A DNA stretch of 48,348 nt from positions 1 to 48,348 of the forward strand of contig CAKMZV010000017.1 of NCBI GenBank assembly GCA_929200535.1. The letters run 5' to 3'. The stretch is from an uncultured Gammaproteobacteria bacterium. Its GTDB lineage: Bacteria; Pseudomonadota; Gammaproteobacteria; CAKMZV01. The position numbers were made by a program, and so were the translations under genes. Numbering within the stretch: position 1 is the first letter of the stretch; each line of letters starts with the position of its first letter. Below the pieces are notes generated by a model. It was not told the origin of the DNA. It saw only the letters and a program-made list of their open reading frames with translations, and did not search any database. Of this stretch, positions 1-48,348 are shown piece after piece.

Positions 1-55
1 TAAACTCGCCAAGAGTAAAAACGTTTTTTGTGCCATACTTTTATGCAAAGGTCTC
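1..55. repeat. Right end of a GAGACC-type palindromic element (partial)
   Basis: The first 55 bases match the right-hand part of the element at 46998-47225: the AAACTC-CCAAGAGTAAAAACG block and then the terminus TTATGCAAAGGTCTC. The left end lies outside the window. The remaining 81 bases up to anmK show nothing I can name. Confidence 0.75.
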
Positions 56-136
56 GAATCTAATTACCAAAAACAGTTGGCAATACTTCTTGAAAAAATG
101 GAAAAAAACACAAATAGTTCCTAATAGTTAGAAATA

Positions 137-1312
137 ATGAAAACTTCTAATCTTTCTTCAAATACTCATCAATTTTATCTTGGGTTGATGAGCGGTACCA
201 GTTGTGATGGAGTGGATATTGCTTGTTTGAAGATTGATGCTGAGAGCTTTGAGCTTGAGTTTTTTCAGAGTTTTCCTTATCCTGAGAGCTTAAAAAATCG
301 TTTGTTGGATTGTGCTGTAGAGGATGTGTTAGATATTCACGCAGTAAAAAAATTAGAAATTGAGCTAACGTATTTTTACGCTGAGAAGGTCAATCAGGCA
401 TTGATTGAAAATGATATTTCATCCACTCAAATTAACGCATTGGCATTGCATGGACAAACCATTCGGCATCAACCAGAAGGGGAGTTTCCTTATAGTTGGC
501 AGCTTGGTGATGCTGTTTGTTTATCCGTAAAAACGGGTATTGAGGTAATTAGCCATTTTCGTCAATCAGATATTGCGAATGGCGGACAAGGAGCCCCGTT
601 GGCGCCCATTTTTCATAAGAGGTTATTGCAAGAACCAATTTCTTGTTCAGACATAGGTGTTGCAACAGCAAATGAAATTGTTTTGAATCTTGGTGGCATA
701 GCTAATGTTACTTTATCTTATGAGGATGGGCGTCTTGTTGCCTTTGATACAGGTACGGCAAATACTTTGCTTGATGCTTGGATAAGAAAAAAAAATCTTC
801 ATCCCCAAGGGTTTGATCAAGGTGGAAATCTTGCGAAGCAAGGTAAAATTAATACAAAACTACTCGCCAATTTGCTTGATGAACCTTATTTTTCACAACA
901 GCCTCCTAAGAGTACGGGTCGAGAGCTTTTTAATATTTCTTGGTTAGAAGCCAAAATCGAGGCTTGCGGAGAGGATGTAAAGGATGTTGATTTATTAGCA
1001 ACTTTAGTAGAGTTTTCTGCTATCAGCATCGTGTCTTCTTTGCCAGCATTGAAATGGGATTATTTATGGTTATGTGGGGGAGGGGCAAATAATGCTTTTT
1101 TTGTAGGGCGGATAGAAAAAAACTTAAGAAAAAAATGCCCAAAAATTAAAATTAGCTCTATTTTTCAACGAATTAATATGCCAGTTCAAGCCATTGAAGC
1201 AAGTGCTTGGGCTTGGTTAGGTTATCTGTATAGACAGAATGTTGCTTTTGATTTACAATCAATCACAGGGTCAAAAAAACCTTCTATTTTAGGGCAATTA
1301 AGTAAGCCATAA
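137..1312 (+). CDS. anmK: Anhydro-N-acetylmuramic acid kinase
   Basis: The 391-residue product belongs to the AnmK family, which phosphorylates and opens the anhydro sugar released from peptidoglycan to give MurNAc-6-phosphate for cell-wall recycling in the cytoplasm. Visible family motifs are GLMSGTSCDGVD near residues 16-27 (phosphate-binding loop), the GQTIRHQPEG segment near 106-115, GGIANVT near 185, FDTGTANTLLDAW near 203-215, and a C-terminal GGGANN. Length is usual for the family (about 370-390). The ATG at 137 is the only sensible start; the ribosome site before it is weak. No other recycling gene lies beside it; the next gene follows after 19 bases and may be co-transcribed. Confidence 0.95.
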   Translation: MKTSNLSSNTHQFYLGLMSGTSCDGVDIACLKIDAESFELEFFQSFPYPESLKNRLLDCAVEDVLDIHAVKKLEIELTYFYAEKVNQALIENDISSTQINALALHGQTIRHQPEGEFPYSWQLGDAVCLSVKTGIEVISHFRQSDIANGGQGAPLAPIFHKRLLQEPISCSDIGVATANEIVLNLGGIANVTLSYEDGRLVAFDTGTANTLLDAWIRKKNLHPQGFDQGGNLAKQGKINTKLLANLLDEPYFSQQPPKSTGRELFNISWLEAKIEACGEDVKDVDLLATLVEFSAISIVSSLPALKWDYLWLCGGGANNAFFVGRIEKNLRKKCPKIKISSIFQRINMPVQAIEASAWAWLGYLYRQNVAFDLQSITGSKKPSILGQLSKP

Positions 1313-1331
1313 TTTTGATTGAAATAGCTCG

Positions 1332-2471
1332 ATGGAAAAAAATTATAATAATTTAGCTCAAGTAGCGGATAGTCTTTTAGGGTCTTGGTATTATGACCCG
1401 GCAATTTATGAAAAAGAATTGCGTAATTTATGGACTAACCAATGGTTATATGTGTGCAGTGAGGCACAACTTTATGAGCCATTGATGTATCAGACCTTTA
1501 AAATTGGACACTATAGCGTGATTGTATTGCGTGATAAAGGGGGTGAGTTACGTGCGTATCATAATGTATGCCGTCATCGTGGGGCTACTCTGTGCACCGA
1601 AGCCCAAGGGAAATTACGCAATAATACCTTATTATGCCCTTATCATAATTGGCTCTTTAGTGCTCAATCTGGTGAATTAATGCGAGCTCCAACCACTGTT
1701 CCAGATAATTTTGATCAGAGTGCTCAGGGCTTGTTTAAGGTACAAATACAGTCCTTTCGTGGATTTATTTTTATCAATCTGGATGAAAATGCAGATTGGC
1801 ATAATGAAGGCGTTTTTCAATCTTGTTATAGTCCTATCATAGAAAAATATCCAACCCAAGAAATGGTAATTGGGGATGTTTGGAATAAGACAGTGGATTG
1901 TAATTGGAAAATCTATTGGGAAAATTTTAGTGAATGTTATCATTGCCCTAATATACATCCTGAATTATCTGATTTGGTACCCATTTTTTCACGTAGAATT
2001 CAGAATACTGAAGATGTTGAAAATTGGGAAGAGAATTACGATGAGACAGACCCTAAAATGGCAGGCGGCTTGCGCGAGGGGGCAGAAACTTGGTCTGCCG
2101 ACGGAAGTGCACAGGGGCATTTTATTGTCTCTCCAGAGGAGCTTGAAGGACATCAGTATTCAACCACATTGCCAACTATGTTTTTGGGGACTTATGTCGA
2201 TCATATTAGAACCGTGCGTATCTTGCCATTAAGTCCAACAACAATGGAATTATCAGTCGAATGGTTATTCAAAAAAGAAACACTGGAAGACCCAAATTAT
2301 GATATGGAAAATGTGACTGAGTTTGCTAAATTAGTGATGGAACAAGATGCTTGGGCATGTGAGATAAATCAAAAAGGCGTAATGAATCCACGCTTTGAAA
2401 AAGGCACATTAATGCCAGAAGAATATATCGTGAAAGAATTTCACGATTGGGTAAGACCTTTTATAGATTGA
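1332..2471 (+). CDS. Rieske [2Fe-2S] aromatic-ring-hydroxylating oxygenase, alpha subunit (betaine/choline-oxygenase-like)
   Basis: The 379-residue protein has an N-terminal Rieske domain with CRH near residues 80-82 and CPYH near 102-105, the ligands of a [2Fe-2S] cluster. A catalytic domain follows with NWKIYWENFSECYHCPNIH near 195-213, which supplies the two histidines of the mononuclear iron site; a later Asp in EQDAWACE is the probable third ligand. The ENFSECYHC form resembles glycine betaine and choline monooxygenase alpha subunits more than dioxygenases acting on large aromatics (inference). No reductase or ferredoxin gene is adjacent, so the electron donor must be encoded elsewhere. 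Substrate cannot be fixed from sequence alone. Confidence 0.85.
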   Translation: MEKNYNNLAQVADSLLGSWYYDPAIYEKELRNLWTNQWLYVCSEAQLYEPLMYQTFKIGHYSVIVLRDKGGELRAYHNVCRHRGATLCTEAQGKLRNNTLLCPYHNWLFSAQSGELMRAPTTVPDNFDQSAQGLFKVQIQSFRGFIFINLDENADWHNEGVFQSCYSPIIEKYPTQEMVIGDVWNKTVDCNWKIYWENFSECYHCPNIHPELSDLVPIFSRRIQNTEDVENWEENYDETDPKMAGGLREGAETWSADGSAQGHFIVSPEELEGHQYSTTLPTMFLGTYVDHIRTVRILPLSPTTMELSVEWLFKKETLEDPNYDMENVTEFAKLVMEQDAWACEINQKGVMNPRFEKGTLMPEEYIVKEFHDWVRPFID

Positions 2472-2490
2472 GACCTTTTGTAAAGGTTTC
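2470..2490. repeat. Short palindrome made of two GAGACCTTT-like tips
   Basis: GAGACCTTT, TGT, then AAAGGTTTC form a compact inverted repeat just at the 3' end of the Rieske gene. The arms match the terminal tips of the palindromic elements elsewhere in the window, so this may be a collapsed remnant of one. It has no clear T-run, so a terminator role is doubtful. Confidence 0.45.
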
Positions 2491-2536
2491 AGATTAGGCT
2501 TGCTTTTACCTCCGTTTATTTAAATTTTTTTAACTA

Positions 2537-3856
2537 ATGAAATCTCCTGAATTATTACTTCCTGCCGGTAGTTTGCAACATATGCGGTATGCTTTTGCTT
2601 ATGGTGCGGATGCGGTCTATGCGGGTCCGCCACGTTATTCATTAAGAGCAAGAAATAATGAATTTGATTTGTCGAATATGGCAATAGGGATAAAGGAAGC
2701 TCATCAGCGTGGCAAATTATTTTTTGCTACCATCAATTTAATGCCTCATAATTCAAAATTAAAAACCTTTTTACGTGATATTGGTGAAATTATTAGTATG
2801 AAGCCAGATGCTTTGATTATGGCAGATGCAGGTTTGATTATGTTGGTGCGTGAGAATTATCCAGATATTCCTATTCATTTATCGGTACAGGCGAATGCAG
2901 TGAATTGGGCAGCGGTTAAATTTTGGAATCAAATGGGCATACAGCGAGTGATTTTATCTCGTGAATTATCCTTTGAGGAAATTGCTGAAATTCGTCAAAT
3001 GTGTCCAGATGTTGAATTAGAAGTTTTTGTCCATGGGGCATTGTGTATTGCTTATTCAGGGCGTTGTTTACTCTCAGGATATTTTAATCATCGGGATCCA
3101 AATCAGGGTACTTGTACGAATTCTTGTCGTTGGAATTATAAGGTACACGAAGATGAAGGGGAGGCAGGGGTTGATACCGATCCGATGAACAAAGTAGCTG
3201 AAATTCCCAATGTGACAGAAATAAAATCTCAAAAACCTTATTTATTAGAAGAGGCAAACCGCCCCAATGAATATATGCCCATTGAAGAGGATGATAATGG
3301 CACTTACATTATGAACTCAAAAGATTTACGAGCCATTCAGCATATTCCAAAATTAGTTGAAATGGGGATTGATTGTGTCAAAATTGAAGGGCGAACTAAA
3401 TCTTGTTATTATGTTGCTCGCACGGCACAAACCTATCGCCAAGCCATTGATGATGCTTGTGCTGGTCGGGATTTTAATCCGCAACTTATTGGTACTTTAG
3501 AAAACCTCGCCAATCGAGGTTATACCGATGGCTTTTTTCAACGCCATCAATCTCAAGAGTATCAAAACTATATTGATTCACATTCTAAAAATCGGGTACA
3601 ACGTGTATGTGCAGAAATTCTTGAATTTGAAGAGCAAACCCGTTGTGCGAAAATCTTGAGTAAAAATAAGATAAAAATAGGGGATGAGGTCGAGGTAATC
3701 AATCCAAAAGGAAATTATCATCACGTTATTGACGTACTTCAAGATCACAAAGGACACCCCATTGAAGAGATTAAAGGAGGTGGAGTTAATGCCCAACTAA
3801 TCTTACCAAGAGCCGAAGCCGGTCTGAGTATGTTGGCAACTAATTTAAGTCCTTAA
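2537..3856 (+). CDS. trhP: Peptidase U32 family; tRNA 5-hydroxyuridine synthase TrhP (YegQ)
   Basis: The 439-residue product starts with the U32 signature MKSPELLLPAGSLQHMRYAF and continues with GADAVYAG and SLRARNNEF, which is typical of YegQ/TrhP. That family performs prephenate-dependent hydroxylation of uridine 34 in certain tRNAs; despite the peptidase name it is an RNA-modification protein. The conserved cysteine-rich core VHGALCIAYSGRCLLSGYF followed by CTNSC lies near residues 165-196. Length fits TrhP (about 450) rather than the shorter YhbU/YhbV. It is a single gene with an 86-base gap to the next. Confidence 0.92.
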   Translation: MKSPELLLPAGSLQHMRYAFAYGADAVYAGPPRYSLRARNNEFDLSNMAIGIKEAHQRGKLFFATINLMPHNSKLKTFLRDIGEIISMKPDALIMADAGLIMLVRENYPDIPIHLSVQANAVNWAAVKFWNQMGIQRVILSRELSFEEIAEIRQMCPDVELEVFVHGALCIAYSGRCLLSGYFNHRDPNQGTCTNSCRWNYKVHEDEGEAGVDTDPMNKVAEIPNVTEIKSQKPYLLEEANRPNEYMPIEEDDNGTYIMNSKDLRAIQHIPKLVEMGIDCVKIEGRTKSCYYVARTAQTYRQAIDDACAGRDFNPQLIGTLENLANRGYTDGFFQRHQSQEYQNYIDSHSKNRVQRVCAEILEFEEQTRCAKILSKNKIKIGDEVEVINPKGNYHHVIDVLQDHKGHPIEEIKGGGVNAQLILPRAEAGLSMLATNLSP

Positions 3857-3942
3857 AAGTTGATGTAGAGGGTCGTATTTGTTGGAGTTGGCTTTTTTCT
3901 TTTATACACCACTTTTTTGAGATTACCATTGTCTCGATGTAA

Positions 3943-5619
3943 ATGAAAAAAACTATTTTTCTCTTCCCGTGGTTAATAGGAGTTATTTTCCTTTTCCCGA
4001 TTGTTGCTGGGCTTATTGGGACATTGATTTTTAGTTTGGGTTATTTGCCTGGGATTAGTGATACATTGAGTAACCAAGGATGGGCATTACTTTTTGAGCA
4101 TTCAAGTTTGTGGCAATCGACTTTTTTAACCTTATTTATTGGTTTTGGAGCCACCTTACTTGCTGTGATTGGGGCAGTATTGGCTTGTGTTTATCTTGAT
4201 TCTATTCGCCTTTTTCGGCGTTCTCTTTTTTTATTTCTATCGGTACCTCATTTTGCCATTGGCGTTGGCTTAATTTTCTTATTTTCACCTACGGGTTGGT
4301 TTATTCGAGCGATTGATTTTTTCTTATTTGAAATATCCGAGCCTTTAGGGTTTAGCTTGGTTAAAGATCCTTATGGGTTGAGTTTGATTTTTGCCCTAAT
4401 AATTAAGGAAACGCCTTTTTTAATTATGATGTCGATGGTGATATTGCAGCAAATCAATAGCTATCGACAATTACAGTTAGCACAAACGTTGGGGTATGCT
4501 AAGGAAAGTGCTTTTTTTAATATCATTCTTCCGCAATTACTGCCAAAATTAAGATTACCTATTTTTGCTGTATTGGTCTATAGTCTATCAAACATTGAAC
4601 TAAGTATTATTATCGGTCCGAATATCCCACAGCCGCTAATCTTACTTTTTCATTATTGGTTTTTAGATGCCCAAACCGAGTATCAATATGCGGCTAATGC
4701 AGGAGCCATTTATATATTAGGCATTACTCTATTGTGTATGGCAATGTGGGTAGGCTTAGAAAGGCTTGTTATTCGATTTTGTTTATGGCGTAGTATTCGA
4801 GGCAAGCGAGATAGTTTAGTCATTTATATTAAGCCTTTTATTGCAGGTTATTTTTACACTTTTTTGGTTTTACTTATTTTAAGCATTTTTGCATTATTGT
4901 TATGGGCAGTCTCGAAGCAATGGTTCTTTCCTGATTTTCTACCTCAAAGCTACAATACCAAAAATCTTATTAAATACTCGGTTCGATTATTTCCCTCATT
5001 ACTCAACACCTTATTGATTGGGGGAGTTGCAACCTTGATTGGATTAGTTTTGGTGATTGGTGCATTAGAGCACGAAAGTTTTAAACCCAAATATCAGCAT
5101 ACGCAACGCTATTTTGATAGTCCATTATGGTTTTGGGTGGCTTATTTACCATTAATCATTCCATCGATATCGTTTATGTTTGGTGTTTATGTGCTCTTTC
5201 TTTATTTGGATTTGAATCACACCTGGATTGGTATATTTTGGGTACACTTATTATTTATTATTCCTTATTTATTTTTAAGTTTAAGTAGTAATTATTTAAG
5301 TTTTAATCATCGCTATGTCGTGCAAGCCTTACTTTTATCGCATAGTTACTGGAAGGCATTATTTAAAATAAAATTACCTATGTTGGCTAAAACCATTGTT
5401 TTCGCTTTTGCGATTGGATTTTCTGTTAGTGTTGCTCAATACATTACGACTCTTTATATTGGAGGCGGACGTATTGGCACCATTACTACAGAGGTTTTAT
5501 CAAGCTTAAGTGGGAGTAATCGCAATGTGTTATCCATTTATACCTTATACCAATGGATACTACCGTTGGTTGTTTTTTTTATTGCTTTTTTGATACCCTC
5601 TTATCAGAAAGTGAGATAA
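3943..5619 (+). CDS. ynjC: ABC transporter permease, YnjC-like fused two-domain inner-membrane protein
   Basis: The 558-residue protein is almost entirely hydrophobic, with about twelve predicted membrane segments in two repeated permease halves. Each half has an EAA-type cytoplasmic loop: LAQTLGYAKESAFFNIILPQ near residues 180-200 and a second loop, ALLLSHSYWKALFKIKLPML, near 465-485. This double-permease form is shared by YnjC, ThiP and FbpB. Two points favour YnjC: the ATPase gene begins two bases after the stop, and a YnjF-like gene follows. The periplasmic binding protein (YnjB) is not present upstream, so the substrate is unknown. Confidence 0.82.
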   Translation: MKKTIFLFPWLIGVIFLFPIVAGLIGTLIFSLGYLPGISDTLSNQGWALLFEHSSLWQSTFLTLFIGFGATLLAVIGAVLACVYLDSIRLFRRSLFLFLSVPHFAIGVGLIFLFSPTGWFIRAIDFFLFEISEPLGFSLVKDPYGLSLIFALIIKETPFLIMMSMVILQQINSYRQLQLAQTLGYAKESAFFNIILPQLLPKLRLPIFAVLVYSLSNIELSIIIGPNIPQPLILLFHYWFLDAQTEYQYAANAGAIYILGITLLCMAMWVGLERLVIRFCLWRSIRGKRDSLVIYIKPFIAGYFYTFLVLLILSIFALLLWAVSKQWFFPDFLPQSYNTKNLIKYSVRLFPSLLNTLLIGGVATLIGLVLVIGALEHESFKPKYQHTQRYFDSPLWFWVAYLPLIIPSISFMFGVYVLFLYLDLNHTWIGIFWVHLLFIIPYLFLSLSSNYLSFNHRYVVQALLLSHSYWKALFKIKLPMLAKTIVFAFAIGFSVSVAQYITTLYIGGGRIGTITTEVLSSLSGSNRNVLSIYTLYQWILPLVVFFIAFLIPSYQKVR

Positions 5620-5621
5620 AT

Positions 5622-6269
5622 ATGATTGAAATTAATAATTTAAGCATTTACTATAATTACCCTAAGCAAAACAAGGTTTTATGCGAAGAGGTTAATTTAT
5701 GTATTCAAAAAAGCGAATTTATAACGATTATGGGACCCTCTGGGTGCGGTAAAACGACCTTGCTTTCTGCGATTGCAGGGTCTCTCTCTACAGCTTTTTG
5801 CCTAACTGGTGATATACAAATTGATGGAAAATCTATCGTTGATTTACCAATTGAAAAACGCAGTGTGGGAATGATGTTCCAAGAGGCATTATTATTTCCG
5901 CATATGAATGTCGAGGAAAATTTATTATTTGGTATGCAAGCTCATCTCTCAAAGAAAGAAAAATTAGAACAGGTAAACCAATGGCTATCTATCGCGAATT
6001 TAGAGGGGATGAATCAAGCTCATATTAGCACCTTATCTGGTGGTCAAGCATCACGCATTGCTCTTTTGCGAACGTTATTATCAAAACCCAAAGTTATCTT
6101 ATTAGACGAGCCATTTGCTAAATTGGATGAACACCTAAAAGTAAAATTTCGACGTTGGGTTTTTGATACAATTAAATCTCAAAATATTCCTGCCATTCAA
6201 GTAACGCACAATAGCCAAGATGCCATTGAGGGAGAGGTAATTCATTTTGAACAATATCAAAAATCTTAG
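5622..6269 (+). CDS. ynjD: ABC transporter ATP-binding protein, YnjD-like
   Basis: The 215-residue ATPase has Walker A GPSGCGKTT near residues 37-45, a Q-loop MMFQEALLFPHMN near 86-98, ABC signature LSGGQASRIALLR near 132-144 and Walker B VILLDEPFAKLDE near 152-164. The switch histidine is in VTHNSQD. I chose ATG 5622, two bases after the permease stop; a longer in-frame start at 5553 would overlap the permease by 67 bases and add residues that do not fit the family. It should pair with the preceding permease. Confidence 0.88.
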   Translation: MIEINNLSIYYNYPKQNKVLCEEVNLCIQKSEFITIMGPSGCGKTTLLSAIAGSLSTAFCLTGDIQIDGKSIVDLPIEKRSVGMMFQEALLFPHMNVEENLLFGMQAHLSKKEKLEQVNQWLSIANLEGMNQAHISTLSGGQASRIALLRTLLSKPKVILLDEPFAKLDEHLKVKFRRWVFDTIKSQNIPAIQVTHNSQDAIEGEVIHFEQYQKS

Positions 6270-6291
6270 AGAAGAAAAATAATTTTTTACT

Positions 6292-6903
6292 ATGTTAGAT
6301 AAATACTCATTAAAAATTATTTCCCCATCGATGAAATGGGGAGCCAAACAATTAGCACGATTTAATATTAAACCTTATCAAGTTACCTTGGTTGGTTTTT
6401 TAGTAGGTATGATTGGCGTATGCTTGATTGCTTTCAATCAATACCTTGTAGCACTTATTTTTATAGTGTTAAATAGAGTGGCAGATGGCTTAGATGGTGC
6501 ATTGGCGAGATTGAGCAACGAAGAGAGTGCTGCTGGTGCCTTTCTTGATATTGTATTAGATTTTATATTTTATCAAGCAGTCGTGGTTGGCTTTGCTTTT
6601 GCTTCACCTGATAACGTGACGGTGTCGTTATTATTAATGCTAAGTTTTGTAGGAACTGGCTGTAGCTTTCTAGCTTTTGCTATTTATGCAGAAAAATTTA
6701 ACATTAAAAGTATTCATTTTCCGCAAAAAGGATTCCATTATATGAATGGTCTCGCGGAGGGAACGGAGACTATTGCTTTTTTTGTTTTGGCGTGTATTTT
6801 TCCTGAGTACTATATTCCCTTAGCGTTTGCTTTTATGGTGATTTGTATAGCAACCACCATCATAAGAATTTGGTTTGGCTACCGGACATTAGAAAAAATT
6901 TGA
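6292..6903 (+). CDS. ynjF: CDP-alcohol phosphatidyltransferase family membrane protein, YnjF-like
   Basis: The 203-residue membrane protein carries the complete CDP-alcohol phosphotransferase motif D-x2-DG-x2-AR-x8-G-x3-D-x3-D as DGLDGALAR, eight residues, G-x3-D-x3-D near residues 65-90. Such enzymes transfer a phospho-group from a CDP-linked lipid or alcohol to an acceptor at the membrane. Five or six membrane segments are visible. In E. coli ynjF closes the ynjABCDEF cluster, and the same C-D-F order here supports the name. The actual substrate pair is unknown. Confidence 0.85.
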   Translation: MLDKYSLKIISPSMKWGAKQLARFNIKPYQVTLVGFLVGMIGVCLIAFNQYLVALIFIVLNRVADGLDGALARLSNEESAAGAFLDIVLDFIFYQAVVVGFAFASPDNVTVSLLLMLSFVGTGCSFLAFAIYAEKFNIKSIHFPQKGFHYMNGLAEGTETIAFFVLACIFPEYYIPLAFAFMVICIATTIIRIWFGYRTLEKI

Positions 6904-7109
6904 TATAGCTGGATGTTATAACGTCTATAGAAAAGACATTGCAATTATTTCCATACTGTAAAATTTAATAGAGATAGCAGGATGAAGAAAGAAGGTACAA
7001 ATAGTGGGGGAAATAATTTTTTACCATTGTTTTAGTAGCGTTGCAGTTTTAGAAGCGTTAAATTAAGGAATTAGCAACTAATTTTTTATAATAAATAGGT
7101 AATAATATA

Positions 7110-7298
7110 ATGCATTCAATAACAATTAATATCAATAATGATAAATTGGCTGATAAAGTAACTCAATTACTTGAAAGTTTCAAAAATGACGGATTAGAGA
7201 TTGTTTCAAAAGAAGATATGGAAGATTTAAAACTTCTCAAAGCTACTCGAAATATAGAGTCGATACCATACGAAGACTATCTAAAAGATGCAGATTAG
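7110..7298 (+). CDS. RelB-like antitoxin of a RelBE-type pair
   Basis: The 62-residue acidic protein has a short N-terminal ITININ strand and helix (possible DNA-binding/dimer part) and an acidic tail ending SIPYEDYLKDAD, common in antitoxins that wrap RelE/ParE toxins. Its last 11 bases overlap the toxin start at 7288, the usual coupling for such pairs. A TATAAT at 7087-7092 could be the -10 box. The antitoxin is intact while the toxin is interrupted. The family assignment rests on size, overlap and the downstream RelE fold. Confidence 0.7.
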   Translation: MHSITININNDKLADKVTQLLESFKNDGLEIVSKEDMEDLKLLKATRNIESIPYEDYLKDAD

Positions 7299-7696
7299 CA
7301 TTCGAAAAAGTGCAATAAATGATTTAAAGGCTACCTCTATCAAATATGACCCGTGTAAAAAAGCGAAAAAATTTCCCCAATTTCGTTGGAAAAAATGGCA
7401 ATAGAATGGCTATTACTCACTTTTCCCGCCTCATTGGGAAAAATTTTTCATCTTTTTTTCATCGTCCCATATTTAATAGCGATAGCCTAAAAAAAATCGA
7501 TCGTAAAAACAGACAAAAAATTCATTCTAAAATATTGACTTTATCGGCTTTCCCAAACGTCCATGATATTAAAAAACTAACTAATTTTGAACCTGCTTAT
7601 CGCTTTAGAGTTGGTGATTATAGGATTTTATTTGATGTATCAGGGAATACAATAGAAATTGGTAGAGTATTGCATAGAAAGGACAGCTACAAATAA
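7288..7696 (+). pseudogene. RelE/ParE-family toxin interrupted by a 159-bp palindromic element
   Basis: The frame starts at ATG 7288 (MQISIRKSAINDLK) and enters the inserted element at 7329, where it hits a stop (WKKWQ then TAG). After the element the same protein resumes: KKIDRKNRQKIHSKIL, then YRFRVGDYRILFDV, IEIGRVLHRKDSYK. That is a typical RelE/ParE C-terminus, including the R-x-R-x-G-x-YR core. Removing the element and one TAAA repeat gives SAINDLKKIDRKN without a gap. A chimeric ORF beginning inside the element at 7346 could still yield a 116-residue protein with the toxin's C-terminal two thirds; whether it is made or toxic is unknown. Confidence 0.85.
7329..7487. mobile_element. 159-bp palindromic element (MITE-like), variant with GGCTA tips
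   Basis: The insert is flanked by TAAA at 7325-7328 and at 7488-7491. Its ends are inverted: GGCTACCTCTATCAAATATG on the left against GGCTATCGCTATTAAATATG when the right end is read on the other strand. Inner stems are CCCAAT 7376-7381 with ATTGGG 7433-7438, and GGAAAA 7388-7393 with TTTTCC 7421-7426. The backbone (ATATGAC..GTAAAAAAGC, AAAATTTCCC, CGTTG, CGCCTCA, ATCTTTTTT) matches the GAGACC-tipped elements at 44843 and 46998, so it is a diverged relative with other tips. It codes for no transposase. Confidence 0.8.
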
Positions 7697-7732
7697 GGCA
7701 CTTAAGTAATCAGCAATCCTCCTTAATGCTGG

Positions 7733-7805
7733 TAAACTCCCCAAGAGCAAAAAAGCTTTTTGTCGCCTCATTGAGAACAAATTCATCTTTTTTAAAGTCT
7801 CATAT
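7733..7805. repeat. Degenerate fragment of a palindromic element
   Basis: The stretch TAAACTCCCCAAGAGCAAAAAA followed by CGCCTCATTGAGAACAA and ATCTTTTTT matches the right half of the composite element at 46998-47225 with many changes and a missing inner loop. No intact ends are visible. It fills most of the gap between the toxin pseudogene and the next gene. Confidence 0.6.
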
Positions 7806-7832
7806 TTTAAACCCCTTAATAATTTTTATTTT

Positions 7833-8510
7833 ATGTTAAAAAAACTTATTCTAATTGCAATTATTTTATCCATTGTTGGTGCGTTTTTTGCCTTTGATTT
7901 AGGGCAATACTTAACACTGGAACAAATTCAGCAACATCGTGGTTCAATCAATCAGTTATATAGTGAAAATCAAGGCTTAGTACTGTTAGGCTTTTTTATT
8001 ATTTATGTGGCTGTCGCTGCTCTTTCTTTACCGGGAGCTGCCTTAATGACTATTGCTGCTGGGGCTTTTTTTGGGGTACTTGTCGGGACGGTGATTGTCT
8101 CTTTTGCAAGTAGCTTAGGAGCAACTTTAGCTTTCCTTATTTCACGCTTTTTATTAAAAGATAGTATCGAGAAAAAATTTGAGAGTAAGATTGAGCCAAT
8201 CAATAATGGTTTAGCAAAGGAGGGGGCTTTTTACCTTTTTTCTTTACGTTTAGTGCCAATTTTCCCATTCTTTGTGGTTAATTTAGTGATGGGGGTTACC
8301 AAGCTCCCTGTGTTCACCTTTTATTGGGTGAGTCAAATTGGTATGTTTGCAGGAACTATCGTATTTGTTAATGCAGGAACTCAGATTTCACAACTCCAAT
8401 CGGTTAATGATATACTTTCTCCCAATCTATTAATCTCTTTTGCATTGCTCGGTATTTTCCCAATTGCTGCGAAAAAATTAATTGAATTGATAAAAAAATA
8501 CAAAAAATAA
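7833..8510 (+). CDS. TVP38/TMEM64 family inner-membrane protein
   Basis: The 225-residue protein has an N-terminal membrane segment, a conserved region LSLPGAALMTIAAGAFFG near residues 64-81 and the SLGATLAFLISRFLL stretch near 92-106, then FSLRLVPIFPFFVVNLVMG near 141-160. These are hallmarks of the DedA-related TVP38/TMEM64 (SNARE-associated) family, linked to lipid handling in membranes. The flavoprotein start follows 10 bases after the stop. This pairing of a TVP38 protein with a mercuric-reductase-like flavoprotein is seen in other bacteria, but its role is not settled. Confidence 0.85.
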   Translation: MLKKLILIAIILSIVGAFFAFDLGQYLTLEQIQQHRGSINQLYSENQGLVLLGFFIIYVAVAALSLPGAALMTIAAGAFFGVLVGTVIVSFASSLGATLAFLISRFLLKDSIEKKFESKIEPINNGLAKEGAFYLFSLRLVPIFPFFVVNLVMGVTKLPVFTFYWVSQIGMFAGTIVFVNAGTQISQLQSVNDILSPNLLISFALLGIFPIAAKKLIELIKKYKK

Positions 8511-8520
8511 ATTATTGACA

Positions 8521-9981
8521 ATGAAAACATACTCTAAACCTAAGCAATTTGATAATAACATCGTTGTTATCGGAGCCGGCTCAGGTGGGCTCATTAGTGC
8601 TTATATTGCTGCTGTTGTAAAAGCTAAGGTAACCTTAATTGAAAAACACCAAATGGGAGGAGATTGCTTAAATACTGGCTGTGTGCCGAGCAAAGCCCTC
8701 ATTAAATCTGCCTCCATTGCTCATTATTTTCGCAATGCAAATCATTATGGCATTGATGCGGTTGAACCTAAGGTCAATTTTGCCGAGGTGATGGAGAGAA
8801 TTCAAACGATTATCAAAAAAATTGAACCACACGACTCGGTCGAAAGATTTACTGGATTAGGGGTTAATGTCATACAAGGCAAAGCAACTATTCGCTCCCC
8901 TTGGGAAGTTGAAGTAAATGGCAATATTATTACCACCAAAAATATTATTATTGCCTCTGGTGCATCTCCTTTTATTCCTCCGATTGAAGGACTTGAGCAA
9001 ATCACTCCATTGACTTCCGAAAATCTTTGGGAGATTAGAGAACTTCCTAAGCGGCTTATTTGTCTGGGCGGTGGTCCCATTGGTTCAGAGCTTACTCAAG
9101 CCTTTGCTCGCTTGGGTTCAGAAGTTACGCAAATTGAGAGAAACTCACGCCTAATGCCACGTGAAGATGAGGATGTTTCTACTTTTATCGAAAAGAAATT
9201 TATTGCTGAGGGAGTTAATGTACTAACCAACCATTCGGCTAATAAAGTTGAAGTGGTAGATGGTGAAAAAATACTGCATTGTGAGTTTGAAGGGAAAACC
9301 GTTAAATTACCTTTTGATGAATTAATTATTGCCGTTGGCAGAAAAGCCAATGTGACAGGTTTTGGCTTAGAAGAGCTCGGCGTTGAATTAAATGCAAATC
9401 ATACGGTACAAACCAATCCCTTTCTCGCCACCAATTACCCCAATATTTTTGCTGTTGGTGATGTAACGGGTCCTTACCAATTTACCCATACCGCCTCGCA
9501 TATGGCATGGTATGCCGCAGTAAATGCTCTTTTTGGCACATTTAAAAAATTCAAAATTGATTATTCGGTGGTACCATGGGCAACATTTACTGATCCAGAA
9601 GTTGCAAAAGTTGGATTAAACGAAACCGATGCAAAGCAACAAAATATCCCCTATGAAGTTACCCTATTTGAATTAGATGATTTAGATCGAAATATCGCCG
9701 ATGGTGCGGAAGAGGGCTGGATTAAAGTGCTTACCGAACCCAATAAAGACAAAATACTCGGTGTTAGTATGGTGGGGATACACGCAGGTGATTTAATTCA
9801 CGAATATATTGTCGCAATGAGACAAGGCATTGGTTTAAATAAAATTCTTGGTACAATTCATATTTATCCCACCTTATCAGAAGCAAATAAAATGGTCGCA
9901 GGGAAATGGAAACAAAATCACAAACCCTCCGAAAAAGTGATGCAATGGTTAGCAAAGTTTCATAATTGGATGAGAAAATAA
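8521..9981 (+). CDS. FAD-dependent pyridine nucleotide-disulfide oxidoreductase (mercuric reductase/lipoamide dehydrogenase-like)
   Basis: The 486-residue enzyme has the FAD loop VVIGAGSGGLISAYIAA near residues 15-31, the redox disulfide GGDCLNTGCVPSKAL near 46-60, the NAD(P) loop CLGGGPIGSELTQAF near 182-196, the second FAD motif NIFAVGDVTG near 309-318, and the catalytic His-Glu pair in HIYPTLSEANK near 447-457. It lacks the N-terminal HMA domain and the C-terminal Cys pair of true mercuric reductases, so it is probably a quinone or thiol-linked reductase instead. I chose ATG 8521; a TTG two codons earlier is less likely. Its electron partner may be membrane components encoded beside it. 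Confidence 0.88.
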   Translation: MKTYSKPKQFDNNIVVIGAGSGGLISAYIAAVVKAKVTLIEKHQMGGDCLNTGCVPSKALIKSASIAHYFRNANHYGIDAVEPKVNFAEVMERIQTIIKKIEPHDSVERFTGLGVNVIQGKATIRSPWEVEVNGNIITTKNIIIASGASPFIPPIEGLEQITPLTSENLWEIRELPKRLICLGGGPIGSELTQAFARLGSEVTQIERNSRLMPREDEDVSTFIEKKFIAEGVNVLTNHSANKVEVVDGEKILHCEFEGKTVKLPFDELIIAVGRKANVTGFGLEELGVELNANHTVQTNPFLATNYPNIFAVGDVTGPYQFTHTASHMAWYAAVNALFGTFKKFKIDYSVVPWATFTDPEVAKVGLNETDAKQQNIPYEVTLFELDDLDRNIADGAEEGWIKVLTEPNKDKILGVSMVGIHAGDLIHEYIVAMRQGIGLNKILGTIHIYPTLSEANKMVAGKWKQNHKPSEKVMQWLAKFHNWMRK

Positions 9982-9992
9982 AAAATACTTAA

Positions 9993-10790
9993 ATGGACTA
10001 TCGTTTTCTAATTAGTATCGGTATTTTTGTGCTTATTGTTAGCTGGGAATGGTGGCGACCGTTACGCCTTGAAGATAAAAATAAGTTCATTCGCTGGGTA
10101 ACCAATATTGGCATTGGATTAACCAACATTGTGCTGATTAAAATTTTTGCAGCGGGCATTTTGATCACCCTATCAAATTCGATAACAGAACAACAAATTG
10201 GTTTAATTCATTGGCTTAATCTCTCTTCATTACTGCATCCAAGCATTATTTTTATTATTAGTTTATTATTATTGGATTTTCTGATTTATGTACAACACGT
10301 AGCGAGTCATCATATCCCGCTACTATGGCGTTTACACAAAGTCCATCACACCGATAAAACCCTTGATGCGACAACCGCTATTCGCTTTCATCCATTAGAG
10401 ATATTTCTTTCTCTGGGCTATAAAGCGGTATTGATTATGTTATTTGGTTTTGATATGTACAGCGTTATTCTCTTTGAAATACTACTTAATGGCAGTGCCA
10501 TATTTAACCATGGGAACATCAATTTGCCTAAAAAACTTGATGCTTGGCTAAAAAAAGTGATTATTACCCCTAATGTGCATTTCATCCACCACTCCACCGT
10601 ATCAACAGAAACAAACTCAAATTATGGTTTTTTCCTTATCTGGTGGGACAAAATTTTTTCTACCTATCAAGCAGATGCCCATCAACCAGTGAGCCGTTTA
10701 GAGCTTGGCTTAGAAGAACATAAAAAAACAATTTCTTATTTCTCACTGTTATTACTTCCTTTTAAATCCACAAAAAAAAATAAATCATAA
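9993..10790 (+). CDS. Sterol desaturase / fatty acid hydroxylase superfamily membrane protein
   Basis: The 265-residue protein has about four membrane segments and the spaced histidine boxes of the di-iron hydroxylase superfamily: HHIPLLWRLHKVHH near residues 106-119, a FHP motif soon after, HGNINLP near 173 and HFIHHS near 196-201. Members insert hydroxyls or double bonds into lipids. The start is 11 bases after the flavoprotein stop, and the next gene overlaps its stop codon (TAATG), so the four genes from 7833 probably form one operon. The substrate is not predictable. Confidence 0.85.
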   Translation: MDYRFLISIGIFVLIVSWEWWRPLRLEDKNKFIRWVTNIGIGLTNIVLIKIFAAGILITLSNSITEQQIGLIHWLNLSSLLHPSIIFIISLLLLDFLIYVQHVASHHIPLLWRLHKVHHTDKTLDATTAIRFHPLEIFLSLGYKAVLIMLFGFDMYSVILFEILLNGSAIFNHGNINLPKKLDAWLKKVIITPNVHFIHHSTVSTETNSNYGFFLIWWDKIFSTYQADAHQPVSRLELGLEEHKKTISYFSLLLLPFKSTKKNKS

Positions 10791-11434
10791 TGAAAGCCTT
10801 TATTACTTTTTTTCTATCTTTGGGACTTACTTTTTCAGCAATGGCAGAACAAATTATTGTTGGTGATTTTAGCAATAAAAACTTGCAAGGATGGGAAGAA
10901 AAATCCTTTGTTGGTAACTCACTATATAAATTAAAAAAAGAAGGGGAAAAATGGATTCTAAGTGCCTCAAGCTCAAATACCGCATCCGCACTCTTCTATG
11001 AAAGAGAAATTAATTTATCGAAGACTCCCTATTTAAACTGGAGTTGGAAAATACAAAATAAACTCAATCCAAGAGATGAGACGGTTAAAGCAGGGGACGA
11101 TTACGCCGCACGTATTTATGTTGTGAGAGATGGCGGTTTATTTATCTGGAACACCATTGCCATCAACTACGTTTGGTCAAATCAGCAAAAACAGTTTGCT
11201 ACCTGGAACAATGCCTTTGTTGGTGATAATGCCAAAATGCTTTCCCTACGAGATAATGAATCCAAAACCAATCAATGGTATCAAGAAAAAAGAAACATCT
11301 TAGAAGATTTTAAAAAACTCTACCCAGATGAAGACGTGACTGAAATTGACGGTGTTGCCCTAATGATCGACACCGACAACCTAAAAACCAAAGCTCAAAG
11401 CTACTTTGGTAATATCTTTTTTAGTAGCAAATAA
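10790..11434 (+). CDS. DUF3047 domain secreted protein
   Basis: The 214-residue protein begins with a signal peptide, ending likely after FSAMA (residues 15-19), so it should be periplasmic. The rest fits DUF3047: GDFSNKNLQGWEEKSF at the front, LNWSWKIQN near 83, DDYAARIYVV near 103, and LMIDTDN near 193. DUF3047 folds as a beta-rich domain of unknown function. Its ATG overlaps the preceding stop by one base. After it, 11435-12083 has no intact gene, only a decayed ORF and a mobile element. Confidence 0.85.
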   Translation: MKAFITFFLSLGLTFSAMAEQIIVGDFSNKNLQGWEEKSFVGNSLYKLKKEGEKWILSASSSNTASALFYEREINLSKTPYLNWSWKIQNKLNPRDETVKAGDDYAARIYVVRDGGLFIWNTIAINYVWSNQQKQFATWNNAFVGDNAKMLSLRDNESKTNQWYQEKRNILEDFKKLYPDEDVTEIDGVALMIDTDNLKTKAQSYFGNIFFSSK

Positions 11435-11461
11435 ACAAAGGATTAAAAACATCACTCAAAG

Positions 11462-11721
11462 ATGAATAAAATATATCGAAATTGAAGTTAGAACCGCTTC
11501 AATTGTGCATGGCTATGATAAAAATAATCAGTGAATTGAAGAATCTATTGATGGTGAAGACTTTGCGAGAAAAATCATAGATTTATCTCGTATCCGTTCG
11601 ATTAGTGAAGTATTTATTAGTTAGTACAATCGATGGCAGGAAAATGTATTGGGAATATAAAGGCTCAATGGATGATTTCAAAGAAAAATTACTCCAACAT
11701 AACGTGCTAATCGAGGCGTAA
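11462..11721 (+). pseudogene. Decayed small ORF of unknown family
   Basis: Piecing frames together gives EIEVRTASIVHGYDKNNQ, a TGA stop, EESIDGEDFARKIIDLSRIR and SISEVFIS, then a frameshift near 11620 into STIDGRKMYWEYKGSMDDF and KEKLLQHNVLIEA before TAA at 11719. The pieces look like real protein with at least one stop and two frame changes. I do not recognise the family. Confidence 0.55.
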
Positions 11722-11777
11722 AATACAGCGAGTAAAGCTTTTTCTAAACCCTCTTTTTAATTCATAATACACAAGCT

Positions 11778-11927
11778 GAGACCTTTGCACAAAAGATATG
11801 ACAAGTAAAAAAGCAAAAAATCGCTCTGATTTTTATCCGCAAGCGGTTCAAACGCTGTTACTCTAAGGCTCGCAAGCTCGCCAAGAGTAAAAACGTTTTT
11901 TGTGACATGCTTTTGTGCAAAGGTCTC
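11778..11927. mobile_element. 150-bp palindromic element, GAGACC tips, second inner module
   Basis: The ends are perfect inverted repeats of 18 bases (GAGACCTTTGCACAAAAG). The centre lacks the CAATACGTCCGTCTT loop of other copies and instead has a TTACTCT...AGAGTAA hairpin. No transposase is encoded and I see no clear target duplication. The tips resemble the terminal repeats of some IS5-family elements (from memory, not searched), so it may be a non-autonomous derivative. Confidence 0.8.
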
Positions 11928-12083
11928 CAATAAAATCAAAAACAACAAATATTAAGTGAAGTATATGCTTTTATAGGAAAAATAAATAATAAAAGCAAAT
12001 CTTATTATGATACAATTGAGGGTTTAATAAATAGTTAGCTGTTGCAGAGTTATGTTGAAAAAATTGAAAAACATCAAAAAATT

Positions 12084-12617
12084 ATGAAAGTATTAATTGA
12101 TTGTGGGGCTAGTGACGGACAAGCTATCGAGCAAGTAGTTAATTTATATGGCACATTTGATAGAGTGATAGCTATTGAAGCTAATCCAGAGCTTATTCCA
12201 AAATTGCAGAGTTTACCCAATACAGAAGTGGTTCATGCCATCGTTTCTGACAAAATGTCCATAGAAACCTTATATTTTGGGGAACATTTCACAGAATCTT
12301 CTACTTTTTTAGAGAAAACAACTGGAAATTTAAGTAGTCATAGAAGCGTGGAAGTAACATCTATAGATTTCGGGCAATGGTTATCAGACAACCTCAATGG
12401 TACGGAAGATTTAGTCGTTTGTAAAATGGACATAGAAGGATCCGAATTTAAGGTGTTAAAGAAAATTATCCAAGATAAATCAATAAAACTAATACACATT
12501 TTACATATAGAATGGCATGCAAATCGATTCCGCAACAAATGGAAATTACGATTAGATAGAGCTTACATTAAAACTTGGTTATATCTGAATTCTATTAAAT
12601 GTAAGGACTGGCATTGA
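12084..12617 (+). CDS. FkbM-type SAM-dependent methyltransferase
   Basis: The 177-residue protein starts MKVLIDCGASDGQAIEQV, a class I methyltransferase motif I (VLIDCGASDG), followed by DRVIAIEANPELIPKL (acidic ribose-binding residue), VVCKMDIEGSEFKVL and LIHILHIEWH, as in the FkbM family of O-methyltransferases acting on sugars or lipids. I chose ATG 12084; a TTG at 12042 in frame would add 14 residues without family support. It ends nine bases before an attC-like site, so it may itself be a captured integron cassette. Confidence 0.8.
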   Translation: MKVLIDCGASDGQAIEQVVNLYGTFDRVIAIEANPELIPKLQSLPNTEVVHAIVSDKMSIETLYFGEHFTESSTFLEKTTGNLSSHRSVEVTSIDFGQWLSDNLNGTEDLVVCKMDIEGSEFKVLKKIIQDKSIKLIHILHIEWHANRFRNKWKLRLDRAYIKTWLYLNSIKCKDWH

Positions 12618-12625
12618 ATGAGAAC

Positions 12626-12680
12626 ATCTAACAAAGCACTCCAGCGGACGGCTATCCGCCGCTGAGTTCGGTCGTTATAA
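12626..12680. other. attC-like integron recombination site
   Basis: ATCTAAC (RYYYAAC form) at 12626-12632 begins a short imperfect palindrome containing CAGCGGACGG and CCGCCGCTGAG and closes with GTTATAA at 12674-12680. The left arm (CTAACAAAGCACTCCAGCG) is identical to the site at 33901. It lies between the FkbM gene and the next ORF, where cassette sites belong. Confidence 0.7.
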
Positions 12681-12695
12681 CTACTAGGAGACATA

Positions 12696-13256
12696 GTGAG
12701 TACCGAAGAAAAGAAAAAGCATGGCGCTGGAGCTTTCGTATTAGCTGGAATTTCATTTATCCCACTAATTGGTGTCCTAACGGGAATTCTATGTATTCTT
12801 AATGCAGTCATAGCTAGGCGACCAAATTCAAAGCTACTCGGGATACTTGGTTTTTCAGGCATTATGGTTTCTGTGATTTTGTATGGTGTTATTTTGCCTA
12901 ATATGTTTAAAAACATAGATTTCTCTAAGCAATTCGAGCCTCATGCAATCAGTTCGATGACCTCATTGGTAAGAAATATCGAATATATTAAATTACAAAG
13001 CGGCGCGTACCCAGAAAGCATGGAAGAAGTACGAGCAAGCTTGAAGGAGGGAGAGATGGTCTTCTCCTACGATGTTTCTGGCCCTGCGACGATGGGAGAG
13101 ACTCAACGCGATTTTTACTACGAAGTGATAAATGATGGTAATAACTATCTTCTTTTCGGTATAGGTGCCGATGCAACGCCTTTCACTGAAGATGATATAT
13201 ACCCATTAATAGACCCAGCTAAAGATAAAAATATAGGTTGGGTTAAATCTAAGTGA
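12696..13256 (+). CDS. Hypothetical membrane protein in an integron-type cassette
   Basis: The 186-residue protein starts at GTG 12696 behind a good AGGAG at 12685-12689. Residues 11-70 form two membrane segments with a GILCILNAVIARR connection, as in DUF4190-like proteins. The rest is soluble and ends YEVINDGNNYLLFGIGADA then TPFTEDDIYPL, resembling the tail of major pseudopilins (weak, by eye). Attachment-like sites flank it on both sides and its base composition is richer in G and C than neighbours, which supports capture as a mobile cassette. Function unknown. Confidence 0.75.
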   Translation: MSTEEKKKHGAGAFVLAGISFIPLIGVLTGILCILNAVIARRPNSKLLGILGFSGIMVSVILYGVILPNMFKNIDFSKQFEPHAISSMTSLVRNIEYIKLQSGAYPESMEEVRASLKEGEMVFSYDVSGPATMGETQRDFYYEVINDGNNYLLFGIGADATPFTEDDIYPLIDPAKDKNIGWVKSK

Positions 13257-13259
13257 AAG

Positions 13260-13332
13260 TTATAACAAGGCAAGGCAAAATCGCCCTACGGGCTGGACGC
13301 GCTATCGCGCGCCTTTGCTTGCGGCGTTATTA
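13260..13332. other. attC-like integron recombination site (second type)
   Basis: Just after the stop at 13256, TTATAAC AAGGCAAGGC at the left and GCCTTTGCTTGCGGCGTTATTA at the right form an imperfect palindrome with unpaired bases, around an inner CGCCCTACGGGC hairpin. This is the layout of attC sites. Sequence differs from the site at 12626. Confidence 0.65.
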
Positions 13333-13408
13333 CTCCTGGTGAATTTATGCGTTTTAAAGCAATAGCGTTTAAACCGCTCGTGGATTAATTATGATGAATC
13401 AGCTCTTT

Positions 13409-13434
13409 CTCCCTCAGAGAGAGGGAGGTTTTTT
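13409..13434. terminator. Rho-independent terminator
   Basis: CTCCCTC, loop AGAGA, GAGGGAG is a perfect 7-bp stem followed by G and six T. It would end plus-strand transcripts from the cassette region. Confidence 0.7.
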
Positions 13435-13540
13435 AGCTGTTTTTGAATTAAAAACAATTTCTACTCTTGTTGTGAATAATAAATTAAAACACCTGCTTTA
13501 ATTTTCTATAGTTTTAGGAATATATAACTATACAATTATT

Positions 13541-13701
13541 AAGACTATTGTATTAGGTTATGGGAGGACAAGCAGGCAGAAAAAAATTTCATAATCAAGG
13601 CGTCAATTGCAGTCAATACGTCCGTCTTAACAAAATTGACAACACCGATTATGGGATTTTTTTCAAGTGCGACTCTTTCCATAGCCTAATGCAATAGTCT
13701 T
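13541..13701. mobile_element. 161-bp palindromic element, AAGACTATTG tips
   Basis: The ends are inverted: AAGACTATTGTATTAGGTTA on the left against AAGACTATTGCATTAGGCTA on the other strand. TTATT stands on both sides (13536-13540 and 13702-13706) as a 5-bp target duplication. The inner loop CAATACGTCCGTCTT (13614-13628) is identical to that of the element at 44843, but the stem around it is GTCAATT/AATTGAC (13602-13608, 13634-13640) instead of GTGAAAC/GTTTCAC. The outer stem is CATAATC/GATTATG. It abuts the 3' end of the next gene. Confidence 0.85.
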
Positions 13702-13704
13702 TTA

Positions 13705-15024
13705 TTATTTATAGTAATCCGTAACAGCTTGTTGAAGTTTTTTTAATGCGGCATCCAAAGTATTTTCATCTAATGGATTATTTGAGGGGGAGTCTTTTAG
13801 TTTCGTTTGAAGAATACTTTGGTTATCAAATAAAAACTTTGCAAAACTTTTTGCTGAGGCGGCATCAACCGGTTCTTCATTATCATCTTTTAGAGAAGAT
13901 GAATCCATATATTCATAAGTTAACCCTCCTTCGGGTTGATAAAGTGTATCATCTTTACATTTTTTGTTGTTAAAATCATATGTGAAACTCCAACGCCCTC
14001 CGTTTTTTCTCTTACCAATTTTAATCATCTTGCCATCAGCAATTTGTTTCATATTGCAAACATTAAAATTTTTCCCTACGAGATGAAATTTTTGATTAAA
14101 TACTGATTCAAACATACTGCTGATATTTTTTTGATTTTTTCCGTTTTGATTAGGGTCATCATAGCCACGACTGTATTCATACTGATTAATGACAATAGGG
14201 CGCCCATTTACCACTTCAGCTATATCGTGAAATAAACGTTCTTTCCCTTGCAGTTTAGTGACCTCTTCGACACTTCCTGTGGCAGTTGTTAGTTGACCTG
14301 TTGAGTAGGTTAATCCTTCAAAACCAGTATCTTTATATTTTTTGAAAATAGTAACGTCATATTTTTTATCATTCTTACTATGACAGTCTGAGCAAGTTAA
14401 ATCAATTCTTACAATAGCATTTGGCGTACCATCTCCTGGAACAAATATTTTATTTTCAGCTAACATCTTGTATTTATTAGTACCAAGTTGCTCTCTTGTG
14501 ATTGAAAAAGTATCATTGTAGTTCCTTTTCTTTTGGGGATCTGAATATTTATGTCTGACAAAAACTTTTAGGTATTTGTTTCCAGCTACGGTTTTGCGTA
14601 GCAGATACCCATCAATATTTTCAATATCAGATATTGAACATACCCCAGAATCTTTTTTATAAACGGCTGTTCCACCATCATAATTAATTTTGCAAGCGTT
14701 CAATGTGTAAGATTGAGTTTTATCATCGGGTAAATCAGAGTGAATTTTTTTCAAAACAGTGTATTGAGCTGTCGAGAAGTTTAAATCACCAAGATTAATT
14801 TGATAATTGATGACATTGATAGAAACACTCTGTGCATTATCATTTGCTAATTTATCTATGAGTACAATGCGTCCTTTTAATTCTGCATAATAGTTTTCAA
14901 TATAATTAATGCTGTTAAGGGCATTAAAATAAGTGTAATAATTGCCTGTTAGGGATTTTCCGTTATAGGCAAAGGTGATTGAGGAGGGAAGAAGTAAAAA
15001 TAAAATTAAGGATATTTTTTTCAT
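13705..15024 (-). CDS. Secreted protein of unknown function
   Basis: The 439-residue product has a signal peptide (MKKISLILFLLLPSSITFA), so it is exported. The mature part is hydrophilic with several cysteines, including a CSDCHSK motif near residue 211 and later single cysteines, which could pair in the periplasm; no heme-type CxxCH is complete (it reads C-S-D-C-H, which does satisfy CxxCH in form, but only once and without other cytochrome signs). I do not recognise a family. A small lipoprotein gene lies just upstream on the same strand, so the two may be an operon. The stop overlaps the target duplication of the mobile element downstream. Confidence 0.7.
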   Translation of the reverse strand: MKKISLILFLLLPSSITFAYNGKSLTGNYYTYFNALNSINYIENYYAELKGRIVLIDKLANDNAQSVSINVINYQINLGDLNFSTAQYTVLKKIHSDLPDDKTQSYTLNACKINYDGGTAVYKKDSGVCSISDIENIDGYLLRKTVAGNKYLKVFVRHKYSDPQKKRNYNDTFSITREQLGTNKYKMLAENKIFVPGDGTPNAIVRIDLTCSDCHSKNDKKYDVTIFKKYKDTGFEGLTYSTGQLTTATGSVEEVTKLQGKERLFHDIAEVVNGRPIVINQYEYSRGYDDPNQNGKNQKNISSMFESVFNQKFHLVGKNFNVCNMKQIADGKMIKIGKRKNGGRWSFTYDFNNKKCKDDTLYQPEGGLTYEYMDSSSLKDDNEEPVDAASAKSFAKFLFDNQSILQTKLKDSPSNNPLDENTLDAALKKLQQAVTDYYK

Positions 15025-15078
15025 AACGTCGTATTTAAGTGGAATGGTCGTAAGAAGCAGGAAAGGGCAACTGCTGAG

Positions 15079-15285
15079 TTATTTAAGTAAATCAGGTTGT
15101 GAATCAAACTGAGGCTCGCTGCCTAACTGTACTGATTTTAAATCAGATAATTCTTGTTCACTTAGGGTTAGCCTATCATCAGCAAAGCCTGAGAATGTAT
15201 CTGAATTAGAGGGAGTACTACTACTTCCACAAGAAATAAGAAAGAGGGGGCTTAACAATAAGAGTATTGTAAGTATTTTTTTCAT
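15079..15285 (-). CDS. Small lipoprotein, unknown function
   Basis: The 68-residue protein has a lipoprotein signal with lipobox LISC at residues 16-19, giving a mature lipidated peptide of about 50 residues rich in Ser and acidic residues. It precedes the 439-residue secreted protein with a 54-base gap and the same leader style (MKKI...), suggesting co-expression at the envelope. No family is recognised. Confidence 0.65.
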   Translation of the reverse strand: MKKILTILLLLSPLFLISCGSSSTPSNSDTFSGFADDRLTLSEQELSDLKSVQLGSEPQFDSQPDLLK

Positions 15286-15410
15286 ATTATGTACTTTTAA
15301 TTGTTGATGGGTAGAGAAATCGGACTTTAGGCATTACAAATACAAAATACACCTAAACCATTTAGACGAAAAAACTCTATTATGTTTTTTACCTAATTTA
15401 AATAAAGAGT

Positions 15411-16211
15411 CTATTGTGTACGAATCATAGGGATTTTTGCGAGCCCAAAAAGGAGAATGAGTGTAAGAACAATCGAGCTACTTGCGGGAATATCAAAATA
15501 AAAGGAGCTTATAATGCCGCATAGCACAGCGAGAATATTAATAAGAGCACTCATAATAACATTTTGTTTAAAGCTGGAGCAATAGCTCTGTACGATTAGC
15601 GGAGGAATAATCAGCATTGCACCAATTAATAAACCACCAATGACTTTTAGACCGATACCAACAATAGCAGCTATAAGAAGCATAAGTAGTATCTCAAAAA
15701 AAGATTTATAGGTGTTTTTACTATGTAGGAAGTCTTGATCAAAGACTAAGGTGAGAATGTTTTTCCAAAAAAATAAGAGTAAACCAATAATGAAGATATT
15801 GAGGCAAATAAAGAGATATAGTTCACTTTGAGTAATTGTAAGAATAGAGCCAAAAAGATAACTCTCTAAAGAAAAACCACTCCGTGAATCAATATGGATT
15901 AGTAATAAGGCTAATGCTAAGCTACCATTAAGAATAACGACTGAAATGGCTTCTGGAGCGGCTTGTTTTTTCTGGCTTAACCACCAAAGAAGTAGGGTGG
16001 CGGCAACAGAGGTCAAAAAAGCACCTGCTATCGGATTAATATTCCAAAAAACCCCTAATCCAACTCCAGCAACAGCGGCATGTGCAAGCATATCAGACAT
16101 TACAGCTTGACGTGCAACAATCATAAAATTTCCAAGCAGTGCAGCCGATAGGGCGGTTAATACTCCAGCCATAAGTGCGTTGGTAATAAAGGAGTATTGT
16201 AAAAATTCCAT
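15411..16211 (-). CDS. znuB: Zinc ABC transporter permease ZnuB
   Basis: The 266-residue membrane protein begins MEFLQYSFITNALMAGVL and holds DMLAHAAVAGVGLG near residues 40-53, the hallmark of ABC-3 family permeases for zinc or manganese. About eight membrane segments and VIGGLLIGAMLIIPPLIVQ near 185-203 also fit. It is the last gene of a znuA-znuC-znuB operon read on the minus strand, 16 bases after znuC. Together they take zinc from the periplasm into the cytoplasm. Confidence 0.9.
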   Translation of the reverse strand: MEFLQYSFITNALMAGVLTALSAALLGNFMIVARQAVMSDMLAHAAVAGVGLGVFWNINPIAGAFLTSVAATLLLWWLSQKKQAAPEAISVVILNGSLALALLLIHIDSRSGFSLESYLFGSILTITQSELYLFICLNIFIIGLLLFFWKNILTLVFDQDFLHSKNTYKSFFEILLMLLIAAIVGIGLKVIGGLLIGAMLIIPPLIVQSYCSSFKQNVIMSALINILAVLCGIISSFYFDIPASSSIVLTLILLFGLAKIPMIRTQ

Positions 16212-16227
16212 TTAATAGAGGGTCATT

Positions 16228-16935
16228 TTAATGATGATGGTGTATCGGTAGAACTCGGTTAGCCTCTTTTTCTTGATGTTGATGTTCACTTGTGCAGGTG
16301 ATTTTGCCTTGCGAAAAATCTAATGGGTGGCAACCTTGGTGTAGGGTTTTATTTAAGCATAGAATATGGTGGCATTTGTCGATAATACGATCCACTTCAT
16401 GGGAGACAAATAGGATGGTTAATTGGTGTTGTTGATTGAGCGTGGCAAGTAAATCGTAGAGTTTGATTTTAGTAGAAAAATCAATACCACTTAGAGGTTC
16501 GTCAAAAATTAGAGCTTGTGGATGAATGCAGAGTGCTCGGGCAATAATAATGCGTTGTTGTTGCCCTGCTGAGAGGTGGTGGAAATTTTGCTTTAATATA
16601 GAGTGTTCTAAGTCAACTTGTTGAAGTGCCGTTTTGTGTTCTGAGAGATTGCGATTACCAGACATTTTTAATACTTCTCTCACAGAGATAGGAATAATCG
16701 GGGATAGCGTGTAGCTTTGGGGGACATAGCCGATAGTCAGCCCAGTGGCTTTTTCAATGCTTCCTTTAGAGGGGGGGAGTAGTCCAAGAATGATCTTAAT
16801 TAAGGTGGTTTTGCCCGCACCGTTTGGTCCTATTAGTCCGACGTAATCTCCGATATTTAAAGAAAAGTTGATATTTTCTAAAATTGTTTTTTTATGCTTA
16901 TTGTACGAAATGTTTTTTACTTCGATGGCTGACAT
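16228..16935 (-). CDS. znuC: Zinc ABC transporter ATP-binding protein ZnuC
   Basis: The 235-residue ATPase shows Walker A GPNGAGKTTL near residues 36-45, Q-loop GYVPQ near 69-73, signature LSAGQQQRIIIARAL near 121-135, Walker B ALIFDEPLSGID near 140-151 and the switch histidine in FVSHEVD. The tail ends in four histidines with more His upstream, a feature of ZnuC proteins that may sense or hold zinc. Its ATG lies 19 bases inside the 3' end of znuA, so translation is probably coupled. Confidence 0.92.
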   Translation of the reverse strand: MSAIEVKNISYNKHKKTILENINFSLNIGDYVGLIGPNGAGKTTLIKIILGLLPPSKGSIEKATGLTIGYVPQSYTLSPIIPISVREVLKMSGNRNLSEHKTALQQVDLEHSILKQNFHHLSAGQQQRIIIARALCIHPQALIFDEPLSGIDFSTKIKLYDLLATLNQQHQLTILFVSHEVDRIIDKCHHILCLNKTLHQGCHPLDFSQGKITCTSEHQHQEKEANRVLPIHHHH

Positions 16936-17957
16936 TGACGGGCGGTTTGTAGATTCGATAAGTTTTTATAAGACAAGGTGAAGAAGTCATCTTTTTTATT
17001 TTGCGGTTGCTGCTCTAAGGTGTCAAAGGTTAGGATGGTCAGTTGTTGGTTTGCGTTTAGCACTTGTGTGTATTCATTTTGTTGATTGGTGTCCACAAGT
17101 AGGTAGCGAATAGTATGTTTTTTGATTTTTTTAATTAGTCGGCTTAAGGTTTTGGCTGAGGGTTTATCGTGAGTCGATATGCCGAGAATCGAGTTTTGGG
17201 TGAATTTGTAACGTTTGGCGAGATAGCCGAGGGCAGCATGTGAGACTACAACTTCATTGGTAGCACAATTTTGTAATTTTTGATGATAGGCTTTATGGAG
17301 CTTATGGAGTCGGTTTTTAAGGTTGTTAGCGTTTTTCTTTAACTGCTTTTTTTCGGAGTGATTAAAGGGTAGAGTGAGTAATTTTTTGAGAATTTTATCA
17401 CTGATATCTTGTGCATAAATTGGGTCTAACCAATGGTGTGGATCACTGTGATGGTGTTCGTCATGGTCGCTATGGTGTTCGTCTTTGTGCTTGCCATGAT
17501 GTTCTTCATCGTGATCGCTATGGTGTTCATCTTTGTGCTTGCCATGATGTTCTTCATCGTGATCGTTATGATGCTCATCATCTTCTTTTTCAGCCACTTC
17601 TTGCGTTGGATAAAGTGTGAGTAGTTTTTGTGTGGGTAGTTGTGCTTGAATATCTTCACCCCATCCTTCGAGATGATTACCATATAAAATCGTTAAATCA
17701 GCCTTGGATAATTTGATGCGATCTTTGGGAGAAAGTCGGTAATCGTGAATCGGGGTAGTGCCAGATAAATTAGTCAGCTGGGATTTTTTTTCTATCACAT
17801 TACCAAGAATTTGTTCGGTGAAGAAAAAAAGCGGGTAAAAGCTGGTTATGATAGTTTGTTTTTGAGAGTTTTTGACATCACCACTTGAGGAGAGGGGAGT
17901 CATAGAAAAACAAAGCAATAGAGAAAAAGTAAGTACTCGGTTATGTTTTTTTATCAT
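16917..17957 (-). CDS. znuA: Zinc-binding periplasmic protein ZnuA
   Basis: The 346-residue protein has an N-terminal signal (about 26 residues) and the cluster A-1 fold: SFYPLFFFTEQILG near 40-53, GTTPIHDYRLSP near 66-77 (His ligand), HHWLDP near 173-178, VVSHAALGYLAKRY near 238-251, and a C-terminal TLEQ. Between residues about 127 and 176 is a very long His/Asp/Glu-rich loop, with a 16-residue unit (DEEHHGKHKDEHHSDH) present twice. Such loops gather zinc under scarcity. It heads the operon, divergent from nuoG; I found no convincing Zur box in the 174-base divergent region. Confidence 0.93.
   Translation of the reverse strand: MIKKHNRVLTFSLLLCFSMTPLSSSGDVKNSQKQTIITSFYPLFFFTEQILGNVIEKKSQLTNLSGTTPIHDYRLSPKDRIKLSKADLTILYGNHLEGWGEDIQAQLPTQKLLTLYPTQEVAEKEDDEHHNDHDEEHHGKHKDEHHSDHDEEHHGKHKDEHHSDHDEHHHSDPHHWLDPIYAQDISDKILKKLLTLPFNHSEKKQLKKNANNLKNRLHKLHKAYHQKLQNCATNEVVVSHAALGYLAKRYKFTQNSILGISTHDKPSAKTLSRLIKKIKKHTIRYLLVDTNQQNEYTQVLNANQQLTILTFDTLEQQPQNKKDDFFTLSYKNLSNLQTARQCQPSK
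17467..17562. repeat. Two 48-bp tandem repeats inside znuA
   Basis: The copies 17467-17514 and 17515-17562 differ at one base and code for the duplicated 16-residue His-rich unit of ZnuA. A shorter, diverged piece continues after them. Confidence 0.9.
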
Positions 17958-18131
17958 TTTTAGTTTATTAAGGTTATTGGAGATATCTAAGGTGTAGGAG
18001 GTAGTGTAAATTTTACTTTATTATGCGAGGGCGTTTGCTAACACTTTAGGCAGTGAAGTCTTATAATTTGTATGTGTGCGTAAAATTCTAAATTTCAAGT
18101 GAAAAAAACGTAATTAGAGTGCGTTTTTCTT

Positions 18132-20639
18132 ATGATTAAAATAAATGTAGATAACAAAGAGATAGTTGCAGAGCAAGGTCAGATGCTAATTGATGCTGCA
18201 GATGGTGCAGGTATTGCTATTCCTCGTTTTTGTTATCATCCAAAATTATCTGTTGCGGCGAATTGTCGTATGTGTTTGGTGGAGGTTGCTGGGTTGAAAA
18301 AACCAGTGCCAGCTTGTGCCACCGCTGTTTCGGATGGAATGGTTGTGCATACTCAATCGAATAGAACAAAACAATCGCAACAGGCGGTGATGGAGTTTTT
18401 ATTGATTAACCATCCTTTAGATTGTCCTATCTGTGATCAAGGTGGGGAATGTGAATTGCAGGATGTCGCAATGGGTTATGGGCAGGATGTTTCTCGTTTC
18501 ACAGAACAAAAGAGGGTGGTTGAAGATAAGGATATTGGTCCTTTAATACATACTGATTTGACACGTTGTATTCATTGCACTCGTTGTGTGCGTTTCGGGC
18601 AAGAAATCGCTGGGATTAAGGAGTTGGGAATGTGTGGGCGAGGGGAGCATTCTGAAATTTCTTCATTTCTTGAAAAAAGCATTGATTCAGAGATGTCTGG
18701 CAATGTGATTGATGTTTGCCCAGTGGGTGCATTAACTTCTAAACCTTTTCGATATTCTGCACGCTCTTGGGAAATCGTATCTCGCAAAACAATTGCCGCT
18801 AATGACTCGAGTGGTTCCAATATGTATTGCCATATTAAAAATAATCAAATCAAGCGTGTTGTGCCTGCACAGAATGATGAGATAAATGAAGTATGGTTAA
18901 GCGATAAAGATCGCTTTTCTTATGAGGGGGTGAATAGTCCAAAGCGTCTTGTTAAACCAATGGTTAAAGTGTTTACTGATTATTGGGAACAAAGACGGTG
19001 GGAAGAAATTTTACCGTTAGTGGTTGAGCTTTTGCAAGAAGCAGGTAAAGATATTGTGACTATTGTTAGCCCTAATTGTACTTTGGAGGAGATGTATCTT
19101 GCACAGAAATTAACACGTGCTTTGGGGAGTAATCATATTGATCACCGTATTTCCCAAAAAGATTTTGGTAGGCAGGATAAGTGGGCTGATTTACCCAAAA
19201 CTTCAATTAGCTTGAGTGATATAGAACAATCCGATAGTGCTTTTATTATCGGCTCTGATTTGTGTTATGAACATCCGATGGTTAGCCATCGATTACGTAA
19301 GGTAAGCCAGCGTTTTGGGTTTAAGGATAGTCGAGTTTGGCAATTAAATGAAACGGAATTTTCTTTGCGGATGTCAAGTAAGTGTTTGCTTGCAAATAAA
19401 GATGATTGGATAGCAGAAATCGCTACTGTTTTAAAGTGTGTATTAGAGATAAAAGGAGTGCCGGAGAGTAGTCAGAGAATCGGTGATCTTGGCTTAGATG
19501 GTTTGGATGGTGAAAATTCTCATAAAGCGTTGGCTAAGCAATTATTAGATGCCAAAAATCCATTGATTTTATTAGGAAATCTATGCACTGAAGCAAGTAA
19601 TTTTGAGGAGTTGATTGCTTGGAGTCAAGAGCTTTCTTTGCAAGTAGAGGGTAATTGGATATGGCTACCTCCTTATGCGAATAGCCTTGGGGGATGGGTG
19701 AGTGGGTGTGTGCCTCATCGTGCTGTTGGGGGTGAGATTATAAGTAGTGTTGGTGATGATTGTGCTAAGATGCAAGAAAAAAAATATCAAGTTGCTATCG
19801 GGATTGGGGTTGAGTTTGGGATTGATATTACGGTTGAGGCGGAAAATGTGATTGCCTTAACAACCCATCATACAGAGACACTGAATAAACACGCAGATAT
19901 TATATTACCAATGGCGTGTATTGAAGAAACAGCAGGAACTCTACTCAATATGCAGGGTGATTGGCAGTCTTTTAGTGCCTGTGCTAATCCTTCTGCGGAG
20001 GTGAAATCTGGCTGGAAAATATTGCGCGTATTGGGTAATTTTCTTAATCTTGAAGGGTTTGAATATACTTCAAGCAAGCAAATACACGATGAACTTCGCT
20101 CATTCTCTAATGAATTAAATGATTCTTGGAATTTAGAAATTGCCTCGCCTTTTAAATCCTATGTTAAGAAGGAAAAAGAGGATGATTTTTATCCTGTGAA
20201 AATTGAAGTTGTCGAGGGAAGGGAGACGCCTGTTGAGTTAAAGAGGATAAAAATGTGTTATCATCGCTGTGCTTATGATGATAATATTATTTTAAGGAAT
20301 GCCGATTCATTGCAACAGAGTAAGTACGTTCTATCAAGTAATCGTGTATTTGCACACCCTAAAACAATTAAGCAGTTAGGAAATATCACTGTGTTGACCA
20401 TTGAATTTGATGATGAAGTTGATAAAAAATCAGTGGGATTAGAGGTAGTAGCTAATGATTGTTGTGCAGAGGGGATTTTGTCTTTGCCTGAGATGATTAG
20501 GGTGTATAGACCAATGGAGTATGATGAAGATATCATAGAGTATTCTTATCGTTCTATTGGAGATGTGACAGAAATTAAAGTAGAGGGGCTGTTTTCCCTT
20601 GATTTATCGTCAGATGTGATGGTGTTGGACAATGACTGA
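18132..20639 (+). CDS. nuoG: NADH-quinone oxidoreductase subunit G
   Basis: The 835-residue subunit belongs to the peripheral arm of Complex I. The N-terminus is a 2Fe-2S ferredoxin-like domain ([13 protein letters not shown] near 34-53), followed by the [14 protein letters not shown] segment near 98-111 and [14 protein letters not shown] near 145-158, then [11 protein letters not shown] near 198-208. A molybdopterin-oxidoreductase-like part without cofactor chemistry makes up the rest. The start ATG is clear. The nuoF gene that normally precedes nuoG is absent; znuA lies upstream on the other strand. The stop overlaps nuoH by 8 bases. Confidence 0.95.
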
Positions 20640-21687
20640 TTGGGTTTTTGAACTTTTATTGCTTTTTTTGCCAGATTGGTTAGCACTTTCTGTGCTGTAT
20701 CTATTGATAGCATTGATGATTATTATGCCAGTGATGTTGTGCGTTGCGTACTTAACTTATGCAGAACGTAAGGTGATTGGTTATATGCAGGTGCGTATTG
20801 GTCCTAATCGTGTTGGAATGAAGGGTTTATTGCAGCCCATTGCCGATGCGGTGAAACTGTTATTTAAGGAGATTATTGTACCAACAGAATCAAATCGGTA
20901 TTTATTTGTATTAGCGCCTGTGTTGGCAATTGCTCCTGCCGTTGCTGTGTGGGCAGTGATGCCTTTTGATGATGGTTTGGTGGTCGCGGATTTAAATATT
21001 GGTTTGTTATATGTGGTTGCCGTTGGTTCAATTGGTATTTATGGGGCAATTATGGCAGGTTGGGCATCTAATTCAAAGTATGCGTTTTTGGGTGCTGTGC
21101 GTATTGCCGCTCAAGCAATTGCTTATGAAATTGCGATGGCTTTGACAATGGTTTCAGTAATTATTGTTAGCAATACGCTTAATCTCTCGAACATTGTGCA
21201 ACAGCAAAATGGTGGGATTTGGATGTGGAATTTTGTGCCTTTATTTCCAATGTTTGTGGTGTATTTTATTTCCAGCGTCGCAGAGACAAACCGAGCCCCT
21301 TTTGATGTTGCCGAAGGAGAATCAGAAATTGTCGCTGGTTTTCATGTTGAATACGCAGGGATGTCTTTTGCCGTTTTCTTCCTTGCTGAATATGCGATGA
21401 TGATTTTTCTAACCATGCTTGCCTCGGTACTTTTTCTTGGCGGTTGGCATTCGCCTTTTGATGGCACTCCTTTAGAATCCATTTTCTCTTTTATTCCAGG
21501 GATTTTTTGGTTAATCTCTAAAACGGCTTTGTTACTCTTTATGTATTTATGGTTAAGAGCAACTTTTCCACGCTATCGTTATGATCAAATTATGCGTTTG
21601 GGATGGAAAGTTTTTATTCCAATTACCTTGCTATGGATTTTTGTCGTAGCTGGGATGAACTATTATGAAGTAAAACCGTGGTTTTAA
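20632..21687 (+). CDS. nuoH: NADH-quinone oxidoreductase subunit H
   Basis: The 351-residue membrane subunit joins the peripheral arm to the membrane arm next to the quinone site. Family motifs are [20 protein letters not shown] near 43-62, [14 protein letters not shown] near 67-80, and [20 protein letters not shown] near 218-237. About eight membrane segments are visible. It overlaps nuoG by 8 bases and nuoI follows after 17. Confidence 0.96.
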
Positions 21688-21704
21688 CAAAAAATTGATA
21701 AAAA

Positions 21705-22196
21705 ATGTTACGTAGAATTGCTCATTTTATTAAAACTTATACCTTGTGGGAATTGCTTAAGGGCTTAAGCGTTACTGGGCGAGCATTGTTTCGCCGTAAG
21801 GTAACGGTGCAATTTCCAGAACAACGCACGCCAATTTCCCCACGTTTTCGCGGCAAACATGCACTAAGGCGTTATCCTAATGGTGAGGAGCGTTGTATTG
21901 CTTGTAAATTATGTGAAGCCGTTTGTCCAGCTAATGCGATTACCATTGAATCCGAACAACGTGAGGATGGCTCAAGGCGTACCACCGTTTATGATATTGA
22001 TATGTTTAAGTGCATTTATTGTGGTTTTTGTGAAGAGGCTTGCCCGGTGGATGCGATTGTTGAGACCAATGTATTTGATTATCATTTTGAAAATGCTGCC
22101 GATCGTGTAATGACAAAGGATTTACTCTTGAAAATGGGCGATAAGCACGAAAAACAAATTGCTGAAGATCGTGAGGTTGATTCGCAATATCGGTAA
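21705..22196 (+). CDS. nuoI: NADH-quinone oxidoreductase subunit I
   Basis: The 163-residue subunit binds two [4Fe-4S] clusters through [12 protein letters not shown] near residues 64-75 and [12 protein letters not shown] near 103-114, passing electrons to the quinone-near cluster. Length and the [20 protein letters not shown] lead-in fit the proteobacterial form. The next nuo gene is delayed by an inserted small gene at 22251. Confidence 0.96.
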
Positions 22197-22250
22197 TGAT
22201 TTATTGAAGCAAAAAATATACAAAAATCTATTTAACAAACAAGGAGTAAT

Positions 22251-22547
22251 ATGAAAAATCAAAATATTTACAGTGCTGAAGAGCTGTCGATGTTTGAATC
22301 AGCGGAACGAGGGGAGTTTGTTAGTCTTAAAGGCGATGCCTTTTTGCAAGAAAAAACACGCTTAGAAGCAGCTGCAAGCAATACCTTGTCTAAAAAGACA
22401 AAAAGAAAGCCAATAAATATCAGAGTGATTGAAGAGGATGTTCGTAAAATCAAAGCATTGGCTTTACAAGAAGGTATTCCCTACCAGACTTTTTTAACCT
22501 CTATTATTCACAAAGTGGCAGTCGGTAGAATTAAATTAGAAAATTAA
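22251..22547 (+). CDS. CopG/BrnA-like antitoxin protein without a toxin
   Basis: The 98-residue protein sits between nuoI and nuoJ, with a strong AAGGAG at 22240-22245 before its ATG. The C-terminal half, RKPINIRVIEEDVRKIKALA followed by LQEGIPYQTFLTSIIHKVA, is a ribbon-helix-helix pattern (beta strand then two helices) used by antitoxins of CopG/BrnA type to bind DNA. The N-terminal half (SAEELSMFESAERGEFVSL) resembles the part that contacts a toxin. No toxin gene is next to it. It ends three bases before nuoJ, so it is transcribed within the nuo operon. Confidence 0.72.
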   Translation: MKNQNIYSAEELSMFESAERGEFVSLKGDAFLQEKTRLEAAASNTLSKKTKRKPINIRVIEEDVRKIKALALQEGIPYQTFLTSIIHKVAVGRIKLEN

Positions 22548-22550
22548 CAC

Positions 22551-23156
22551 GTGCTCGCTTTTCCAGAACTTTTCTTTTATTTATTTGCAACCATTGCGGT
22601 GCTTTCGGCAGTGGGAGTGGTTGTCTCTTCAAACCCTGTAAAAGCCACTTTACTATTAGTGCTTACCTTTGCTGCTTGTGCGGGTATTTGGTTATTACTA
22701 CGTGCGGAATTTTTAGCGATTATGCTAATCTTGGTTTATGTTGGGGCAGTGATGGTGCTATTCTTATTTGTAGTAATGATGTTAGATATTAACCTAACTT
22801 CATTAAAACAGCGAGTATCAAGTTACTTACCCTTGGGGGTTATGGTGATGTTAGTTATTTTTGCCGAATTGACGTGGGTTTTTCTGAGTGATACCCCAAC
22901 GTCTGTTAGCTCAGATAAAATTTCCAGTGAGAACGTAGGCAATACCTTATTGCTTGGAGAATTGATGTTTACCGAACATCTTTATAGCTTTGAGCTGGCA
23001 GCATTAATTTTGCTGGTGGCAATGATATTAGCATTAGTGCTAACACTCGGTAATTTTAATCAAACTCCTTCAAAAAATCTTGATGTCGCAAAACAGGTAA
23101 GAGTATCAAGCAAAGATCGTTTAAAAATAATTAAGATGGAGAGCGAAGATGGTTGA
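22551..23156 (+). CDS. nuoJ: NADH-quinone oxidoreductase subunit J
   Basis: The 201-residue membrane subunit begins at GTG 22551 ([20 protein letters not shown]). The conserved [20 protein letters not shown] near 28-47 and [20 protein letters not shown] near 60-79 identify NuoJ, part of the proton-pumping arm. It overlaps nuoK by 8 bases. Confidence 0.94.
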
Positions 23157-23454
23157 ACTCATTGATGTATTGATTTTCAGTGCATTACTCTTGATGATTG
23201 GCATTGGAGGGATTTTCTTAAATCGTAAGAACCTAATCATTATCCTATTATGTATTGAGCTAATTTTATTGGCAGTTAATACCAATTTCATCGCCTTTGC
23301 CTACTTTCTCAATGATTTAAATGGACAGATTTTTGTTTTCTTTATCCTAACCGTCGCTGCGGCAGAAGCCGCTATCGGTTTAGCCATCCTGCTATTGCTC
23401 TTTAGAAATAAAGGCTCACTTGCGGTGGATGATATAAGCGAATTAAAAGGATAG
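23149..23454 (+). CDS. nuoK: NADH-quinone oxidoreductase subunit K
   Basis: The 101-residue subunit has three membrane segments and the conserved glutamates in [12 protein letters not shown] near 34-45 and [16 protein letters not shown] near 69-84, which take part in proton transfer. It overlaps nuoJ. After it a 75-base spacer carries a perfect hairpin before nuoL. Confidence 0.95.
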
Positions 23455-23477
23455 ATGTGAGACGATGCGTTTTTTTA

Positions 23478-23507
23478 CTCGTTCCCACGCTCCTGCGTGG
23501 GAACGAG
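23478..23507. repeat. REP-like perfect inverted repeat between nuoK and nuoL
   Basis: CTCGTTCCCACGC, loop TCCT, GCGTGGGAACGAG is a perfect 13-bp stem. This G/C-rich motif resembles the GTTCCCACGC-type palindromes scattered through many proteobacterial and cyanobacterial genomes (from memory). No T-run follows, so it is not a classical terminator. Confidence 0.8.
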
Positions 23508-23529
23508 CACTGCAACCTACCTTAGAAAA

Positions 23530-25545
23530 ATGGATTTATTAACCCTAAGTTTATTAACCTTATTATTGCCTTTATTAGGTGCGCTTGCCGTTGGGTTATT
23601 GGGGCGACGGTTAGGACGTGATTTTGCGTATGTTATGACCATTGCCTGTGTTGGTGGGGCAACGGCGTGTGCGGCTTTGACTTTTGTGCAAATAAATTTT
23701 TTAAAGGTGCCGCCTTTTGAAGTGAGTTTGTATAAGTGGTTAGATTTTGGGGTTTTGGGTTATCAGTTTGAAGTGGGGATTTTGATTGATGCTCTTTCTT
23801 CTACGATGATGCTGGTGGTTACTTTTGTTTCTTTAATCGTGCATATTTATACGGTTGGCTATATGGATTACGATGAGGATTATCCCGAAGAAAATCCGTA
23901 TTATCAACGTTTCTTTAGCTATATTTCTTTATTTACTTTTGCGATGTTGGCATTAGTAATGTCAAATAATTTTTTGCAGTTGTTTTTTGGTTGGGAGGCA
24001 GTTGGTTTAGTCTCGTATTTGTTGATTGGCTTTTATATGAAAAGAGAATCAGCAGTGCAGGCAAATTTAAAGGCTTTTTTAATTAACCGTGTCGGTGATT
24101 TGGGCTTTTTATTAGGCATTGCTTTGGTGTTGATGGTGTTTGGCACGCTAAATTATGGGGAGGTTTTTGCCTATTTAAATGAAAATACCGAGCAGGTTCA
24201 ATCGTTGCAACTTTCAATTCCGTGGGTTTTTGGGGATGTTCAATGGCAGATGGTTACGGTGATTGCGATTTGCTTGTTTATAGGAGCAATGGGGAAATCT
24301 GCTCAAATGCCTTTGCATACGTGGTTGCCGGAGTCAATGGAGGGTCCCACCCCAATCTCAGCTTTGATTCACGCAGCAACGATGGTTACTGCGGGTATTT
24401 ATATGGTGGCTCGTTTGCATCCTTTGTTTTTGCAGTCAGAGGTGGCTTTGTCGATGATTTTAATTGTTGGGGCAACCACTGCTTTTATGATGGGGTTATT
24501 GGGTATTGTGCAGAATGATATTAAGCGTGTGGTGGCGTATTCAACTTTATCTCAATTAGGTTATATGGTTGCTGCTTTGGGGGCTTCGGCTTTTGTGGGT
24601 GGCTTTTTTCATGTTTTTACCCATGCTTTTTTTAAGGCATTATTATTTCTTGCGGCAGGTTCGGTCATCGTGGCATTGCATCATATTCAGGATATTCGCC
24701 AAATGGGAGGTTTAAGAAAATATATGCCGATTACTTATTGGTGTATGTTACTCGGTTCGCTTTCTTTAATTGGCACACCTGGGTTTTCTGGATTTTTCTC
24801 TAAAGATTTGATTTTATTGTCAGTTGCTGATAGCGAGATTTTCGGTGCTGGTTATGCACATATTTTATTGATGGCTGGTGTGTTTGTTACGGCATTTTAT
24901 TCTTTCCGAATGTTTTTTGTGGTTTTTCATGGTAAGCCGAGTGATGAGGTGTTGAAATATCAGCCCAAGGAATCATTCCATAGTATTAATTTTTCATTGT
25001 TTGCCTTGGTTCTGCCGTCAGTTTTTATTGGTTGGTTAGTGGTTGATAGTTGGATTTTTGGGGATTATTTTACTTCTGTGATGGGTGAGGGCGATGAGAG
25101 CGGAGGCAAACATCTTGCTGAAAATTATGCTAATGGCTTGGCACTTATTTTGCATAGTCCTTTTTCTATGCCTTTTTATCTTGCTTTTGCTGGAGTGGCT
25201 TTGGCGTGGTTGTTGTATTGCAAATCCCCTGATTTGCTCGAAAAAATGAGTAACCGTTTTGCGAAAGTACATCAAATTTTATTAGATGGCTATGGTTTTG
25301 ATCGTTTTAATCAATGGTTCTTTGTGCGTGGCAGTGTCCGTCTTGGGGAGCTTTTATGGCGTTATGGTGATGTTAATATTATTGATGATGGGATTATTAA
25401 CCGTGGAGCAAAATGGGTGGGAGGAATCGCCTCCAAGGTTCGCCTTATGCAGTCGGGTTTGATTTATCATTATGCCTTTACTCTAATTATCGGAGTGATG
25501 TTGCTTTTGGGATGGTTAGTTTATAAAAATATTGTTGTGTCATAG
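23530..25545 (+). CDS. nuoL: NADH-quinone oxidoreductase subunit L
   Basis: The 671-residue antiporter-like subunit has the family core FFGWEAVGLVSYLLIGF near 154-170, MPLHTWLPESMEGPTPISAL near 259-278, and lysine/histidine positions in AYSTLSQLGYMV and HAFFKALLFLAAGS. A lateral helix and C-terminal membrane segment follow. I placed the start at ATG 23530 (MDLLTLSLLTLLLPLLGALA); an earlier in-frame start at 23497 would begin inside the palindrome. It is followed by nuoM four bases later. Confidence 0.95.
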   Translation: MDLLTLSLLTLLLPLLGALAVGLLGRRLGRDFAYVMTIACVGGATACAALTFVQINFLKVPPFEVSLYKWLDFGVLGYQFEVGILIDALSSTMMLVVTFVSLIVHIYTVGYMDYDEDYPEENPYYQRFFSYISLFTFAMLALVMSNNFLQLFFGWEAVGLVSYLLIGFYMKRESAVQANLKAFLINRVGDLGFLLGIALVLMVFGTLNYGEVFAYLNENTEQVQSLQLSIPWVFGDVQWQMVTVIAICLFIGAMGKSAQMPLHTWLPESMEGPTPISALIHAATMVTAGIYMVARLHPLFLQSEVALSMILIVGATTAFMMGLLGIVQNDIKRVVAYSTLSQLGYMVAALGASAFVGGFFHVFTHAFFKALLFLAAGSVIVALHHIQDIRQMGGLRKYMPITYWCMLLGSLSLIGTPGFSGFFSKDLILLSVADSEIFGAGYAHILLMAGVFVTAFYSFRMFFVVFHGKPSDEVLKYQPKESFHSINFSLFALVLPSVFIGWLVVDSWIFGDYFTSVMGEGDESGGKHLAENYANGLALILHSPFSMPFYLAFAGVALAWLLYCKSPDLLEKMSNRFAKVHQILLDGYGFDRFNQWFFVRGSVRLGELLWRYGDVNIIDDGIINRGAKWVGGIASKVRLMQSGLIYHYAFTLIIGVMLLLGWLVYKNIVVS

Positions 25546-25549
25546 CATA

Positions 25550-27064
25550 ATGAGTTTAATGAGTTTGCCGATTTTATCTTTGCTTCTTTGGTCTCCAGCC
25601 TTGTGTGCACTTTTGGTTATGTTATGTAGCCGTTTTTCAGCGATTACAGCACAATGGGTAGGCTTGCTGGGTAGCGTGGCTATTTTTGCTTTGTCAATGG
25701 TGCTGTATGTTGATTTTGACATAACAACCGCCCAGATGCAGTTTGTCGAAAAAATCGCTTGGATACCGGCATTTAACATCCATTATTATTTGGGTGTTGA
25801 TGGCATTTCCTTGCCATTAATCTTACTCTCAACTTTTATTACCATTCTGAGTATTGCCTCGTCTTGGCGTTCAGTTAAGAAAAACTTACCTCAATATATT
25901 GCGTTATTCTTGCTTCTTGAGAGCTTTATATTGGGTGTGTTTATGGCTTTGGATGCTATTTTGTATTATGTTTTTTGGGAGGCTTTGCTGATTCCAATGT
26001 TTTTAATTATTGGGATTTGGGGTGGAGAGCGTCGGGTTTATGCGAGTGTGAAATTCTTTTTGTTTACCTTTTTCGGCTCGATCTTTATGCTGGTTGCCTT
26101 TATTTATATGTATTACATCGGTGGTAGTTTTGAAATTATCGATATGCATCTTTTGCCGCTTGAATTTACCGAACAGGGTTGGATTTTCTGGGCATTTTTT
26201 CTTGCCTTTGCCGTTAAGATTCCAATGGTGCCGGTGCATACTTGGTTGCCTGATGCACACGTTGAAGCTCCTACTGCCGGTTCGGTTATCCTTGCAGCAA
26301 TACTATTGAAAATGGGTGGCTATGGGTTTATACGTTTTTCTTTGCCCATTGTGCCGGATGCGGCTGCTTATTTTGATTGGGTGGTGGTGTTGTTATCATT
26401 AATTGCAGTTGTGTATATTGGTTTTATTGCCTTAGTGCAAAAGGATATGAAGAAAATTATCGCCTATTCGTCAATATCGCATATGGGGTTCGTCACCTTA
26501 GGTTTTTTTGTTATTTACGCAATGCCTCTAAACGTTTCGGCATCGGTGCTGGCTCTCGAGGGTGGGGTGGTACAAATGATTTCCCACGGTTTTATTTCTG
26601 CCGCTTTATTTTTATGTATTGGGGTGTTGTATGATCGTATGCACAGTAGAAATATTGATGATTATGGTGGTGTGGCGACGGTGATGCCAGCATTTGGTTT
26701 TTTTGCAGTATTATTTGCAATGTCAAATAGTGGTTTGCCTGGCACTTCGGGTTTTGTCGGTGAATTTATGGTCATCCTTGCTGCCTTGCAAGCAAATGTA
26801 TGGTGGGCATTAATCGCTGGTTTAACCTTGATTATTGGAGCAGCTTATACGCTATGGATGGTTAAGCGGGTTTTTTATGGTAAGCCAATCGCTGAGAAAG
26901 TGCTGACATTGCAGGATCTGCACTGGATTGAAAAAAGCGTTTTTATTGCCTTGGCATTTTGTATTGTGTTGTTTGGTTTCTGGCCAGACCCATTGGTGGA
27001 TGTGATGCACGCTTCAATCGCTAATTTATTTGAGTTAGCGACTTCTACGAAAATTTCAAATTAA
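25550..27064 (+). CDS. nuoM: NADH-quinone oxidoreductase subunit M
   Basis: The 504-residue antiporter-like subunit shows YYLGVDGISLPLILLS near 78-93, VFWEALLIPMFLIIGIWGG near 144-162, VPVHTWLPDAHVEAPTAGSV near 227-246, and IIAYSSISHMGFV near 303-315. ATG 25550 was chosen because an in-frame TTG at 25532 lies inside nuoL. About fourteen membrane segments. Seven bases separate it from nuoN. Confidence 0.95.
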   Translation: MSLMSLPILSLLLWSPALCALLVMLCSRFSAITAQWVGLLGSVAIFALSMVLYVDFDITTAQMQFVEKIAWIPAFNIHYYLGVDGISLPLILLSTFITILSIASSWRSVKKNLPQYIALFLLLESFILGVFMALDAILYYVFWEALLIPMFLIIGIWGGERRVYASVKFFLFTFFGSIFMLVAFIYMYYIGGSFEIIDMHLLPLEFTEQGWIFWAFFLAFAVKIPMVPVHTWLPDAHVEAPTAGSVILAAILLKMGGYGFIRFSLPIVPDAAAYFDWVVVLLSLIAVVYIGFIALVQKDMKKIIAYSSISHMGFVTLGFFVIYAMPLNVSASVLALEGGVVQMISHGFISAALFLCIGVLYDRMHSRNIDDYGGVATVMPAFGFFAVLFAMSNSGLPGTSGFVGEFMVILAALQANVWWALIAGLTLIIGAAYTLWMVKRVFYGKPIAEKVLTLQDLHWIEKSVFIALAFCIVLFGFWPDPLVDVMHASIANLFELATSTKISN

Positions 27065-27071
27065 TTTTTTT

Positions 27072-28529
27072 ATGCTTATCGCTCTTCCTGAAATACTCAC
27101 CTTAGCTTTGGCACTTTTGGTGTTAATTGTTGATTTATGCTTTGAGAAGCGTGTGTGGGTTTCTATGAGTGTTAGTCTATTGGGCTTAGGAGCTATTTTA
27201 ATCGTGTTGTTAAATATGGCAGATACTCCAGATCAAAGTGCCTTTTATGGTCATTATCAATTTGATCAAGTGGCATTATTACTTAAAGCCAGCACCATTT
27301 TACTCACAATGATAGCAATAGTTTACGCCTATTCTTATTTATCTCATTCGGCTGCTTTTTCAGAAACCGAGGATATGTTTAGGGGAGAATATTTTACCTT
27401 AATTATTTTGGCATTGCTTGGGATGATGGTGCTAATCTCATCAGGTAGTATGATTACTGCTTATCTTGGGTTAGAAATGAGTTCATTAACTTTATATGGA
27501 TTAGTTGCATGGAATAAGCGACATTTTATTAGCTCGGAGGCATCAGTGAAATATTTTGTTTTGGGTTCTATTGCTTCTGGATTATTACTCTATGGAATGT
27601 CTTTGGTGTATGGTGCTACCGGTACATTACTATTAAACGACATTACTTTTGACATTCAGCAAAGTGGCAATTTACTACTCTTTGGCTTGGTGTTTATGTT
27701 AGTTGGTATTTCTTTTAAACTCGGGGTCATTCCTTTTCATATGTGGTTACCTGATGTCTATCACGGGGCTCCAATTGTGGTAACAACATTCCTCTCAAGT
27801 GTTGCAAAAGTGGCAATGTTCGGGCTGTTATTTCGTTTATGGGCAGAGTCAATAGAAGAATCGCATCAACAAACGGATATGATGTTGAAAATTATTGCTC
27901 TAGGCTCTATTGTGCTGGGCAATGTGGTTGCGATTGCACAAAAAAATATCCGTCGATTATTGGCTTATTCTTCAATTGCTCATATGGGCTTTGTGGTGCT
28001 GGGTGTTCTCGTAGCAAGCGAAGAAGGTTATTCATCGGCATTATTTTATGTAATAATTTATGCCTTAATGAGTCTCGGAGTATTTGCCTTGCTATCTTTC
28101 TTCTTATTTAAAAATAGAGAAATTAATGAACTTGAAGAATTAAAAGGCTTGGGCTATCGCTATCCTTGGCAAGGTTTTTTATTGTTAGTATTGATGTTTT
28201 CATTGGCAAGCATCCCACCAACTGCTGGCTTTTACGCTAAGCTATTAGTATTACAATCAGTTATTGGGGCTGATTTAATTATTGAGGCAGTGATTGCATT
28301 GATATTTTCTGTTATTGGAAGTTTTTATTATCTACGGGTTGTCCGCTATATGTATTTTGATAAAACCTCCAACAATGAAGATTTAACCTTTGTCCTATCC
28401 CAAAAAGGTTGGAACAGTACAGATAGAATAATTATGCTAATTTTAAGTGGCAATATTTTACTGCTAATTTTATTGGGGATTTATCCCACACCCTTGATTG
28501 AGTGGAGTGTTGCTGCAATGCTATACTAA
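27072..28529 (+). CDS. nuoN: NADH-quinone oxidoreductase subunit N
   Basis: The 485-residue last pump subunit has LGLEMSSLTLYGLVAWNK near 132-149, GVIPFHMWLPDVYHGAPIVV near 217-236, and RRLLAYSSIAHMGFVVLG near 294-311. It ends the Complex I block. In related bacteria a DUF2818 gene normally comes next; here it stands about 2 kb further on. Confidence 0.95.
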   Translation: MLIALPEILTLALALLVLIVDLCFEKRVWVSMSVSLLGLGAILIVLLNMADTPDQSAFYGHYQFDQVALLLKASTILLTMIAIVYAYSYLSHSAAFSETEDMFRGEYFTLIILALLGMMVLISSGSMITAYLGLEMSSLTLYGLVAWNKRHFISSEASVKYFVLGSIASGLLLYGMSLVYGATGTLLLNDITFDIQQSGNLLLFGLVFMLVGISFKLGVIPFHMWLPDVYHGAPIVVTTFLSSVAKVAMFGLLFRLWAESIEESHQQTDMMLKIIALGSIVLGNVVAIAQKNIRRLLAYSSIAHMGFVVLGVLVASEEGYSSALFYVIIYALMSLGVFALLSFFLFKNREINELEELKGLGYRYPWQGFLLLVLMFSLASIPPTAGFYAKLLVLQSVIGADLIIEAVIALIFSVIGSFYYLRVVRYMYFDKTSNNEDLTFVLSQKGWNSTDRIIMLILSGNILLLILLGIYPTPLIEWSVAAMLY

Positions 28530-28639
28530 AAATGAACTTTTCCCAATGTTGGAGTTGATGAGTGAGCAAACAACTACTGCATTTAAAACCGTTATGGTTG
28601 GTAGGAATAAATACTTGAATTCACGATAGTTAAACTATA

Positions 28640-29596
28640 ATGTCAAATTGGAAAAAACGTAGAAAGAAAAAACTATTAAACGAGGCACGACGAACAGGGC
28701 GGATAGAGGAGCTTCAAAAAATAAAAAGTTCTAAAGTGTCCTCTTTTAGAGAGAGTTTGGTTGAAGAAACAAAATCACCAAAACTTGAAAAAGAACGAAT
28801 AATTGAAAACAAGCCAGTTAAAGTTAGTAAATCACCAAGACGAGAGAAAGAAAATGTTAGAGTATCTAAGACGCTCGCAATTGACTATAAATACCCTAAA
28901 TGTTTTGGGGATATTCGGCGAGAGTTCAAAAGGGGCTATAGTGATGATGTTTTTAATAGTTTGGAGAGAGGAAGAGCTATTCTATCAACGGAAGAACAAC
29001 TACGTCAATACTTGCATTCATACGGTCCAATGCATAGAGAAAAACTTATTAAAGCATATCAAACATTATTTGAATTTTTAAATATTTCTAAGAATGAAAA
29101 AATTGAAATTTTTGATTATGCGTGTGGTCAGGGAATAGGAGCAATCGTTTTGTTAAACGAAATCGAAGAAAAAAAGAGCTTCAATTTAGCTAATTTATTG
29201 GGAATAACATTGATTGAGCCTTCAAATATAGCCTTAGAGTGTGCGAAGTCTTTCCTTGATAAATCGGCACATTTATACAGCGTCAATAAGTGCTTTGATT
29301 ATTTAACTCAACGTGACTTAAAAAGTAATGATAATGCAATAAAAATACATATATTTTCTAATATATTAGATATGGAAGTTTTTAATGTGGAAAAGTTAGT
29401 TTATATGATTTCAAAAACTCAAAGTGGGGTAAATTATTTTGTTTGTGTTAGCGCACTAAACAAAGATAAATTAGATAACTTTATGAATAAGTTTAAAGGA
29501 CATAAAGGTTTTAAATGCCTTTCATCGCTTGATGGGTCCTTTAGCAATGAGCAGGAGTGGAAAATGAAATGTAATATATTTAAAGTTGGAGGTTAA
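28640..29596 (+). CDS. Putative SAM-dependent methyltransferase with basic N-terminus
   Basis: The 318-residue protein opens with a very basic, probably disordered stretch of about 75 residues (MSNWKKRRKKKLLNEARRTG and more Lys/Ser), then a Rossmann-like part with motif I IEIFDYACGQGIGAIVLL near 157-174 and an acidic strand end in LLGITLIEPSN near 189-199. There is no DPPY/NPPY motif of DNA adenine or cytosine-N4 methylases and no PC motif of cytosine-C5 enzymes, so the target may be RNA or protein. It ends one base before an AlkB-like gene; the pair is probably co-translated. Confidence 0.6.
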   Translation: MSNWKKRRKKKLLNEARRTGRIEELQKIKSSKVSSFRESLVEETKSPKLEKERIIENKPVKVSKSPRREKENVRVSKTLAIDYKYPKCFGDIRREFKRGYSDDVFNSLERGRAILSTEEQLRQYLHSYGPMHREKLIKAYQTLFEFLNISKNEKIEIFDYACGQGIGAIVLLNEIEEKKSFNLANLLGITLIEPSNIALECAKSFLDKSAHLYSVNKCFDYLTQRDLKSNDNAIKIHIFSNILDMEVFNVEKLVYMISKTQSGVNYFVCVSALNKDKLDNFMNKFKGHKGFKCLSSLDGSFSNEQEWKMKCNIFKVGG

Positions 29597-29597
29597 A

Positions 29598-30347
29598 GTG
29601 AATTTATTTGAGAGGAATAAAATTTTGCCATTTACAGTGCCTAATGAAGAAGGTTATTCGGTTAGCTGGAATGAGACGTTAAATGGTTTTGATATTATAG
29701 TTCCTTATGGGAAATTGTTTTATTCAGAGTCATTTTTTAATAAAAAAATTAGTGATAGAAGTGTCGAATATTTTTTGGAAAATGATAGTAATGATTGGAA
29801 ATCAACCGATTGGACTAAAATTGAAAAAGATCTTTTAAGTGATATTTCTTTTAAAAATATTGATTGGCAACATGACAAAATAAAAATGTACGGAAAGGAG
29901 GTTTATTTACCTCGGTTGTCAGCTTGGTATGGAGATAGCGATAAGCCTTACACATATTCAGGTTTAACTTTAAAACCAAAAAAATGGAATAAAGGACTTT
30001 TGTATATTAAAGACCAAATATCTAAAGTTTCAAGTGTAGATTTTAATAGTGTTTTAATGAACTGGTACAGAAACGGTGAAGATTATATAAATTGGCATAG
30101 TGATGACGAAAAAGAGTTAGGGAAAAACCCTGTGATTGGTTCTGTAAATTTTGGAGAAGAGCGTGATTTTATTATTAGGCTAAATGATAAGTCAAGCAAG
30201 ATAACTATACCTTTAAAACATGGTACATTTCTACTTATGTCAGGTGAATTACAGCATTTTTGGCAACACTCTGTTCCCAAAAGAAAAAAAGTAAAAGGCT
30301 CTAGGTTTAATTTAACGTTTAGAGTAATTAATCATGAAAGCTCCTAA
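29598..30347 (+). CDS. AlkB-like 2-oxoglutarate/Fe(II) dioxygenase
   Basis: The 249-residue protein has the AlkB fold: PRLSAWYGD near 108-116, LMNWYRNGEDYINWHSDD near 153-170 with the iron-binding H-x-D, FGEERDFIIRL near 186-196, LMSGELQHFWQHSVPK near 213-228 with the distal His, and the closing GSRFNLTFR near 233-241 with 2-oxoglutarate arginines. It would remove alkyl lesions or methyl marks from nucleic acid. I chose GTG 29598 behind GGAGG at 29588-29592. Its link to the upstream methyltransferase suggests a mark-writing and mark-erasing pair (inference). Confidence 0.85.
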   Translation: MNLFERNKILPFTVPNEEGYSVSWNETLNGFDIIVPYGKLFYSESFFNKKISDRSVEYFLENDSNDWKSTDWTKIEKDLLSDISFKNIDWQHDKIKMYGKEVYLPRLSAWYGDSDKPYTYSGLTLKPKKWNKGLLYIKDQISKVSSVDFNSVLMNWYRNGEDYINWHSDDEKELGKNPVIGSVNFGEERDFIIRLNDKSSKITIPLKHGTFLLMSGELQHFWQHSVPKRKKVKGSRFNLTFRVINHESS

Positions 30348-30408
30348 ATATAATTTTAGGGTCTCAATTAGTCAAGACCAAGACCCGAGTTTATTTCAGG
30401 AGTAAACT

Positions 30409-30507
30409 ATGTTAATGACAAATAAGGATATTAAAAAAACAATCATAGCAGGGCATACTATATGCGTTCTTGGGTCTTCGCACTTACTACTTTTTCTCAA
30501 TGATTAG
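30409..30507 (+). CDS. Possible 32-residue leader peptide before the DUF2818 gene
   Basis: ATG 30409 behind AGGAG at 30399-30403 opens a short frame (MLMTNKDIKKTIIAG, then HTICVLGSSHLLLFLND) that ends eight bases inside the following DUF2818 gene. The good ribosome site and overlap suggest translation coupling, but the ORF is too short to prove. A GGGTCT/AGACCC inverted repeat at 30359-30386 lies before it. Confidence 0.35.
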   Translation: MLMTNKDIKKTIIAGHTICVLGSSHLLLFLND

Positions 30508-30805
30508 CTGGCAAATCGCTGTTTTTCTGTTTGTTAAATTTGTGTTGGCAAATTTGGCTTGGGTGAGTCATTCGGTTTTTTTTATAAAACCCTTGCCTGC
30601 AAAAAGCCCCGTACTTTGGCGTTTATTGCAGTGGCTAATATACCTTATCGTAGCTTTTATGCTTTCTCTTTGGATAGAGAGCTTTTTAATGGGAGGGGTT
30701 TACCAGCAAGATTGGGAATTTTACGTCACTTTTTTGTGCGTATTTATCGTGTTTAGTTTTCCGGGTTTTATCTATCAACTATATCGAAAACATAACCCTC
30801 AATGA
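30500..30805 (+). CDS. DUF2818 family membrane protein
   Basis: The 101-residue protein starts MISWQIAVFLFVKFVLANLA and has three membrane segments and the family ending WEFYVTFLCVFIVFSFPGFI near 72-91. DUF2818 genes usually follow nuoN in beta- and some gammaproteobacteria, so it may assist Complex I (inference). I prefer ATG 30500 over a TTG at 30470. Its stop overlaps the next start by four bases (ATGA). Confidence 0.8.
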   Translation: MISWQIAVFLFVKFVLANLAWVSHSVFFIKPLPAKSPVLWRLLQWLIYLIVAFMLSLWIESFLMGGVYQQDWEFYVTFLCVFIVFSFPGFIYQLYRKHNPQ

Positions 30806-31584
30806 ATGCAAAAATAGAGCCTCTAAAACTTAAAGTAAAGAGTGTGGGTGAAGGGTCTCCATTGCTTGCAATCCACGGTGTACTGGGAAGCGGAGACAAT
30901 CTTAAAGTACTTTCTCAACTTCCACTTCAAGTACATTTACCTGACTTGCGCAATCATGGTGATTCTCCCAATCATAAAGACGCATCACTGGCCGCAATGA
31001 CCGCTGATTTAATCTCCTATTTAGATGAAAAAAAACTTGATAAAATTCATCTATTTGGGCATTCGTTAGGGGCAAGATTGGCAATGTATTTTGCAATGAA
31101 TTTTCCCGAACGAGTGGATAAATTGATTGCGGTTGATATGGCACCTCGTGAATATCCTCCGAAACAACGTCCGCTATTAGATTTAATGGAAAAAGTTGAA
31201 TTAGCAAAGGTGACAACTCGCCAACAGGCAGATGATATTTTAAAAGAACATGTAGAAGAAGCTTTTGTCCGACAATTTCTCTTAAAGAGCTTGCAGCGTA
31301 AACCCTCGGGAGAATTTGGTTGGAAAGTAGGGTGGCGTTTTTTGCGTGATGATTATCCCTCTTGGGGTTGTAGCCCAGTAACTGACGAGCAAATTTATTC
31401 AGGAGAGGGGGCATTTATGTACGGAATGGATTCTACTTTTGTGAGTATAGAAGATCATCCGATTATTAGAAAACATTTTCCAGCCCTTGAAATCATTGGC
31501 ATTGAAAAAGCTGGGCATTGGGTTCACTCCGATCAGCCACAACGCTTCTTACAAGAAGTAAAGCGTGTCTTGGCAATAGGGTAA
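30802..31584 (+). CDS. Alpha/beta hydrolase, YbfF-like esterase
   Basis: The 260-residue hydrolase shows the oxyanion region AIHGVLGSGDNL near 23-34, DLRNHGDSP near 48-56, the nucleophile elbow GHSLGARLA near 85-93 and the catalytic His in AGHWVHSDQP near 241-250. This matches the YbfF esterase group acting on acyl esters or acyl-CoA. Four-base overlap with DUF2818 and eight bases to aroB suggest one operon. Confidence 0.85.
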   Translation: MNAKIEPLKLKVKSVGEGSPLLAIHGVLGSGDNLKVLSQLPLQVHLPDLRNHGDSPNHKDASLAAMTADLISYLDEKKLDKIHLFGHSLGARLAMYFAMNFPERVDKLIAVDMAPREYPPKQRPLLDLMEKVELAKVTTRQQADDILKEHVEEAFVRQFLLKSLQRKPSGEFGWKVGWRFLRDDYPSWGCSPVTDEQIYSGEGAFMYGMDSTFVSIEDHPIIRKHFPALEIIGIEKAGHWVHSDQPQRFLQEVKRVLAIG

Positions 31585-31591
31585 TAGAATA

Positions 31592-32683
31592 ATGAAAACT
31601 GTACCCGTCCCACTACAAGCAATCGATAGCCGATTATACAAAATACACTTGGATAGCGGTCTATTAACTCAGCAAGATTTTATGCGTGGCATAATGCAAT
31701 CCTTTAACGCAGGCAAGCAAGTAGCGGTAGTCACCAACCCACAGATTGCCAAGCATTATTTACCCTCTCTACAAGAGTCACTCAGCAATTATGAAGTCTT
31801 ACCGGTGATATTGCCCGAAGGAGAAGCACATAAAAATATTGAATCGGTAATGTCAATTTTTCACCAGCTTAGTGATGCTGAATTTAACCGCTCTTGTACC
31901 TTGATGGCATTGGGTGGTGGTGTTATTGGTGATATTACCGGCTATGCAGCAGCCACTTGGATGCGTGGTGTGAATTTCGTGCAATTACCAACGACCTTAT
32001 TAGCCCAAGTTGATTCCTCAGTTGGCGGAAAAACTGGAGTTAATATCCCACAAGGTAAAAATATGATAGGAGCTTTTTATCACCCACGAGCAGTGATTAC
32101 CGATTTAAATACCCTACACACTTTACCCGCAAGAGAGTTTAAAGCAGGCTTGGCTGAGGTAATTAAATACGGGCTTATTTACGATGAACAATTTCTTACT
32201 TGGTTAGAAAAAAATATTGATAAATTGATAGACCTTGATAAACAATCCCTTATTTACGCTATTCAACGAAGCTGTGAAATTAAAGCCGAAGTTGTCGCAC
32301 AAGATGAAAAAGAACAAGGCTTGCGAGCTATTTTAAATCTTGGACATACCTTTGGGCATGCGATTGAAGCAGCAATGGGCTATGGCAAATGGCTACACGG
32401 TGAAGCTATCTCCGCAGGAATGGTAATGGCTGCCAAGTTATCCTATGAATTAGGATGGATAAAATCCATTGATCTCGAAAGAGTGCAAGCTATTTTTCAA
32501 CAGACAGGATTACCCATAGAAGGACCTAAAAACCTAAGCTACGAGGATTATTGGCAACGAATGGTTAAAGATAAAAAATCACGTGACGAGGGTTTGCCTT
32601 TGGTATTATTAAAAAGTCTCGGTAAGGCAGTAGTGAGCTACGACTATACCGAACAACAGCTTAGAAAAATACTTCCCAAATAA
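31592..32683 (+). CDS. aroB: 3-dehydroquinate synthase
   Basis: The 363-residue enzyme converts DAHP to 3-dehydroquinate in the shikimate pathway. Visible motifs are LPEGEAHKN near 78-86, GGGVIGDITGYAAATWMRG near 107-125, PTTLLAQVDSSVGGKTGVN near 132-150, and NLGHTFGHAIEAAMGYG near 249-265 with zinc-binding histidines and HGEAI. Length is normal. No aroK precedes it, although aroK-aroB is common in gammaproteobacteria. A repeat end begins four bases after its stop. Confidence 0.96.
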   Translation: MKTVPVPLQAIDSRLYKIHLDSGLLTQQDFMRGIMQSFNAGKQVAVVTNPQIAKHYLPSLQESLSNYEVLPVILPEGEAHKNIESVMSIFHQLSDAEFNRSCTLMALGGGVIGDITGYAAATWMRGVNFVQLPTTLLAQVDSSVGGKTGVNIPQGKNMIGAFYHPRAVITDLNTLHTLPAREFKAGLAEVIKYGLIYDEQFLTWLEKNIDKLIDLDKQSLIYAIQRSCEIKAEVVAQDEKEQGLRAILNLGHTFGHAIEAAMGYGKWLHGEAISAGMVMAAKLSYELGWIKSIDLERVQAIFQQTGLPIEGPKNLSYEDYWQRMVKDKKSRDEGLPLVLLKSLGKAVVSYDYTEQQLRKILPK

Positions 32684-32686
32684 CCT

Positions 32687-32728
32687 GAGACCTTTTCACA
32701 AAAGATATGACAAGTAAAAAATCAAAAC
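32687..32728. repeat. Solo left end of a GAGACC-type palindromic element
   Basis: GAGACCTTTTCACAAAAGAT followed by ATGACAAGTAAAAAATC matches the first ~40 bases of the elements at 11778 and 46998 with a few changes; no right end is seen nearby. The ATG of the next small ORF lies inside it. Confidence 0.7.
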
Positions 32729-32958
32729 CCATAATGCAGACATTAGACAACCTAAAAGAAAAAGTCAATCTCAAAATGCGGGAAAAAGCTATTCTCCACC
32801 TAAAAAAAGAATTAGCAATGAGGCATAAAACATTCGATGATTATAGCGATGAAGAAATAGAAATTATGCTATCATCTGAAATAGATAAAATTAAAGGCAC
32901 TTGGAAAACACGCTCAATTTACGGCTTAGCCGCATTATTAGGAATAAGCTGGATTTAG
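32707..32958 (+). CDS. Small hypothetical protein starting inside a repeat end
   Basis: The 83-residue protein is charged and helical, with MREKAILHLKKELAMRH near 23-39, an acidic YSDEEIEIMLSSEIDKIK stretch near 45-62, and a short hydrophobic end IYGLAALLGISWI. The ATG at 32707 is provided by the element end; an internal ATG at 32734 (MQTLDNLKEK) may be the older start. It precedes a membrane protein gene by 21 bases. Family unknown. Confidence 0.6.
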   Translation: MTSKKSKPIMQTLDNLKEKVNLKMREKAILHLKKELAMRHKTFDDYSDEEIEIMLSSEIDKIKGTWKTRSIYGLAALLGISWI

Positions 32959-32979
32959 AAAACCATAATTTAAACCGCT

Positions 32980-33387
32980 ATGTTTAAACAATTTAAATCA
33001 ATGTTTTTATTAGCGTGGTTATATCGTTTTAGAAAAAAATTAACCGCAATCATTGTTTTATTCGTTGCGGCTTTCCTCTTAGATTGGCTATTCTCTGATT
33101 TAGTTGATTTCTTAAAATCAACCCAACAAACAAAATACCTCAATTACTTATTCCTATCCAAATGGGTTTTAATCCTCTTAAGTATAGGATTTGCTTTCTA
33201 CCTGATTTTCACGATATTTAAAGTAGAATTTAAAACAGAAAAAAAGAACAAAACCCAACTACCAACCCAAAAAAAGACAAGGCAAACAACAGCTAAAAAA
33301 GCAACAAAAGCCAAACTAACCGAAAGAGAAAAATCCTTCCTAACCAAAAAACCACGCTCAAAAGCCGAGATTTTGTTGGATAGATAA
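32980..33387 (+). CDS. Small two-span membrane protein with basic tail
   Basis: The 135-residue protein has two membrane segments (about residues 22-42 and 58-80) and a Lys/Thr-rich cytoplasmic tail ending KAKLTEREKSFLTKKPRSKA with EILLDR. The DNA of this tail is repeated, in damaged form, at 34239-34401. No known family. It may form an operon with the small gene before it. Confidence 0.6.
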   Translation: MFKQFKSMFLLAWLYRFRKKLTAIIVLFVAAFLLDWLFSDLVDFLKSTQQTKYLNYLFLSKWVLILLSIGFAFYLIFTIFKVEFKTEKKNKTQLPTQKKTRQTTAKKATKAKLTEREKSFLTKKPRSKAEILLDR

Positions 33388-33465
33388 AAATCAGAAGTTC
33401 TTATGTGTGTGATGATTGAGATAGCCATTGCGGCTATATCAATACAAACAAGTCAATAGCAAGTG

Positions 33466-33478
33466 GCAAAATATTTGC
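33466..33478. promoter_or_regulatory. Palindrome upstream of hicA, possible operator
   Basis: GCAAAATATTTGC (GCAAA, ATA, TTTGC) ends 15 bases before the hicA ATG. HicB proteins bind palindromes at their own promoter, so this is a reasonable candidate operator. Confidence 0.4.
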
Positions 33479-33493
33479 TGGTAAAATAAGTAT

Positions 33494-33679
33494 ATGAAAG
33501 TAAAGGAATTGGTGAAAGCATTGGAAGATGATGGATGGGTACTTGTCAAAATACGAGGTAGTCACAGACAATTCAAGCACCCAATTAAAAAGGGTAAAGT
33601 AACGGTTTCTGGAAAGCCCAATGTTGAGATACCAATTGGAACGCTTTTTAGTGCATTAAAACAAGCAGGTTTGAGATAA
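33494..33679 (+). CDS. hicA: HicA family mRNA interferase toxin
   Basis: The 61-residue toxin has the double-stranded RNA-binding-like HicA fold: MKVKELVKALEDDGWVLVKI, then RGSHRQFKHP with the catalytic His near residue 23, and a C-terminal VEIPIGTLFSALKQAGL. It would cut mRNA when HicB is lost. The hicB gene follows after 11 bases. Confidence 0.92.
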   Translation: MKVKELVKALEDDGWVLVKIRGSHRQFKHPIKKGKVTVSGKPNVEIPIGTLFSALKQAGLR

Positions 33680-33690
33680 AGGAGATTATT

Positions 33691-33906
33691 ATGAAATTCA
33701 CAGTTGTTATTGAGCAAGGGGCTAATAGTTATGGGGCGTATGCTCCTGATCTTCCTGGTTGTATTGTCGCAGGCAAGAGCAAAGAAGAGGCCTTGATATT
33801 AATTCAAGAAGCTATTGATTTCCATATTGAGGGATTAAAAGAAGATGGCGAACCCCTACCGAAAGTACATTGCGAATTTGAGCAGGTAGAGATTAATTAC
33901 GCCTAA
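33691..33906 (+). CDS. hicB: HicB family antitoxin
   Basis: The 71-residue antitoxin has the HicB core GAYAPDLPGCIVAGKSKEEA near 14-33 and an amphipathic LIQEAIDFHIEGLKEDGEPL near 36-55. It lacks a separate C-terminal DNA-binding domain, being the short form. AAGGAG lies before the ATG. Its stop codon falls inside the attC-like site, as is usual for integron cassettes. Confidence 0.92.
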   Translation: MKFTVVIEQGANSYGAYAPDLPGCIVAGKSKEEALILIQEAIDFHIEGLKEDGEPLPKVHCEFEQVEINYA

Positions 33907-33980
33907 CAAAGCACTCCAGCGAACGGTTATTCTTCGACAGGCTTCAGGAACCACACCACCGCTGAGTTTGGTTGTTATAT
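33901..33980. other. attC-like integron recombination site after hicAB
   Basis: GCCTAAC (perfect RYYYAAC) at 33901-33907 is followed by AAAGCACTCCAGCG, a central hairpin region and CCGCTGAGTTTGGTTGTTATAT ending at 33980. Both arms match the site at 12626-12680. HicAB pairs are frequent cassette cargo. Confidence 0.72.
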
Positions 33981-34010
33981 TGCTAAAAATCAATAAAAGG
34001 TTAAACATTG

Positions 34011-34247
34011 ATGGAATTGTCAGACTTAACACATAAAAGGCGTGAGCATATTTAATCTTGCAGAGATAATAACGACTATTCACATGAAATAATTGCTGGT
34101 CTGTATTCTGATCCTTCACATTTTATTTATGAACTACTACAAAATGCTGATGATGCAGGTGCATCAGAGGTCAGATTTCAACTAACATCAGAATCACTAT
34201 CTTTCATTCATAATGGCAACAAACCTTTTGACTTTGAGGATATTTAA
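34011..34247 (+). pseudogene. Truncated N-terminus of a sacsin-type HATPase protein
   Basis: The frame reads MELSDLTHKRREHI, a TAA stop, then DYSHEIIAGLYSDPSHFIYE and LLQNADDAGASEVRFQL. ELLQNADDAGA is the N-box of GHKL ATPases of the sacsin/Hsp90-like type, common in defence islands as very large proteins. Here it holds one internal stop and ends abruptly at GATATTTAAA, where the copied tail of the 32980 gene begins. Confidence 0.75.
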
Positions 34248-34401
34248 AATAGAAAAAAAGAGCAAAACAAAACCACAAACTCATAGAAATACCGACACCA
34301 ACAAAAAAAACCAAAGTCTCAGTACCTACCGAACTAACCGAAAGAGAAAACTTCCTAACCAAAAAACCTCGCTCAAAAGCCGAGATTTTGTTGGATAGAT
34401 A
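34239..34401 (+). pseudogene. Duplicated, frameshifted tail of the 32980-33387 gene
   Basis: From GATATTTAAA on, the sequence follows 33213-33387: CTAACCGAAAGAGAAAA, CTTCCTAACCAAAAAACC and GCTCAAAAGCCGAGATTTTG with the same TTGGATAGATAAAA end. Deletions and a frame change mean it no longer encodes the tail protein. It ends 20 bases before the drmA start. Confidence 0.8.
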
Positions 34402-34421
34402 AAAGAGTAAACTTCCTAAAA

Positions 34422-37400
34422 ATGATAGATTTAAAAAAGAAAAGGGCTGAGTTTGTCGAGTATGTCAAAGGGCAACTTATTGGAGGCTATCCGATTAAAG
34501 ATAACAAATTAGATGGCATAGCTCCAAGGGACTTGTTTTTTACAGGGTTATTAGCCCCTATTGGTCACGAAGAAATGATTGATGAGTCAAAAGAAGAAAA
34601 TGAGGCAAGCTCGCAAGATACTGAAAAATCATCCGGTCAAGCGGTTAGGAAAAATATACGCTATATGCCTCCCTCATCGGCAGGTTTTTCTTTTTTTATC
34701 ACGGGTGAGGATATTAAACTAAGAGTTGTCTATCAAGCTGTTGCTTATAAAGAGGAAGAAAAAACAGAGGAAGAAAAAAGCCAATCTCGGAAGTGGCAAA
34801 GGCATATTTTAGGTGATAATGGCGAGGTTCAAGAAGTTGAATTGACAGTTAATGGTCAAGATAAATACGACGTATTCGATGGTAGAGCCAAAATAAATAG
34901 CTTGTGGCGTCCACATAAAAACGGTTATATAGTAACCATATCATTATCTAATACACAATTGATTGATGCTAACGATGGTAAAAAGTTTAATAAGGAAATC
35001 AACGAAAAAACCTTATTTGAAGTTGAATTTAGTTGCATTATTGAGTCAGGAAATATTGCAGAATATCCCTCAATCAATCGTTCGCTATTAAGTGATGAAG
35101 AAAAGATAATTCAATTACGCTATCAAGATTTAAAAATTTATGCCGTAGGGCACGGCACAGCGGCTAATTGGAAGGAAAATAAACAAGGAAAAATGAAAGT
35201 TTGGGCGGATTTTATGCCCCAAGTGGAAGTGCCTCGTGTTACAGCAGATACCAGCGGTGATCAAAATGACAACGTGCTACAATTTCATTTTTTACAGAAA
35301 TTACTTGAGGGGGATAACGATGTTATTGATAAGTTAAAACTTTTTGTGATGGCTTATGAAGAATGGATAGAAGAACAAAGGCAAGAAGCAAGAGCTGAGG
35401 AGGATCAAGAAACAGCACAAAAACTCATTGAGGAACTAACCACTGCACATAACAGGATGCAGGGGGCAATTGAGTTATTAAGAGAAAATGAAAAAGCCCG
35501 AATAGCCTTTGCAACAATGAACGAAGCAATGTTAAAACAGTGGAAACAAGGCGATATAAATAAGGGTATTCTCCAACAAGACTCTTCCTATAAATGGCGC
35601 CCTTTTCAGCTGGGTTTTATATTGATGACCTTGCAATCAAGCATTGATGAAAACGATGAATTTAGAGATACCTTAGAACTAATATGGTTTCCAACGGGTG
35701 GTGGTAAAACAGAGGCTTATTTGGGATTGATGGCGTTTTTATTCCTTTATAGGCGTTTGCAAAGTACAGCGAGCGGTGCAGGTACTGTGGCTATTATGCG
35801 TTACACCTTACGGCTATTAACGACTCAACAATTTGTGCGTGCCAATAAAGTGATTTGTGCCTTAGAGTTGATTAGACAACAGAAGAGTAACCAATTTGGT
35901 AAGGAGCCTTTTTCATCAGGCTTATGGGTTGGTAAGGCAACTGCTCCCAATACCTATAAAAAAGCATGCAAATACTTGGAAAGAGAGGAGTTGGATAGGT
36001 TGGTTATTAGGCAATGCCCTTGGTGTGATGATGAATTTAAGAAAAAAAACTACCAAGCTGGGGAAAATTATTTTAATTTTTTATGCACCAATACCCATTG
36101 TGATTTTGGCAAATTGGGCGAAGCACTGCCGTGTAATATTGTGGATGAAATGTTATACAAATCTCCTCCCACATTACTGATTGGTACAGTTGATAAATTT
36201 GCCAGATTAGCTTGGGAAGAAAGAGCAGGTAGTTTTTTTGGCGAGAAGAGCAATAAGCCACCTGAGCTGATTATTCAAGATGAGTTGCATTTAATCTCCG
36301 ATGCGTTGGGTTCTATTGTTGGTTTATATGAGGCAGGTATTGAAACGGCAATTATCAGCCGATATGGACGTCCTAAATATATTGCCTCAACGGCAACCAT
36401 TAAAAATGCGGCACAACAAGTCGAGCGATTATTCGCTAAAGAAATGAAATTGTTTCCACCCTCGGGCTTGCGTTATGATAATAGTTATTTTGCGAAGACC
36501 GTGCCACTTGATAAAGAACCTGGGCGACTTTATGTGGGCTATTTAGCACCATTATTGAATAGAAGTAATTGCTTGACTCCGTTAGCATCCACCTTATTAT
36601 CCGCTCCCACGCATCTATTTAAAAATGGAGATGATAAGGTTCTCTATATGGATCGCTGGTGGACTGGGATTATCTATCACGGTAGTTTAAAAGGCTTAGC
36701 TAACTCAAGCACTCTGTATCAAAATCGTATCAGGACAAGGCTGGAGGAACTGACTGTGCGACATCTTAAAGAAGAAATTGATAACATAAGCCCTAATTTT
36801 TGTGAGGAGAAAAACCTCAAGAATAGTGAGGATTTTAACAAGACGCTGGTTCCAGAAGAAATAAAGCAAATAATCAACCAATACCTGCCAGCACGAGAAC
36901 TAACAATTGAACAACTATCAAGTAAGAATTTGGCTGAGAAAAACAATGAAATTTTCAACGCCTTAGCCAAACAAAAAGGTAACTCAGAAGCGATTGATGT
37001 TGCCGTAGCAACCAATATGGTCGCCACTGGTTTAGATGTTTCAAGATTAGCTTTAATGGTGATTAACGGTCAACCATTGACGACGGCGGAATATATTCAA
37101 GCCAGTAGCCGAGTTGGGCGAGGAGAAACGCCGGGGATTGTATTTACCAACTACTACAAAACACAAGCAAGGAGCCTATCTCACTATGAAAATTTCCGCT
37201 CCTATCACGATAGCTTTTATCGTTTTGTTGAACCTTGCAGTGTAACCCCCTTCACCTATCAAGCACGAAAAAGAGCATTGCATGCGGCTTTAGTTATTGC
37301 CATTAGGCATGGCGGTGTGGGTTTATTAGAAAACAATACAGCTGGAGACTTTGATAAAGGGAATCCAGAAATCCAACAGCTTATCCAAAGGTTTAAAAAA

Positions 37401-37682
37401 CGATGCAATGCTGCCATTGATTCGGAAAAAAATAAACAAGATACAGTTGAAAATATCAATCAATTGGTTGATGATTGGGATAATGAAAAACAGTCTTGTC
37501 AAGAAAAGAGCATAAAAATGGTTTATTATGAGAGTGATCGATCTTCAAGTAATTTGATTTGTAATTTTGATATTGGGATTGATGAAAAAAAAGGTCTATG
37601 GGAGACCTTACAATCAATGCGCAATGTAGAAAACTCAGCGATGATAAAACTTATTCCAGGGCTTAAAAAGAGAGATGAATAA
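34422..37682 (+). CDS. drmA: DISARM DrmA-like superfamily-2 helicase
   Basis: The 1086-residue protein has an N-terminal region of about 400 residues followed by a split SF2 helicase: Walker A WFPTGGGKTEAYLG near 421-434, a zinc-like pair CPWC...CTNTHC near 531-560, DEXH-box IIQDELHLISDALGS near 615-629, STAT near 653, and motifs V/VI VATGLDVSRLALMV and IQASSRVGRGETPG near 868-905. This layout, with a DUF1998 gene overlapping its end, fits DrmA of DISARM anti-phage systems. It leads a five-gene operon. No methyltransferase precedes it. The gene symbol is by similarity; alternative is another DrmA-like helicase family. Confidence 0.75.
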   Translation: MIDLKKKRAEFVEYVKGQLIGGYPIKDNKLDGIAPRDLFFTGLLAPIGHEEMIDESKEENEASSQDTEKSSGQAVRKNIRYMPPSSAGFSFFITGEDIKLRVVYQAVAYKEEEKTEEEKSQSRKWQRHILGDNGEVQEVELTVNGQDKYDVFDGRAKINSLWRPHKNGYIVTISLSNTQLIDANDGKKFNKEINEKTLFEVEFSCIIESGNIAEYPSINRSLLSDEEKIIQLRYQDLKIYAVGHGTAANWKENKQGKMKVWADFMPQVEVPRVTADTSGDQNDNVLQFHFLQKLLEGDNDVIDKLKLFVMAYEEWIEEQRQEARAEEDQETAQKLIEELTTAHNRMQGAIELLRENEKARIAFATMNEAMLKQWKQGDINKGILQQDSSYKWRPFQLGFILMTLQSSIDENDEFRDTLELIWFPTGGGKTEAYLGLMAFLFLYRRLQSTASGAGTVAIMRYTLRLLTTQQFVRANKVICALELIRQQKSNQFGKEPFSSGLWVGKATAPNTYKKACKYLEREELDRLVIRQCPWCDDEFKKKNYQAGENYFNFLCTNTHCDFGKLGEALPCNIVDEMLYKSPPTLLIGTVDKFARLAWEERAGSFFGEKSNKPPELIIQDELHLISDALGSIVGLYEAGIETAIISRYGRPKYIASTATIKNAAQQVERLFAKEMKLFPPSGLRYDNSYFAKTVPLDKEPGRLYVGYLAPLLNRSNCLTPLASTLLSAPTHLFKNGDDKVLYMDRWWTGIIYHGSLKGLANSSTLYQNRIRTRLEELTVRHLKEEIDNISPNFCEEKNLKNSEDFNKTLVPEEIKQIINQYLPARELTIEQLSSKNLAEKNNEIFNALAKQKGNSEAIDVAVATNMVATGLDVSRLALMVINGQPLTTAEYIQASSRVGRGETPGIVFTNYYKTQARSLSHYENFRSYHDSFYRFVEPCSVTPFTYQARKRALHAALVIAIRHGGVGLLENNTAGDFDKGNPEIQQLIQRFKKRCNAAIDSEKNKQDTVENINQLVDDWDNEKQSCQEKSIKMVYYESDRSSSNLICNFDIGIDEKKGLWETLQSMRNVENSAMIKLIPGLKKRDE

Positions 37683-39534
37683 AAATCTATACACTCCCGT
37701 TCGCTTTTCTCACCTTACTGGTTATTCAGGAGTTGGGGCAATTGTGCGTGGTGTTGAAGAGAAGCTAATGGTGATAGTTGACACACGTTACTGGACTGAT
37801 AAAATGGGTACTTCTGCTACACAAGAAATCCCCTTTGTGAAGCGCATTATTCAAGCATTAGGAATTAGTGAAAAAGAACTAAGAATGCCTCCCATAGCAG
37901 GCGAAGATTCTCATAAGGGGATTAAAGGAAGCTATATTCCTGCCCAAGTATTCCCCACCTATGCTACCTGTAAAAAATGCAATCGATTACACCCTAACCC
38001 TTGGCGAGAGCAAGGAAAAGGCTTAAATGAAGAAGTGCATTGCGAGCATTGTAGAGGTCTCTTAGAGCAAGGAACCTTATGTTGCATTAACACTCAAGGT
38101 TACTTGGATGAGGTGCCTTGGCATACGATTTGTCATACAAATAGTTCACAGGATTGTAAGCAAGACTATAAAGCAAGCTATTTAGAATTTACTACTGGCA
38201 ATGATGGTAAAAAAATTATTAAATGCACAAAGTGTGGAAGTTCTCATCGCTACGAGAATGAAAAAATAGGCTTTATTGGTAAGCAGCAACCTTGGGTACA
38301 AGAGCCACCATCAGAGGGGATAGAGCAAGTAAGCATTATCGAGGTAAATGATTCAAGTGTTTATTTGCCCGAAGTAGAAAGTGCTTTGATTATTCCTCCA
38401 GAATCACGGATAGATAAAAATTCTGTGGTGTATAGGTTGTACAATAATTCCACTAAATTAAGAGAATTAAAGAAGGTAGAAGGTTTTGAAAGAAGGGGGG
38501 AGGTGAAGAAATTAGCGACTATGTATCAATGCACAGAGGTACAAGTAGAAAGTGCCTTGAAAGAAATTGATAAGGGTTATCCCTATTTAGCGGATATATC
38601 ATTAAGTGGTGATTTACTTCAAGAGGAATACAAGGCATTTTTAACCCCCATAGAAAATGTTAGGGATGATGAGGATTTTGTCCCCGATCATCAAACCCAA
38701 CAGTGGAAAAATTTAAAAGAACAGTTTACCATACAAGAGCAAGGAGATTTATCGGCACTAATCAGCTTGGTGGATAAGCATATTATTGTTAAAAGGTTAC
38801 GAGAAATTGTTGTATTCAAAGGCTTTAGAAGAGGGTTTAGTGATGATAAGGAAAGCGAACAAGAACAATTGGCTCAGCAAAAATTAGTACCTCCCGATAT
38901 TGTCGGAGAAAGTGATTGGTTGCCAGCGATTGAACTATTTGGTGAGGGCGTATTCTTTACTTTAAATGAGAATTTATTATCGCAGTGGGAAAGCGAAAAA
39001 GCGGTTAAAAGTAGGGTAGAGGAGTTTGCCACCAAATATGAGTATTCCACTCTTTTGAGTGAAGATATAACCATTAGCCCGCGATTTATTTTATTGCACA
39101 CCTTAGCACATTTAATTATTCGTGAACTGGAAATAAGTGCGGGCTACCCAGCCGCTTCTTTAAAAGAACGAATTTATCATTCACGAGATAGCCGAATGGC
39201 AGGCATTTTAATTTATACGGCAGTACCTGATATTGTTGGTTCTCTTGGGGGTATCATTGAGAGTGCCGAACCTAAGGAATGGTTGAAGATTTTAAGCAAT
39301 GCCTTTAATAATGCACGATGGTGTTCGTTAGATCCAGTATGCGGAGAACATCAAGGGCAAGGAGCAAGTGGCTTAAATCGTGCGGCGTGTCATGCCTGTT
39401 GTTTAGTGCCAGAAACCTCTTGCAATTATCAAAATAGTTTTTTAGATAGGGTGTTTATTAAGGGCAATAAAGCAGAAGGGATTCCTAATTTATTAGCATT
39501 TGTAAGAAATCATAATGGCAGAGCGAAAATTTGA
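37675..39534 (+). CDS. drmB: DISARM DrmB-like DUF1998 protein
   Basis: The 619-residue protein overlaps drmA by 8 bases. The start region SGVGAIVRG near 19-27 is typical of DrmB. Cysteine pairs CKKC near 99, CEHC near 124 and CTKC near 185 suggest zinc ribbons. The C-terminus is DUF1998: LHTLAHLIIRELEISAGYPA near 476-495, ILIYTAVPDIVGSLGGI near 515-531, then a Cys-rich CSLDPVCGEHQGQGASGLNR and ACHACCLVPETSCNY. DrmA and DrmB act together on entering phage DNA in known DISARM. Function here is by analogy. Confidence 0.78.
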   Translation: MNKNLYTPVRFSHLTGYSGVGAIVRGVEEKLMVIVDTRYWTDKMGTSATQEIPFVKRIIQALGISEKELRMPPIAGEDSHKGIKGSYIPAQVFPTYATCKKCNRLHPNPWREQGKGLNEEVHCEHCRGLLEQGTLCCINTQGYLDEVPWHTICHTNSSQDCKQDYKASYLEFTTGNDGKKIIKCTKCGSSHRYENEKIGFIGKQQPWVQEPPSEGIEQVSIIEVNDSSVYLPEVESALIIPPESRIDKNSVVYRLYNNSTKLRELKKVEGFERRGEVKKLATMYQCTEVQVESALKEIDKGYPYLADISLSGDLLQEEYKAFLTPIENVRDDEDFVPDHQTQQWKNLKEQFTIQEQGDLSALISLVDKHIIVKRLREIVVFKGFRRGFSDDKESEQEQLAQQKLVPPDIVGESDWLPAIELFGEGVFFTLNENLLSQWESEKAVKSRVEEFATKYEYSTLLSEDITISPRFILLHTLAHLIIRELEISAGYPAASLKERIYHSRDSRMAGILIYTAVPDIVGSLGGIIESAEPKEWLKILSNAFNNARWCSLDPVCGEHQGQGASGLNRAACHACCLVPETSCNYQNSFLDRVFIKGNKAEGIPNLLAFVRNHNGRAKI

Positions 39535-40708
39535 ATTACCTAAATATAGCGATTTAAGTAAAGAGCAAGACGCTATTTTAGCACTACCTAAAGAGGGGCA
39601 ATATTTAATAATAGGTGCTCCGGGTACGGGGAAATCTGTGGTGGCATTGTTAAGGGCAAAAAAATTCCATTCTGACGGTGGCTATGAGTTTTTGACTTAC
39701 AATAAGGTTTTAAACGAAGCTATAAAACAAATGATTGATGGAAGCATTGAGGCTTCAACACTAACCTCTTTTCTTTATAAAACATATTTTACAGAATTTA
39801 GACAATATGTGCCTGAAATTGAAAAATATAAACCGAACTACGAGCAAGTTATTAAAGATTTTAGAGAAAAAAAACAAGAACATTCATTGCGTCTAATTAT
39901 CGATGAAGGACAAGATATGCCACCTGAATATTACCAATCACTAATCGCATACGGCATAGAAAACTTTTTTATTGTTGCCGATCAAAATCAACAAATTACC
40001 GAAGACCATTCCAGCAGACAAGATTTAACAGATTTACTGGCATTAAATAACGAACAGGTGATTGAATTGACGCAAAATTATCGAAACTCACATTCTATTG
40101 CGTTATTTGCCCAGTATTTTTATACAGATAAAGCCAGTCCAAAACCTAAATTACCATCAGAAAAAAAAGAATTTGGTAAGCCTATTTTATATACTTATAG
40201 AAATTTTAAGCGATGCATCAACTATATATTAGGGGAGGCTGATCGAGACCCAAGGAATCTGATTGGAGTCGTTGTTGATAATGATGAAGTGTTAGAAATA
40301 TGCCGTGCTCGACTCTCTCAAAGCACTATAGAATTAGATAACCCTAAACCCAATATTCAATACTATCAGTCAGATAAATCAAATGAAGATAAGTCATACG
40401 CAGAAGAAGATGAGAACAAAAAATTTGGTCTTGTAGATATTGACTTTAGCGAAGGTGGTATTGTGGTGTTAAATGCAGCTTCGGTAAAAGGGCTTGAATT
40501 TGATATTGTCTTTGTGATGCTTAACGGCTTTCAGTCTTTTAATGATACTTCTGAGGTATTAGATCAAATGCGTAAAAAATTTTATGTAATAAGCTCAAGA
40601 GCAATTAAAAAACTGGTATTTTTTCAGTCAAGCACTTCTGATATTGATAAAATATTGCCTGCTTCCGATGATCCTATTTTATTAAGAAAGGAGTTAGCTA
40701 ATGCCTAA
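39515..40708 (+). CDS. Compact superfamily-1 (UvrD/Rep-like) ATPase
   Basis: The 397-residue protein overlaps drmB by 20 bases. It shows Walker A GAPGTGKSVVALLRA near 34-48, Walker B LRLIIDEGQDMPPEYYQSL near 125-143, motif III VADQNQQI near 153-160, motif IV NYRNSHSI near 188-195, motif V ASVKGLEFDIVFVML near 321-335 and a weak motif VI VISSRAIKKLVFF near 356-368. The inserted 1B/2B domains of full helicases are reduced. It may be a DNA translocase or a sensor ATPase in the defence complex. Confidence 0.75.
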   Translation: MAERKFELPKYSDLSKEQDAILALPKEGQYLIIGAPGTGKSVVALLRAKKFHSDGGYEFLTYNKVLNEAIKQMIDGSIEASTLTSFLYKTYFTEFRQYVPEIEKYKPNYEQVIKDFREKKQEHSLRLIIDEGQDMPPEYYQSLIAYGIENFFIVADQNQQITEDHSSRQDLTDLLALNNEQVIELTQNYRNSHSIALFAQYFYTDKASPKPKLPSEKKEFGKPILYTYRNFKRCINYILGEADRDPRNLIGVVVDNDEVLEICRARLSQSTIELDNPKPNIQYYQSDKSNEDKSYAEEDENKKFGLVDIDFSEGGIVVLNAASVKGLEFDIVFVMLNGFQSFNDTSEVLDQMRKKFYVISSRAIKKLVFFQSSTSDIDKILPASDDPILLRKELANA

Positions 40709-42107
40709 AGATAGATGGTTTTTACCAACAAATACCGAGAATCTGAAAATGATTTTAGAAAAAGGGTTGATTGTTAGTCGGGAGGGCTTTACCAATAAAT
40801 ATTATACTGATGAGCTGGAAAATTATCCAAGGCATATTCCGTTGTTTAAAGGTGATGCTATCTCGCAAGCTACTATGGAACGTGTTGTCAGTGAGGGTGA
40901 GCATTTAAAACCTTGTTTAATCGAAATTGATTTAAGCAAAATACCATCGATAGCAGAGCAAGATAAAACAACTTATAACGCTCCATTACTTTTACTTGCT
41001 CCCTTGCCTTTATCTTGCGTGAAGCAGGTTGTTTTTAAGTCTGTCCCAGCAAAAAATGAGTTTGAGAAAGAAAATGAACTTTACAGTAATTTGATTCTTG
41101 GTGGCTTAAAGCTCAAGGAAGAGGGAAAGCTTTTTAAGGCTATTAAGGGCGGGGAATCCAGTACGCAACCCAGTTTATTTGATAATAAAAATAAAGAAAC
41201 TGCCGAGCAGCCTATTGATAATGCGAATTATCAAGACCAAGACCAAGAAGCGGTTGATTATTCTAAGGTTACTGCCTTTGGAGCGTTATTATCTAATTTG
41301 TTTTATTGCGCTAAAAATGGAGAAATAAGCAATAATGTCTTTGAAGTATTTAAGGAGTTTTCTACCAAAAATAAAGAATCACTTAGTGAAATAAAGGATA
41401 TAGAGTATATTTATCAATATTTCACAAAGGATGGAAGTACTTCCTCCGAATCCGAGCAGGAAATTTGTACAAAATTAGTAGAAAAAATAATAGAGGGTGA
41501 TGATTTTAAGAATGATGTGGTTAATTTGTTAGAGTCGGAGGACTGGCAAGAACAACAAGCTCAGAGTGCAACTACAAAATACGCTAAAAAAATAAGAGAG
41601 TTTGAAGAGAATGACAATAGGACAGTCTCTGAAAAACTATCTCAGGCAACAACCCCATTAGGAAAAGCACTATTAATGCTTTTTCATAGAGAGGATAGCA
41701 ATGACTTAATGGACTTTAAATTTAATGATAGATTTTCAGTGAGTGAAGAGGATTATGCGTTATTTGCATTATTGTTTGGCATTCGTGATGGCTTTTCGGC
41801 AACCCCTAAATTTATACGAGAGTATGAGGGCTTGCAACATTTTATTTCTTATAAAATGGCAGAGTACGCCCATTATCTTATTGGTAATGATGTTAAATTT
41901 AAAGCACCGAGAGAGCCTAAAACTGTATGGAATATGAGTAGCACCAAGAGTTTTGTAAAGGCACTACTGGCTATGCAAAAAGCTCAAGGATTTATTGACA
42001 TAGCAAAGATAAACATAGGTGATGTCAATGATGAGTATTTTAAAATAATTTTAGCAAAAAAAATTAACACTGAAATGTATAATACATTGGCAAAAAAGAA
42101 GTCGTGA
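40701..42107 (+). CDS. Unknown protein of the DISARM-like operon
   Basis: The 468-residue protein overlaps the gene before it by 8 bases and the one after by 4. The N-terminal 150 residues include WFLPTNTENLKMILEKGLIV near 6-25 and PCLIEIDLSKIP near 73-84; the NLxxILxxGL pattern recalls proteins such as DarT-type ADP-ribosyltransferases, but I see no certain catalytic residues. A Gln/Asp-rich linker lies near 150-195 (TQPSLFDNKNKETAEQPI and on). The rest is helical and acidic. I do not recognise a family; it could be an effector or adaptor. Confidence 0.65.
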   Translation: MPKDRWFLPTNTENLKMILEKGLIVSREGFTNKYYTDELENYPRHIPLFKGDAISQATMERVVSEGEHLKPCLIEIDLSKIPSIAEQDKTTYNAPLLLLAPLPLSCVKQVVFKSVPAKNEFEKENELYSNLILGGLKLKEEGKLFKAIKGGESSTQPSLFDNKNKETAEQPIDNANYQDQDQEAVDYSKVTAFGALLSNLFYCAKNGEISNNVFEVFKEFSTKNKESLSEIKDIEYIYQYFTKDGSTSSESEQEICTKLVEKIIEGDDFKNDVVNLLESEDWQEQQAQSATTKYAKKIREFEENDNRTVSEKLSQATTPLGKALLMLFHREDSNDLMDFKFNDRFSVSEEDYALFALLFGIRDGFSATPKFIREYEGLQHFISYKMAEYAHYLIGNDVKFKAPREPKTVWNMSSTKSFVKALLAMQKAQGFIDIAKINIGDVNDEYFKIILAKKINTEMYNTLAKKKS

Positions 42108-43672
42108 AAATCATTCCAGCTCATCTTTACCCAACAGAAAGCAAGGCAGAAAAACGTATTTTTACCAAACTCAAGGAGTGCTTTGTCAATGACAATAAGT
42201 ACGTGGCTTTTCATTCATTAAATCTAACTGCCCATAACGAAAAACGCTTTGGTGAGGCAGATTTTGTGGTTATTTGCCAATACGGATTATTTGTTTTTGA
42301 GGTTAAAGGCGGTGGCGTAGGATTTAATGATGAGGGCTGGTATTCAATAGATAAAAATAATCAGACACATAAAATTCAAGATCCTTTTAAACAATCTCAA
42401 GGTGCGTTACACGCTATTGAAAAAAAAATAAAAGATTCACATAAATTTGATACCTTGCATATCCCTATTGGTCATGGGGTAATTTTCCCAGATATAGAAT
42501 TTAAACAAGCAGGTGGAGAGTGGGAGGCACAGATGGTTTGTGATAAACAGAAGTTTAAGAATTTTGAATCTTTTTTAAGTAAGTTTTTTCGATATTGGTT
42601 TAATGAGAACAAGAAAAAAATTTATAGAATTGAGTGCTTGTCTATTGAAAAAATCCAAGAAATAGCGAAATATTTGCGTCCTTATTTTGAGGTTATTGAA
42701 ACCTTACAAAATATCTTAGAAGGTTCAAGCCAAAGGGCGTTTAAGCTGACTGAAGAGCAGTATGAGTATCTTGATGCCGTTGAGGCGAATAATCGAGTAT
42801 TATGTTTTGGTGGGGCTGGAACGGGAAAAACTTTTTTGGCAGCAGAACTTGCCAGAAGAATTGCTAACGAGGATAAAAAGATAGTAGTTATTTGTAAATC
42901 TGAGTGGCTATGCAATTATTTACGCAAAAAAATAGTGAATGAATTTGTCTCTGTTTCAACCATTGATAGTATTAAAGTTACTATGAGGCGGGAAGGTATT
43001 GAAAAATATGCTGCCTTGATTGTGGATGAGGGGCAAGATGTTTTCAATTTGCAAGATATGGATATATTGGATGAAATTCTTGACAATGAACTTGAAAATG
43101 GCGAGTGGTATATTTTTCATGATAGTAATAATCAGGCCTTTAAGGAAATAGATAAGGAAGTTTTGGAATTGTTAGAAAGCTATTCTCCTACTCGGGTTCC
43201 ACTAAATAAAAATTGCAGAAATACAAAACATATTGTGAAGTATATAAACGATTTATTATCAGTGGATATGGGGCGCAAGGAAGTAGCTGAAGGTCCCGAG
43301 GTTAGGGAATTATATGCCAGTGAAATTTGTATTAGCGAAGTTCTTGATGATTTATTGGATGATGGTGTGATTGCAAAAAATATAACGATTTTATCGCCAC
43401 AAGAGTATAGACATTCAAGTATTGCAAGGCTACCAGAAAGTAAACAAAATAGAATCACTCCATTAGATAGCTATTCAATTAGAAATTTTCCCGTGGAAAA
43501 TATAAGTTACGCAGAAATAAAAAATTTTAAAGGTTTGGAGAATGAGGTAATTGTATTGGTTGATATGCCCCAGCTTAACTCAGAAAAAGAAATGCAAACA
43601 CATACCGAATACTATGTGGCAATGAGCCGAGCGAAAGGATTGTTAGTTGTGTTGTGGAGCAATAATCTGTAG
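42104..43672 (+). CDS. NERD-domain superfamily-1 helicase
   Basis: The 522-residue protein starts at GTG 42104, overlapping the previous stop (GTGA). Residues about 10-130 form a NERD domain: GEADFVVICQYGLFVFEVKG near 50-69 carries the D-(x)n-E-x-K pattern of PD-(D/E)xK nuclease relatives. A UvrD-like helicase follows: GGAGTGKTFLAAELARRI near 237-254, LIVDEGQDVF near 304-313, LNKNCRNTKHIV near 367-378, IKNFKGLENEVIVLVD near 470-486 and YVAMSRAKGLLVVL near 504-517. Such fusions are typical of defence islands and probably process DNA. It ends the operon, converging on tsaD. Confidence 0.82.
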   Translation: MKIIPAHLYPTESKAEKRIFTKLKECFVNDNKYVAFHSLNLTAHNEKRFGEADFVVICQYGLFVFEVKGGGVGFNDEGWYSIDKNNQTHKIQDPFKQSQGALHAIEKKIKDSHKFDTLHIPIGHGVIFPDIEFKQAGGEWEAQMVCDKQKFKNFESFLSKFFRYWFNENKKKIYRIECLSIEKIQEIAKYLRPYFEVIETLQNILEGSSQRAFKLTEEQYEYLDAVEANNRVLCFGGAGTGKTFLAAELARRIANEDKKIVVICKSEWLCNYLRKKIVNEFVSVSTIDSIKVTMRREGIEKYAALIVDEGQDVFNLQDMDILDEILDNELENGEWYIFHDSNNQAFKEIDKEVLELLESYSPTRVPLNKNCRNTKHIVKYINDLLSVDMGRKEVAEGPEVRELYASEICISEVLDDLLDDGVIAKNITILSPQEYRHSSIARLPESKQNRITPLDSYSIRNFPVENISYAEIKNFKGLENEVIVLVDMPQLNSEKEMQTHTEYYVAMSRAKGLLVVLWSNNL

Positions 43673-43701
43673 GGAAGATACACAGGAGTGCCCCTACAAT
43701 C

Positions 43702-44817
43702 CTACAATAAATCGTTTAAATTCCAACGTGGAAAAATTTGAGTTTCGGCATTATCAGGTCTGTTTTGGTAGGGGAGGTGGTTTAGGCGTAGCCAACCGAC
43801 GTAAGCAATCATTTCGCCATTATCAGTGCAGAGGTGAGGGGAGGGAATAAATAATTGGACATTCATTTGCTCGCTAGTTTGTTGTAAATTTTGGCGAATT
43901 TTTTCATTGGCAGCCACTCCCCCTGCAACGAGTAAGCTCTTAATTTTTGGTTTTTGTTTATCTTCTCTGTCTGTATTTAAAAAAGTAAGTGCTGTTTTTA
44001 TTTTTATGCTTAATGTTTCGGCAACAGCTTCTTCAAATGAGGCTGCTATATCGGCTTTAATTTGTTGCGTTTGTTGCTCATTCGGGTTGTTTTGTAATTC
44101 TCGCCGATAGGTGTTTTTTACTTCGGTTTTTAATCCGCTAAAGCTAAAATTAAATCGATTTTCAGGAGATAGGGGGCTGCCTGCTTTGGCAGTCATTGGT
44201 CTTGGGAATAGATATTTTTTTCCATTCCCTTTTTTTGCTAATTGGGAGAGGGGATAGCCTCCAGGGTATCCTAAGCCGAGAAGTTTGGCACTTTTATCAA
44301 ATGCTTCACCAATAGCATCATCAATAGATTGTCCGATAATTTGATAGTGCCCAAGTGCCTGTACTTCAACTAATAACGTATGTCCGCCAGAAATAAGCAC
44401 ACCAAGGAAAGGAGGTTGAATTTCAGAGTGTTCTAACATAGGAGACAGTAAATGGCCTTCCATATGATGAATCCCGACACAGGGTTTTTTTAACCCTAAA
44501 GCGAGTGCTTTTGTATAGCTTGCACCAGTGAGTAAAGCACCTGCTAATCCAGGTCCTTGAGTGTAGGCAAAACCATCAATGTCTTGTAGTGTTAATGAGG
44601 CTTCTTGTAGGCATTGATGAGTGAGTTTTTGTAGGTAAATGATATGGTCACGTGACGCAAGTTCTGGTACAACGCCTCCATATTTTGCATGGGTTTCTAT
44701 TTGACTATGTAAGGCCTTAGAGCGGCATTTGTTATATTTTTTAGCGTAAGCGCTATCGTAAATTGCGACACCTGTGTCATCGCAAGAACTTTCTATTCCA
44801 AGAATGATTTTGTGCAA
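43702..44817 (-). CDS. tsaD: tRNA N6-adenosine threonylcarbamoyltransferase TsaD
   Basis: The 371-residue enzyme of the KEOPS/YgjD family adds the threonylcarbamoyl group to A37 of ANN-reading tRNAs. Motifs: ILGIESSCDDTGVAIYD near 5-21, HHMEGHLLSP near 120-129 with the metal histidines, GVLISGGHTLLVEV near 141-154, and LLVAGGVAANEKIRQNL near 304-320. No ATG precedes the conserved N-terminus in this frame near enough; I chose TTG 44817 (M-HKIILGIESS). An upstream start at 44934 would lie in the mobile element. The TTG sits in a 14-base match to an element terminus. Confidence 0.92.
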   Translation of the reverse strand: MHKIILGIESSCDDTGVAIYDSAYAKKYNKCRSKALHSQIETHAKYGGVVPELASRDHIIYLQKLTHQCLQEASLTLQDIDGFAYTQGPGLAGALLTGASYTKALALGLKKPCVGIHHMEGHLLSPMLEHSEIQPPFLGVLISGGHTLLVEVQALGHYQIIGQSIDDAIGEAFDKSAKLLGLGYPGGYPLSQLAKKGNGKKYLFPRPMTAKAGSPLSPENRFNFSFSGLKTEVKNTYRRELQNNPNEQQTQQIKADIAASFEEAVAETLSIKIKTALTFLNTDREDKQKPKIKSLLVAGGVAANEKIRQNLQQTSEQMNVQLFIPSPHLCTDNGEMIAYVGWLRLNHLPYQNRPDNAETQIFPRWNLNDLL

Positions 44818-44821
44818 AGGT
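44808..44821. repeat. Element-terminus-like 14-mer overlapping the tsaD start
   Basis: TTTTGTGCAAAGGT is identical to the right terminus of the GAGACC-type elements and lies 21 bases from the full copy at 44843. It supplies the TTG and next codons of tsaD. Confidence 0.5.
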
Positions 44822-44842
44822 ATAAGATTCGGTAGATTTAGT

Positions 44843-45001
44843 GAGACCTTTGCATAAAAGTATGGCAAAAGAAAAAAGATAAAAAATTGTTCTGATTGAG
44901 GCGTGAAACGCAGCCAATACGTCCGTCTTCGCAAGTTTCACAACGAAAATCAGGGAAATTTTTTGCTTTTTTACTTGTCATATCTTTTGTGCAAAGGTCT
45001 C
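44843..45001. mobile_element. 159-bp palindromic element, GAGACC tips, tsaD-glmS gap
   Basis: TTAGT occurs on both sides (44838-44842 and 45002-45006) as a target duplication. Left and right halves pair along almost the whole length: GAGACCTTTGCA tips, an A-rich arm, CTGATT with AATCAG, and GTGAAAC (44903-44909) with GTTTCAC (44935-44941) around a loop holding CAATACGTCCGTCTT at 44915-44929. There is no room for a transposase. It lies between the divergent tsaD and glmS and must influence their leaders. Confidence 0.88.
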
Positions 45002-45097
45002 TTAGTGTTAAAATTAATGCCCAAAGAGCTCTTGTTAAAAAATAAAAGCTTTTATGTAATTTTAACAAATTTAACGGTAATTTTAACGGTAATTTTT

Positions 45098-46984
45098 ATG
45101 TGTGGCATTGTTGGTGCGGTAAGTGAAAGAAACATTACTCCAATTTTATTGGCTGGATTAACACGTTTGGAATATAGGGGTTATGATTCAGCAGGCGTTG
45201 CGGTTATCAATAAAGAGCAGAATCTTGAGTGTGTAAAAACGCTTAATAAAGTTAAAGATCTAAATGAAAAAGTTACTGGGATTGAAGGCAACCTTGGTAT
45301 TGCTCATACTCGTTGGGCAACCCATGGATTACCTGTTGAGAGCAATGCACATCCGCATATTGTCAATAATCGCCTTGCTTTGGTACACAATGGAATTGTT
45401 GAAAATTATTCTGAATTAAAGCAGTTTTGCATTAATCAGGGTGCTATTTTTTCTTCAGACACAGATACTGAGGTGATTGTGCAGCTGATTAACATTACTA
45501 TGCAAAAAGATAATTTGACGTTATATGACGCTGTTAGGCAAACTCTTCCAAAGCTTAAAGGTGCCTATGGAATGGCTGTTATTGATGCAGAAAATCCAGA
45601 TGAAATGATTGCGGTAAGACAAGGTAGTCCACTAACGATTTCTTTGGGTTTTGGGGAAAATTTTATTTCATCTGACCCAATGGCGTTGTTGTTTATTAGC
45701 CAGCAATATGTGGTGCTTGAGGAAAATGATTTGGCAATTCTTCGCAAAGATTCAGTGGTCATTGAAAATAGTAAAGGAAAAGTTGTCTTCGATAGTAATG
45801 ATACTCAAAAATCCAAATATAAAATTATCACAAGCACACAAGATGATGCTGGGGTAACGAGCAAGGGTGGCTATAGACACTTTATGCATAAGGAAATTCA
45901 TGAGCAACCGAAAGCCATTGCTGAAACTTTAGAAGGGTGTATTAGTGATAATCGTCTTTTAGTAGAATGTTTTGGGCAAGAGGCGGCATTTATTTTTTCA
46001 AAAATTAAGCGAGTGCAGATTATAGCTTGTGGTACAAGTTATCATTCAGGGATGGTTTTTCGCTATTGGTGTGAAGATATTATTGGTATTCCGGTTGACG
46101 TTGAGGTGGCGAGTGAATTCCGCTATCGTAATCCAGCTATAGAAAAGGATGTTCTTTTTGTGGCAATTTCTCAATCAGGTGAAACAGCTGATACAGCAGA
46201 AGCGTTGAAAATTGTTGAGAAACTAAAAAAACAAGCTGAGGGAAAAAATCACTGGTCAATCCTAACAATTTCAAATAAAGCAGAGAGCACATTAGTTCGA
46301 TATGCTGATTTGGTTTTTTTAACACGTGCAGGGTTTGAGGTTGGAGTTGCCTCCACTAAGGCGTTTACGACGCAACTTGTTGCTTTATCTTTATTGATGA
46401 TTGCTTTAGGGAAATCTCAAAAGAGATTATCAGAAACTGTAGAAAAACGAATGATTCAAGGCTTGCGCAAAGTGCCTAAATTAGTGCAAAGTGCCTTAGA
46501 TCAGGAAGAGCAAATTATTGAACTATCAAACATAATAGCCAATAGTCAATCGGCACTTTTTCTTGGTAGAGGAACGATGTACCCCATTGCCTTGGAAGGA
46601 GCTTTAAAACTCAAAGAAATATCGTATATTCATGCCGAAGCGTTCCCTGCTGGGGAACTGAAGCACGGTCCATTAGCTTTAGTAGATGAAGAGACTCCAG
46701 TGATTGTGATCGCCCCTAACAATGATTTATTGATTAAATTGAAATCAAATCTTGAAGAGGTTTCATCAAGAGGAGGGAAGATTTACGCATTTGAAGATAA
46801 AAACTCTAAGCTAACAAGAACAAAATCTGTTAATGTGATTAGTGTTGCAGAAAATGTTGGTAGAATTTCCTGTCCTCTTCTATTCACTATTCCCTTACAA
46901 TTGCTCTCATATCATGTTGCTCGAATCAAAGGAACAGATATTGATCAACCCCGTAATCTTGCAAAATCTGTAACAGTAGAGTAA
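45098..46984 (+). CDS. glmS: Glutamine-fructose-6-phosphate aminotransferase (isomerizing)
   Basis: The 628-residue enzyme makes glucosamine-6-phosphate for cell-wall precursors. The chosen start gives MCGIVGAV, leaving Cys1 as nucleophile after Met removal; a longer frame from 44903 would start in the mobile element and bury that Cys. Glutaminase motifs: LEYRGYDSAGVAV near 24-36, TRWATHG near 73-79, HNGIVENY near 98-105. Two SIS sugar-isomerase domains follow (IIACGTSYHSGM and ISQSGETADTAEAL), ending with the conserved PRNLAKSVTVE. The leader has a short duplicated TTTAACGGTAA motif. I saw no glmS ribozyme. Confidence 0.96.
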   Translation: MCGIVGAVSERNITPILLAGLTRLEYRGYDSAGVAVINKEQNLECVKTLNKVKDLNEKVTGIEGNLGIAHTRWATHGLPVESNAHPHIVNNRLALVHNGIVENYSELKQFCINQGAIFSSDTDTEVIVQLINITMQKDNLTLYDAVRQTLPKLKGAYGMAVIDAENPDEMIAVRQGSPLTISLGFGENFISSDPMALLFISQQYVVLEENDLAILRKDSVVIENSKGKVVFDSNDTQKSKYKIITSTQDDAGVTSKGGYRHFMHKEIHEQPKAIAETLEGCISDNRLLVECFGQEAAFIFSKIKRVQIIACGTSYHSGMVFRYWCEDIIGIPVDVEVASEFRYRNPAIEKDVLFVAISQSGETADTAEALKIVEKLKKQAEGKNHWSILTISNKAESTLVRYADLVFLTRAGFEVGVASTKAFTTQLVALSLLMIALGKSQKRLSETVEKRMIQGLRKVPKLVQSALDQEEQIIELSNIIANSQSALFLGRGTMYPIALEGALKLKEISYIHAEAFPAGELKHGPLALVDEETPVIVIAPNNDLLIKLKSNLEEVSSRGGKIYAFEDKNSKLTRTKSVNVISVAENVGRISCPLLFTIPLQLLSYHVARIKGTDIDQPRNLAKSVTVE

Positions 46985-46997
46985 AACCACTCTTTAT

Positions 46998-47225
46998 GAG
47001 ACCTTTGCACAAAAGATATGACAAGTAAAAAAGCAAAAAATTGCCCTGATTTTTATTCGCAAGCGCTTCAAACGCTGTTACTCTATGGTTCGTAAACTCA
47101 CCAAGAGTAAAAACGCTTTTTGTGTTGTGAAACTTGCGAAGACGGACGTATTAGCTGCGTTCCACGCCTCAATCAGAACAATTTTTTATCTTTTTTCTTT
47201 TGCCATACTTTTATGCAAAGGTCTC
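46998..47225. mobile_element. 228-bp composite palindromic element
   Basis: TTTAT flanks both ends (46993-46997 and 47226-47230). The left part equals the 11778 type (CGCAAGCG, GTTACTCT, CCAAGAGTAAAAACGC), and the right part carries the reverse of the CAATACGTCCGTCTT module (47139-47153, with one change) and ends in TATGCAAAGGTCTC. It therefore unites both inner modules found singly elsewhere. No gene inside. It fills the gap between glmS and the next lipoprotein gene. Confidence 0.85.
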
Positions 47226-47289
47226 TTTATATATGTGTTATTTTTTATTTAGCAAATTTTAAGATATGAATTTATATTGCCCGATAGGT

Positions 47290-48348
47290 ATGAAGACAAC
47301 AAGATTACTTTTAAAGTTTTGTTTTTACAGCAGTTTTTTTCTTCTTTTTTCGTGTGGTAATGATAGTAATGAGGATAAGGTTGTTGAGCCTTATCTAACC
47401 ATCACAAGCACTGTTTTAGTCGTGGAAAATTCCCCAATTGGTACTACTGTCCATAGCGTTGTAGCCGATGGTAATGATGCTGCTGCAGATAGCACCTTAA
47501 CTTATAGTCTGACCCCCTCGACGTATTTTGTAATCAATGCCCAAGGAACAATAAGCGTAAAGGCAGTTCCAGACTATGAAACAAGTAGCAAACATACAGC
47601 TGTCCTCACAGTAAGTGATGGAGTATTAGAAACGACCCAACTACTGATATTTGCTATAATCAACGTTAATGACAATACTCCCACCATCACAAGTGCCAAT
47701 ACGATTTCAGTCACAGAAAATTCCAAACTTAACCGTCCCATCTATAGCGTTAAAGCCGATGGTAATGATGGCTCTGCAGATAGCTTAACTTATGCTCTTA
47801 ATCCTGCTACGCTTTTTAGAATTACTAACCAGGGAGAAATAAGAGTACGCATCCCCCCAGACTATGAAGCAACCAGCCAACATACAGCTGTCCTCACAGT
47901 CAAGGATGGAGTATTCGAAACGACCCAACAACTGACATTTGCTATAATCAACGTTAATGACAACGCTCCCACCATCACAAGTGCCGATACAATTTCAGTC
48001 ACAGAAAATTCCCAAATTGGTATTACTGTTCATAGCGTTATAGCCGATGGTAATGACGGCTCTGCAGATAGCACCTTAACTTATAGTCTGACGCCCTCGA
48101 CGCATTTTGCAATCAATGCCCAAGGAACAATAAGAGTAAAGGCAGTTCCAGACTATGAAACAAGTAGCAAACATACAGCTGTTCTCACGGTAAGTGATGG
48201 AGTATTAGAAACGACCCAACTACTGACATTTACGATAATCAACCTCAATGACGAGGTTCCCACCATCACAAGTGCCGATACAATTTCAGTCGAAGAAAAT
48301 TCCCCAATTGGCACTACTGTTCATAGCGTTATAGCCGATGGTAATGAT
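47290..48348 (+). CDS. Cadherin-repeat lipoprotein (partial, runs off window)
   Basis: The open frame continues to the last base, 353 codons from ATG 47290 (or 361 from 47266). MKTTRLLLKFCFYSSFFLLF then SC forms a lipoprotein signal with lipobox LFSC, so the protein should be anchored in the outer envelope. From residue about 37 on it consists of tandem cadherin-like domains of 95-97 residues, each with ENSxIGTTVHSV, DYE, LTVSDG and a calcium-binding NVNDNTPTI-type end. Such proteins serve in adhesion or cell-cell contact. At least three and a half repeats are in the window; the total is unknown. ATG 47290 is favoured because the signal starts there. Confidence 0.85.
   Translation, partial: MKTTRLLLKFCFYSSFFLLFSCGNDSNEDKVVEPYLTITSTVLVVENSPIGTTVHSVVADGNDAAADSTLTYSLTPSTYFVINAQGTISVKAVPDYETSSKHTAVLTVSDGVLETTQLLIFAIINVNDNTPTITSANTISVTENSKLNRPIYSVKADGNDGSADSLTYALNPATLFRITNQGEIRVRIPPDYEATSQHTAVLTVKDGVFETTQQLTFAIINVNDNAPTITSADTISVTENSQIGITVHSVIADGNDGSADSTLTYSLTPSTHFAINAQGTIRVKAVPDYETSSKHTAVLTVSDGVLETTQLLTFTIINLNDEVPTITSADTISVEENSPIGTTVHSVIADGND
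47398..48348. repeat. Tandem ~285-291 bp coding repeats
   Basis: Units begin at about 47398, 47683, 47971 and 48262, each with ACCATCACAAG. The first and third units are nearly identical in DNA, the second is more diverged, which suggests recent repeat shuffling. The array continues past the window. Confidence 0.88.

Follow-up and report, generated by a model that had tools for sequence, protein, structure and literature searches.

The window analysed here comprises 48,348 nucleotides (positions 1 to 48,348, forward strand) of contig CAKMZV010000017.1, referred to below as C17, from an uncultured gammaproteobacterium (assembly GCA_929200535.1). Within it, a methyltransferase (MTase) gene and an AlkB-family dioxygenase gene lie between nuoN and the gene of a DUF2818 protein, all on the same strand (Table 1). 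The automatically called AlkB frame began at a TTG codon (29586-30347), while homologues and a GGAGG sequence five bases upstream back a GTG start at 29598. With this start, a single base (29597) separates AlkB from the MTase stop codon, which agrees with the one-base spacing given by a sequence-only reading of this DNA.

Table 1. Genes and features at the nuoN–DUF2818 locus of the window
Feature	Position	Strand	Basis and remarks
nuoN, complex I subunit N	27072..28529	+	485-aa ORF; upstream neighbour of the MTase-AlkB pair; 39-43% identity to the DUF2818-adjoining nuoN of five relatives
MTase, class I SAM-dependent methyltransferase, 318 aa	28640..29596	+	Family alignments; AlphaFold model (pLDDT 71); structural matches; weak Methyltransf_31 matches in 9 of 14 family members
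MTase N-terminal Lys/Arg-rich tail, ~83 residues	28640..28888	+	Alignment; model pLDDT <50 at residues 34-100
AlkB-family Fe(II)/2-oxoglutarate dioxygenase, 249 aa, GTG start	29598..30347	+	PF13532 (1.1e-28); AlkB part of PADLOC CARF_2OG (4.6e-80); alignment; model (pLDDT 85); PDB matches
DUF2818 gene, 101 aa	30500..30805	+	PF10993 (3.5e-22); downstream neighbour of the pair

The same reading held that DUF2818 usually follows nuoN directly and that the two genes had been inserted between them. Among 56 relatives searched, six besides the window's genome contain a full-length DUF2818 match (E < 1e-25). In five of these, DUF2818 is the next gene after nuoN and has the same orientation, with a spacing ranging from about an overlap to 100 bases; in the sixth (L143), it is preceded by tpiA and a 162-aa ORF instead of nuoN. 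The gene order in relatives therefore bears out both statements. The GC content of the pair (31% for the MTase and 30% for AlkB) is low compared with 37% for the window; stretches of equal size reach so low a value in only 0.6% of cases. A candidate target-site duplication at the junctions, a 14-base imperfect repeat (11/14 in the zones compared), was rejected, as 31 of 300 random zone pairs matched it and it is thus no better than chance. Within the window, neither Rfam nor tRNA searches gave a match.

The two proteins and their relatives

The MTase contains a SAM motif D-Y-A-C-G-Q-G (159-165), an acidic motif L-I-E-P-S (191-195) and the motif H-I-F-S-N-I-L-D (237-244). In the family alignment, D159 is conserved in 38 of 39 rows, and G163, Q164, E193, H237 and D244 in all 39. 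On its own, the window protein has no Pfam match above cut-off and reaches no curated MTase family. Its model shows the strand-helix order of a class I (Rossmann) methyltransferase, and the best eight Foldseek matches are mitoribosomal proteins of the METTL17/Rsm22 type, which align over 215-224 residues within the span 83-318 at Z 16.8-18.5; other MTases follow with Z of 16.1 or less. The suspicion that the first protein might lack a methyltransferase fold is thereby removed. The likeness to Rsm22 and METTL17, methyltransferase-like proteins of mitoribosomal small-subunit assembly, is one of fold only (10-15% identity), and the Rsm22 Pfam profile matched none of 14 MTase family members at E 0.1. 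METTL17-type proteins may not be active methyltransferases. The basic N-terminal tail is absent from most relatives and is mostly poorly modelled. The first gene probably encodes a methyltransferase acting on nucleic acid.

Relatives of this domain also occur in helicase proteins (MT836254 and IMG/VR contigs), whose N-terminal MTase domain is 27% identical to the window MTase in both cases; unlike the window MTase, it is fused either to NERD and a UvrD-type helicase (L005, a phage-labelled record) or to a UvrD-type helicase (L057). AlkB of the window subfamily was not found in the fetched DNA of L057 and L058, nor in the ORF list of L005. The fusion follows an apparent DUF1848 gene, recognised by eye, in both L005 (3390-11221, with a NERD and UvrD profile match) and L057 (4831-8445), and L005 additionally encodes a trypsin-like protease and a 1062-aa protein that falls into no family. 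In a Flavobacteriales locus (L046, 488-5812), a reverse transcriptase of defence type (RT-TIR_XII profile, 3.5e-58) precedes a copy of the pair whose MTase carries an N-terminal extension. One MTase family member, taken to be this L046 protein, shows a weak likeness to the phage antirepressor KilAC domain (PF03374, E 0.029).

The second protein was correctly named as AlkB by the sequence-only reading. It scores 101 bits against PF13532 (gathering score 31.2), and the HxD...H residues H167, D169 and H224 as well as R236 and R242 of the RxxxxxR motif are invariant in 34 of 34 AlkB rows, the former being the iron ligands and the latter the 2-oxoglutarate arginines. For these counts and for the AlkB tree, only rows longer than 200 aa were included from loci L118-L137. 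The subfamily is marked by a conserved N-terminal segment before the catalytic core, KISDRSVEYFLEN (K-I-S-D-R-S-V-E-Y-F-L-E-N in the window protein). The model is closest to human ALKBH3 and ALKBH2 (about 32-33% identity), and the window AlkB is probably a nucleic-acid demethylase.

Co-inheritance and mobility of the pair

A first genome scan with the window MTase alone found no relatives, and the AlkB alignment was therefore used to scan 84,980 species genomes. This yielded 17 loci, from gammaproteobacteria, Methylophilaceae, Mariprofundaceae, Campylobacterales, Bacteroidota and one Bacillota bin; the count includes L056, a generic AlkB (40% identity) without the KISDRSVEYFLEN-type (KISDRSVEYF) segment. 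The MTase lies directly upstream of AlkB in 10 of the 17 loci, and an AlkB of the window subfamily stands without it in six. Conversely, of 30 places matched by the MTase profile whose loci were fetched, 22 have AlkB at a distance of up to about 1.5 kb, and the remaining eight lack it nearby. The gap between the two genes ranges from -28 to 242 bases in 17 pairs. Furthermore, MTase and AlkB distances correlate across 26 pairs (r = 0.84; 0 of 2000 permutations as high); omitted were L043 with its cut MTase, the broken L054, and L053, which is close to L052. The two genes thus do not rarely occur together, the finding that would have spoken against a functional pair. They form a real, co-inherited unit whose partners are not obligate, given the six lone AlkB genes and the eight MTase loci without AlkB.

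The neighbours of the pair vary from site to site (by eye, rplY/prs in L054, zapD in L040 and ispE/murG in L041), and the pair is also found on two Moraxella osloensis plasmids. Its occurrence at unrelated sites across phyla indicates that the pair moves. In the AlkB tree, the window protein falls into a supported group (98/94) of 25 rows, in which stand-alone and type III copies are mixed without finer resolution. The single Bacillota locus (L053, a contig binned as Kurthia with the order NE0113-MTase-AlkB) groups within Acinetobacter sequences in this tree and so probably reflects a binning error. Two of the 10 paired loci are damaged: in L043, the MTase has lost its start beside a transposase fragment while AlkB is intact, and in L054 AlkB is interrupted by an in-frame stop and the MTase has an odd end.

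These observations bear on a toxin-antidote arrangement, in which the MTase would be a toxic effector methylating the Watson-Crick face of tRNA, rRNA or DNA, and AlkB an antidote that is freed or blocked upon infection. The MTase-first order and tight spacing are consistent with such a system, as is the frequent persistence of AlkB without the MTase, both in the lone copies and beside the truncated MTase of L043. However, MTases of the wider family without AlkB (8 of 30 fetched loci) run against the expectation that a toxin never occurs without its antitoxin, and we consider this arrangement unlikely.

Linkage to type III CRISPR loci

Several genomes gave Cas10-palm matches, at E 1e-7 to 1e-3, that probably stem from GGDEF proteins, and RAMP genes rather than Cas10 therefore served as the type III marker. 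Among 348 genomes of the Moraxellaceae, the MTase profile matches 32 places in 23 genomes, RAMP genes occur in 20 genomes, and 14 genomes carry both. Type III genes were thus present in 14 of 23 genomes with the MTase compared with 6 of 325 without it (Fisher p = 8e-15, in which independence is overstated as the genomes are related). In 13 of the 14 double carriers, the nearest RAMP gene lies on the same contig, 1.1-12.8 kb from an MTase, while in G781 the two are on different contigs.

For 18 of the 23 genomes, the gene order was examined in a total of 20 stretches, with genes labelled by phmmer against reference proteins of these loci and ten proteins checked against Pfam. Locus L118 reads NE0113-Cmr1-Cas10-Cmr3-Cmr4-Cmr5-Cmr6-Card1-Cas6-MTase-AlkB-CARF(APE2256)-Cas2-Cas1, where Cmr3 is assigned by position only. 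AlkB is followed directly by Cas2-Cas1 in L119, L120, L121, L124, L130 and L131; in L118 and L128, a CARF gene stands between AlkB and Cas2-Cas1. Three of these loci (L124, L128 and L131) carry another set of RAMP genes, resembling that of Hydrogenovibrio locus L042. In Moraxellaceae, type III CRISPR loci thus repeatedly include the pair.

Two further kinds of neighbourhood were noted. A prokaryotic viperin (pVip) gene lies near the pair on an M. osloensis plasmid (L004, 3805-4731) and in a type III-B locus (L127, 7928-8944); together with an MkoA-like helicase, viperin makes up the other defence neighbours of the pair's relatives. MTase paralogues without AlkB stand beside apparent single-stranded DNA-binding protein genes in L120 (4125-5045), L123 (4046-4870) and L132 (11085-12065), near SspD in L120 and near DndH/SspG-like genes in L132. 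The genomes concerned are presumably Psychrobacter-like, the genus having been recognised by eye.

Outside this family, the pair of Hydrogenovibrio L042 has Cas10/RAMP genes as neighbours, together with a Card1-like nuclease and an NE0113 CARF gene. Only 2 of 62 genomes of its order gave a match, and as these are G451 itself and one 49-position fragment, they provide no independent replicate. The search for the MTase at type III loci thus covered the Moraxellaceae, one further order and small samples. In Acinetobacter and an Acinetobacter-like bin, NE0113 immediately precedes the pair at three loci (L052, L053 and L089); in L051 it lies 2.2 kb upstream, with two opposite-strand genes between. 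RAMP genes were not found in the four genomes of this group that were tested (G459-G462). Downstream of the pair in L050-L052 follow vWA, PP2C, kinase and MkoA-like helicase genes. The resulting island (L051, 1791-12708, and also L052 and L050, the last without an adjoining NE0113), which consists of CARF (NE0113), MTase, AlkB, vWA, PP2C phosphatase, kinase and MkoA-like helicase and has no type III genes, may be a CARF-linked relative of Mokosh. Across the scanned carriers, type III systems are no commoner than in the class as a whole, with RAMP genes in 2 of 17 genomes with AlkB against 34 of 274.

In the window's own genome, no cas gene adjoins the pair on C17, and all RAMP matches fall on another contig, C18. 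This contig (L079, 20-13072) holds a complete type III-B Cmr locus, which includes Cas2, an RT-Cas1 fusion of 986 aa and two arrays with 23 repeat copies; its Csx16 protein has a long N-terminal part that is probably membrane-bound. The C18 operon showed no recognisable CARF effector gene, and no NE0113 was found in the genome. The presence of this type III-B system alongside the pair may be a coincidence.

The sequence-only reading had noted that accessory AlkB proteins are sometimes phage- or defence-linked. The defence part held for relatives of the pair, and more strongly and specifically than guessed, in the form of type III CRISPR, while the phage part found no support for this AlkB subfamily. 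No relative of the subfamily appeared in viral contigs scanned with the AlkB alignment, and phage AlkB matches cover at most 77% of the window AlkB query, at 45% identity or less. Phage AlkB is treated in sections of PMC7824862.

This context allows the remaining alternatives to be weighed. The pair could be an alkylation-repair cassette, in which AlkB mends m1A/m3C lesions in DNA or RNA, the MTase is only loosely linked and selection is for damage tolerance. The closeness of the AlkB model to the repair enzymes ALKBH2 and ALKBH3 would suit this account, as would the lone AlkB copies at housekeeping sites (6 of 17 loci), but neither the strong co-inheritance with the MTase nor the repeated siting inside type III CRISPR operons is expected of simple repair, and we consider this account doubtful. 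Alternatively, AlkB might remove base methylation from invading RNA or DNA and so enable type III recognition or spacer capture, with the MTase protecting self. Although the pair adjoins Cas2-Cas1 in several loci and type III systems read RNA, the window copy lies away from any cas locus and the relevant invaders would have to carry AlkB substrates, so that such counter-modification seems quite unlikely. Finally, these might be ordinary rRNA or tRNA modification genes, mobile by chance and without a defence role, as the fold of the MTase, nearest to mitoribosome assembly proteins, could indicate. Against this stand the sporadic distribution (2 of 56 relatives; the MTase in 23 of 348 Moraxellaceae genomes) as well as neighbours of the CRISPR, viperin, Ssp and CARF kinds, and we regard it as very improbable.

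Proposed role and comparison with known systems

The explanation we favour, with about even confidence, is that the pair is a horizontally mobile, defence-associated two-gene operon for nucleic-acid methylation and demethylation, serving as a recurrent type III ancillary module in Moraxellaceae and standing alone in the window. It builds on the genes observed, their intact catalytic motifs and their folds, and on the evidence of mobility, of co-inheritance and of type III linkage in Moraxellaceae. As to mechanism, the MTase would methylate a base of RNA or of single-stranded nucleic acid, giving a mark such as m1A or m3C that AlkB would take off again; the mark might be low in healthy cells and be set or cleared upon infection. 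Marks of the m1A/m3C type are suggested by the ALKBH3-like eraser, and RNA as the substrate by the Rsm22-like MTase fold together with the basic tail. Both the substrate and the writer-eraser logic are inferred.

A bolder proposal, which we consider doubtful, is that the pair acts as a reversible m1A/m3C-type switch of type III immunity, marking a nucleic acid of the pathway and thereby tuning interference, memory formation or signalling. The marked molecule would be crRNA, RNA of the target or of the spacer precursor, or even cyclic oligoadenylate, at its adenines. On this proposal, the window copy would have left the CRISPR locus, and its target in trans may be the type III-B system of C18. 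Since the window proteins contain no CARF domain, gating by cyclic oligoadenylate would not be direct here.

Most type III ancillary proteins described to date belong to the nucleases, proteases, channels or ring nucleases and are switched by cyclic nucleotides. If an MTase and a demethylase are indeed a recurrent component of type III operons, reversible nucleic-acid modification would join these ancillary functions, and bacterial AlkB homologues would gain a role beyond alkylation repair. A literature search joining AlkB with CRISPR, CARF, Cas10, antiphage or phage defence gave no description of the pair, although an earlier mention is possible; the main texts of a type III survey (PMC11229360) and of a work on ring nucleases (PMC12409355) contain neither "AlkB" nor "methyltransferase". 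For NE0113, a passage in PMC4012209 predicts a role in regulating transcription.

Compared with known AlkB proteins, the window AlkB shares its fold and its iron and 2-oxoglutarate residues with ALKBH2 and ALKBH3, the human demethylases of m1A and m3C, but differs from them in being bacterial and in having its own N-terminal KISDRSVEYFLEN segment and an MTase partner. E. coli AlkB (PRK15401) belongs to the same superfamily, yet the window protein reaches only 15 bits against an equivalog cut-off of 267. A further counterpart is the PADLOC profile CARF_2OG (PDLC01964), which describes a CARF-AlkB fusion. Its AlkB half matches residues 26-244 of the window AlkB, including the pre-core segment, with 267 bits, and its CARF half matches NE0113 proteins from loci of the pair with 36-202 bits, the highest value being that of the L118 protein. 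A link between CARF and AlkB is therefore already catalogued. In contrast to CARF_2OG, the window AlkB lacks a CARF domain, aligns to profile positions 130-350 of 353 only and has a methyltransferase partner instead, and no PADLOC model matches this MTase. Likewise, the relatives of the pair share their operons with the type III ancillary effectors Csx1, Card1 and NE0113/CARF5, which carry a CARF sensor, whereas the MTase-AlkB pair itself has none. The type III CRISPR linkage of the MTase-AlkB pair is new here, and we class the pair as a variant type III CRISPR ancillary module.
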